Shown here one piece after another: positions 1 to 42,447 of a stretch of DNA of 42,447 nt (the stretch's first letter is position 1; each line of letters begins with the position of its first letter). The translations under genes and the position numbers were made by a program. Source of the stretch: Clostridia bacterium. Its GTDB lineage: Bacteria; Bacillota; Clostridia; JAQVDB01. The DNA lies in NCBI GenBank assembly GCA_028698525.1, contig JAQVDB010000010.1, forward strand, positions 1 through 42,447. The letters are read 5' to 3'. Under the pieces are notes generated by a model. The model was not told the origin of the DNA. It did no database searches and saw only the letters and a program-made list of their open reading frames with translations.

Positions 1-21
1 GATACAATAGACTGTGCTCAT
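1..21 (-). CDS. Start of a gene leaving the left edge (first 7 codons)
   Basis: An ATG on the minus strand at 21-19 is preceded by GGAG with a 7-nt spacer (AAGAATC), a good ribosome site. The first residues read M-S-T-V-Y-C-I before the window ends. TATAAT-like hexamers lie about 25-50 nt upstream on the same strand. Nothing can be said about the product. It is transcribed in the same direction as the ROK regulator behind it, with about 245 nt between them, so it may be that regulator's target. Confidence 0.5.
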
Positions 22-84
22 GATTCTTCTCCGTTTCTGTTTATTATAGTGATTAACATTATAACAGAGAAGCTCTCATGAGCA
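15..84. promoter_or_regulatory. 9-bp inverted repeat spanning the start codon of the left-edge gene
   Basis: TGCTCATGA at 15-23 is the exact reverse complement of TCATGAGCA at 76-84. The left copy contains the start codon of the gene leaving the window. In the minus-strand RNA the two arms could pair and cover the start codon; in DNA they could be two operator half-sites. The arms are perfect but short and 52 nt apart, so chance is not excluded. Confidence 0.3.
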
Positions 85-266
85 TTATTTATTTAATTGT
101 GTTTCATTTAATTTTACAACTCGCCTCTATTTTATTAACATCTTGTATTTACACCTTTTTTAGAGTATTTATTTTATTTATTTTAATTAGATTTGCTATA
201 AAGTTATTTATAGAAAGGGAAAATAATAGCCCTGTATCATAAAATATATTTATAAGCAATAAACAC

Positions 267-1499
267 TCATAACATAAAAATACTTTCATCTATTAATTTA
301 TTAAGATCAAAAAAATTATCTAATGTCAACATCATGGCACCTTTTAGAGCTCCGTCTTCTCCATAAGTAGACTTAATGATTTTAGCACTTCTAGCTGACT
401 GGTTAATTGTTCTGATGTGAATTGTTCTTTTAGCCTCGTTGATAATTTCATCTGATATATTGGCCCCACCACCACCAATAATAATTAAACTAGGATTAAA
501 AAGTGTTATGAGCTCTGATAATCCAACCCCAAGATACCTTCCTGCTTCTATTATTATGCTAAAGGCTAGTTTATCCCCTTCACTTACGGCTCTTGAAACT
601 ATTTCCGGAGTTATTGCATCGAAATCATCTTTTATGTACTGTGACATAACAGAACTTATTCCGTTTTCAAGGGAACCTTTTACTCTCCTTATTATTGATG
701 GAACTGCTACATATTGTTCAAGACAACCTTTATTGCCACACCCACATTGGTATCCATTTTCTTCTACGATTATATGCCCTAATTCTCCAGCTAGTCCATT
801 GACACCTCTAAAGAGCTTCCAATCAATAATAATTCCCAAACCAATACCTATTCCTATGCCTACAAATATTAGATTTCTTTTTCTCCCCACCGTTTCCTTG
901 CTTTCCGCTAAAGCATGTAATCTAGAGCTATCATCTACAAATACCGGTACACTAAATTCCTTTTCAAGTATATCCTTAAAACACACATTGTCCCAGCCAG
1001 GCAAGTTAGCTATAGTTAGACATACGCCATTATTATAATCTACTATACCTGAAACCCCCACACCTATTCCTATAAGGGCTTTTCCATTTGGCAAATAACT
1101 ATTCAAAACATTCTCAACCATTGAAATTATTTTAGCCATGCCTTCCTTGCTTTTCCCTAAGCTTTTAGATTCTATTTTCTCTTTATGAATAATGTTGCCT
1201 TCCATATCCCCTAGGGAAATCCTAAAATATTTTTGTCCAAAATCAATTGCTATAATATAACCATAATTTTTTTTGATCTTTAATAAGATAGCTTTTCTTC
1301 CACCTGTAGATTCCTGTGTTCCTACTTCCTCAATTAAATTTTCATGTAATAACTGAGAGACATAATTGGTAACAGCTGTCATACTTATATCTAACTTTTC
1401 AGCAATACTCGTTCTAGAAATAGGACCATATATCCGTATTAGATTAACGATTTTAGTTTTTAATAATAAATTCAAGAATTTCACCCCATATTTTATCAT
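267..1499 (-). CDS. ROK-family transcriptional regulator / sugar kinase homologue
   Basis: A 410-residue protein with the XylR/NagC-type ROK layout. Residues about 14-65 form a winged helix-turn-helix (GPISRTSIAEKLDIS, then TAVTNYVSQL). From about 80 there is an ASKHA-type fold with the glycine-rich DFGQ strand, the sugar-binding region around NLPGW and the acidic pair D189/D190. The ROK zinc site is present: H242 plus C252, C254 and C259 in a CGCGNKGC motif. Having both a DNA-binding domain and a ROK domain points to a sugar-responsive repressor rather than a dedicated kinase. The start is uncertain: the ATG at 1499 has AGGAG 15 nt upstream, too far, while a TTG eight codons later has GGGGTG 6 nt before it. 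The inducer is unknown. The natural candidate target is the gene starting at 21 on the same strand. Confidence 0.88.
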   Translation of the reverse strand: MIKYGVKFLNLLLKTKIVNLIRIYGPISRTSIAEKLDISMTAVTNYVSQLLHENLIEEVGTQESTGGRKAILLKIKKNYGYIIAIDFGQKYFRISLGDMEGNIIHKEKIESKSLGKSKEGMAKIISMVENVLNSYLPNGKALIGIGVGVSGIVDYNNGVCLTIANLPGWDNVCFKDILEKEFSVPVFVDDSSRLHALAESKETVGRKRNLIFVGIGIGIGLGIIIDWKLFRGVNGLAGELGHIIVEENGYQCGCGNKGCLEQYVAVPSIIRRVKGSLENGISSVMSQYIKDDFDAITPEIVSRAVSEGDKLAFSIIIEAGRYLGVGLSELITLFNPSLIIIGGGGANISDEIINEAKRTIHIRTINQSARSAKIIKSTYGEDGALKGAMMLTLDNFFDLNKLIDESIFML

Positions 1500-1625
1500 G
1501 AAACAAGCTACTATCTCCTGATTATTTAAAAGTAAGTTTTAGCTTTAAGACCAGCTTTATTTTCACCATAATAATAACTATTTTTTATTGTTTTTCCCCA
1601 ATATTAGTCTAACATATCTAATTCT

Positions 1626-2873
1626 TTACTTCAGTACGTTTTTTATTGCTTTTTTTACTTTGTTTGCGACTTTTTTAATTTCTTCATCAGAAGATAAAAT
1701 ATTAATACCAAAAGGTGCTCCCAGTCCTTTATCCACCACTCCTACACTTATATTGACTGAACGTTCTAAAATATCATCAGTTTTAGGAAGCATATGAGGT
1801 TTATATTCTATATCTTTTCCATAAACTTCACAGGTAAAAGGACAATTAAATTCTGTAGGCACTTTCTTGTTCAGTATTTGTTCCATATTATTATATACAT
1901 GCCACCCTGAATGAGATATTGTTTGGGTACCTATTTGACTTGCAAATAAATCAGCTTTTTCTTTGTCTTTAAATATGAGGGTTAACAAAGTTGCACATTC
2001 ACCGTTCTTATCATTTATTTGCCTAAATTTGACCCCTCGTTCTTTTTCTACAACCTCAGAAATGAAATCTTTTAATTTCTTTTTCTTATCCCTTAACTCA
2101 TATATAATTCTGTCCAATTTCCTCACTTGGGCTAGCGCTACAGCTCCTGTTAACTCATTCATCCTAAAATCCAACCCTATTATACTTCTATTGCCCACTT
2201 CTGATCCCATCCTGTTTGGCTTGTGTCCTTGATCATGAAAACCAAATGCCTTTTCATACAAATCTACGTCATTTGTAATTACAGCTCCTCCATCACCTGA
2301 TGTTATAGTTTTGAAAACATTTAGAGAAAATGCACCTATATCTCCAATACTACCTACCTTCCTGCCTTTATAGCTTGCGCCTGCAGCCTGACAACAATCT
2401 TCAATAACAAAAAGATTATACTTATTAGCTATTTTCATTATTTTATCCATATCGCATGGATTACCCAGCATATGGACAGGCATAATCGCTTTGGTTTTTT
2501 CTGTAATCTTTTTTTCAATATCTTCAGGATCTATAGTTAGCGATTCGTCTATCTCAGCCAAAACCGGAATTGCTCTAGCATAGACAATAGTTGACATTGA
2601 TGCAATGAATGTATATCCTGGCACAATCACTTCATCTCCCGGTCCTATCCCTAAGGCAGATAAACAAGTTAGCAACGCATTAGTACCGCTACTTACAGCA
2701 ACACAATGACTAGCTTCCAAATAATTTGCAAATTCCTTTTCAAAAGTGAATACCTTATGCTTAAAATTAGGATCATCTTCCGATCCATATCTAAACAAAT
2801 AACCACTTTTCATTACATCTAATACTTGTTCCATCTCCTCTTGCCCGATCAAATACGAGCCCGGTCCTGCCAT
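1626..2873 (-). CDS. DegT/DnrJ/EryC1/StrS-family PLP aminotransferase
   Basis: A 415-residue fold-type I PLP enzyme of the sugar-aminotransferase family. Visible signatures are SSGTNAL (about 61-67), the aspartate of the VIEDCCQAAG motif (D159), and the Schiff-base lysine K188 within FSLNVFKTITSGDGG. Members usually transaminate keto-sugars on nucleotides, or act as cyclitol or dehydratase variants; the substrate cannot be read from this sequence. The start is an ATG preceded by a GGGGGG-rich site 5-6 nt away. It stands alone, about 130 nt from the genes on either side, with no sugar-nucleotide biosynthesis genes next to it. The ROK regulator just downstream makes a carbohydrate-linked role plausible but is not evidence of substrate. 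Confidence 0.88.
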   Translation of the reverse strand: MAGPGSYLIGQEEMEQVLDVMKSGYLFRYGSEDDPNFKHKVFTFEKEFANYLEASHCVAVSSGTNALLTCLSALGIGPGDEVIVPGYTFIASMSTIVYARAIPVLAEIDESLTIDPEDIEKKITEKTKAIMPVHMLGNPCDMDKIMKIANKYNLFVIEDCCQAAGASYKGRKVGSIGDIGAFSLNVFKTITSGDGGAVITNDVDLYEKAFGFHDQGHKPNRMGSEVGNRSIIGLDFRMNELTGAVALAQVRKLDRIIYELRDKKKKLKDFISEVVEKERGVKFRQINDKNGECATLLTLIFKDKEKADLFASQIGTQTISHSGWHVYNNMEQILNKKVPTEFNCPFTCEVYGKDIEYKPHMLPKTDDILERSVNISVGVVDKGLGAPFGINILSSDEEIKKVANKVKKAIKNVLK

Positions 2874-3004
2874 ATAATCCCCCCAAGATACATTATTTTT
2901 TTATTGCACTAATTGTATCATATGAGTGTAGTTTTTTCAATATATATTTCATTTTGTTTATTAAGTATGTGGGTTATTTATGAATTACATCGCTGTTATG
3001 TTTT

Positions 3005-3961
3005 TTATTTTATTATGTCTAAATCGTCTAATACCTGTCTCATCTTTTGGGCTGATTCTTGAAAAAGCTTTATTTCCCTTTCTGCAAGGGAGAGCTCTAA
3101 AACTTGTTTAACCCCTTTCCTATTAACGATAGTAGGTAAGCTCAAACATACATCTTCTACACCGTAATATCCTTTCATAAGGGAGGAAACTGTCAATATT
3201 GAATTTTCGTTTCTCAATATACTCTGGACTATTCTCCTGACCGCCAGGGCAACTGCATAATATGTAGCACCTTTTTTTTCTATTATCTTATAGGCTGAAT
3301 CCCGGACCTCTTCAAACAAACGGTATTTCTGATTGCGATCGCATACATTTTTGCATATAGGACAATAATTTTCTATTCCTATACCTGCAATATTTGCAAG
3401 GCTCCAAGCCGCCACTTCAGAGTCTCCATGCTCTCCTATTATATATGCATGAACGTTCCTTACATCCACACCACAATTTTCTCCCAATAGATATCTAAAT
3501 CTTGAGCTGTCCAGCACTGTACCAGAACCTATAACTCTGTTGGAAGGCAATCCGGATATTTTGAAAGTCACATATGTCAGTATATCTACTGGGTTTGTCA
3601 CCACTAAAAGTACTGCCTGCTTATTGTACTTCATTATTTGGGGTACTATTTCTTTGAATATGTGGACATTTTTTCTTGCAAGATCTATCCTAGTTTCTCC
3701 CGGCTTTTGGTTTGCTCCCGCTGCTATGATTATTATATCTGCATGTTGGCAGTCAGAATAATCACCTACCTTAATATCACAGGGTGCTACAAAGGATATA
3801 CCATGGTTTAAATCCATCACCTCTCCTTCTGCTCTATCTTTATCTATATCGATGAGTACAATCTCGGAAGCCACCCCGTCTTCCATTATTGCAAAAGCAC
3901 TTGTGGCACCCACCAATCCGGTACCTATTATTACGACTTTATTCCGTACCTTATTATTCAT
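3005..3961 (-). CDS. ldh: L-lactate dehydrogenase
   Basis: A 318-residue NAD-dependent 2-hydroxyacid dehydrogenase of the LDH/MDH family, reducing pyruvate to L-lactate in the cytoplasm and regenerating NAD+ in fermentation. The N-terminal Rossmann motif is GTGLVGAT (about 13-20). The substrate loop reads ANQKPGETR: Gln at the specificity position favours lactate over malate, and the catalytic Arg follows. The proton-relay histidine sits in IGEHGDSE. Length is normal for the family. The ATG is preceded by AGGAGGG at 7 nt. It is a single gene, divergent from the spore photoproduct lyase gene. No terminator hairpin is obvious after its stop. Confidence 0.95.
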   Translation of the reverse strand: MNNKVRNKVVIIGTGLVGATSAFAIMEDGVASEIVLIDIDKDRAEGEVMDLNHGISFVAPCDIKVGDYSDCQHADIIIIAAGANQKPGETRIDLARKNVHIFKEIVPQIMKYNKQAVLLVVTNPVDILTYVTFKISGLPSNRVIGSGTVLDSSRFRYLLGENCGVDVRNVHAYIIGEHGDSEVAAWSLANIAGIGIENYCPICKNVCDRNQKYRLFEEVRDSAYKIIEKKGATYYAVALAVRRIVQSILRNENSILTVSSLMKGYYGVEDVCLSLPTIVNRKGVKQVLELSLAEREIKLFQESAQKMRQVLDDLDIIK

Positions 3962-4107
3962 ATTTACCCTCCTACTATTATTTGGCTTTTGATGAATTTT
4001 TAAATATCATTTCAATATATTTACTACAAATTTACTTCTCCTATCATTTTTGCCATTTCCATATTTTTAATACCCTTGCATTAAGTCAGTAAACATCTAT
4101 TAGAATA

Positions 4108-4135
4108 TTTACATCTCACAAACAAATAATATAAA
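4108..4135 (+). promoter_or_regulatory. Possible vegetative-type promoter for splB
   Basis: TTTACA (4108-4113), a 16-nt gap, then TATAAA (4130-4135), about 40 nt before the gene start. This resembles a sigma-A promoter more than the forespore sigma-G type expected for a spore repair gene. In DNA this AT-rich such matches are common, so the call is weak. Confidence 0.25.
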
Positions 4136-4174
4136 TATTGCATAAATATAAACCACTTTAAAGGAGGAAATATA

Positions 4175-5200
4175 TTGTATTTATTCATTCCCGAAACGGT
4201 ATATTTTGAACCTGAGGCCTTAGATTATCCCCTTGGAGCAAAACTATATGAGTATTTTTTTAAAAAAGACATACCTATTTATAAGACAACTTCCCATAAC
4301 AGGGTAACAGGTATCAAGGGGGATTCAGAAGTAGAAAAGTATTTGCATTCTAAGCGTACACTTGTGGTAGGAGTTAAAAAAACCATGAAACTAGAACCAT
4401 GCAGACCTTCAGCAGACTACAGCTTTTCCCTGACCACCGGTTGTCCTGCCCATTGTGAGTATTGCTACTTGCAGACTACAATGGGTAAAAGACCTTATAT
4501 CCGAATTTATGTAAATCTAGATCAAATATTGGGGACAATACAAAAATACATTCAAAAAAATTTTCCCCAAAAAACCACTTTTGAAGCAGCAAGTTCATCA
4601 GATCCTATTGCAGTAGAACATTTTACCGGTTCAATTGCAAAAACAATAGAATTCTTTGCAAATCAGCAGCAGGGCAGATTGAGGATAGTAACTAAGTTTG
4701 ACAATATAGACTCCCTCACAAAAATAAATCATCAGGGCCATACCAGATTTAGGTTCAGTATAAATTCAAATTATGTTATAAAAAACTTTGAACATAGTAC
4801 ACCCAGTATTGAACAGAGGATACAAGCAGCCAAGAAGATAGCCCAAGCTGAATACCCCTTGGGCTTTATAATAGCTCCTATCATGATATACGACGGATGG
4901 GAACAAGAATATACGAATATGTTTAATCAATTGAAACATAATATAGATTTTTATTCTAAAGATAATTTAACTTTTGAACTGATTCAACATAGATATACGC
5001 AAAGCGCAAAAAGAATAATACTAGAAAGGTTCCCAAAAACAAAGCTGGAGATGGATGACCAATCCAGGTCAAAAAAATGGGGTAAATACGGAAAATATAA
5101 ATATGTCTATCCTGCTGACAAATCAGATGACATAAAACAATATATAAGCATATTGATAAAAGAAAGATTCCCAAACAGCATTATAGAATATTTTACCTAA
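4175..5200 (+). CDS. splB: Spore photoproduct lyase
   Basis: A 341-residue radical-SAM DNA-repair enzyme that reverses the spore photoproduct (5-thyminyl-5,6-dihydrothymine) to two thymines during germination. The cluster-binding C90-x3-C94-x2-C97 motif (CPAHCEYC) lies at the same residue numbers as in Bacillus subtilis SplB. The radical-relay tyrosines Y96 and Y98 are kept, as are TRFRFSIN and the C-terminal FELIQHR...W.KY..Y region. The odd point is the catalytic H-donor region. Where Bacillus enzymes read FEAAC-TSD, this protein reads FEAAS-SSD, so the key Cys is Ser140; C76 is the only other nearby cysteine. The start is TTG with AAGGAGG 7 nt upstream. It is monocistronic and converges on the rhomboid gene with only 14 nt between stops. 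It is firm evidence that the host forms endospores. Confidence 0.95.
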   Translation: MYLFIPETVYFEPEALDYPLGAKLYEYFFKKDIPIYKTTSHNRVTGIKGDSEVEKYLHSKRTLVVGVKKTMKLEPCRPSADYSFSLTTGCPAHCEYCYLQTTMGKRPYIRIYVNLDQILGTIQKYIQKNFPQKTTFEAASSSDPIAVEHFTGSIAKTIEFFANQQQGRLRIVTKFDNIDSLTKINHQGHTRFRFSINSNYVIKNFEHSTPSIEQRIQAAKKIAQAEYPLGFIIAPIMIYDGWEQEYTNMFNQLKHNIDFYSKDNLTFELIQHRYTQSAKRIILERFPKTKLEMDDQSRSKKWGKYGKYKYVYPADKSDDIKQYISILIKERFPNSIIEYFT

Positions 5201-5214
5201 ATAAAACTTCCATC

Positions 5215-6267
5215 CTACTCTAATCTTTCCAGTATTTGTCGAGCCTCGCTCAATTCAGGATTGTATTTTAATGCATTTTCAAAGGATTGTTTAGCCTTTT
5301 GTACATCGCCTTCATCGATATAAATCCACCCTAATGTATAATATGCAGGTGCATATTGCTGATCTATTTGAATTATTTCCAATAATTCTGTTTTTGCGGT
5401 TTTAGGATTGCCTTGGGCATAATAAGTAACTCCCAGTACATATTTAGCCCTTAAGTTTTGTGGGTCATCCTTCAAAATGCTTTTAGCATATTTTTCTGCT
5501 TGCTCTAAATCTCCTGCCTCATAATTTTCAACTGCTTGCTCAAGAGCAATATGATAGGAATTTTGGTTTAACCCGAACATAAAGGTTCCCCATAAAATAA
5601 TAAATGTAACTAAAATAAAAACTACCTTCTTTAAGTTTATACCTTTTTCATCTTTTAAACCAACAGCTGCTGCTGCAAAAAATCCAGCTAACAACCCGCC
5701 AATATGCCCAAAATTATCAATTCCGCTAGTAGTAAAACCGATAAAAAGGTTTATGCCTATTATTAAGTATAAATTTATCCCAAATATCCTTCTGAAAACC
5801 TCTTTTTTATTAATGCCAAAATAAATAAGGGCACCCATCAATCCAAATATGGCTCCAGATGCACCTGCTGACATATTTTCGGTGAAAGCAAAACTTAAAA
5901 GGCTGCCTCCTATACCTGCTATCATGTATATAAAAACAAATTTTCCACTTCCAAAAAGCAGCTCAACTATCGGCCCAATATTATATAATGCATAACAATT
6001 GAAAACTAGATGCATTATCCCTACATGCAAAAAAATGGGAGTGATAAGGCGCCAATACTCACCTGTAGATATGAGTTGATTAACTTTTGCTCCAAATTTT
6101 ATCAACACTTCAGTGTTAGTAGAGCCCCCTGAAAGTGTCATCAAAATCCATATAATAATATTTGTCCATATAAAAAAATATGTAACCTTAGGCTTTGGAA
6201 AACGGGACGCCTTATTCTCTGATACTACTTGGCCCTCATATACAGTATTATCATCATTGTATTCCAC
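5215..6267 (-). CDS. Rhomboid-family intramembrane serine protease with C-terminal TPRs
   Basis: A 350-residue membrane protein. A short cytoplasmic N-terminus leads into a six- to seven-helix rhomboid core (about 27-230). The core has the HxxxMHLxFN motif (HVGIMHLVFN), the catalytic serine in GASGAIFG and the catalytic histidine in FGHIGGLLAG. It cleaves membrane-spanning substrates within the bilayer. The last 100 residues are two to three tetratricopeptide repeats (AYYTLGWIYIDEGDVQKAKQSFENAL), as in B. subtilis GluP. The start is GTG with GGGAG 8 nt upstream. It follows the aminotransferase gene by 19 nt and so is probably the third gene of an Lrp - aminotransferase - rhomboid operon. Substrate unknown. 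Confidence 0.9.
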   Translation of the reverse strand: MEYNDDNTVYEGQVVSENKASRFPKPKVTYFFIWTNIIIWILMTLSGGSTNTEVLIKFGAKVNQLISTGEYWRLITPIFLHVGIMHLVFNCYALYNIGPIVELLFGSGKFVFIYMIAGIGGSLLSFAFTENMSAGASGAIFGLMGALIYFGINKKEVFRRIFGINLYLIIGINLFIGFTTSGIDNFGHIGGLLAGFFAAAAVGLKDEKGINLKKVVFILVTFIILWGTFMFGLNQNSYHIALEQAVENYEAGDLEQAEKYAKSILKDDPQNLRAKYVLGVTYYAQGNPKTAKTELLEIIQIDQQYAPAYYTLGWIYIDEGDVQKAKQSFENALKYNPELSEARQILERLE

Positions 6268-6286
6268 TTTTAATGCTCCCTAGAAT

Positions 6287-7465
6287 TTATTTTTTTCGGG
6301 TAACAAATTTTCCTATCCTCTTTAACGCTTCCCTTATATTTTCAATAGAATATGCGTAAGAACATCTGATAAAACCTTCGCCACTTTGACCAAAGGCAGT
6401 ACCTGGTACAACAGCTACTTTTTCTTCCCTCAACAACTGTTCACAGAATTCCTCACTGCTCAAGCCTGTGCTAGCTATACATGGAAAAACGTAAAATGCT
6501 CCTCGGGGTTCAAAGCAGGTCAGTCCCATTTCATTGAAAGATTTAACCATAAGTCTCCTTCTTCTATTATATTTTTTACGCATTTCTTCTACATCTTTTT
6601 GTCCATCACTAGCCCCTTGTCTGAGAGCCTCTTTAGCAGCAATCTGTGCCATTATTGGTGCACACAATGCTGTATATTGATGGATTTTTACCATAGCAGA
6701 TATTATTTGCTCAGGCCCTGCAGCATAACCCAACCTCCATCCGGTCATAGCAAAGGCTTTTGAAAACCCATTTATTAATATTGTTCTTTCTTTCATACCA
6801 GGAATAGATGAAAAACATGCGTGTTCTCCATTATAAGTAAGTTCTGCATATATTTCATCTGACACCACTATTATATCGGTACCTTCCAACACCTGGGCAA
6901 TGGCCTCTAAATCCTTTCTATTCATTATTGCACCGGTAGGATTATTGGGATAGGGAAGAATGATAGCTTTTGTCTTTTCGGTAATACAAGACTTCAATTG
7001 TTCAGGTGTAACCTTGAACTCATCCTCTACCTTGGTGATTATAGGCACAACCTTTCCTCCTGCCATCACTACAGATGGCATATATGAAACATAGGACGGT
7101 TCAGGGATCAGTACCTCATCACCATCATTCAGTATGGCACGCATAGCTAAATCTATAGCTTCACTTGCTCCTACCGTCACTATTATTTCCTTTTCACTGC
7201 CATATTCTACCCCAAATCTATCCTTAAGATACTTTAAAATTTCATTCAATAATTCAGGCATTCCTCTATTGGAAGTATAGTGGGTATATCCTCTTTCCAG
7301 AGAATAAATACATGCTTCCCTTATATGCCAGGGTGTAATAAAATCAGGTTCACCAACGCCCAACGATATGGCATCCTCCATCTCATTTGCCAAATCAAAG
7401 AATTTTCTTATCCCTGAAGGGGGAATACTATTCACCTTTTTAGATATCAGTCCGCTATAATTCAT
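6287..7465 (-). CDS. Class I/II PLP aminotransferase (AspC/PatA-like)
   Basis: A 392-residue fold-type I aminotransferase acting on amino acids and 2-oxo acids. Visible are the GVGEPDF substrate loop near the N-terminus, PYPNNPTGA, the VSDEIYAEL motif with the cofactor-binding Asp and Tyr, the Schiff-base lysine in FSKAFAMTGWRLGY, and the C-terminal arginine in GEGFIRCSYA. Its ATG overlaps the stop of the upstream Lrp-type regulator by four bases (ATGA) and its own ribosome site is weak, so it is probably translated by coupling. Regulator-enzyme pairs of this type usually act in amino-acid transamination. The exact substrate (aromatic, aspartate or branched-chain) cannot be told. Confidence 0.9.
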   Translation of the reverse strand: MNYSGLISKKVNSIPPSGIRKFFDLANEMEDAISLGVGEPDFITPWHIREACIYSLERGYTHYTSNRGMPELLNEILKYLKDRFGVEYGSEKEIIVTVGASEAIDLAMRAILNDGDEVLIPEPSYVSYMPSVVMAGGKVVPIITKVEDEFKVTPEQLKSCITEKTKAIILPYPNNPTGAIMNRKDLEAIAQVLEGTDIIVVSDEIYAELTYNGEHACFSSIPGMKERTILINGFSKAFAMTGWRLGYAAGPEQIISAMVKIHQYTALCAPIMAQIAAKEALRQGASDGQKDVEEMRKKYNRRRRLMVKSFNEMGLTCFEPRGAFYVFPCIASTGLSSEEFCEQLLREEKVAVVPGTAFGQSGEGFIRCSYAYSIENIREALKRIGKFVTRKK

Positions 7466-7941
7466 GGAGCAATCACCAACCTACGATCTTTTTCCTTATC
7501 CTCAAATATCACACCATCATCTTTATACTTTTTCAGTATAAAATGGGTTGCAGTACTTACTACTGAGTCCAGTACAGACAGTTGCTCGGCAACAAAATAG
7601 GCCACTTCCTTCATGGTCTTTCCTTCTACAACAACTGCTAGGTCATATGCACCAGACATCAAGTATAAAGATTTCACTTGTGGAAACCTGTATATCCTCT
7701 CTGCTATAGCATCAAACCCTTCCCCCCTCTGCGGGGTAACTCTTACCTCTATCAATGCGGTAACTAAATCCTTTTCAGTTTTTTCCCAGTTTATGATGGT
7801 ATTATATTTAACTATTACATTTTGTTCTTCCATACTTTTGATAAAACTTTTCACTTCTTCTACATCCATATTTACCATTTTTGCGATCTCCTCAGGGGAA
7901 ATCCTATTGTTCTCTTCCAATATCTCCAATATCTCTTCCAT
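7462..7941 (-). CDS. Lrp/AsnC-family transcriptional regulator
   Basis: A 159-residue regulator with an N-terminal helix-turn-helix (ISPEEIAKMVNMDVEEVKSF) and a C-terminal ligand-binding RAM/AsnC domain (VTALIEVRVTP, then SGAYDLAVVVEG). It probably senses an amino acid and controls its own operon. The start was chosen at the second of two close ATGs: AGGAGG (7951-7956) is 9 nt upstream of it but only 3 nt from the first. A reading frame open further upstream has no ribosome site. The gene overlaps the aminotransferase by 4 nt, so the two are co-translated and the aminotransferase is the likely target pathway. Confidence 0.88.
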   Translation of the reverse strand: MEEILEILEENNRISPEEIAKMVNMDVEEVKSFIKSMEEQNVIVKYNTIINWEKTEKDLVTALIEVRVTPQRGEGFDAIAERIYRFPQVKSLYLMSGAYDLAVVVEGKTMKEVAYFVAEQLSVLDSVVSTATHFILKKYKDDGVIFEDKEKDRRLVIAP

Positions 7942-8018
7942 TGCCATATACCTCCTGCGCTGCATTAGCAAATGTATTATTTTTATAATTTTACCATCAA
8001 TGAAAATGCTAGTCAAAC

Positions 8019-8045
8019 AAAAAAGCCGGATTCCCCGGCATTTTT
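8019..8045 (-). terminator. Intrinsic terminator after the UPF0145 gene
   Basis: On the minus strand GCCGG-GGAAT-CCGGC is followed by TTTTTT. The stem is at 8025-8029 and 8035-8039. It starts just after the UPF0145 stop and ends that operon before the Lrp gene. Confidence 0.85.
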
Positions 8046-8364
8046 ACTCTTGTTCTATTTTAACAGCTGTCCCGTATGCTAACAACTCTGCAGCCCCTGA
8101 CATGACATTTGAGGTGGAAAATCTTATATTTATTATCGCATCGGCTCCCAGCTCTTCTGCCTCTTTAACCATCCTCTGAATAGCTATTCTCCTTGAATCC
8201 TCTAACATTTCAGTGTATTCTTTTATCTCCCCACCTACAATAGTTCTAAGTCCGGCAACTATATCCTTCCCTATATGCTTTGCTCTTATAACACTTCCCT
8301 TAACCATACCGCAAGTTTGTGTGATTTTTTTACCGGCAATCCAATCAGTATTTACTAATATCAT
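8044..8364 (-). CDS. UPF0145 / YbjQ-family protein
   Basis: A 106-residue protein of the YbjQ (UPF0145) family, whose usual length is 103-110 residues. Signatures are the N-terminal MILVNTDWIAGKKI, the central GSVIRAKHIGKDI and LRTIVGGEIKEYTEML, then the ELGADAIINIRFSTS and ELLAYGTAVKI strands. Family members form pentameric rings and are often labelled heavy-metal-binding, but a physiological role is not established. An in-frame ATG seven codons earlier overlaps the upstream gene more. The chosen ATG has AGAAAGG 9 nt before it. It overlaps the end of the small membrane protein gene by 20 nt, indicating a two-gene operon. Confidence 0.85.
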   Translation of the reverse strand: MILVNTDWIAGKKITQTCGMVKGSVIRAKHIGKDIVAGLRTIVGGEIKEYTEMLEDSRRIAIQRMVKEAEELGADAIINIRFSTSNVMSGAAELLAYGTAVKIEQE

Positions 8365-8563
8365 CGTCATCATCCTTTCTCCCATCTTTAATTCTCTCGG
8401 TGATCAACGCTGCTATCACAATAAAAAAACCTAATATAAGTGTGGATAAACCTAACTTTATCGCCAATGGCATCCCATCAGCCGCTATTATAAATTGATA
8501 TACCCCATAGAAGATAAAAATGAGAATACTGATAATTATCAATATACTTCCTATTTTTTTCAT
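8345..8563 (-). CDS. Small two-helix membrane protein, function unknown
   Basis: A 72-residue protein with two predicted transmembrane helices (about 5-27 and 36-58) and a short charged cytoplasmic tail ending in an Asp-rich run (KDDDDDISKY). The ATG follows AAGGTGG by 7 nt; a GTG three codons earlier lies inside that ribosome site and was rejected. It overlaps the UPF0145 gene by 20 nt and is very likely co-transcribed with it. Small membrane proteins of this sort often sit next to YbjQ-type genes, but I do not recognise a named family and assign no function. Confidence 0.7.
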   Translation of the reverse strand: MKKIGSILIIISILIFIFYGVYQFIIAADGMPLAIKLGLSTLILGFFIVIAALITERIKDGRKDDDDDISKY

Positions 8564-8625
8564 ATGCACCACCTTCTTGTAATATGTTCTATAACTATAA
8601 TAACATAGTTAAGATCAAAAAGTTT

Positions 8626-8657
8626 CGAAAAAAAATCTCCTTGTCAAGGAGATTTTA
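8626..8657 (-). terminator. Intrinsic terminator after the LysM/GH18 gene
   Basis: On the minus strand ATCTCCTT (complement of 8646-8653) pairs with AAGGAGAT (complement of 8635-8642) around a 3-nt loop, followed by a run of eight Ts. The stem includes the last bases of the stop region of the GH18 gene. Confidence 0.85.
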
Positions 8658-9941
8658 TCTAAGTTTTTTGATTTTAAACATGGCATCTAATACTTCCCAA
8701 TTTTGTGGGAACGACTGTCCTAGTACCCAATAACTTACCCCTCTCAGGCCGTATTGATTCACTAGCCTAAACTTAGCCATAACGCTTCTTGCATCTTCAA
8801 ACCACACAACATGTTGTATACCGGAAGTATCGGTATAATAAAAATAAGGTGATTGAGCAGTGGTATCATAATTTATATAAACCCCATATTTAGCTGCAAT
8901 CTGTAGAGCTTCTTGAGGACTTACCCTCCTAGCCCATCCCCCACCCGGAGTGTAGGGCAACGGCCAATCATATCCATATAAAGGCATGCCCATCATAATC
9001 TTTTGAGGCGGAATAACAGATACTGCATAATTTATCACCTTTCTTACCTCATCTATAGGAGCTACAGCCATTGGTGGTCCACCCGACCAACCCCATTCAT
9101 AAGTCATTATTATCACAAAATCCACAATATTGCCATGGGCTTGATAATCATGTGCCCCATGCCATGCACCTACTTTTATATCATATGGTTTAGGTGCCAA
9201 TGCTGTGGAAACGATGTAACCTTCCCTATGCAGCCTTTGAGTAACTTTTCTCAAAAAATCATTATAAAGCTGACGGTCCTCTGGAGGGATCCTCTCAAAA
9301 TCTATGTTCAAACCATAATAATTTTTATTTTTTATTACATTTATTACATTGACTATAAAATTATTTATCGCATTATTATCCGTTAGAAGATCATGTACCA
9401 AGTCCGCATCAAAATTTCCATTCCTAAAATTAGTCACAACCAGCAAAGGGGCAATATTATGTCTAGCCGATTGTTCCAATATCGTCTCATCCTTCAAGGC
9501 TATAAGGCTGCCATCCCGGTTTACCCTATAGCTAAAAGGGCTTATATATGTGAGATATTGTCCCACATCATCTACTATTCTCTTATCCAATTCAACACTT
9601 ATAGGCTCTATATAGCCATTGACTTCTATCTCTCCAAAGGCATCCCCTGCTCCCGGAATCAATATTTTCATCCCGGGATAAATAAGGTCTGGATTGGATA
9701 TATTATTCAACGCAACTATGCTGCTTACAGTTACATTGAATTTCCTGCTTATTGACCACAGGGTATCTCCTGGTTGAACGGTATATATTTGCCCTTGGGT
9801 CGGTATTACAAGCGCCTGCCCAGGAATCAAATATGGTATATCCTGCAGTAGGTTGGCTTCCACTATCACATCGATAGCCACACCATATCTGTTTGAAATG
9901 GACCATAAGGAATCCCCTGGTTGCACTACATATATTTCCAA
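8655..9941 (-). CDS. sleL: LysM-containing GH18 spore-lytic glucosaminidase (SleL/YaaH type)
   Basis: A 428-residue enzyme with two N-terminal LysM peptidoglycan-binding repeats (about 1-48, VVQPGDSLWSISNRYG; about 51-100, TVQPGDTLWSISRKFN). A glycoside hydrolase 18 barrel follows, with the catalytic strand YGLNIDFERIP (Asp and Glu of DxxDxDxE) and the MTYEWGWSGGPP motif. The domain order and length match SleL/YaaH, which cleaves spore-cortex muropeptides during germination. There is no signal peptide, also usual for SleL. The start is a TTG with AAAGGCGG 9 nt upstream; upstream in-frame codons run through that ribosome site. It is divergent from the antiporter gene and ends in its own terminator. 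Confidence 0.92.
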   Translation of the reverse strand: MEIYVVQPGDSLWSISNRYGVAIDVIVEANLLQDIPYLIPGQALVIPTQGQIYTVQPGDTLWSISRKFNVTVSSIVALNNISNPDLIYPGMKILIPGAGDAFGEIEVNGYIEPISVELDKRIVDDVGQYLTYISPFSYRVNRDGSLIALKDETILEQSARHNIAPLLVVTNFRNGNFDADLVHDLLTDNNAINNFIVNVINVIKNKNYYGLNIDFERIPPEDRQLYNDFLRKVTQRLHREGYIVSTALAPKPYDIKVGAWHGAHDYQAHGNIVDFVIIMTYEWGWSGGPPMAVAPIDEVRKVINYAVSVIPPQKIMMGMPLYGYDWPLPYTPGGGWARRVSPQEALQIAAKYGVYINYDTTAQSPYFYYTDTSGIQHVVWFEDARSVMAKFRLVNQYGLRGVSYWVLGQSFPQNWEVLDAMFKIKKLR

Positions 9942-10200
9942 GTAAATTACCCGCCTTTCTCGAACCAAATTACCCTAATTTACTGCATTCTGAAAACGCC
10001 TGATTTTTTCAAAATTAGTTTAGGGTCAAATACTAAAATTTATTTTAAGATTTTTCTCTTGGTAACAATATATTCATATAAGCAGGAATTTGATATTGAT
10101 TTTCCATAAAAACAATTCTATATGCTCATTTGATTTTATTTGTTTATATAATATAATAACAGATAGTCGAAAATTAATATGGTTGAGGGGTTAATATAGA

Positions 10201-11397
10201 ATGAAATTAATAATTATAATTGCTATACTTCTTATGGCAGGTTTTGTAGGAGGAAGAGTAGCCTCTAAATTTAAACTGCCTTCAGTTACCGGCTATATTA
10301 TAATAGGTGTAATAATAGGTCCTTCAGTGCTAAACATTGTATCTGCTGAATTTAGTCAACATCTAACCATAATAAACGAAATCGCTTTAGCCTTAATCGC
10401 TTTCAGTATAGGAAGTGAATTTAACATTAAGCATCTTGAGACTCTAGGTAAAAAAGTGTTTATCATCACATTGCTTCAAAGTTTAGGTGCAGTGATCTTG
10501 GTTGATTTTCTGCTGCTTGTGGTGCTAAAAGTCCCGGTACATTTAGGTTTAACGCTGGGGGCTATAGCAGCTGCTACTGCACCTGCAGCCACTATTATGG
10601 TGGTACGGGAATACAAAGCAAAGGGCCCTATGACCGATACTTTGCTTCCTGTAGTTGCTCTAGATGATGCTGTATGTATAATGATATTCGGTCTATCTAC
10701 TGCAATCTCAAAAATGTTGATAGGAAATACAGGCGATATAAACTTTCTTATGGTTATGGTAGAACCGATAATAGAGATACTTGGTTCCTTAGTGATCGGT
10801 TTTTTAATCGGACTTTTGATAAGCTGGATGTCTAAAAAAATAATAAAGGGCCCTGATGAAATGCTGGTGACGGTTTTCGCTTTGATCTTATCAGCCAGTG
10901 GAATTGCAGACATGCTCAATATATCTCCTCTTCTCACATGCATGATGGTAGGAGCTACGGTAGCAAACGTGTTGAAAAGCAATAAAAAAGTCTATTCTGA
11001 TGTGGACAAGATCACACCTATTATATATGTAGCATTTTTTACTCTTGCAGGAACAGATCTCAATCTTGGCCTTATAACAAACGTAGGCCTTATAGGGATT
11101 GTATATATATTATCCAGATCTGCCGGGAAAATAATAGGGACTGCAATAGGAGGACGGGTTTCAGGCGCTTCTCCGGCTGTATATAAATATCTAGGCATAT
11201 GCCTTTTCCCACAGGCAGGAGTCGCTATAGGTCTCACAGTCATTGCAGAGAACATGTTCCCTGATATAGCCTCAGAGCTATCTACAATAGTGCTTTCTGC
11301 AGTGATGATATATGAATTGATCGGCCCTGTATTGACAAAGATGGCACTGATTAAAGCAGGCGAAATTGAAACAAGCAAAAAGCCGCAACGGGCTTGA
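10201..11397 (+). CDS. CPA2-type cation:proton antiporter
   Basis: A 398-residue integral membrane protein with about 12 hydrophobic helices, of the Na+/H+ exchanger (Pfam PF00999, KefB/NapA-like) family. It exchanges Na+ or K+ for protons across the cytoplasmic membrane. Family marks are GGRVASKFKLPSVTGYIIIGVIIGPS in helices 1-2 and the conserved acidic pair in VVALDDAVCIMIFGL, which lies where the ion-binding aspartates sit in CPA2 proteins. There is no C-terminal RCK/TrkA-N regulatory domain, so it is not a full KefB/C. The ATG has GAGGGG 9 nt upstream. It converges with the PRC-barrel operon through a shared terminator. Transported ion not determined. Confidence 0.9.
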   Translation: MKLIIIIAILLMAGFVGGRVASKFKLPSVTGYIIIGVIIGPSVLNIVSAEFSQHLTIINEIALALIAFSIGSEFNIKHLETLGKKVFIITLLQSLGAVILVDFLLLVVLKVPVHLGLTLGAIAAATAPAATIMVVREYKAKGPMTDTLLPVVALDDAVCIMIFGLSTAISKMLIGNTGDINFLMVMVEPIIEILGSLVIGFLIGLLISWMSKKIIKGPDEMLVTVFALILSASGIADMLNISPLLTCMMVGATVANVLKSNKKVYSDVDKITPIIYVAFFTLAGTDLNLGLITNVGLIGIVYILSRSAGKIIGTAIGGRVSGASPAVYKYLGICLFPQAGVAIGLTVIAENMFPDIASELSTIVLSAVMIYELIGPVLTKMALIKAGEIETSKKPQRA

Positions 11398-11413
11398 ATC
11401 CCGGCGGCTTTTA
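11377..11413. terminator. Bidirectional terminator between convergent genes
   Basis: AAAAGCCGC (11378-11386) pairs with GCGGCTTTT (11404-11412), and an inner CGGG/CCCG pair (11389-11392 with 11400-11403) extends the stem past a 2-nt AA bulge. The A-tract and T-tract make it work on both strands. The stops of both the antiporter gene (11397) and the PRC gene (11411) lie inside the hairpin. Confidence 0.9.
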
Positions 11414-12142
11414 TTCTTCTATGCTCATAGTAAGCTCAATGAATCTACCAGCCTTTTTAGTCTTATCGATTATATCACCGGTAATAGAAGTCCCGGCCTT
11501 TGCTATAATGTTTCCATCGTCATCCAATATATCTCTATTCAACTTTTTGCCTGTAAAATATTCTATCTGCCTCATTTCAAAAAGTTTTGAAGCATCCTGT
11601 GCTATATTTTCCGGTTCTTTATCATCAGCTGTTATAGGCTCTATCTTCTGCGTTTCTATTTCTTTTTGAGATTCTATCTCATCCTTAACTATTACTACCT
11701 TTTTGCCGTATGTAACTATATCCTCCGATGAAATAGTCAGCATTCCATCTGTACTATGCTTTTCTGCTGTACACCCTGTTATCCTACCATCAGCATTATC
11801 TATAAAATATTCATTCACTTTACCTATAAATCGGCCCTTTTCAGTATATACTTTTGAGCCAACAACAGATACTTGTTTTTTTACTAATTCCACCGCCTCA
11901 TCAGAATTCTCTAGCTTTTGTATTGAATCTTTGCTCAAGGTTGTTACTGCATCTTTGCCTATGCCCTGGATATCTGTAAAAGGCAATATTTTAGCACCAA
12001 AATACCATTCATCATCCTGAAGTACCAGGTATTTTACATTACCCTCATTCGAGTCAACAAGCAGCTCCCTGATAGTCCCCCGTTCTTCCCCTTCTTGTAT
12101 ACATATAACAGATAAACCTATTATCTCTGAAATTTTTTTCAT
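11411..12142 (-). CDS. PRC-barrel domain protein
   Basis: A 243-residue soluble protein with two PRC-barrel-like halves. The first is residues 1-80 (ISEIIGLSVICIQEGEERGTIRELLVDSNEGNVKYLVL); the second is about 90-152 (VVGSKVYTEKGRFIGKVNEYFIDNADGRITGC). A charged linker follows, then a C-terminal segment (about 193-243, EYFTGKKLNRDILDDDGNIIAKAGTSIT). PRC barrels occur in RNA-processing (RimM) and photosynthetic proteins and in many uncharacterised Firmicutes proteins. No enzymatic residues can be pointed to. It is the last gene of the PPC - YjbQ - PRC operon, 38 nt after YjbQ, and ends in the terminator shared with the antiporter gene. Confidence 0.78.
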   Translation of the reverse strand: MKKISEIIGLSVICIQEGEERGTIRELLVDSNEGNVKYLVLQDDEWYFGAKILPFTDIQGIGKDAVTTLSKDSIQKLENSDEAVELVKKQVSVVGSKVYTEKGRFIGKVNEYFIDNADGRITGCTAEKHSTDGMLTISSEDIVTYGKKVVIVKDEIESQKEIETQKIEPITADDKEPENIAQDASKLFEMRQIEYFTGKKLNRDILDDDGNIIAKAGTSITGDIIDKTKKAGRFIELTMSIEE

Positions 12143-12180
12143 CTTCTATCCAACACTCCATCTTCAAATTATGATATCGC

Positions 12181-12579
12181 TTAACCTTCAATTATCTTAA
12201 CAATCACTTTTCTTGTCCTAGGTCCGTCAAATTCACATAAGTACACAGCCTGCCAAGTACCCAATGCTAATCTTCCATCCTTAATTAAAATCGTTTGACA
12301 AAATCCCATAAGACTGGACTTTATATGTGCAGCAGAATTGCCTTCAATATGTCTGTATCCATCCTCCATAGGTATCACTTTATTTATCTCCATCAAAAAA
12401 TCAGATACAACATCAGGATCGGCATTTTCATTTATGGTGATGCCAGCAGTAGTATGAGGTACAAAGCAATAACAGGCTCCACTCTTAATGCCACTTTCCC
12501 TTACAATCTGATCCACTTTACCCGTTATATCGATAAACTCTGAAATGCTGTTGGTGCTAACTTCAATGACATTAAACAT
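12181..12579 (-). CDS. YjbQ-family protein (UPF0047; secondary thiamine-phosphate synthase)
   Basis: A 132-residue protein of the YjbQ/UPF0047 family, a small beta-sandwich that forms trimers. The family signature is complete: CYCFVPHTTAGITINENADPDV in the middle and ALGTWQAVYLCEFDGPR near the C-terminus. Some members have weak thiamine-phosphate synthase activity in vitro, but the true role is unsettled. The ATG is preceded by GGCGGG. It starts 16 nt after the PPC-domain gene and is followed 38 nt later by the PRC-barrel gene, so all three are probably on one message. Confidence 0.92.
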   Translation of the reverse strand: MFNVIEVSTNSISEFIDITGKVDQIVRESGIKSGACYCFVPHTTAGITINENADPDVVSDFLMEINKVIPMEDGYRHIEGNSAAHIKSSLMGFCQTILIKDGRLALGTWQAVYLCEFDGPRTRKVIVKIIEG

Positions 12580-12595
12580 ACATCTATCACCCGCC

Positions 12596-13015
12596 TTAAA
12601 ACTTAAAAAGATTCAAGCCGATATTTTCATCAAACTCTCTACCCACTTCTCCTTCCAGTACATCCACTATCAACTCACCTGTTCCACTTATATATGCTGA
12701 ATTGAGATGTCCCCCAAATGCATTATAATCTTCATCACATATTGTTATATGTAAGTGTAGATATACCTCATCGTTCATCCTAGAAATATTCCCTGATAAA
12801 TTGGTTATCTCGTGATCACCGTTGAGCTGTTTAGACATATATTTTTTAGTTTCTGTATGGAAAAGACCTACTGTGATTTTATCTGCAGCACCTATACCGC
12901 TTACTCTTCCAAGCTTTATATCGTTTTCCGTACACAGTTTTTTTATAGATTCTACTATTTCTTCTCCTCGATCCAATCTAACTACTATCTTATTACCAAA
13001 TTTTTTGTATTCCAT
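12596..13015 (-). CDS. PPC-domain (DUF296) protein
   Basis: A 139-residue single-domain PPC/DUF296 protein. Family marks are LGRVSGIGAADKITVGLFHTETKKY and the HLHITICDEDYNAFGGHL segment, whose histidines form the putative metal or ligand site, followed by ISGTGELIVDVLEG. In plants the domain accompanies AT-hooks; the bacterial stand-alone form is a trimer of unknown role. The start ATG has GGAGG 8 nt upstream; an in-frame GTG five codons earlier overlaps that site. It is the first gene of the PPC - YjbQ - PRC operon. A TATAAT lies about 10 nt upstream of the ribosome site, and a terminator-like hairpin lies just before it. Confidence 0.88.
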   Translation of the reverse strand: MEYKKFGNKIVVRLDRGEEIVESIKKLCTENDIKLGRVSGIGAADKITVGLFHTETKKYMSKQLNGDHEITNLSGNISRMNDEVYLHLHITICDEDYNAFGGHLNSAYISGTGELIVDVLEGEVGREFDENIGLNLFKF

Positions 13016-13046
13016 ATAAAACACCTCCACCTATTATTATACTTAA

Positions 13047-13162
13047 AAATGAAAAAAATAACAGGATACAACTGCATCCTGTTAACTAAAAAATAAAACT
13101 ATGTCGAATCCTGTTACCATCCAAAAACGCTGAACTGTAATATTAACCCTAAAACAGTTCTG
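13047..13162 (-). ncRNA. Possible small RNA or attenuated leader upstream of the PPC operon
   Basis: This 319-nt gap between divergent genes has no ORF but holds ordered signals on the minus strand. An ECF-like promoter (13168-13197) would start a transcript near 13162. The first 30 nt can fold as GAACTGT/ACAGTTC (13132-13138 with 13154-13160). TAACAGGAT then occurs twice (complements of 13108-13116 and 13076-13084), followed by its exact partner ATCCTGTTA (13059-13067) and a run of seven Ts. The 9-bp stem plus T-run is a good intrinsic terminator, giving an RNA of roughly 110-120 nt. As there is no minus-strand gene to its right that it could be ending, it is either a small RNA or a leader with attenuation. 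Transcription is inferred, not shown. Confidence 0.4.
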
Positions 13163-13167
13163 TAGAT

Positions 13168-13197
13168 ATTAGACACCTTTAATCTCAAAAAGGTTCC
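13168..13197 (-). promoter_or_regulatory. ECF-sigma-like promoter
   Basis: On the minus strand GGAACC (complement of 13192-13197) is followed by TTTTT and, after 17 nt in all, by GTCTAAT (complement of 13168-13174). An AAC-containing -35 and a GTC-type -10 at this spacing match the general pattern of extracytoplasmic-function sigma factors. The cognate sigma factor is not in the window. Confidence 0.4.
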
Positions 13198-13334
13198 ATC
13201 TTTTTCATTTTTATTGTTTTTATGTTTATACCATAATATCTATTTAATAAAATTTATGTTATATTAATGTTAGAAGATGTATGAACCTCATGTAGCAACT
13301 TAAAAATACCATTAAACATCAGGAGTTGAATATA

Positions 13335-16160
13335 ATGCTTTCGCGGCTTAAACTTATATATATACCACTAATCTGCATCATCATACTTTTATCTTGCTGC
13401 TCCTATAATCCATACACATCTGTATCCATTACCAATAGCCAACTTGAACAATATCGTCAGATGATATACCATAAGGATTTTATCAAACCAGAGGTTTTGA
13501 ACACTAGAAACGTCAAAGGACAAATAAGAGTATATATAAAAAACAATTCCGATGAGACAATTGAATTTTCAGAGATATATTTAGTTGATCCACGTTCCGT
13601 CCAAACCTGGTATAGCAAAACTGATGCTGAAATAAAGTGCTCTTATCTAAAAAATCAAGAAATACAAACAGAATTGGATATCACAAATAATATAGACTGT
13701 ATTGAATACTGTTCTATTCAGCCGGGTGGCGTTGAAATAATAACATATCCTTGGAATATTACTACACATGAAATACTGTTCGATCTAGATGAGAATAAAA
13801 TAACCTCTTACGATCAATCCAGTCTTGTATATAGATACTATACAAGAAAAGAAAAAAATATTCAAACTTCTAATTCAAGGATACAGATTATCGCAAAACA
13901 GGTGATAGGAAATGCTGATAATTCTTTAGAAAAGGCGAAAAGCATTTATCACTTTATAAAGCAAAATATAGAATTTAGGGAATCTGATAAGGATAGAGAT
14001 GCAGTATACACGCTGAACGCCAAACATGGCAATTCCACATCAATCTCCCATCTGTTCGCAGCCATGACAAGGTATGCCGGAATACCTTGCAGGATTATCA
14101 CCGGCTTTGCACCTCATGAAGATGGTGGCTTTACAACACAAAGATGGAATGAAATATACTTTAACGAGTATGGTTGGGTACCTGTAGACGTAGCATGTTC
14201 AATAAAGAATAATAGGGACTATTTTGGCTACATGGATGCTTTCCATGTAGCAGCATGTTATGGAGGGTATTCATATGAATCTCATGATTTGGACGTGTCT
14301 TTTGAGTTAAATTATGACACTCCTTATAATACTATAAAATCTGAGCAACACCTCGCTCAACCTCAGTTATCCAACAAGCGAAAAACAACCGGCATGCTAC
14401 AAAGAACTATATATTTTAATGATAGCCAAAAACGAGATAAATCAACGGTATATCTACCTTTTGTAGAATACAATGCTGACTCAAAACAGCATACCAATTT
14501 GTTGGGCACAAACAAAGAGTTTAAAAAATTCAAAGGCGATGTATCTATGCTCGGAGGGAATAGCATAAAAATGGATCCATGCACCCTTCTCAAAATATAT
14601 TCCTTTGATTTGCAGAATAATACTGATAACATCACCATTGCAGACCAATTGGAGTTTATCACCTATGACCTGACTTTTGATCTAAATGCTGATAATGTGA
14701 AAAATTATAATAAAAACAGTGACTTATATATTTTTTACACTAGAGAAGAACCTCTTATACAAAAAAACCACGATAAAATTATAGAAACAGTTCAAGAAAT
14801 TATAAAGGACCAGCAAAACCCTATAATAAAATCCAAACTTATATTTGATTATATGATTGAAAACATAGATATCCATCCAAACAGTTCTGCAGAAGATGGG
14901 GCTGTTGAAACCCTAAATATCAAGCAAGGAAATCAGCTTGATATATCATTGCTTTTTTGTGCTTTAAACAGAGCAGCCGGAATACCTGCTCGTATTATAA
15001 CAGGTCTGATACCCACTAATGGCAAATTTGTATATCATAACTGGAATGAAATTTACTTCGAAAATTATGGATGGGTTCCTGCAGATGTATATATAAGCAA
15101 ATTATATAGGGATGAATTTTTCGGAAATATAGATAACAAACATATATCCTTGTATTACGGATATAATGATGTGTTGAGTAAGGATGATATATCAATAGAC
15201 ATAAATTTTATACATACTCCTTCACAAAAAAAGATAACCTCAGAATATAATCAGATGAAAGATAAATATATTCAACCAGAAATTTTAAATACAAAAAAAA
15301 TAAATGCAATACATACATTATATATAGATAACGTTTCAGGCCTGCCATTAAAAAATGTAGAGATTTTCAATCCTTCATTAGAAAGCAGCGATTCATCATA
15401 CAGCAAAATAACAAGAAAGCAAAAATATCATGAATATGAACTGTTTGAAGGAGATACAGAACTGTTTTGTTATGACAAAATGATTTTTGACCCGTGTACT
15501 AAAATAGAAAAATTGAAGTATGAAAAAATAGATGAAAACTTCAAAAAGCAGATAGTAGAAAAACTGGATATTCAATTGAGAGAAATAAAGTTCTGTCTGG
15601 ACAAAGATATCGTCACAGATTATGATAAAAGTTCAGAAATATACAGAGTCTATACACAGCCCGGAAACCTAATAGAATGCAACCATCCTAAAATAATAGA
15701 ACTAGCTGATAGCATAAAAGGCGAACTTAAAAATCCACTGTCCATATGTAAAAAAATATATCAATATATCGTGGACAACATGGAGTATAAAACAATGTAT
15801 CAGGAAAAGGGCGCCCTTTACGCCTTAAATACTAAACAAGGTGATTGCACAGAATACTCTACCTTATTTGTAGCCCTAGCCCGTGCGGCAGGTATACCGG
15901 CTAGAGAGGTATACGGACAAACACTTGAACCGGACGGTAAGCTAGGCGGGGGACATGCTTGGGCAGAAGTATATTTCAACGAATATGGTTGGTTGCCAGT
16001 TGATCCTACTTGGGGACAGGGACTGAATAAAGACTACTTCGGTTATATGGATGACCGCCATATAATTTTCTCCCACCAGAGTTATCTTCAGCCTTATTCT
16101 CACCAGGGCCAGATGGAAAATTCCCTCTCAATCAATTTTGAAATAGAGCTTGTAGAATAA
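13335..16160 (+). CDS. Lipoprotein with three transglutaminase-like units, only the last with a catalytic triad
   Basis: A 941-residue secreted protein. The N-terminus is a lipoprotein signal (hydrophobic stretch, lipobox L-L-S-C, lipidated Cys about 21). It is built of three repeats of about 300 residues, each a beta-rich part followed by a transglutaminase/protease-like domain. Unit 3 has the full triad: Cys838 in KQGDCTEYSTLF, His874 in GGGHAWAEVYF, Asp890 in WLPVDPTW. Unit 1 reads KHGNSTSISHLF and TTQRWNEIYF, so Cys is Ser and His is Gln. Unit 2 reads KQGNQLDISLLF, so Cys is Gln, with His and Asp kept. The unit starts are also alike (KPEVLNTRNVKG and QPEILNTKKINA). It could cut or crosslink peptides at the cell surface; the dead units may bind substrate. 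The start is the ATG 9 nt after AGGAG; a TTG three codons earlier abuts that site. Single gene, own terminator. Confidence 0.9.
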   Translation: MLSRLKLIYIPLICIIILLSCCSYNPYTSVSITNSQLEQYRQMIYHKDFIKPEVLNTRNVKGQIRVYIKNNSDETIEFSEIYLVDPRSVQTWYSKTDAEIKCSYLKNQEIQTELDITNNIDCIEYCSIQPGGVEIITYPWNITTHEILFDLDENKITSYDQSSLVYRYYTRKEKNIQTSNSRIQIIAKQVIGNADNSLEKAKSIYHFIKQNIEFRESDKDRDAVYTLNAKHGNSTSISHLFAAMTRYAGIPCRIITGFAPHEDGGFTTQRWNEIYFNEYGWVPVDVACSIKNNRDYFGYMDAFHVAACYGGYSYESHDLDVSFELNYDTPYNTIKSEQHLAQPQLSNKRKTTGMLQRTIYFNDSQKRDKSTVYLPFVEYNADSKQHTNLLGTNKEFKKFKGDVSMLGGNSIKMDPCTLLKIYSFDLQNNTDNITIADQLEFITYDLTFDLNADNVKNYNKNSDLYIFYTREEPLIQKNHDKIIETVQEIIKDQQNPIIKSKLIFDYMIENIDIHPNSSAEDGAVETLNIKQGNQLDISLLFCALNRAAGIPARIITGLIPTNGKFVYHNWNEIYFENYGWVPADVYISKLYRDEFFGNIDNKHISLYYGYNDVLSKDDISIDINFIHTPSQKKITSEYNQMKDKYIQPEILNTKKINAIHTLYIDNVSGLPLKNVEIFNPSLESSDSSYSKITRKQKYHEYELFEGDTELFCYDKMIFDPCTKIEKLKYEKIDENFKKQIVEKLDIQLREIKFCLDKDIVTDYDKSSEIYRVYTQPGNLIECNHPKIIELADSIKGELKNPLSICKKIYQYIVDNMEYKTMYQEKGALYALNTKQGDCTEYSTLFVALARAAGIPAREVYGQTLEPDGKLGGGHAWAEVYFNEYGWLPVDPTWGQGLNKDYFGYMDDRHIIFSHQSYLQPYSHQGQMENSLSINFEIELVE

Positions 16161-16164
16161 AAAC

Positions 16165-16184
16165 AGGCTCTTTTTTTAGAGCCT
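16165..16184. terminator. Bidirectional terminator
   Basis: AGGCTCT (16165-16171) pairs with AGAGCCT (16178-16184) across a 6-nt loop, with A/T runs on both sides. It lies between the convergent transglutaminase-lipoprotein and phosphoglucomutase genes, whose stops are 22 nt apart. Confidence 0.85.
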
Positions 16185-17901
16185 ATTTTATATATTTCAT
16201 AATTGATTTTTTCAATCCTAAAATCTTATCCCGGGCTTGATTTGCATCCTCACCCTTTACCGAAAAATAAATCTTCACCTTGGGCTCCGTGCCGGAAGGC
16301 CTTATGCACACCCAAGAATAATCCTGCAATGCAAAATAAAGAACGTTTGAAACAGGGAGTGTTATGTCATATCGCTTTTCTTCAATTAAATCATACTTTA
16401 TGCCTACAAGATAATCCCTGATCTCTTTAACCTTTACTCCATTTAATTCTTTTGGCGCATCTTTTCTCAATCCGTCCATTATCTTGTCCAGTTTCTCTTG
16501 TCCTTCTATGCCTTTAAGCTCTACCGACTCAAGTTCTTCCATATAGTAACCATATTTTTGATATATGCTTTTCAGCGCCTGGTATACAGTCATACCTAAA
16601 CTTTTATAATATGCAGTCATCTCCGCCGCCAGCATTGATGCTACCACCCCGTCTTTATCACGGGCATGTGTACCTGCAAGATAACCATAGCTCTCCTCAT
16701 AGCCGAATATAAATTTCTTTTCTCCAGTCTGTTCAAACTGATTTATCTTTTCACCTATAAATTTAAAGCCGGTTAGAGTATCAATAGTCTCTACACCGTA
16801 AGAACTAGCTATCTCCCTACCCAGTTCGCTGGTAACTATAGTCTTGATAACTACACCATTATTCGGAAGGCAGCCTTTTAATTTCATAGATGAAAGTATA
16901 TAATCTATCAATAGAGCTCCAGTCTGATTGCCGTTCAATAGCTTATAATCCCCGGATTTATCCAGCACCGCCATGCCCATCCTATCACAATCAGGATCAG
17001 TGGCTAAAATAATATCCGCTTGTTTCTGCTTGGCGATAGGGATAGCCAATCTAAAAGCATCGGGCTCCTCCGGATTGGGATATTTCACTGTGGAAAAGTT
17101 ATGATCAGGCTGTTGCTGTTCAGGAACAATATACACATTATCAAACCCTATTTCTTTCAATGCCCTCATTACCAGCTTTCTGCCGGTGCCATGCAGAGGG
17201 GTATATACAATCTTTGTTCGATGACCTGTTTTGTTGTGGTTGAGCCTAATCTTTTTTATCCTTTCTATATATCTGTCATCTATTTCACTGCCTATATAAT
17301 TAAAAAGCCCTTTCTCTTTAGCTTGCTCTTCTTGGATCATATTTACTTTTTCGAAATTATCAATTTTAGCAATCTCATCTATAACCTGGTTTGCCATAGT
17401 AGGCACAAGCTGACCGCCATCCTCCCAGTATACTTTATATCCGTTATATTGTGGAGGGTTATGGCTTGCGGTTATAACTATACCGGCAACAGCATTCAGC
17501 TCCCTGACCGCAAAAGATAGTTCAGGCACAGGGCTGATATCCTCAAATATATAAGACTTTATATCATTCCCATTGAGCACAAGAGCGGCTTGAATAGCAA
17601 ATTCCCTAGATTTATACCTTGAATCATAGGCGATAACCACTCCTCTTTTACAATTTTGCCTGCCGGTTTTTTTTATGTAATTTGCAAATCCCTGGGTTGC
17701 TTTCCTCACTATATAATCATTGATTCTGTTGGTGCCAGCACCTATTATTCCCCGCATACCCCCGGTCCCAAATTCAAGGTCTTTATAAAATCTTTCCTTT
17801 ATCTCCTCCGGGTCATCTTCAATCTCTTCTAGTTCTTTTTTCACTGCTTCATCAAAATAATCATCTTTTAACCAGTAATTATATTTTTGCATATAATCCA
17901 T
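16183..17901 (-). CDS. Phosphoglucomutase / phosphomannomutase (PgcA-like)
   Basis: A 572-residue alpha-D-phosphohexomutase interconverting glucose-1-phosphate and glucose-6-phosphate (or the mannose forms). The active-site serine loop is VITASHNPPQYNGYK, the metal loop is ATDPDCDRMG, the sugar-binding loop is FGYEESYGYL and the phosphate-binding loop is IRPSGTEPKVK near the C-terminus; all are intact. The length fits the long phosphoglucomutase class of Firmicutes rather than short GlmM. The ATG is preceded by AGGAGGG at 6 nt. It starts 15 nt after the PspC gene and so is likely in an operon with it. Sugar phosphates it makes could feed cell-wall or glycolipid synthesis together with the upstream glycosyltransferase. 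Confidence 0.93.
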   Translation of the reverse strand: MDYMQKYNYWLKDDYFDEAVKKELEEIEDDPEEIKERFYKDLEFGTGGMRGIIGAGTNRINDYIVRKATQGFANYIKKTGRQNCKRGVVIAYDSRYKSREFAIQAALVLNGNDIKSYIFEDISPVPELSFAVRELNAVAGIVITASHNPPQYNGYKVYWEDGGQLVPTMANQVIDEIAKIDNFEKVNMIQEEQAKEKGLFNYIGSEIDDRYIERIKKIRLNHNKTGHRTKIVYTPLHGTGRKLVMRALKEIGFDNVYIVPEQQQPDHNFSTVKYPNPEEPDAFRLAIPIAKQKQADIILATDPDCDRMGMAVLDKSGDYKLLNGNQTGALLIDYILSSMKLKGCLPNNGVVIKTIVTSELGREIASSYGVETIDTLTGFKFIGEKINQFEQTGEKKFIFGYEESYGYLAGTHARDKDGVVASMLAAEMTAYYKSLGMTVYQALKSIYQKYGYYMEELESVELKGIEGQEKLDKIMDGLRKDAPKELNGVKVKEIRDYLVGIKYDLIEEKRYDITLPVSNVLYFALQDYSWVCIRPSGTEPKVKIYFSVKGEDANQARDKILGLKKSIMKYIK

Positions 17902-17916
17902 ATATATCCCTCCTGC

Positions 17917-18369
17917 CTACCGTCTGTTGCTTAAACTCCTATATAAAATGATACCACCTATAATTATTAGCGCAACAGGCAATATATATTCTCTAAACGG
18001 AGCAAAATTATATTTGCCCATCAGTCTCCACCCTAGCCTAAGTTGTTCTTTTAACAAAGCTATTATACCTATAATAACAAGAATAATTCCAAATATATAT
18101 TGATTATTATTTTTAGTCCCAACTCCATTGCCTGTATCTGCAGCTCCGTTTTGGTCATCTTCTACCACTACTTCAATTACATCATCCTGTTTATGGTCAG
18201 GCATGATTATAGCCAATATTATGTAAACAGCTATCAATACCCCTAAATCCAACAACACTACGGCTAATATAAGTGCTATCCTCAATAAGTCAGGATTTAT
18301 TTTAAAATATTCTGCAATTCCGCCCACCACTCCAAACAACCATTTATTATTGCTCTTTTTTAACACCAT
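17917..18369 (-). CDS. PspC-domain membrane protein
   Basis: A 150-residue membrane protein. Residues 1-60 are a PspC domain (KSNNKWLFGVVGGIAEYFKINPDLLRIALILAVV...YIILAIIMP). A polar linker (about 60-88) and two more hydrophobic helices resembling the LiaI/LiaF-type DUF5668 region follow. Such proteins take part in envelope-stress sensing in other bacteria; the role here is inferred from family only. The ATG has AAGGAG 7 nt upstream. It lies between the glycosyltransferase gene (81 nt upstream) and phosphoglucomutase (15 nt downstream). Confidence 0.82.
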   Translation of the reverse strand: MVLKKSNNKWLFGVVGGIAEYFKINPDLLRIALILAVVLLDLGVLIAVYIILAIIMPDHKQDDVIEVVVEDDQNGAADTGNGVGTKNNNQYIFGIILVIIGIIALLKEQLRLGWRLMGKYNFAPFREYILPVALIIIGGIILYRSLSNRR

Positions 18370-18450
18370 ATATCATCTCCTTCTCAAACCCATGCTTAAA
18401 AATAAGCAATCATCAACTTTTGAACCGAAAATACTAGCATCAATATGTAC

Positions 18451-19074
18451 CTATATAGCGCTTTTTGCTATCTCCCAATACATCTTCAGCCTTGCAGCAA
18501 AACCTTTTTTAAATCCTAGTTTTTCCTCTTTCATAACATGGGTAACATCTTCCATGACAACTTCTTTTATCACCAAATTATTTTTATTCGCATACCTAGT
18601 GAGCGCAACTTCCACCCCAAACCTTGAAATCTCTAAATTAGAAAGTTCTTGTATCAGCTCTTTTTTCATAGCCCTCTGACCTGATAGAAAAGGTGCAATT
18701 TTTTGAGCAAAATCAGTTGCTCTTCTTCCCTTGCTGAAGATCCCTATAGTCATCTGAGCCCGTTCATTCAATATTGGAGTGAGCAGGCTATCTATATGGT
18801 GCGCTTTTAGACCTATCAAATCCGCATCTAAAAACAAGAGCACATCAGAACTGCATTTTTCCACCCCAACCAGCATAGCCCCTCCTTTTCCCCTGTTGTC
18901 CGCTAATTCTACCACTATAGCTCCTTCCCGCTTTGAAACATCTACAGTATTATCTATAGAACCGTCACTTACCACGATTATTTCATCTATCAACTTAGAG
19001 GCCTTCAATGCTTGGATCACATTTTTTATTCTGTTCCCTTCATTATATGCCGGAATAATAGCCGCTATCTTCAT
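18451..19074 (-). CDS. Family 2 glycosyltransferase
   Basis: A 207-residue GT-A fold enzyme with the nucleotide-sugar site IIPAYNEGNRIKNVI and DEIIVVSDGSIDNT, and the metal-binding DxD in LLFLDADLIG. It lacks transmembrane helices and is shorter than processive GT2 enzymes, so it resembles the dolichol-phosphate-mannose-synthase-like or glucosyl-phosphoglycerate-type soluble group. Donor and acceptor are unknown. The start was set at the second ATG, 9 nt after GAGGAGG; the first ATG (19092) overlaps that ribosome site. It probably leads a glycosyltransferase - PspC - phosphoglucomutase operon. Confidence 0.85.
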   Translation of the reverse strand: MKIAAIIPAYNEGNRIKNVIQALKASKLIDEIIVVSDGSIDNTVDVSKREGAIVVELADNRGKGGAMLVGVEKCSSDVLLFLDADLIGLKAHHIDSLLTPILNERAQMTIGIFSKGRRATDFAQKIAPFLSGQRAMKKELIQELSNLEISRFGVEVALTRYANKNNLVIKEVVMEDVTHVMKEEKLGFKKGFAARLKMYWEIAKSAI

Positions 19075-19177
19075 AATAACGTCCCTCCTCATTCGCTTTC
19101 AATATTCGCCCTGATTAAAACATAACTGACTTTCTATATTATTATAACGCATAAAATTTTAAAAACCCTTCACAACT

Positions 19178-19579
19178 TCAATAAATTTGTTCTAAAACAT
19201 CCTTCAACCATTCAGGTAATTCATTGTATTGTTCTGAACCTACCTTGATCCATTTATAACCTTTATGCTCATCGCTAATCATAATTTTCCCGCTTCTATA
19301 TTTACACAAAAAGATTATTGATATCAGGTGGATATCGGAATAAAAATAATCCAACACTTTGATAGCTTTTACAACATCCACACAAATGCCTGTCTCTTCT
19401 TTTATCTCTCTGTTCAGTCCCTGTTGCACAGTTTCATTTTCTTTTAGCATTCCACCAGGCAGATCTTCTGGGGTAGCATCTTTTATCTCAGTATTCCTCA
19501 TCTCCTGATCCGATCTTATGAGCACCAAAAATCTATTTTGTTTGAATATCAATCCCTTAACAGCTATTCTGAAATTCAT
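19178..19579 (-). CDS. Nudix hydrolase
   Basis: A 133-residue protein with a full Nudix box at about 42-64: GGMLKENETVQQGLNREIKEETG, matching Gx5Ex7REUxEExGU. These enzymes hydrolyse nucleoside diphosphates linked to other groups, such as oxidised nucleotides or sugar nucleotides. The substrate here is unknown. The ATG is preceded by GGAGAAGG at 8 nt. It has its own strong promoter 120 nt upstream and is transcribed alone. Confidence 0.9.
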   Translation of the reverse strand: MNFRIAVKGLIFKQNRFLVLIRSDQEMRNTEIKDATPEDLPGGMLKENETVQQGLNREIKEETGICVDVVKAIKVLDYFYSDIHLISIIFLCKYRSGKIMISDEHKGYKWIKVGSEQYNELPEWLKDVLEQIY

Positions 19580-19699
19580 CTTTAAAACCTTCTCCTATTA
19601 TAACCCTATAAAATCCAGCATTACAATACCAATAAGCTACTATTATATATTATCCGAAATATAAAAAATACACAACTCGGTTTTACATTATTGGACCCA

Positions 19700-19728
19700 T
19701 ATAAAGTAAGGAATTAAAATATAGTCAA
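19700..19728 (-). promoter_or_regulatory. Sigma-A-type promoter for the Nudix gene
   Basis: On the minus strand TTGACT (complement of 19723-19728), a 17-nt spacer, then TTTATA (complement of 19700-19705). Placed about 120 nt before the Nudix start. The rest of the 309-nt gap (19580-19888) holds only this and the terminator at 19841. Confidence 0.55.
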
Positions 19729-19840
19729 TCCAACTATGGAAATCTCTGGAGATAGACAAGAAAGTGGTAAAATAGAGGATTGTATAATAGGATGGAATTT
19801 GATACAAATATAGATAAACAATAATTGCTAAAATACCACT

Positions 19841-19873
19841 AAAAGCTATCGGTTATATAACCAATAGCTTTTT
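19841..19873. terminator. Hairpin terminator after the AAC(3)-family gene
   Basis: AAAAGCTAT (19841-19849) pairs with ATAGCTTTT (19864-19872), with an inner GGTT/AACC. It lies 16 nt past the stop of the minus-strand gene. The T-run is better on the plus strand (CTTTTT) than on the minus strand (CTTTTAG), so minus-strand strength is uncertain. Confidence 0.65.
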
Positions 19874-19888
19874 AATTTGATCAACTTT

Positions 19889-20743
19889 TTATTTTGTATT
19901 TTTTATAAATTCTCTCCTTCTATTACAGCTTTCACAACCTGATCCGCTATCACATAACAAAAATTCCGGGTCTTGCCTGAGCATTTTAACTGCTACATCT
20001 ATTACCTCTACTGCATTCATCAACATGCTATCGGCATTGCCCACCCTGCCATGTACTATGAGTTTTTGTTTTTCAAATTCTGAATTCAATTTGATAAATT
20101 GTCTGCTACAACCTGACATTTTTTCAACAATAGGTACACTATATATCTTACCGTTGTTGTCCTCTAGCAGATATTCCCTACCCCACTCATCATGCAAAGG
20201 TACTTCTAGATATGGCAACCCTGCTAATGTTTCAGCGATATATATCATCGAATTGCTTGTTTGATCCAGTCCTATCAATAATACCTTTCCACCCTGCATT
20301 GCAAGCTTATGGAGAGGAGTACCTTTTTCAAATTCATAGGTATCTGATCCATGATCTTGTACAAAGTTTTTTGCATCCTTTCCCCATGCAGCCACTGAAT
20401 GAGTGGGATGTTTGCTCCTATACACCCCTTCTCTGCGCCAAAAAGTATCCGAAATTTTGCCTGTATCAGCAGGGGATTTCAAATTATTGAATGGAACACT
20501 TTTCCCTTGCTCCACCCTGCCTACGTAGCTAAATGTAAATGTGGGCATAACAATAAGGCCTTGCTCTCCAACAATGTCTATTAGAGCATCTATTAAAACA
20601 TCTGCACCTCCGTCAACATCACCAATCGATTTAAGGGAGCTATGCACAAAAAGCTTATCTTCCTTTTCAATTCCTAAATTTAATAAATCCTGGTAAATCC
20701 TATTTCTTGTGATCTTCTCATCATTTTCTATAATAATAATCAC
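19889..20743 (-). CDS. AAC(3)-family N-acetyltransferase (YokD-like)
   Basis: A 284-residue protein of the Antibiotic_NAT family. Family marks are LFVHSSLKSIGDVDGGADVLIDAL near the N-terminus, LIVMPTFTFSY, and the conserved RSKHPTHSVAAWGKDA, which carries the acetyl-CoA/catalytic histidine region. Chromosomal members in Firmicutes such as B. subtilis YokD are acyl-CoA-dependent transferases whose natural substrate is often not an antibiotic, so the name should not be read as resistance. The C-terminus has an unusual cysteine cluster (CDSGSGCESCNRR). The start is GTG with GAGG 5 nt upstream; a TATAAT lies upstream. Single gene. Confidence 0.85.
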   Translation of the reverse strand: MIIIIENDEKITRNRIYQDLLNLGIEKEDKLFVHSSLKSIGDVDGGADVLIDALIDIVGEQGLIVMPTFTFSYVGRVEQGKSVPFNNLKSPADTGKISDTFWRREGVYRSKHPTHSVAAWGKDAKNFVQDHGSDTYEFEKGTPLHKLAMQGGKVLLIGLDQTSNSMIYIAETLAGLPYLEVPLHDEWGREYLLEDNNGKIYSVPIVEKMSGCSRQFIKLNSEFEKQKLIVHGRVGNADSMLMNAVEVIDVAVKMLRQDPEFLLCDSGSGCESCNRRREFIKNTK

Positions 20744-20976
20744 CTCATCCTCACCTAATACTTCACTAACTAGGTATATTATACTATAATTAAATAAAAT
20801 AAAAGTATATTTGCGTTTTGCCGCCTACTATATATAAACTCAGTTGTTATTTAACAATTAATCATACATCTATAATATACCACATAACGAAACAGAACTT
20901 AGCCTTTTTCTTAATATCTATGAATACAAAATCAAACTTATACTTAAATACATTCTATGAGGAGAATAAATATGCA

Positions 20977-21030
20977 TAAAAAAAATGCACCTCCAAATCT
21001 CAGTTTTAGTATTTAACATTTGGGGTGCAC
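20977..21030 (-). terminator. Intrinsic terminator after the M23 peptidase gene
   Basis: On the minus strand TGCACCCCAAAT pairs with ATTTGGAGGTGCA (one bulged base) and is followed by a run of Ts (complement of 20977-20985). It begins about 20 nt past the M23 gene stop. The rest of the gap 20744-20976 contains only AT-rich promoter-like DNA for the AAC(3) gene. Confidence 0.85.
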
Positions 21031-21048
21031 TTAATAATATATAACTTT

Positions 21049-22398
21049 TTATCTTACATAACCCATTGGATTTATCGGCCTTCCGCCTCTCCTAACTTCA
21101 AAATGCAGGTGGGGTCCTGTGGATCTTCCTGTACTCCCTGTAGAGCCTATCCTCTGCCCAGCGCTCACCTGTTGCCCGCTCCCGACGTTAAATGAACTCA
21201 AATGAGCATAATATGTAACAAGGCCATTTGAATGCTGTATCTTTATCAATTTCCCATATCCACCTGACCAACCAGTAAAAATTACTCTTCCGCCCATTGC
21301 AGCACAAACACTTGAACCATACGGTCCAGCGATGTCAACTCCTGTATGGCTTCCCCCCCTAGAACCATAAGAAGAAGAAATATATCCGCAGGCAGGACTG
21401 GATATATTGCCATAACTTCTTGATCTACCTGAACGATTGCTAACAGCACGTCTCCTTATTACAGGTTTTTCCTTATTACCCTTTAAAATTATTTTATTTA
21501 CCGGCTCTTTCAATATTTTTTCAGAGATTTCTTCCTCTTTATACTTCTCTCCGTTTTTATAATATACCTTATATGTTATTTCCTTGGTACCGTTTTCGCC
21601 TTCCTGCTCAACTTTCTGCTCACCTTTGTACATTTTATCGGTTTCTTTTGTTTCAGTCTCATAAGGTATGCTCTTTTCTTTCGTTTGATCGCTGGTATAT
21701 AAAATATTCAACCTATAAGCAGACCCTTTTAATTTTATTTCTTGTCCCAACTTTAAATCTTCTGTTAAACCAGAATTTAATTTTTCGATTTCTTCCACAT
21801 CTATATCATATTCATTGCTTATATCCCAAAGGGTATCCCCTTCTTTGACTATATGTGTTTTTTCTGACTGAAAGGGGGTTAAAAAATAGTCTTTTATTTG
21901 ATCCCACGAAGAAAACTCTGTTTCATGGTAGAAATTTTTTCGGTAATCTATTTGGTTGTCTACCTGATATTTATCAGCTTTAATTTCCAATTTCCCTTTA
22001 AATTCTTCTATTACTTTGTCCATTACATCTTTATCTTCTACTTTTAGACCTGTATCCTTACCGTCCAATACTATCTGATAACCTTCAATTTTACACTTGA
22101 GGTTGTCAGTTATATCATCTACATCCTCACATGTATTCAAATCTTTAGAGTTAACCCTTACTTCTACTTCTTCTATGTCAATTCTGCTCTCAAGTTTGAT
22201 ATCTACATCATACCTGCTGTTTAAATCACTTTGCAGCTTGTTCGCATATTCTTTAGCCTCATCCTCTTCTTGGTACAAAGCAACATTCTTACCATCCACA
22301 ACCACCTGATAAGCCTGTACACTCCTGTAAGTAAAACCTATAAAAATAGCTGAAAACACCATAATAATAATTAACCCGTAGATGATCTTGTTTTTCAT
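21049..22398 (-). CDS. LysM-G5-M23 peptidoglycan hydrolase
   Basis: A 449-residue exported cell-wall enzyme. It has an N-terminal membrane anchor or signal (about 5-26), a region of two short repeats (QVVVDGKNVALYQ, YQIVLDGKDTGLKV), one LysM repeat (182-224, HIVKEGDTLWDIS), a G5 domain (about 232-307) and an M23 metallopeptidase domain. The zinc ligands H351, D355 (HTGVD) and H432 (HLHFE) and the catalytic H399 (YYAHL) are all present, so it should be an active glycyl- or DD-type endopeptidase on stem peptides. The layout is common in Clostridia for peptidoglycan remodelling. The promoter carries four 11-bp-spaced WalR/PhoP-like hexamers. Single gene with its own terminator. Confidence 0.92.
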   Translation of the reverse strand: MKNKIIYGLIIIMVFSAIFIGFTYRSVQAYQVVVDGKNVALYQEEDEAKEYANKLQSDLNSRYDVDIKLESRIDIEEVEVRVNSKDLNTCEDVDDITDNLKCKIEGYQIVLDGKDTGLKVEDKDVMDKVIEEFKGKLEIKADKYQVDNQIDYRKNFYHETEFSSWDQIKDYFLTPFQSEKTHIVKEGDTLWDISNEYDIDVEEIEKLNSGLTEDLKLGQEIKLKGSAYRLNILYTSDQTKEKSIPYETETKETDKMYKGEQKVEQEGENGTKEITYKVYYKNGEKYKEEEISEKILKEPVNKIILKGNKEKPVIRRRAVSNRSGRSRSYGNISSPACGYISSSYGSRGGSHTGVDIAGPYGSSVCAAMGGRVIFTGWSGGYGKLIKIQHSNGLVTYYAHLSSFNVGSGQQVSAGQRIGSTGSTGRSTGPHLHFEVRRGGRPINPMGYVR

Positions 22399-22429
22399 TT
22401 ACTTACCCCTCTTCTCTTCTACCACAATA

Positions 22430-22468
22430 TTTTAATAAAATGTTAACAAAATGTTAAGCATTTGTCAA
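22430..22468 (-). promoter_or_regulatory. Array of four WalR/PhoP-type boxes in the M23 gene promoter
   Basis: On the plus strand hexamers TTTTAA (22430), TGTTAA (22441), TGTTAA (22452) and TGTCAA (22463) occur at an exact 11-bp period, each pair 5 nt apart. TGTTAA-N5-TGTTAA fits the WalR (YycF) consensus TGTWAH-N5-TGTWAH. The other strand, which is the coding strand, reads TTAACA-N5-TTAACA, the PhoP-box pattern. The right-most box (TTGACA on the coding strand) also makes a -35, with TAACAT 17 nt downstream as -10. A WalR site before a wall hydrolase is the usual regulon logic; PhoP cannot be excluded. Confidence 0.6.
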
Positions 22469-22482
22469 CACTCGTAATAATT

Positions 22483-22528
22483 AAAAAATCAGCTGTATCC
22501 ATTGAATATTGATGCGTACAGCTGATTT
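22483..22528 (-). terminator. Intrinsic terminator after the asparaginase gene
   Basis: On the minus strand a perfect 12-bp stem (complements of 22517-22528 and 22486-22497) is followed by TTTTTTAA. It lies about 100 nt past the asparaginase stop and just upstream of the M23 promoter boxes. Confidence 0.85.
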
Positions 22529-22624
22529 AATATATTTTTTCGGTTATATATAATTTTGTTATTGTAATAGTTTTGTAATATTTTTTACGGATTTTTTAAC
22601 TTTTTTGTGGTGTTTTTTTGTTGC

Positions 22625-23602
22625 TTAATGAAAATATTCCCGTATCTCATTTAAATCATCAGTCAAACCTAAAACCAGCATAAGTTTTATTAAGGCCTTT
22701 TGTCCACTTAACTGTCCGGCGGATATAGCTCCTAATTCTCTCAATTGTTTGCCCCCACCTTGATATCCATATATATCTAATACCCTACCGGTCAAACATC
22801 TGGAAGCAATTACTACTGGAATCTTTCGGTTTAATGCATATTGCACACCTTCAACCATCATTGGAGGAATATTTCCTCTACCAAAGGCTTCTATTATTAT
22901 ACCTTTGGTTCCTCTATCTACATAATATCTCAGCAGATCGGAATCCATGCCTATTGAACATTTGATCAAAACTACGTTGCTTTCTAGCTTTGAAGCAGAA
23001 ATAATATTTCTTTTATCCAACTTTCTTTGAAAAACAACTTTATTCCCATCCACTATACCTAAAGGTCCGCAATTCACTGAAACAAAAGAGTTCAATCTAA
23101 AAGTATCTATTTTAGTAGCTTCCCTAGCTGCATGAATAGTATTATTCATTATTATCATAACACCCTGACCTACGGCCTCGGGGGAAATCACCGTATATAT
23201 GGCTGCCAACAAATTGCTCGGACCATCACAACCTATTTCCGAGCTGCTTTTCATAGCTCCTGTAACAGCTACCGGCTTTGTGCTATTTACTGTCAAATCT
23301 AAAAAATATGCTGTTTCTTCTAATGTATCTGTCCCATGGGTAATCACAACTCCCCTTATATCATTCCGTTTCAGCGTTTTTTCTATAAGTTTTTTTAGTT
23401 CCACCATGATTGAAATGGTTACGTGAGGTCCCGGTATATTGGCAAAATCTATCGTTTCTATTTCAATCTGGTTTTCCAACTCATCGATGGCTGAAAAGAT
23501 TTGTTCGTTTGAGGTAGAGGGTACAACAGCTCCTATCCTTTCATCGAAGGCCATTGAAATAGTGCCTCCGGTAAAAATAACGGCAACTTTTGATAATTTC
23601 AT
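22625..23602 (-). CDS. L-asparaginase (type I/II family)
   Basis: A 325-residue asparaginase/glutaminase-fold hydrolase turning L-asparagine into aspartate and ammonia. The nucleophile threonine lies in VIFTGGTISMAF near the N-terminus, and the second catalytic set in VVITHGTDTLEETAYFLDL (Thr-Asp, with Lys in VTGAMKSSSE). There is no signal peptide, so it is cytoplasmic. The ATG has GGAGGTG 5 nt upstream. It lies 180 nt after a creatininase-family gene in the same direction, with two hairpins between. It may be the last member of a nitrogen-compound cluster with the NCS1 permease, or an independent unit. Confidence 0.92.
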   Translation of the reverse strand: MKLSKVAVIFTGGTISMAFDERIGAVVPSTSNEQIFSAIDELENQIEIETIDFANIPGPHVTISIMVELKKLIEKTLKRNDIRGVVITHGTDTLEETAYFLDLTVNSTKPVAVTGAMKSSSEIGCDGPSNLLAAIYTVISPEAVGQGVMIIMNNTIHAAREATKIDTFRLNSFVSVNCGPLGIVDGNKVVFQRKLDKRNIISASKLESNVVLIKCSIGMDSDLLRYYVDRGTKGIIIEAFGRGNIPPMMVEGVQYALNRKIPVVIASRCLTGRVLDIYGYQGGGKQLRELGAISAGQLSGQKALIKLMLVLGLTDDLNEIREYFH

Positions 23603-23682
23603 CTTTCACCTCCGTTTAAAGCTCTTTAAAGATTCAATTTGATACCATTTAGCGCTGTCATATTTGCAAATACATCTATACG

Positions 23683-23755
23683 GGAGCATATAATACCCTC
23701 CGTGCTCCGCAATCTGCCGCACTATATTATATAAATACGAATGTATAGTGCGGCA
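23683..23755 (-). promoter_or_regulatory. Two adjacent hairpins between the creatininase-family and asparaginase genes
   Basis: TGCCGCACTATA (23715-23726) pairs perfectly with TATAGTGCGGCA (23744-23755), a 12-bp stem with a 17-nt loop. GGAGCA (23683-23688) pairs with TGCTCC (23703-23708). Neither is followed by a T-run on the minus strand, so they are not standard terminators. They could be RNA processing or stability elements, or a leader of the asparaginase gene. Confidence 0.45.
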
Positions 23756-23781
23756 CCTTAATTTGCGTTAACTAAGCAAGC

Positions 23782-24558
23782 TCATTGTTTTTTCAAATCA
23801 TAGCTCCAATCATTTTCTTCCATCTGCTTTATCAGATCTACTACAAAATCCGCAACAATATTCAACATTTTTTCTCCTTTTTCCATGGTCGCCTTTGTTG
23901 AATCGCCGGTTGCACCTGTTTCGGTTATTTCTTTGATATCCCAAATTATCGTTGAGAATTCTCCGAATTTTATAGTATCCTGAGGAATTTGACTCTTTGC
24001 GTCCTCTAGATTGACTAAATCCGGCCTAACTGCCATTGTTATAGATGTCTCACCTTCGCCTCCATGCCCTAAACCGTTCCAGACTTCAAAATCATCCTTC
24101 ATTTTACTTCCGGTTATCTCCCACCAAGCAGGAATTAAAATTAATACAGCATCATTATGCCTGTTTTTGACGTTTCGGGCAGCTATCTCAAGGGCAGGAA
24201 TATTTCCATCATGTCCATTTAAAATAATGATATTCTTAATTCCACTATTTATTAAGCTTTCAAAAATATCTTCTGCTATTGCGATTGTTGTCTCATATTT
24301 AAGAGTAATTGACAACGGAAATCTATTATAATGTATAGAAGTTCCAAAAGGTACCCCTGGAACGACAATAGTCTTATCTAATCTTTCAGCTGCCCTTTTT
24401 GCTATTTCAGTGGGCACAAACAAATCAGGTCCAAGACACATATGCCAACCATGGCTTTCACAACTACCGAATATCGTGATAGCACTGTCTATCTGGTTAT
24501 TTTCAAGCATATCCTTTAGTTCTTTTGCATTAAACTCATTTAAAAACACTTTTTTCAT
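23782..24558 (-). CDS. Creatininase-family amidohydrolase
   Basis: A 258-residue protein of the creatininase family (Pfam PF02633), zinc-dependent hydrolases of cyclic or linear amides. Metal-ligand motifs are visible: E-S-H-G-W-H followed by GPD near residues 30-43, ILNGHDGN, and the acidic GLGHGGEGETS. The family includes creatininase, FAPy deformylase and MftE, so the substrate cannot be assigned. The start is the ATG 9 nt after GGAG; open codons upstream lack a ribosome site. It follows an NCS1-type permease gene, with a strong hairpin in the 187-nt gap. Together they suggest uptake then hydrolysis of a nitrogenous ring compound, which is inference. Confidence 0.85.
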   Translation of the reverse strand: MKKVFLNEFNAKELKDMLENNQIDSAITIFGSCESHGWHMCLGPDLFVPTEIAKRAAERLDKTIVVPGVPFGTSIHYNRFPLSITLKYETTIAIAEDIFESLINSGIKNIIILNGHDGNIPALEIAARNVKNRHNDAVLILIPAWWEITGSKMKDDFEVWNGLGHGGEGETSITMAVRPDLVNLEDAKSQIPQDTIKFGEFSTIIWDIKEITETGATGDSTKATMEKGEKMLNIVADFVVDLIKQMEENDWSYDLKKQ

Positions 24559-24625
24559 TGATAGCATCTCCTTTAAATGAAATATATCACAAATAATTAA
24601 TATCAAATCTGAAAATAACAACATG

Positions 24626-24659
24626 GGTGTATATGATACCTCTAGGTACCATATACACC
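24626..24659 (-). promoter_or_regulatory. Intercistronic hairpin between permease and creatininase-family genes
   Basis: GGTGTATATG (24626-24635) pairs perfectly with CATATACACC (24650-24659), and an inner TACC/GGTA closes a 4-nt loop. There is no T-run after it on the minus strand. Position and structure suit an RNA processing or stabilising element that adjusts expression of the two genes. Confidence 0.5.
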
Positions 24660-24745
24660 TTTAGCAAATTAAAATTTTTATTTCAAAAGTTCGTTAGCTA
24701 AAGCTAAACAGTTTAATTGATCGGTTTTATATGGCGAAAATCTCT

Positions 24746-26158
24746 TTAATTTTGGCTGGCGCCTAAATCGGAATCAATTTTTATATCATTGGTAAATCTA
24801 TAGATAATTAGATAAAGTATTATTGAAATAATCATTGCAAACAATCCGGATGGCAAACCATACGGAAGGGGAAGCCAGTATTGGAAAACTAATCCTAAAA
24901 CTCCTCCAATCAAGAATGAAATAATACCTGTAACTCTATACGGAGGCTGTTTATTATAATCTTCTATAACATAGTTTTGCTTTTTGATAAAATAATAATC
25001 TGCTAATAACGGACCTACCATGGGTGGAGCTGCTGCTCCTAAAACATTGATAAATGAAGCAAAAAATATTTGATAAAATGCCAGAGAACCTAATAAAGTA
25101 CCAACTATTCCTGCTATAAGTACCAGTTTCCGTCTTTCGACTAATTTCCCTGATGCCGCTAATACAGGTCCTGTATAAAGAGAATTACAGTACAATTCCG
25201 CATTGTTAGTAGTCCATAGGGATGCTGTCCAGGCAAATACTCCAATAATCGCCAGAATAAGGCTCTTACCCAGCATCCACTCAACATAGTTGAACTGACC
25301 AACTGAGATAGAACCAACATATCCAACCATATTTAAGAGGGGATTAGTAAATATGAAACATGCTGCTGCCCCCCATAATACTGCACTTATGTTTTTGTTA
25401 AACCTGAATAGGTCTACTCCCATCACCGCTCCTGCAATCCAGCTTCCTACCACAACCGTTATAGCGTTACCCAATCCAAGACCACTCACCTTATTTGCTT
25501 CTGTAATAAATGCGCTAAAACCTCCGCCTTCCTTCAGCATTCCGGCTCCAACCAGTATAGCTATAACCAGAATTATTGGTGCCACAGGTATTGCAATTGC
25601 TTCAATAGCTTTTATCCCATAATATGCTGTTAAAGTAAAGATCAAACCAAAAACAGCACATGAAAGAAATACTTCTAAAGTAACTGGCGGAACACCCTCA
25701 TAGCCTAATGCACCCGGGTCAAACACTATCACACCCGATGGATTGCCTATGAAAGAACCCCATATCTGTCCCACCATACCTGTAATACTTGCAAACCATC
25801 CTAAAGTCAAAAGAGCCATAACTACCATAGGAATGCTTGCTCCCTTTTCACCGTAAGAAAATCTGCTCACTAATGCCAGACTCATCCCCGTTCTCTGAGC
25901 CATTATGCCTAATAACGATGTTATTATAAACAAAGAGCCCATGCCTATAATAATAGCCAATAATGCAGTTTTTGGGGGAACCCCTGGCTGTCCGCCGAAA
26001 CCGGCCAAAACACCACCTACAAACAACCCTGTTACAACATAACCAAATCCTACCCAAACAAGGATTTGCTTCCACGTCGGTCTCCTTTCTGACATAGGAA
26101 CTGGTGAAAGCATGCGTTCATCATCTTGCCACTTTTTATCCTGCTCTAATTTGGACAT
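24746..26158 (-). CDS. NCS1-family nucleobase:cation symporter (cytosine-permease-like)
   Basis: A 470-residue membrane transporter with about 12 helices, of the nucleobase:cation symporter-1 family (CodB/PucI/Mhp1 group). The N-terminal cytoplasmic part has the family-like VPMSERRPTWKQILVWVGFGYVVTGL, then GxGG-rich helix 1 and TAYYGIKAIEAIAIPVAPIIL in the middle. Members import cytosine, purines, allantoin, hydantoins or thiamine precursors with Na+ or H+. The substrate is not readable here. Its partner gene, a creatininase-family hydrolase, points to a ring amide. The ATG has AAGGAGGG 6-7 nt upstream. The upstream region has a 40-bp tandem repeat. Confidence 0.88.
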   Translation of the reverse strand: MSKLEQDKKWQDDERMLSPVPMSERRPTWKQILVWVGFGYVVTGLFVGGVLAGFGGQPGVPPKTALLAIIIGMGSLFIITSLLGIMAQRTGMSLALVSRFSYGEKGASIPMVVMALLTLGWFASITGMVGQIWGSFIGNPSGVIVFDPGALGYEGVPPVTLEVFLSCAVFGLIFTLTAYYGIKAIEAIAIPVAPIILVIAILVGAGMLKEGGGFSAFITEANKVSGLGLGNAITVVVGSWIAGAVMGVDLFRFNKNISAVLWGAAACFIFTNPLLNMVGYVGSISVGQFNYVEWMLGKSLILAIIGVFAWTASLWTTNNAELYCNSLYTGPVLAASGKLVERRKLVLIAGIVGTLLGSLAFYQIFFASFINVLGAAAPPMVGPLLADYYFIKKQNYVIEDYNKQPPYRVTGIISFLIGGVLGLVFQYWLPLPYGLPSGLFAMIISIILYLIIYRFTNDIKIDSDLGASQN

Positions 26159-26320
26159 ATAAACCCTCCTTACACATAAATTTTTGAAAATACATCAAAT
26201 GTCAAAAATCCATTTTTATATAAATATCCCCCCTCCCGACAAATTAATTAGTACGTCAAAAACAGAGTAAAAAATATTTTTAAGTCGAGGAAATCTGCCT
26301 TTATTATAGCTTTCAAGATT

Positions 26321-26400
26321 GAATTTTATGAAAAATCTACAACCTATTATTGATTTTAATGAATTTTGCGAAAAGTCTACAACCTATTGTCGGTTTTTAA
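26321..26400. repeat. Two imperfect 40-bp tandem repeats upstream of the permease gene
   Basis: Positions 26321-26360 and 26361-26400 align end to end without gaps. Both begin GAATTTT and share TCTACAACCTATT at the same offset; differences are mostly transitions. They lie about 165-245 nt before the permease start, inside a 560-nt gap, and could be binding sites for a regulator. The rest of that gap is AT-rich, with one small inverted repeat and a terminator. Confidence 0.6.
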
Positions 26401-26407
26401 AAACTAA

Positions 26408-26430
26408 AAATTATTTATAGATAATAATTT
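26408..26430. repeat. 8-bp inverted repeat next to the tandem repeats
   Basis: AAATTATT (26408-26415) and AATAATTT (26423-26430) are exact complements around 7 nt. All-AT arms make chance likely; recorded because it adjoins the 40-bp repeats. Confidence 0.25.
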
Positions 26431-26698
26431 GGAAAGGATAATTAATATACTATCTAGAATAGGTTTTTTAGAATGAAGTATATGTTAATTCTTTTATAAT
26501 CTGTCTGTTTAATTAAATCTCATCTATACTTAAACTTATATTCTGTATTGGATAAAAATATACGGAGTTCCATTTTAATAGTTCTACATCCAATTGTAAA
26601 ATCATTCTTAAAACTGTAAATATTTCTTGCGTTTATCATAGGAATTATTTAACCTGCGGCATAAAGTATAAAACCATGACTTATAGTATATCAAATAC

Positions 26699-26730
26699 AA
26701 AAAAAGACCGTCTGATTATCAGACAGTCTT
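26699..26730 (-). terminator. Intrinsic terminator after the malic enzyme gene
   Basis: On the minus strand AAGACTGTCTGA pairs with TCAGACGGTCTT (one mismatch) around 3 nt and is followed by TTTTT. The stop codon of the malic enzyme gene lies inside the stem. Confidence 0.88.
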
Positions 26731-27903
26731 ATTCACTCTAGCTACCCCAGACTTTATAGCTGCTTTACTTACAGCTTTAGCTACAGCTTTTCCTACTCTG
26801 CTGTCAAACGGTTTAGGTAGTATATAATCTTCGTTGAGTTCCTCATCGGATATGAGAGAAGCAATTGCCTCTGCCGCCGCAATTTTCATCTCATCATTTA
26901 TATCCCTCGCCCTCACATCTAAGGCACCTCTAAATATACCCGGAAAAGCAAGCACGTTATTTATCTGATTTGGGAAATCCGATCTGCCTGTCCCTATAAC
27001 CCTTGCGCCGGCTTTTTTAGCCTGATCAGGATATATTTCGGGTACAGGATTGGCCATTGCAAATATACACGCGTCCTTGTTCATAGTCTTCACCATTTCA
27101 GGTGTAACTACATTTGGGGCTGATACTCCTATAAATACATCTGTATCCTTTATTACATCCTCCAAATTACCTTTTTTCCTGTTGTTATTGGTCATCTGTG
27201 CTATTTCCTGTTTTGTCGCATTCAATCCATCTCTTCCCTCATATATAGCCCCTCTTCTATCACATAAAACCACGTCTTTAAGTCCCATGCTCATCAAAAG
27301 CTTTGCTATAGCTACACCCGCCGCACCTGCTCCATTGATCACTGCCGAAATTTCTTGCATTTGTTTACCCACTATTTTTAAAGCGTTCATCATCGCAGCA
27401 AGAGTTATGACGGCTGTACCGTGTTGGTCATCATGGAAAACTGGTATATCCAACTCTTGCTTAAGCCTTTTTTCTATTTCAAAACATCTAGGTGCAGATA
27501 TATCTTCTAAATTTATACCACCAAAAGTAGGTGCTATCAACTTAACAGTATTCACTATATCGTCAACATCCTTCGAGCCTACACATATAGGAAAAGCATC
27601 AACATCAGCAAATGTCTTAAACAATACGGCCTTTCCTTCCATAACGGGCATACCTGCCTCTGCCCCTATGTCTCCTAGCCCCAGTACAGCAGAACCATCA
27701 GTAACGACGGCAACCAAGTTCCATTTCCTGGTATACTCATATACTTTTTCACATTCTTTGCTTATCTTTCTACAGGGTTCTGCAACACCAGGAGTGTAAG
27801 CAAGAGATAAATCCTCCATAGTCTCTACTTTTACTCTGCTGGTTACCTCAATTTTACCTCTCCATTCATCATGTAACTTAAGGGATTCCTTCTGATAATC
27901 CAT
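26719..27903 (-). CDS. NAD-type malic enzyme (oxaloacetate-decarboxylating)
   Basis: A 394-residue short-form bacterial malic enzyme converting malate to pyruvate and CO2 with reduction of NAD(P)+. Catalytic Tyr lies in SLAYTPGVAEP and catalytic Lys in MEGKAVLFK. The metal ligands are in NLEDISAPRCFEIE and HDDQHGTAV, and the dinucleotide fold is GAGAAGVAIAKLL. The length equals the ~390-residue class (B. subtilis YtsJ-like). There is no ACT or phosphotransacetylase extension. The ATG has AAGGAG 7 nt upstream. It lies 142 nt downstream of the SDR gene in the same direction and ends with a strong terminator. Co-transcription with the SDR gene is possible but not shown. Confidence 0.93.
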   Translation of the reverse strand: MDYQKESLKLHDEWRGKIEVTSRVKVETMEDLSLAYTPGVAEPCRKISKECEKVYEYTRKWNLVAVVTDGSAVLGLGDIGAEAGMPVMEGKAVLFKTFADVDAFPICVGSKDVDDIVNTVKLIAPTFGGINLEDISAPRCFEIEKRLKQELDIPVFHDDQHGTAVITLAAMMNALKIVGKQMQEISAVINGAGAAGVAIAKLLMSMGLKDVVLCDRRGAIYEGRDGLNATKQEIAQMTNNNRKKGNLEDVIKDTDVFIGVSAPNVVTPEMVKTMNKDACIFAMANPVPEIYPDQAKKAGARVIGTGRSDFPNQINNVLAFPGIFRGALDVRARDINDEMKIAAAEAIASLISDEELNEDYILPKPFDSRVGKAVAKAVSKAAIKSGVARVNKTV

Positions 27904-28045
27904 AATTTCACTCCTTAATAAATTGGTATAGTATACTAGATATTATACTATTTATATCCAGATAACCAAAAGTAAAATTATTGAAAGATTTGATTTTATT
28001 ATTTACATGGATAGCTAACATTCAAACTAGATTTATTTATGTTTT

Positions 28046-28825
28046 TTACCAACAACTCCAGCCTCCATCTAACATGATATTTTCACCTGTTATATATTGT
28101 GAAGCATCTGATACCAAAAATACAACTGCTCCCTTAATGTCATCATCATTTGCCATTCTACCTAAAGGCGTCCTCTCATTGTATCTCTCTACAAATACAG
28201 GATTCTGGTTAGTATAATATCCTCCTGGGCTTATGGCATTCACCCTTATATTGTATTTACCATAATAATTTGCCATCCACTTGGTCAGCCCTAGCATCCC
28301 CCATTTGTGATATGTGTAATCAACAGGACTGCTCATATCAGTACCTTTGTATACAGGAAAATGCGGTCCTGCAACCCCTTGAATTGAGGATATGTTCAAT
28401 ATATTCCCAAAACCCTGTTTCACCATCTGCTTTACAAATATCTGGTTTATCAAAAATAATCCTGTGGCGTTTATATCCTGTACCCTCTCCCAATCTTCCT
28501 TGGTCATCTTTTCAAGATCATCTCCGCCCCTCGTAACAGCATTATTCACAAGTATATCTACCTTGCCATGCTTTTTTACAATACCATCCAACAAACTTTG
28601 TATAGAGTTCTGGTCACCAAGGTCCAATTTCATGCCTTCAGCCTTATATCCCTGCTCATTAAGTTCTTGTGCATACTCTTCACATTTTTGAACATTCCTA
28701 GAAGCTATGATAATAGATGCACCTGCCTCACATAATGCTAAAGAAATATTTTTACCATATAACCCATATCCTCCTGTTACTACAGCAACTTTTCCGTCCA
28801 ACTTAAACATATCCAAAGTTTTCAT
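28046..28825 (-). CDS. Short-chain dehydrogenase/reductase (gluconate-5-dehydrogenase-like)
   Basis: A 259-residue classical SDR. The nucleotide site reads VTGGYGLYGKNI, close to but not exactly TGxxxGxG. NNAVTRGG is the second motif. Catalytic Ser is in LNISSIQG, and the Tyr/Lys pair YTYHK is intact. A C-terminal GENIMLDGG is usual for sugar-acid or sugar-alcohol oxidoreductases of this type. The start could be ATG (11-12 nt after GGAG) or a TTG two codons earlier (6 nt after GGAG); I use the ATG. It is divergent from an AraC-type regulator whose gene begins 220 nt away, so it is the likely regulated target. Substrate unknown. Confidence 0.85.
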   Translation of the reverse strand: MKTLDMFKLDGKVAVVTGGYGLYGKNISLALCEAGASIIIASRNVQKCEEYAQELNEQGYKAEGMKLDLGDQNSIQSLLDGIVKKHGKVDILVNNAVTRGGDDLEKMTKEDWERVQDINATGLFLINQIFVKQMVKQGFGNILNISSIQGVAGPHFPVYKGTDMSSPVDYTYHKWGMLGLTKWMANYYGKYNIRVNAISPGGYYTNQNPVFVERYNERTPLGRMANDDDIKGAVVFLVSDASQYITGENIMLDGGWSCW

Positions 28826-28945
28826 CTGCAAATCATCTCCTTATATATTTTGGGAATAGAAAATTAACCCTAGCTGATAATGAATAACCGCCATTATAAT
28901 ATTTCTAATTTTAATTGAATTTATAGCGGACTATATGAACCCATA

Positions 28946-28957
28946 CTTATATAAGTG
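28946..28957. promoter_or_regulatory. Palindrome in the SDR/AraC divergent region
   Basis: ACTTATATAAGT is a perfect 12-bp palindrome midway between the divergent SDR and AraC-regulator genes, flanked by ATA-type bases that extend it imperfectly. A possible operator; AraC proteins more often bind direct repeats. Confidence 0.3.
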
Positions 28958-29045
28958 TATACTGTAAAGCAAATATTTTGTATAATTAAACTAACCTTGT
29001 TTTTACGCATCATGCTCAAAAATAACAATAAAGGAGAATGATTTT

Positions 29046-29924
29046 ATGAACGACTCTTCTATTCAAGATATAAATATAAAAACCACAATTGGAAACCTTG
29101 TATTTGATATTATGCTTGACTCAGGTTTTTTCAACCAAGACAATGACTGGTCTGCGGATATTCACAATCATGGCCATTACGAAGTACACTATATTATAAA
29201 CGGAAAAGGAAAAGTATTTATAAGCGACAGACATTTTGAACTTATGCCAAAGACATTCTACTTGATAAGACCAAATATATATCATAAGCAAATAGAATAT
29301 CCATCTGACCCTATATATAAATACTGTTTCAGATTTAATTATAAAATAGTTAAAAATAAACAAATGGAGGACAATTTTAACCAAGCAAATAACATATTAA
29401 CTGTATTAAATAATCCTAGATACTGCTGTAGCTCCAATTCACAGAGCATTTTGAAGGATATTTTAGATATACACAATGAACTTTATTCTAAACCCCTAGG
29501 CTATTATACAAAGGTGCAGGCACTCTTTGTACAATTGATAATCAATATGCTGCGCTCTTTTGACTCTGAACACTCGGAAAATAGCGGCCACCCCATAAAA
29601 GTACCTGATGAAAAGAGAACCCAGATAATAGATAACTTTTTCTCCCATAACTATTCAAAAAATATAAAACTCTCAAATCTGGCCTCTCTGCTGAATATAA
29701 GCGAAAGTCAGTTGAACAGATTCTTAAAAAAAACATATGGATTGACTTTCAAACAAAAATTGATCGCATCGCGTATCGAGGCGGCTAAGTATCTACTTGA
29801 AAACACCGATATGACAGTTGAAGGCATAAGCGAAAGAATTGGATACAGAGAGCCTGCCAACTTTTGTACTATTTTTAAGAAAAAGACTGGGGCCAGCCCA
29901 TCAGGATATAGAAAATCAATTTAA
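29046..29924 (+). CDS. AraC-family transcriptional regulator
   Basis: A 292-residue regulator. The N-terminal half is a cupin-like sensing domain (HNHGHYEVHYIINGKGKVF, then PNIYHKQIEYP). The last 100 residues hold two helix-turn-helices (LASLLNISESQLNRFLKKTYGLTFKQKL and GISERIGYREPANFCTIFKKKTGASPSGYR). The layout is typical of regulators of sugar metabolism genes. The ATG has AAAGGAG 8 nt upstream. It is divergent from the SDR gene and so probably controls it. Its stop overlaps the convergent thioredoxin-domain pseudogene by 9 nt. Confidence 0.9.
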   Translation: MNDSSIQDINIKTTIGNLVFDIMLDSGFFNQDNDWSADIHNHGHYEVHYIINGKGKVFISDRHFELMPKTFYLIRPNIYHKQIEYPSDPIYKYCFRFNYKIVKNKQMEDNFNQANNILTVLNNPRYCCSSNSQSILKDILDIHNELYSKPLGYYTKVQALFVQLIINMLRSFDSEHSENSGHPIKVPDEKRTQIIDNFFSHNYSKNIKLSNLASLLNISESQLNRFLKKTYGLTFKQKLIASRIEAAKYLLENTDMTVEGISERIGYREPANFCTIFKKKTGASPSGYRKSI

Positions 29925-31971
29925 TATTTTTTCTAATTCTTCCGGGCTGGTAACAGGGGCACGACAACTAAAGTCTTTGCATACATATACTGCCGGTATT
30001 GTCCCTATAGTTTTTTTACCCTCTATATATTCCACTGTCTTCTCAAGAACACGTCCGTCATCACTTTTTTGGTCGTATAGATGCACTGCTATGTTGGGTA
30101 TGAAAATTTTATTTACCACATCCTTTAATTGTTTTACCCTTTCTTGCTCTCTATTCCCCGATATAACCACCTGGGCTGCAGGAGTTTTGTACATGAGTAA
30201 AGCAGTTAAAAAGTAGGTGTAACTTGCAGGATTGCTATCCACGATTGATGCAAAAGCATCTATCTGTTTCTGTGCCAAATCAGATATATCCTGTCTCCCT
30301 GTAAGGTTAGCTAACTTGACAAAATTAGCCGCAGCAACAGAGTTGCCGGACGGAACAGCGCCATCATATATCTCTTTAGGCCTTGCAATCAACTTTTCAC
30401 TATCCTTTCCATAGATAAATAAGCCTCCCTGATCTGCATCCCAAAAGTACTCAATCATGTGGTCATTAAATCCTATCGCCTTTTTTAAATAATATGGATT
30501 AAAAGTAGTTTGATATAATTCGATCAAAGCCCATATGAGATATGCATAGTCATCGGTATATGCAGGAAAAGATGATTGGCCTTCCCGATACCGGGCGAGC
30601 AATCTTCCATCATCTCTTACCAACTTATCTAGAATGAACTCAACGGCACTTTGAGCATATTGTACATACCTTTCATCATCTAAAATCCTAGCCCCCATGG
30701 CAAATGCAGCAATTGCAAGTGCATTCCATCCAGTCAATATCTTGTCATCTCTGAATGGTCGCTCTCGCTCTTCTCTATATTCAAATACCTTATTTCTCAA
30801 CATATCTATATCCTTAGGGTGGATTTCTCTTTTAACGTTATCATCTAGCAGATTGAGTATGTTATTACCTTCAAAATTACCCTGATTCGTAATATTGTAA
30901 TATCTGCAAAAAAGCTCCCCATCTTCTTCACCCAAGATATCCAGTATCTCGTCTCTAGTAAACAGATAAAACTTTCCCTCCACACCTTCCGAATCAGCAT
31001 CCTCCGCCGAATAAAAAGCACCTTCAGGTGATAACAGATCCCTGGTCATATATGTGAATATCTTATCGGCTGTATCTGCATATATTCTCTTTCGAGTTGC
31101 CTGATAAGCTTCAAGATATGCAATGGCCAGCAGAGAATTATCATAGAGCATCTTTTCAAAATGTGGAACAATCCATCTTCTATCTGTAGAATATCTAGAA
31201 AATCCAAATCCTATATGGTCGAATATCCCACCTTTATACATACTCTCCAATGTCTTCTCCACCATATTCAAAGCATCTTTCGTCCCTTTGATTTTCCAGT
31301 ATCTCAAAAGAAAATATAAATTGTGGGGAGAAGGGAACTTAGGCGCTATCCCGAATCCACCATATTCGTAATCAAAATTATTCTTAAGCTGCATATAGGC
31401 ATCTTCAAAGATTTCTTCCGAAACAGGGCCGTCCCTAAAAGATCCATCAAAATGAGCCTCCAACCCTTTTAATATTCTATCCCCCGACTGGATAATATCC
31501 TGTCGCTTACTTTTCCATAAATCAGCTATTTTCTCTAATACTTCTATCAATGAATCCTTTGGGAAGTATGTGCCTGCAAAAAAAGGCTTTTGTTCAGGCG
31601 TCATGACTATAGTGAGGGGCCATCCTCCTTGTCCTGTAATGGCCTGACAAAATGTCATGTATATATTATCAATATCAGGACGCTCCTCCCTATCCACCTT
31701 TATACTTACAAAATTTTGATTTAAAACCTCTGCTACCTCTTCCTCCTCAAAACTCTCCCGCTCCATTACATGGCACCAATGACAAGTCGGCATATAACAG
31801 CAGTTACGAATACCCAATAGAAAGAAAAACAGGCTTATCTTCCTGTTTTGCCTTATCAAAGGCTTCCTGTCCCCAAGGATACCATTCCACGGGATTGTAA
31901 ACATGTTGCAAAAGATATGGGGATTTTTCAGCAATCAATCTATTGGGTATTCGCTTTTTATTCGCTGTCAT
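29916..31971 (-). pseudogene. Thioredoxin-domain (YyaL/DUF255) protein gene, broken by a 19-nt insertion
   Basis: The first part starts at an ATG (31971) with GGAGG 7 nt upstream and encodes the usual N-terminus: [21 protein letters not shown]...[10 protein letters not shown]. It then hits TAA at 31804-31806. The remaining ~620 residues continue in another frame beginning TCHWCHVMERESFE, the thioredoxin-like CxxC motif that should follow directly. Between S and T lie 19 extra nt (31788-31806), whose removal restores an unbroken gene of about 680 residues. It includes the six-hairpin glycosidase-like C-terminal part (AEDADSEGVEGKFY, GWNALAIAAFA). As the long 3' part has no further damage, the lesion looks recent. 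Intact relatives (human SPATA20, B. subtilis YyaL) have unclear function. Confidence 0.88.
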
Positions 31972-32036
31972 AGCATCACCTCCTTTAATAATAAAACTTT
32001 CTTTCATATTTAATGTACCCAAATTTCGCAAATTTT

Positions 32037-32066
32037 AAAGGCTACCGTTAAATTTCGATAGCCTTT
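32037..32066 (-). terminator. Intrinsic terminator after hsdR
   Basis: On the minus strand AAAGGCTA pairs with TAGCCTTT (complements of 32059-32066 and 32037-32044), with an inner CG pair, followed by AAAATTTG rather than a clean T-run. It lies about 45 nt past the hsdR stop and is moderately convincing. Confidence 0.6.
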
Positions 32067-32111
32067 TATGGGTTAATTGATTCTTTATGCCCTTTTTCCC
32101 TCAAGTATCTA

Positions 32112-35099
32112 CTAAACCCTGCTATTTAACTTCTCATAAGTCTCAACCAGCATATACTCCATAAGGGCATTCTTGAACTGCTCATCATCTAAAACACGGG
32201 TAAAAAATGCCTGGTTCTGGTCCATCCTATCGATGACTTTATTGATAAATACTTTTTCAAAAGCAAATCTAAAATCATCAATGGTATTTGTCCTAGCCTT
32301 TTGTACCAGATCCTCATCTGCGGCAAAATCCTCTTTAATCTGCTCTACCGATAACTGGTCGGCTTTTGTAAAGTCAGTTCCAAACCGCTTGTTAAGCCGC
32401 TCAATAATGGTGGAAAGATATTCTTCCTGTTCTTCCTTTACTCCCGTTCCTGCAAATTTCACAGATGTGACTGGTACATTTTCATCATCAAGAGTTAAGG
32501 AGATGCTGCCTTCAAATGTCTTTTTAGTAGTATAGTATTCCAAAGCGATTTCATCTGCCAGATGAACAGTGGAGCCTTTTTCTTTGGGCAGTTTTTTAAG
32601 CAAATATGTTAAGTATACATATAACTTGTGGAGTTCAACATCTTCAAAAGGCGTGATCTGCAGGATGAAGGAATAAAGCCTTATGTATTTGGTTGCTTGA
32701 CTGCTAAAATCCTGCTTATCTTGCTCATCCAGCTTCTTAAACCTTTCTACGGCTGTATCTATTAAATGATTTAATATAGCCCTGTCTTTTGGAGGTTTTT
32801 TGTCCTTTGGTTTGAAGTATATACCATTAAACCTGTCCAATTCCTCTTTTAAATACACACCATATACATGCAGCCCTGTTTCAATATCATAAAGCAGGTT
32901 AGGTTCCGTCACTTCTTCCACAATGGTTGCCTGATAATAAGGTTTGAAGGCTTCCTGAATATCTTCTGCCCTATTTACAAAATCAAGGACAAAGGTATCA
33001 TCTTTTCCAGAACAGGTTCTGTTAAGCCTTGATAAAGTCTGCACCGCCTTGACGCCGGATAACTTTTTATCTACATACATAGTATGTAAAAGGGGCTGGT
33101 CAAAGCCTGTCTGGTACTTTTCCGCAACTAAAAGCACCTGATATTCATCAGTAGCAAAACGGTCTGGAAGTTCTGATTCTTTAAATTTGTTTATGCCGCT
33201 TTCAGTATACTCTATCCCGTCATCCTTTACCGTTCCCGAAAAGGCTACCAGTGTTTTCATATCCCTGTAGCCTTTCTTTTTGATATATTCATCAAAAGCG
33301 TGTTTATAACGTACAGCATGAAGCCTGGAACTGGTTACAACCATTGCCTTGGCCCTTCCTCCTATTTTATGCCTGGTTACGCTCCTGAAGTGTTCCACCA
33401 TGATTTCAGTCTTTTGGGCAATGTTATGGGGATGAAGGCTAACATATCTTGTAAGTGCTTTTGTGGCCTTAGCCTTGTCAAAAGCAGGGTCATCTTCTAT
33501 TTTCTTTGCCAGTTTAAAATAGGTTTCATAAGTTACATAGTTTTGAAGTACATCTAGTATAAATCCTTCTTCAATTGCCTGCCTCATAGAGTATAAATGA
33601 AAAGGATGGGGCAGTTCATCTTCATCTACAGTCCCAAACATCTCAAGGGTCTTTGCTTTAGGTGTAGCCGTAAAGGCAAAAAAACTGATATTAGGCTGTT
33701 TTCCCCTTTTCTTTATTGTCTTTAATATCTCTTCATCCGGGTCGTATTCTTTGCCTTCCAGCTCTTCATCCAGTCTTGCTGCTTCTTCTAGGCTGTTTGC
33801 TGACAGCACTTCCCTCAAAGATGCCATATTCTCCCCTGCACTGCTGGAATGGGCTTCATCTATAACAACAGCATATTTTCGGCTTTCTAACTCTCCCGCC
33901 TTTTCGATGATAAAGGGAAACTTCTGCAAAGTGGAAATAATTATCCTCATTCCGCTTTTCAAGGCATCAGCCAATTGACTGGAATCTTTATCTATTTTTT
34001 GGACAACTCCATGTTTATGCTCCAACTGGTAAATACTGTCCTGCAACTGTCTATCCAAAACCCGCCTGTCGGTAATCACAATAACCGAATCAAATACAGG
34101 GTTGTCTTGATGATCATGAAGGTTAGCGAGCCTGTGGGCAAGCCATGATATAGAATAGGTTTTTCCCGATCCTGCGCTGTGCTGTACAAGATAGTTTGTT
34201 CCTACTCCCTTCTCCTTCGCATCGGCTTCCAGTTTCCTTACTGCATCCAGTTGGTGATACCTTGGAAATATAACGGTTTCCAAGGTTACGGTATTTCCAT
34301 CTATATCCTTCTTTTCTTGGGTCTCTATAAATACAAATCTTTTTAATATATCCATCAAACTATCTTTTTGAAGTATCTCCTCCCAAAGATAAGCAGTTTT
34401 AAACCCATCAGGATTGTCGGGATTTCCACCTCCTCCATCACACCCTTTATTAAAGGGCAAGAAGAAAGTCTTATTTCTTGAAAGCCTTGTTGTCATATAG
34501 ACTTCTTGAGTATCAACTGCAAAAAATACAATGGCTCTTTTCTTAAACTGGAACAACAGTTCATTAGGGCTTCTGTCTTTCTTATACTGCATGATTGCAT
34601 CTTCATAGGTTTGACCGGTGAAAGGATTTTTAAGTTCCAGTACAACAACGGGAAGGCCATTGACACAGATCAGCATGTCAATGCTGTTTTCGTTTTTGGT
34701 GCTGTATCGTACCTGCCTAGTAACAGATATACGATTCTTTTTGTAAAGTTTCACTACTTCATCGTTTAATTTGCTGGCAGGCTGAAAGTAGGCAAGGTCC
34801 AGGTATACTCCATAGTCTTTAATCCCATGCCTTAAAACATCAATCATCCCACGGTTGTTAAGCTCTCTATTTAACCGGCTTAACACTTTAAACCGATACT
34901 GGTCCTTATAAATTTCTCTTAGCCTTTCCATTTTCTTGGGCTGGGTATCCTCTAAAAAGTCAAAAAGGATTTTGGTATCAAGGGCAAATTCTTTGTTATA
35001 GTGGTCAGGGTTACCCCTCACGTATCCAGACTTTAAAAGATACTCCTCAACATATTCCTCAAAGCCCTTTTCTAAAAGTTCTTCTGGAGTTTTAGCCAT
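32112..35099 (-). CDS. hsdR: Type I restriction enzyme R (motor/nuclease) subunit
   Basis: A 995-residue HsdR. The N-terminal PD-(D/E)xK nuclease is seen as D141 (SIDMLI) and E155-x-K157 (LELKNP). The superfamily-2 helicase motor has Walker A at 307-314 (HSAGSGKT), DEAH at 414-417, FTATP, and motif VI-like QTLSRLNR. The C-terminal helical part (DUF3387-like) contacts the methylase. With HsdM and HsdS it cuts foreign DNA lacking the methylation after ATP-driven translocation. The start ATG has AAGGGG 7-9 nt upstream. It is the last gene of the hsdM-hsdS-hsdR operon, 26 nt after hsdS. All catalytic motifs are intact. Confidence 0.96.
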   Translation of the reverse strand: MAKTPEELLEKGFEEYVEEYLLKSGYVRGNPDHYNKEFALDTKILFDFLEDTQPKKMERLREIYKDQYRFKVLSRLNRELNNRGMIDVLRHGIKDYGVYLDLAYFQPASKLNDEVVKLYKKNRISVTRQVRYSTKNENSIDMLICVNGLPVVVLELKNPFTGQTYEDAIMQYKKDRSPNELLFQFKKRAIVFFAVDTQEVYMTTRLSRNKTFFLPFNKGCDGGGGNPDNPDGFKTAYLWEEILQKDSLMDILKRFVFIETQEKKDIDGNTVTLETVIFPRYHQLDAVRKLEADAKEKGVGTNYLVQHSAGSGKTYSISWLAHRLANLHDHQDNPVFDSVIVITDRRVLDRQLQDSIYQLEHKHGVVQKIDKDSSQLADALKSGMRIIISTLQKFPFIIEKAGELESRKYAVVIDEAHSSSAGENMASLREVLSANSLEEAARLDEELEGKEYDPDEEILKTIKKRGKQPNISFFAFTATPKAKTLEMFGTVDEDELPHPFHLYSMRQAIEEGFILDVLQNYVTYETYFKLAKKIEDDPAFDKAKATKALTRYVSLHPHNIAQKTEIMVEHFRSVTRHKIGGRAKAMVVTSSRLHAVRYKHAFDEYIKKKGYRDMKTLVAFSGTVKDDGIEYTESGINKFKESELPDRFATDEYQVLLVAEKYQTGFDQPLLHTMYVDKKLSGVKAVQTLSRLNRTCSGKDDTFVLDFVNRAEDIQEAFKPYYQATIVEEVTEPNLLYDIETGLHVYGVYLKEELDRFNGIYFKPKDKKPPKDRAILNHLIDTAVERFKKLDEQDKQDFSSQATKYIRLYSFILQITPFEDVELHKLYVYLTYLLKKLPKEKGSTVHLADEIALEYYTTKKTFEGSISLTLDDENVPVTSVKFAGTGVKEEQEEYLSTIIERLNKRFGTDFTKADQLSVEQIKEDFAADEDLVQKARTNTIDDFRFAFEKVFINKVIDRMDQNQAFFTRVLDDEQFKNALMEYMLVETYEKLNSRV

Positions 35100-35125
35100 T
35101 TAAATTCACCCCTTATATTTTTAAA

Positions 35126-36448
35126 TTACTCTACTGCATAGTCCCTTACATCAATTTTACCTGTTACTGCTTCAGAGATAAGGGATTGGCGGTATTCTTT
35201 GAGTTTTTGGATTTGTAGTCTGATTTTTGATATTAAACCATCTATTTCAGCAGTTTTAACATTTATAAAATCTATTATTGATTTTTGTTCATCTAATGGT
35301 GGAATAGGTAATTCTAATTTTTTTAATGTATCCGTATAAATAACATCTATAGTAGTAGCATTACTTTCTAACTTAATTTTGTTTGTCACTATATTTGTAC
35401 TATTAAATATTATATTCACATACTCATTGCAAACCCTATCTGGATTTAATGTAATTTTTATTAAACAAGGATGTAATATTCCTCTATCTGCATTTTTAGG
35501 CATAATAGCAGTTTTTCCTACAGTTCCTCTTGTAGTTACCAATATATCGCCTGCAAATACTTCAAACGCTCTTAATTCTTCATACTTATAATTTTCTATA
35601 TAATAATCTCCAGAATTAAAATCATTATCTAAAACTGTTCTTTGATTATATACCTTAACATCCCCACTAATCATATCATCATTTTTTAATTGACTTCCGA
35701 AAGGACCTGCTTTTATAGAATATTTTTTAGGGCTTAATAAATATTTCATCTTGACAATATCCCAATGTTCTGGTATCTCCCCTATCCACTCAATACCTGA
35801 ATTCTTCAGCCTAACATTCGGATTAAGTCCTTTGGTAACGGTTTCAGTTATAATCGCCTGCCGCTTTTCCTGCAGCAGTTCAATCAATTTTTCCTTATCA
35901 GCAATCAAATCATCTATTTCACTAGTTTTATGGTCAAGAAAATTGGCAATGGCGATTTGTTCCTTTTTGGGAGGCAAAATTGATAGTAAATTACTAACAT
36001 CTGTAACTGTAACTGCTTCGAATGTACTACCTTTAGATTTAATAAAAAGTTCTTCTAGGCTAACATTCATGCTATACCATAAATACCTTACTTGAACTTT
36101 ATTTGCCGTAACTGCACAGAGTCCTCTTCCTATGCCATATACTCTATCAGATATATTCATTGCTCCAACAGGAGCCCTTACAGAAAGAAGTATATCATTG
36201 ATTTTTGAAAATTTATTAGCAGTATTACAATACATTTTAGGTATTGGATGCAAACTAGTAAATTCTGCATTTCCTTGTAAAAATGGCAATCCTATTTCAT
36301 CAAGACTACATTTTTCTGATTTAGGAGATTGACCCATTGTAATGTTAGATATATGCTTTAATTTTTTAACCTCCCAATGCTCTGGTATCTCCCCTATCCA
36401 CTCAATACCTGAATCCTTATACCTTTCATACCTCTTATACTTACTCAT
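35126..36448 (-). CDS. hsdS: Type I restriction enzyme specificity subunit
   Basis: A 440-residue HsdS of two tandem halves. Each half starts with the same segment (SGIEWIGEIPEHW), then a variable target-recognition domain, then a conserved coiled-coil spacer (FLDHKTSEIDDLIADKEKLIELLQEKRQAI in half 1; FINVKTAEIDGLISKIRLQIQKLKEYRQSLI in half 2). It sets the two-part DNA target of the complex. The two recognition domains differ, so the target is asymmetric. At DNA level the half starts share a 46-bp repeat. The start ATG overlaps the hsdM stop by 4 nt (ATGA), so translation is coupled. Confidence 0.95.
   Translation of the reverse strand: MSKYKRYERYKDSGIEWIGEIPEHWEVKKLKHISNITMGQSPKSEKCSLDEIGLPFLQGNAEFTSLHPIPKMYCNTANKFSKINDILLSVRAPVGAMNISDRVYGIGRGLCAVTANKVQVRYLWYSMNVSLEELFIKSKGSTFEAVTVTDVSNLLSILPPKKEQIAIANFLDHKTSEIDDLIADKEKLIELLQEKRQAIITETVTKGLNPNVRLKNSGIEWIGEIPEHWDIVKMKYLLSPKKYSIKAGPFGSQLKNDDMISGDVKVYNQRTVLDNDFNSGDYYIENYKYEELRAFEVFAGDILVTTRGTVGKTAIMPKNADRGILHPCLIKITLNPDRVCNEYVNIIFNSTNIVTNKIKLESNATTIDVIYTDTLKKLELPIPPLDEQKSIIDFINVKTAEIDGLISKIRLQIQKLKEYRQSLISEAVTGKIDVRDYAVE
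35761..35806. repeat. 46-bp direct repeat within hsdS, copy at the second half
   Basis: It matches 36373-36418 in 44 of 46 bases (differences at the 8th and 43rd). It encodes SGIEWIGEIPEHW at the start of the second recognition half. The spacing is 612 bp, a multiple of three. Confidence 0.9.
36373..36418. repeat. 46-bp direct repeat within hsdS, copy at the first half
   Basis: Partner of 35761-35806, in the same orientation and reading frame. Recombination between the copies would delete one recognition domain in frame. Confidence 0.9.
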
Positions 36449-38463
36449 TCACCCATCACCTTCTTCAACTTCTCTGAAATGCTCTTTTCCAGTTCCACAA
36501 TCTCTTTCATAATCTCTTGAGAAGGTCTTAGGGGCTGGTATTTATAAAAATGTCTTGTGAAAGGTATTTCATATCCAATTTTAGTCTTGCTTTTGTCTAT
36601 CCAAGCATCTAGCACATGGGGTTTTACTTCCCGCTCAAAGTATTCATGTATATCTTCTTTTAAAGGTACATTTTCAGTATCCCTCAAGTCCGGGTCTGGC
36701 TCTGGGTTTCCCTTGCTGTTTACACAAATATCTGCTGTTTCATCTTTTTCGGACAAGGCAGATAATACAACCTTTAAAAGTGTTCTATTCAGTTTAATAT
36801 CGCTGTCTTTAAAAGCCTTCTTTAACGCTTTTGTAAATGCATCCCTGTTTTTATATGTGATAGTAGAATCCATTGTCTTTAAGGTATCTATTATTTCTTT
36901 CTGAATTTTCTTGCCTTCCTCTATTTCTTGAAGCCCTGATTCACCTTTTTTCTTTGACTTTGCTAGATTATTAAAGGCTCTTTCATTATATAAATTATTA
37001 ATTCTTTCTTCAGTTACTTGCAAATTAAGCCTTAAAGGTCTCTCTACTACAATCTTCTGATATCCGAAATCTTGGTTATCAAAAATCTTGCAGTATTCAT
37101 TTTCTCTAAACTCACCGTATATTCTAGTGATCTCTTTTATCTGCTCTTCGCTGATTTCATTTCTCTTGTTTCCAAGGCTTTTCCTCATTTTCTGATAAAA
37201 ATCCACTGCGTTGACCAACTGTATTTTTCCCGTCCTTACAGGTCCCTTCATAGGGTCACTGTTCTTACGGTTGGTTACTATCCAAATATAGGTAGAAATA
37301 CCTGTGTTGTAGAATAACTGGTCAGGCAGTGCAATAATACCTTCCAGCATGTCATTTTCAATTATCCAGCGTCTGATTTCCGATTCCCCTGAACCTGCAT
37401 CCCCAGTAAATAACGGTGAGCCGTTGAAGATGATAGCGATACGGCTGCCCTTTTCATCCTGCCTCATTTTAGACATTAGATGCTGTAAGAATAAAAGTGA
37501 ACCATCGGATATTCTAGGAAGTCCTGCACCGAACCTCCCCTCATGACCTTCTTTCTCATATTCTTCACGAATAAATTTCTGTGCTTTTTTCCATTCCACA
37601 CCAAAAGGGGGATTAGTAAGCATATATCGGAAAGTTTCGCTTTTATGTCCATCTTCCGTGAAACTATCTCCCAGAATAATATTATCTGCATTATGTCCTT
37701 TTATAAGCATATCGGATTTACAGATGCTAAAGGATTGGGGATTTATCTCCTGCCCAAATAATTCTACCTGTATCCCGGGGTTTAATTCTTTCATATAATG
37801 TTCTGTAACCGAAAGCATACCACCTGTACCAGCGCAGCAGTCATACACAGTTGTGACAAGCCCTGGCTGGGTTAATTCCTCATTATCCTCGTTCAGGAGA
37901 ATATTTACCATTAATCTTATAACCTCACGAGGAGTATAATGATCACCTGCTTCCCCATGTTCAGAAAATCGTCTAATGAGTTCCTCAAATATGTATCCCA
38001 TTTCGGTATTGCTTACTACATCAGGATGCAAATCTATCTTGTTAAACTCTGATATCACTAAGTAAAGCAGGTTGTTATCATTGAGTTTTGTAATCTGCTT
38101 GTCGAAATCAAAGTGTTCTATGATTTCTCTAGCATTTTTGGAAAAACCGTTAATATAATTTCTTAAATTGCTTGCTATATTATCGGGGTCAGCCAATAAT
38201 TTTTCAAAATCATATTTGCTGGTATTATTGAATTCCTGTTTTGAAATTCTATTTAAAACAGGGTCTACATTTTGAAGTCCCGACTTCTTTAAAGTTTCAT
38301 ACTTTTCCAATACTTCCTGCTTGGTGGCTGCAAGGACACAGTCAAACCTTCTGAGTACAGCCATAGGCAGTATTACATCACCGTACTGTTCTTTTTTATA
38401 TGGTCCTCTTAAAAGTTCCGCTATGCTCCATATAAAGTTAACTTTATCCTGAAAATTAGTCAA
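36445..38463 (-). CDS. hsdM: Type I restriction enzyme modification (methylase) subunit
   Basis: A 672-residue N6-adenine methyltransferase, longer than the ~520-residue E. coli type and fitting the large HsdM class. The N-terminal helical domain (NFIWSIAELLRGPYKKEQYGDVILPMAVLRRFD) is followed by the SAM site DCCAGTGGM (about 208-216) and the catalytic NPPF (about 284-287). A long C-terminal extension includes EYFEREVKPHVLDAWID, which contacts HsdS. The start chosen is a TTG (38463) with GGAG 8 nt upstream; a GTG three codons earlier overlaps that site. It leads the operon and overlaps hsdS by 4 nt. To its right the DNA is decayed. Confidence 0.95.
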   Translation of the reverse strand: MTNFQDKVNFIWSIAELLRGPYKKEQYGDVILPMAVLRRFDCVLAATKQEVLEKYETLKKSGLQNVDPVLNRISKQEFNNTSKYDFEKLLADPDNIASNLRNYINGFSKNAREIIEHFDFDKQITKLNDNNLLYLVISEFNKIDLHPDVVSNTEMGYIFEELIRRFSEHGEAGDHYTPREVIRLMVNILLNEDNEELTQPGLVTTVYDCCAGTGGMLSVTEHYMKELNPGIQVELFGQEINPQSFSICKSDMLIKGHNADNIILGDSFTEDGHKSETFRYMLTNPPFGVEWKKAQKFIREEYEKEGHEGRFGAGLPRISDGSLLFLQHLMSKMRQDEKGSRIAIIFNGSPLFTGDAGSGESEIRRWIIENDMLEGIIALPDQLFYNTGISTYIWIVTNRKNSDPMKGPVRTGKIQLVNAVDFYQKMRKSLGNKRNEISEEQIKEITRIYGEFRENEYCKIFDNQDFGYQKIVVERPLRLNLQVTEERINNLYNERAFNNLAKSKKKGESGLQEIEEGKKIQKEIIDTLKTMDSTITYKNRDAFTKALKKAFKDSDIKLNRTLLKVVLSALSEKDETADICVNSKGNPEPDPDLRDTENVPLKEDIHEYFEREVKPHVLDAWIDKSKTKIGYEIPFTRHFYKYQPLRPSQEIMKEIVELEKSISEKLKKVMGE

Positions 38464-38633
38464 GCTTATCACTCCAGTGTGTTTTTTCTATCATCAGTAT
38501 GTATACACAAAATTATATCACTTATGTTTAATATTCTATATTTTTTCAGGTTTTCCTTTTCAATTTGCTTCTTACAAAATTGTTTTGCTGTAGTATGTCT
38601 CTTATGGCATTTATTTGATAGCAATAGTTTTGT

Positions 38634-39245
38634 TTGGTTGCATCAAACATACTTAAAGATGATACTATAGCCGTCTGCATTTTTTTTCGGATAAATGTAT
38701 CAGATACTCAAGCTGGAATACAAGCATTGGAAAACTTAAAAGAAATTCAGGCTCTTCAAACAGCGCATAGCACCTTGAATCATTGTATTGATTTTATTGA
38801 AAAAAATAATATAAATATTAATGCTGATGAATTGAGATTTGGTATGTATATAGCTGACCCGAAGAAACTCGAATTATAAAAAGGTTATTGTGGTTTTGGA
38901 GGAATTCCAGGGTTTATTCAAGTAGCTATTTACCCAAACTCCTATAATATTCTAAGGATTCCCGCTGTAATTGCACATGAATTCCATCATAATATCCGTT
39001 TCTCATATTTTGATTGGGATCATGGAGACGTAACCGTTGGTAATTACTAAATTATAGAGGGTTTAGCTGAGTCATTTGCAAAGGAACAAGGCTATCAACC
39101 TGTTGGCTTATCAGCATTTGCAGGTTATGCAGTAGGTTACCAAGCAGTACAGTCTTTCATGGAAACCAATGATGTGGGGATAGAGGAAGCTATCTTTCTA
39201 GACACAGATGAAATATTAAGCAATTGTGGACTGTTTTCTAAATAA
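38634..39245 (+). pseudogene. Remnant of a DUF2268-like putative Zn-protease gene
   Basis: One reading frame runs from about 38680 to a TAA at 39243-39245, with only two in-frame stops inside, TAA at 38877-38879 and at 39048-39050. Around them the protein reads ADELRFGMYIADPKK, then KGYCGFGGIPGFIQVAIYPNSYN, the metal-site AHEFHHNIRFSYFDWDHGDVTVGNY, and IIEGLAESFAKEQGYQPVGLSAFAGYAVGYQAVQSF. This resembles DUF2268-type predicted zinc peptidases (HExxH plus a downstream Glu). The N-terminus is missing, and the segment between EGLAESFAKE and QGYQPVG seems shorter than in relatives I remember, suggesting an internal deletion. The frame is otherwise clean, so decay is fairly recent. Not expected to be functional. 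Confidence 0.8.
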
Positions 39246-39276
39246 CCTGTTTATACTGATGAAGGAGAGTGAATAT

Positions 39277-39548
39277 GATTATAGGTTCTTAGTTGAGACT
39301 ACATTGCCACCTCCTTCTTGTTGCCTAAAATGTGGTACGGTTGCTAATCTATATAAGCATGGTAAAGATGTTTAAAACAAGTCAGTAATTGACATATTGC
39401 CAAAACGTAATAAAGTTATTGTTATCAGTTATCTTTCAAAGCTCCGAGACATTGATAAAGTTGAACTTGTAGCAATGAATAAAGAGTGATGTTAACACAA
39501 TGATACCACGCGCCAAAATCGTAATTGATAAATTCCATACTGATTTAT
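39277..39548 (+). mobile_element. Decayed ISL3-family transposase fragment
   Basis: Read in frame from 39277 the DNA gives DYRFLVETTLPPPSCCLKCGTVANLYKHGKDV, the zinc-finger N-terminus of ISL3-type transposases (CxxC). After a stop at 39373 it gives VIDILPKRNKVIVISYLSKLRDIDKVELVAMN, the DDE-core start. After a frameshift it gives PRAKIVIDKFH. About 100 residues are missing between the first two blocks, and the 5' and 3' ends are lost. No terminal inverted repeats were found. The fragment stops abruptly at the end of the diguanylate-cyclase gene and supports past insertion and deletion events here. Confidence 0.75.
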
Positions 39549-42447
39549 TCAATTGTTTTTTTCATAAATCTCTCTTGCTATTTTAGGTGATATTTGTTGC
39601 GGTATCATACTTGGCTTGCCTAAATAAAATCCCTGTACATAATCCACTCCAAATTCAATCAATGTATGCATTTCAGCCTTAGTCTCTATACCTTCAGCGA
39701 TAGTTTTGATATGCCTATTCTTTGCGTATGACAAAAGATTTTTAAAAAGCTCTTGCCTATTCGAATCACTATCAATATCTCGGATAATTGTCATATCAAT
39801 TTTTACAAAAGAAGGAGAAAAAACAAGAAGTGCAATTTCACTATTGTATCCTGAACCAAAATCATCCAATGCCAACTGGCTATTCCAACGCACAACATTA
39901 TGCTGTTTTTTCTTTGTAACCTGCTCATTTTCAGTAATCTCAACTACTATCCGATGTAAATCAGATTTATACCGGTTTTCAAAAAGTTGTAAATCTTCGT
40001 CTGATAATATATAGTTGGGAATCGAGTTAATAAATATTTTAGCGTCACCAAAAGCCTTTCTTTGCTCTTCAAATGCTTCCATAGCCTTAAACCACACAAT
40101 ACGTTCAATATCGTATAGCTTTGATTGAGAATGGGCCAATTTAATAATATCTATAGGAAACTTTAGTGTATCTATCTGAGGTCGCATAAGTGCTTCATAT
40201 GCAAATACGCTCCCGTTTTTTGCATCTACAATAGGCTGAAACACAAACTCCACCAATTCTTCATCAATAAAACGGTTGAGTTTTTCCTTGTCATGTAAAA
40301 GAAAAGAATTTTTATTATAACTTTCTCTATTGAATTCACCAATCTTCCCCTTCACATTGTTTTTAATCTGATACATAGCAAAATCGGAATATTTAATAAG
40401 CTCATCATAACTTTCTGAATCATCAGGATACCAGGCCATGCCTACCGAAGCCCTGATACGAAAGACAGCGCCATCAGGCATACACATAGTAGTGTTATAG
40501 AGTTTCTCTTGCATTATCTCCACTATCTCCCTTATTTCCTGCTTGCTTTGATATCCATAAATAAATGCGTAAAACTCATCCCCTGACATTCTGGCGACAA
40601 TACTATTATAAACTTTCAGCTCGCTCAAAGTTTTAGCTGCAGCCTTAATATACTGATCACCATAATCATGTCCATAGGTGTCGTTAATATATTTTAGATT
40701 ATCCAGATCCCACATGACAGATGCGGCAATTTTGATGTCTCCCTCGTGCAGCTTTTTTGTTACTTGCATTTGAAATGCCCGACGATTAATGAGACCTGTA
40801 AGCAAGTCATGGTCTCGCTCATACTCTATTTTGCGCTTATCCTTAATTTCCCTAGTTGCATCTTCCAAAATTCCCAATATCTTATCGCTATCTTGCTGTA
40901 TTTTTAACCGTATCCATGTAATCGAGCCATCCTCTCTTTGATAACGATATATATCTTCTAAATCATGTTCAGGATGCTTTTTAATGTTTTTTAATATATT
41001 ATGAAAATATTCTGAAGAAATATAGCTGGATTCCCTGTCATCTGTTTCAATCCCTACAATATTAAAAAATGCAGATGTACAAAAAACTTTATCTTCACTT
41101 AAATCATGCTCAAAAGCACCTATAGGTATGTTCACCATCCCAATAATCCGAGACAGTCTAGATGCGGAATCCGCTACTTTACTACTCATCGCCTCAATAG
41201 CTAAGGCTAGATCATCTATCTCTGTAATATTAGTTTTTTCTAGCACAATAGCTTCTTCAGGGTTGCTGGCTCCTAACTCCCTTACCAATGAAGTGATTGG
41301 CTTGACAAACCACATGCCGGCAAAAATTACTCCTATTATTCCTACAACAAGGGTTACAAAAAGTGCTATCATGACAAATAATTTTATATTTTTTGTAGGT
41401 TTTAACAAGCTATTCTCATCCACAACACCTGCCAATACCCAATTATCATTTTCAAAGGGGGTATTGGTATTATATAGTTTCAAACGATGAATACAGCCGT
41501 ATATAGTTTCACTTGTTCGATCTGTTTGTAACTTATAGATATTAGCATATCTTGGATCTTGTTTAAAAACTATTTGAGATTCATCCCCCACAAACTTTTT
41601 AAACATAGGACCACTGGAGAGCACATTTTCAAACGCCATATCTTCTTCATCCCATATACCTAAAAGGTATACCCCTTGTTTATTACCTACTATTTCATCA
41701 AAATAAAGCATCTTACGTAAATAATCTAAAGTCAAGTCAATCCCAATAACCCCATAGGGATTCCCCTTCTCATCGATGAGTGGAACGGAATATGTAATAA
41801 CTTCCACATCATACTCATCCAATTTGAAAGGTCTGCTCCAATATCCTAAGTCGCTAATGGCAGCATCTGGATGTTCCTTAGCAGCCCACATAGTTTTATA
41901 GTAGAAATCAAAATTATCGTCCTCCTCTGATAATATAAATTGAGGCATCCAACTTCTCCCTAAACAAATACCAGCTTTTCTCGCCACTGCTGAAGGCCCT
42001 ATCTCCATAATAAGATCAGAATTATCGTTAGGATTAAATAGAGGGTCTAAATCTCTAATATATATCCCCGGACACTGTTCCCCATTTTCCCCGTTTAACA
42101 CAATAAAAGCACCGGTAACCATGCGTTGCCTGATCACAAATATAGCGTCCTCAACTACCCTCTCTAAAAACTCATATGCTAAATCCTGCTCTTGTTGGAA
42201 CTTGGAGTTATTTATATCTTTTTCTTGCAAAAATGAGTTAATTTTCCCTTGAATATCATGTTCAAATTTTGCAAGATTTGACCACCTTTGAATAGCCTCA
42301 TTCTGCAAATAGTTTTTTCGACCAGTCACACGTTGATTTAATATTTCAAATGAATTGTTGTTAAGCTCCTCTATTGTGCCTCCATATAAAATAACACCTG
42401 CAAACACCAACGCCTGGACAAATAAAACTGCAAGCATAACAAATAAC
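39549..42447 (-). CDS. Cache-HAMP-PAS-GGDEF-EAL cyclic-di-GMP protein, start outside the window
   Basis: A large sensor of cyclic-di-GMP turnover. Residue numbers count from the first ATG inside the window (42437). A first membrane helix (1-20) is followed by an extracellular double-Cache-type domain (about 25-345), a second helix (about 352-376), a HAMP-like linker, a PAS domain (about 430-535), a GGDEF domain (about 540-705) and an EAL domain (about 720-960). The GGDEF signature is MSGDEF (617-622), with the key acidic residues kept and no RxxD inhibitory site at the usual position. The EAL set is complete: E748 (YEALMR), E834, D858/D859 (DDFGSGY), K879, E915. So phosphodiesterase activity is likely and cyclase possible. 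The ATG at 42437 lacks a ribosome site and the frame stays open to the edge, so the true start is probably outside. Confidence 0.9.
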   Translation of the reverse strand, partial: LFVMLAVLFVQALVFAGVILYGGTIEELNNNSFEILNQRVTGRKNYLQNEAIQRWSNLAKFEHDIQGKINSFLQEKDINNSKFQQEQDLAYEFLERVVEDAIFVIRQRMVTGAFIVLNGENGEQCPGIYIRDLDPLFNPNDNSDLIMEIGPSAVARKAGICLGRSWMPQFILSEEDDNFDFYYKTMWAAKEHPDAAISDLGYWSRPFKLDEYDVEVITYSVPLIDEKGNPYGVIGIDLTLDYLRKMLYFDEIVGNKQGVYLLGIWDEEDMAFENVLSSGPMFKKFVGDESQIVFKQDPRYANIYKLQTDRTSETIYGCIHRLKLYNTNTPFENDNWVLAGVVDENSLLKPTKNIKLFVMIALFVTLVVGIIGVIFAGMWFVKPITSLVRELGASNPEEAIVLEKTNITEIDDLALAIEAMSSKVADSASRLSRIIGMVNIPIGAFEHDLSEDKVFCTSAFFNIVGIETDDRESSYISSEYFHNILKNIKKHPEHDLEDIYRYQREDGSITWIRLKIQQDSDKILGILEDATREIKDKRKIEYERDHDLLTGLINRRAFQMQVTKKLHEGDIKIAASVMWDLDNLKYINDTYGHDYGDQYIKAAAKTLSELKVYNSIVARMSGDEFYAFIYGYQSKQEIREIVEIMQEKLYNTTMCMPDGAVFRIRASVGMAWYPDDSESYDELIKYSDFAMYQIKNNVKGKIGEFNRESYNKNSFLLHDKEKLNRFIDEELVEFVFQPIVDAKNGSVFAYEALMRPQIDTLKFPIDIIKLAHSQSKLYDIERIVWFKAMEAFEEQRKAFGDAKIFINSIPNYILSDEDLQLFENRYKSDLHRIVVEITENEQVTKKKQHNVVRWNSQLALDDFGSGYNSEIALLVFSPSFVKIDMTIIRDIDSDSNRQELFKNLLSYAKNRHIKTIAEGIETKAEMHTLIEFGVDYVQGFYLGKPSMIPQQISPKIAREIYEKNN

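Follow-up and report, generated by a model that had tools for sequence, protein, structure and literature searches.

How does a predicted surface protein work when it carries three units of the transglutaminase-like superfamily, in which both peptidases and cross-linkers occur, and when two of these units are devoid of the catalytic nucleophile? This question is raised by a gene found in a stretch of 42,447 nucleotides from a Clostridia bacterium (contig JAQVDB010000010.1, assembly GCA_028698525.1), hereafter called the window. The data presented below are most safely read as pointing to a surface enzyme whose outermost unit is active and whose two membrane-proximal units are pseudoenzymes.

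The gene and its three units

The open reading frame (13335-16160) encodes 941 amino acids, from an ATG at 13335 to a TAA at 16158-16160; the features of the gene are collected in Table 1. Since the genes on either side lie on the opposite strand and a terminator-like hairpin directly follows the stop codon, it is probably transcribed alone. Its neighbours encode a UPF0047 protein, a PCC-domain protein and a phosphoglucomutase, none of which hints at a function. Elsewhere in the window are found a type I restriction-modification locus, with HsdR, HsdS and HsdM in a row (32112-38472, minus strand), and a rhomboid membrane protease whose C-terminus bears TPR repeats (5215-6267, minus strand); a spore photoproduct lyase (4175-5200, plus strand) and a LysM-glycosyl hydrolase 18 protein (8655-9968, minus strand) indicate that the source organism is probably a spore former.

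Table 1. Features of the gene and of the encoded protein; residue numbers of the triads count from the ATG at 13335
Feature	Position	Strand	Remarks
Whole open reading frame with TAA stop	13335..16160	+	AGGAG ribosome-binding site upstream of the ATG
Predicted lipoprotein signal peptide	13335..13397	+	lipidation cysteine C21 at 13395-13397; MLSRLKLIYIPLICIIILLS-C compared with the PROSITE PS51257 pattern
Unit 1 (U1), beta-sandwich and transglutaminase core, predicted catalytically dead	13401..14330	+	
Transglut_core of U1	13890..14189	+	S234 (14034-14036), Q269 (14139-14141), D285 (14187-14189)
Unit 2 (U2), predicted catalytically dead	14331..15233	+	from sequence comparison
Transglut_core of U2	14787..15086	+	Q534 (14934-14936), H568 (15036-15038), D584 (15084-15086)
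Unit 3 (U3), triad intact, predicted active	15234..16157	+	
Transglut_core of U3	15699..16007	+	C838 (15846-15848), H874 (15954-15956), D890 (16002-16004)
Terminator-like hairpin	16165..16184	+	5 bases past the stop codon

The N-terminus displays two basic residues (R4 and K6), a hydrophobic stretch and the sequence LLS-C21; LLSC at residues 18-21 presumably agrees with the PROSITE PS51257 lipobox pattern, and the genome encodes both Lgt (PF01790) and LspA (PF01252). The protein is therefore a probable lipoprotein, as a first-pass annotation of this DNA had proposed, with lipidation predicted from the signal sequence.

The remainder of the chain is composed of three tandem units of 301-310 residues, each consisting of a beta-sandwich and a Transglut_core domain. 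Pfam detects PF01841 three times (whole-protein E-value 5.5e-80), with scores of 94, 80 and 105 bits for U1, U2 and U3 against a curated gathering cut-off of 23; no domain other than the transglutaminase domains was returned by Pfam, and no name by a search of NCBIfam. In this genome, which is 97% complete, the protein is the sole PF01841 protein and its three units are the sole PF01841 matches. The pairwise identities amount to 37% for U1-U2 (98/263), 37% for U1-U3 (104/284) and 32% for U2-U3 (84/260), and the alignment scores (350-402) lie far above those of shuffled sequences (mean about 39, s.d. about 6, maximum 69; z > 50), so that the three repeating units of about 300 residues recognised at first sight are confirmed by both approaches. 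Internal duplication is the simplest reading of this arrangement; the duplication must be old, given that the units are just 45-47% identical in DNA, a value that also rules out a misassembled repeat.

Active sites and predicted fold of the units

The Cys-His-Asp triad is present in U3 only; at the same places U1 carries Ser, Gln and Asp and U2 carries Gln, His and Asp, and the assignment made in the first-pass annotation coincides exactly with the aligned triad columns. The motifs surrounding the triad are altered as well in U1 and U2, where GDC-EY has become GN(S/Q)--I, HAWAE has become xxWNE and DPTW has become DVAC or DVYI, while U3 retains the DPTW and HAWAE surroundings found in active relatives. 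Catalysis by the replacement residues, namely the Ser of U1 with Gln in place of His or a Gln nucleophile in U2, was considered and rejected, as to our knowledge no such chemistry exists in the transglutaminase-like superfamily. U1 and U2 are thus predicted to be catalytically dead, and U3, judging from its triad and the motifs around it, is predicted to be active.

The loss of the active site did not involve the fold-defining positions (GIP, R, W-E-Y, YGW-P-D, F), which are retained in both U1 and U2. Among the columns conserved in 52 Cys-bearing relatives, 32 also show the family residue in U3; the residue of U3 recurs at 25 of these in U1, and likewise at 25 in U2. At the variable columns the agreement is 55/217 for U1 and 50/210 for U2 (p about 1e-8 and 4e-9, respectively, by Fisher's test); the difference argues for a fold that has probably been maintained in the two dead units, even if part of the retention may predate the loss of catalysis.

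AlphaFold2 models built from 60 aligned sequences gave a pLDDT of 83.6 and a pTM of 0.85 for U1, and a pLDDT of 86.1 and a pTM of 0.87 for U3. The modelled unit is composed of an N-terminal beta-sandwich followed by the transglutaminase core, with an additional last strand past the core in U3 (unit residues 298-307). The top structural match of both models is PDB 3isr, followed by TgpA, TglA and the animal transglutaminases; in its predicted fold U1, the most decayed unit, thus agrees with the intact U3. A fold common to the three units, which the first-pass annotation had left to be checked by structure prediction, is therefore borne out by the models for U1, while for U2 it is indicated by the sequence, which aligns over the full length of the other units at 32-37% identity.

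Relatives and known systems

Relatives with one unit occur widely among bacteria and archaea, those of Bathyarchaeota being the closest to U3 by sequence among the matches listed. They were retrieved by unit-level alignment; a scan of the species collection with the whole protein returned no relative. Multi-unit homologues were found neither among the 80 best matches of the bacterial and archaeal species collection nor among the matches listed for some 770 additional genomes from the phylum of the source organism (two samples of 391 and 399 genomes with a slight overlap, at most five candidates scored per genome, matches inspected by eye for two in one frame), none of the genomes compared being closer than class to the source genome; no match was found in the viral contigs searched. 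Two sets of apparent multi-unit matches were rejected: in the phage record MT837774, all three units align to one and the same 630-base stretch and there is no tandem array, and three long reading frames of 1116-1307 residues (genomes G395, G479 and G441) carry one transglutaminase unit behind BNR-like repeats.

The catalytic Cys is absent in 8 of the 142 aligned domains, namely in U1, U2, five spirochaete proteins and one Woesearchaeota protein. In the tree U1 pairs with U3 (59/83) and U2 drifts towards the dead spirochaete proteins, a placement which is probably due to long-branch attraction; a single clade of U1, U2 and U3 is neither proved nor rejected (p-AU 0.355). The terminal branches of U1 (1.80) and U2 (1.83) exceed that of U3 (1.10) in length, a difference to be expected when the catalytic constraint is lost and the structural constraint is kept.

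Within the transglutaminase-like superfamily (Transglut_core, PF01841), the curated cut-off is exceeded by each of the three units, and U3 bears the Cys-His-Asp triad; what sets the protein apart is the presence of three units per chain, two of them without the nucleophile. Over nearly the whole unit, the best match of U1 and U3 (TM 0.60-0.65) is 3isr, a putative cysteine protease from Cytophaga hutchinsonii, which however has one unit and is 15-17% identical to them; no published function for it was found in the literature searched. The same unit build, with a core identity to U3 of 39-45% in the best matches, is encountered in proteins of Bathyarchaeota, Bacillota and others (L064-L070, L144-L146), which differ in having one unit with an intact triad (the third residue being Asp or Glu) and, as partner domains, a membrane helix, SLH repeats or BNR-like repeats. 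In eight Bacillota loci (L005, L006, L036 and L042-L046) the triad Asp is replaced by Glu (C-H-E), and in L005 and L006, the two inspected over their whole length, C-terminal repeats resembling S-layer homology domains are present. Three large Bacillota proteins (L175:3920-7393, L176:4461-7808 and L177:4229-8149, minus strand) combine BNR-like repeats and one transglutaminase unit with C-terminal domains resembling the N-terminal repeats of copper amine oxidase; in L175 and L177, a gene for a large subtilisin-like protease directly adjoins the transglutaminase gene on the same strand.

Transglutaminase domains without a nucleophile are by themselves well known. In the five spirochaete proteins mentioned above (L071, L074, L105, L125 and L130), the catalytic Cys is replaced by Ala, Ser or Pro in all members seen, so that they apparently form a conserved dead family; His and Asp are kept, one unit lies behind two IPT/TIG domains, which Pfam detects in L071 and L074, and an active copy is absent from the chain. 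In polymorphic toxins, inactive transglutaminase domains found beside the signal peptide have been proposed to act as a peptide-binding anchor of the toxin (PMC3482391), and in RloB an inactive transglutaminase is combined with seven transmembrane helices (PMC12239564); both resemble U1 and U2 in being exported dead domains, but the former are linked to toxins, the latter is joined to a membrane domain, and neither is paired with an active unit from its own family. Neither layout is found here: Pfam detects no RHS repeats and toxin domain after a dead domain, and as to the Transglut_i_TM/RloB type, a seven-helix fusion beside an ATP-grasp gene, there is no Pfam match and the neighbours differ. 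Erythrocyte protein 4.2 (EPB42) is a catalytically inactive PF01841 member as well (PMC10318531), but it is a single animal protein with one dead core in an unrelated setting.

Dead and live transglutaminase units in tandem in one chain are not described in the open-access literature searched, and the remark of the first-pass annotation that the graded layout belongs to no recognised protein holds for the literature and the genomes searched. What is new is the triple graded layout, seen in one genome; dead transglutaminase domains in bacteria were already known. Common as such domains are, a chain that holds dead copies beside a live one permits a direct test of whether the substrate of the live unit is also bound by its pseudoenzyme sister.

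Proposed working and alternative explanations

The reading that we prefer, with a probability of about 0.5, is that of an extracytoplasmic enzyme, a cysteine peptidase or a transamidase, in which two pseudoenzyme units that serve in peptide binding or as spacers bear a distal active unit. The lipid anchor would adjoin the dead U1-U2 pair, with U3, the sole unit with a full triad, at the distal end; U3 would employ the acyl-enzyme chemistry of its superfamily, as a cysteine peptidase or a transamidase of proteins, and its substrate would be a protein of the cell surface or the extracellular space. Having the fold without the nucleophile, U1 and U2 might bind polypeptide or neighbouring envelope structures, keeping U3 off the membrane and close to its substrate. 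The binding or spacer role of the two units is suggested by analogy, and the earlier proposal that dead units became binding or scaffold domains appears reasonable in the light of the parallel published for the polymorphic toxins (PMC3482391).

A plain stalk, in which U1 and U2 would be folded beads that bind nothing and serve to lift U3 through the cell wall, fits the data nearly as well as substrate binding does, and we regard it as a possible, if tentative, explanation. The order of the units (anchor, dead, dead, active) and the short linkers between the folded units are those expected of such a stalk, and so are the loss of active-site residues with retention of fold residues and the non-conservative character of the replacements around the former active site (Ser and Gln for Cys); on the other hand, a stalk has no need of a peptide groove, simpler repeats would do, and His and Asp are retained in U2. 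We assign lower probabilities to regulation and to simple decay. According to the latter, all three units would once have been catalytic and two of them would now be drifting in the present lineage with no new role, as might be suspected from the absence of the pattern in any of the relatives found and from the faster evolution of U1 and U2; the lack of stop codons in these units does not speak against it, because the downstream unit enforces an open frame. We nevertheless consider decay unlikely, as at 32-37% identity U1 and U2 still hold most of the fold residues (GIP, YGW-P-D, W-E, F) with variable columns about 24-25% identical, and U1 still folds confidently in silico. Less probable again is the packing of U1 or U2 onto U3 in order to switch or inhibit it; pseudoproteases regulate paralogous active partners, and such control is typically encountered where dead and live paralogues stand in tandem in one chain.

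Beyond the preferred reading of an active unit borne by two pseudoenzyme units, it may be speculated that two copies of a catalytic unit became dedicated substrate-binding modules by stepwise loss of residues, in which case the stages from enzyme to binding domain would be displayed within one surface protein; we consider this doubtful. Around the old active site (U1 residues 231-289), U1 and U2 have 12 positions in common, against 4 and 6 with U3, which would fit a single dead ancestor that was then duplicated.
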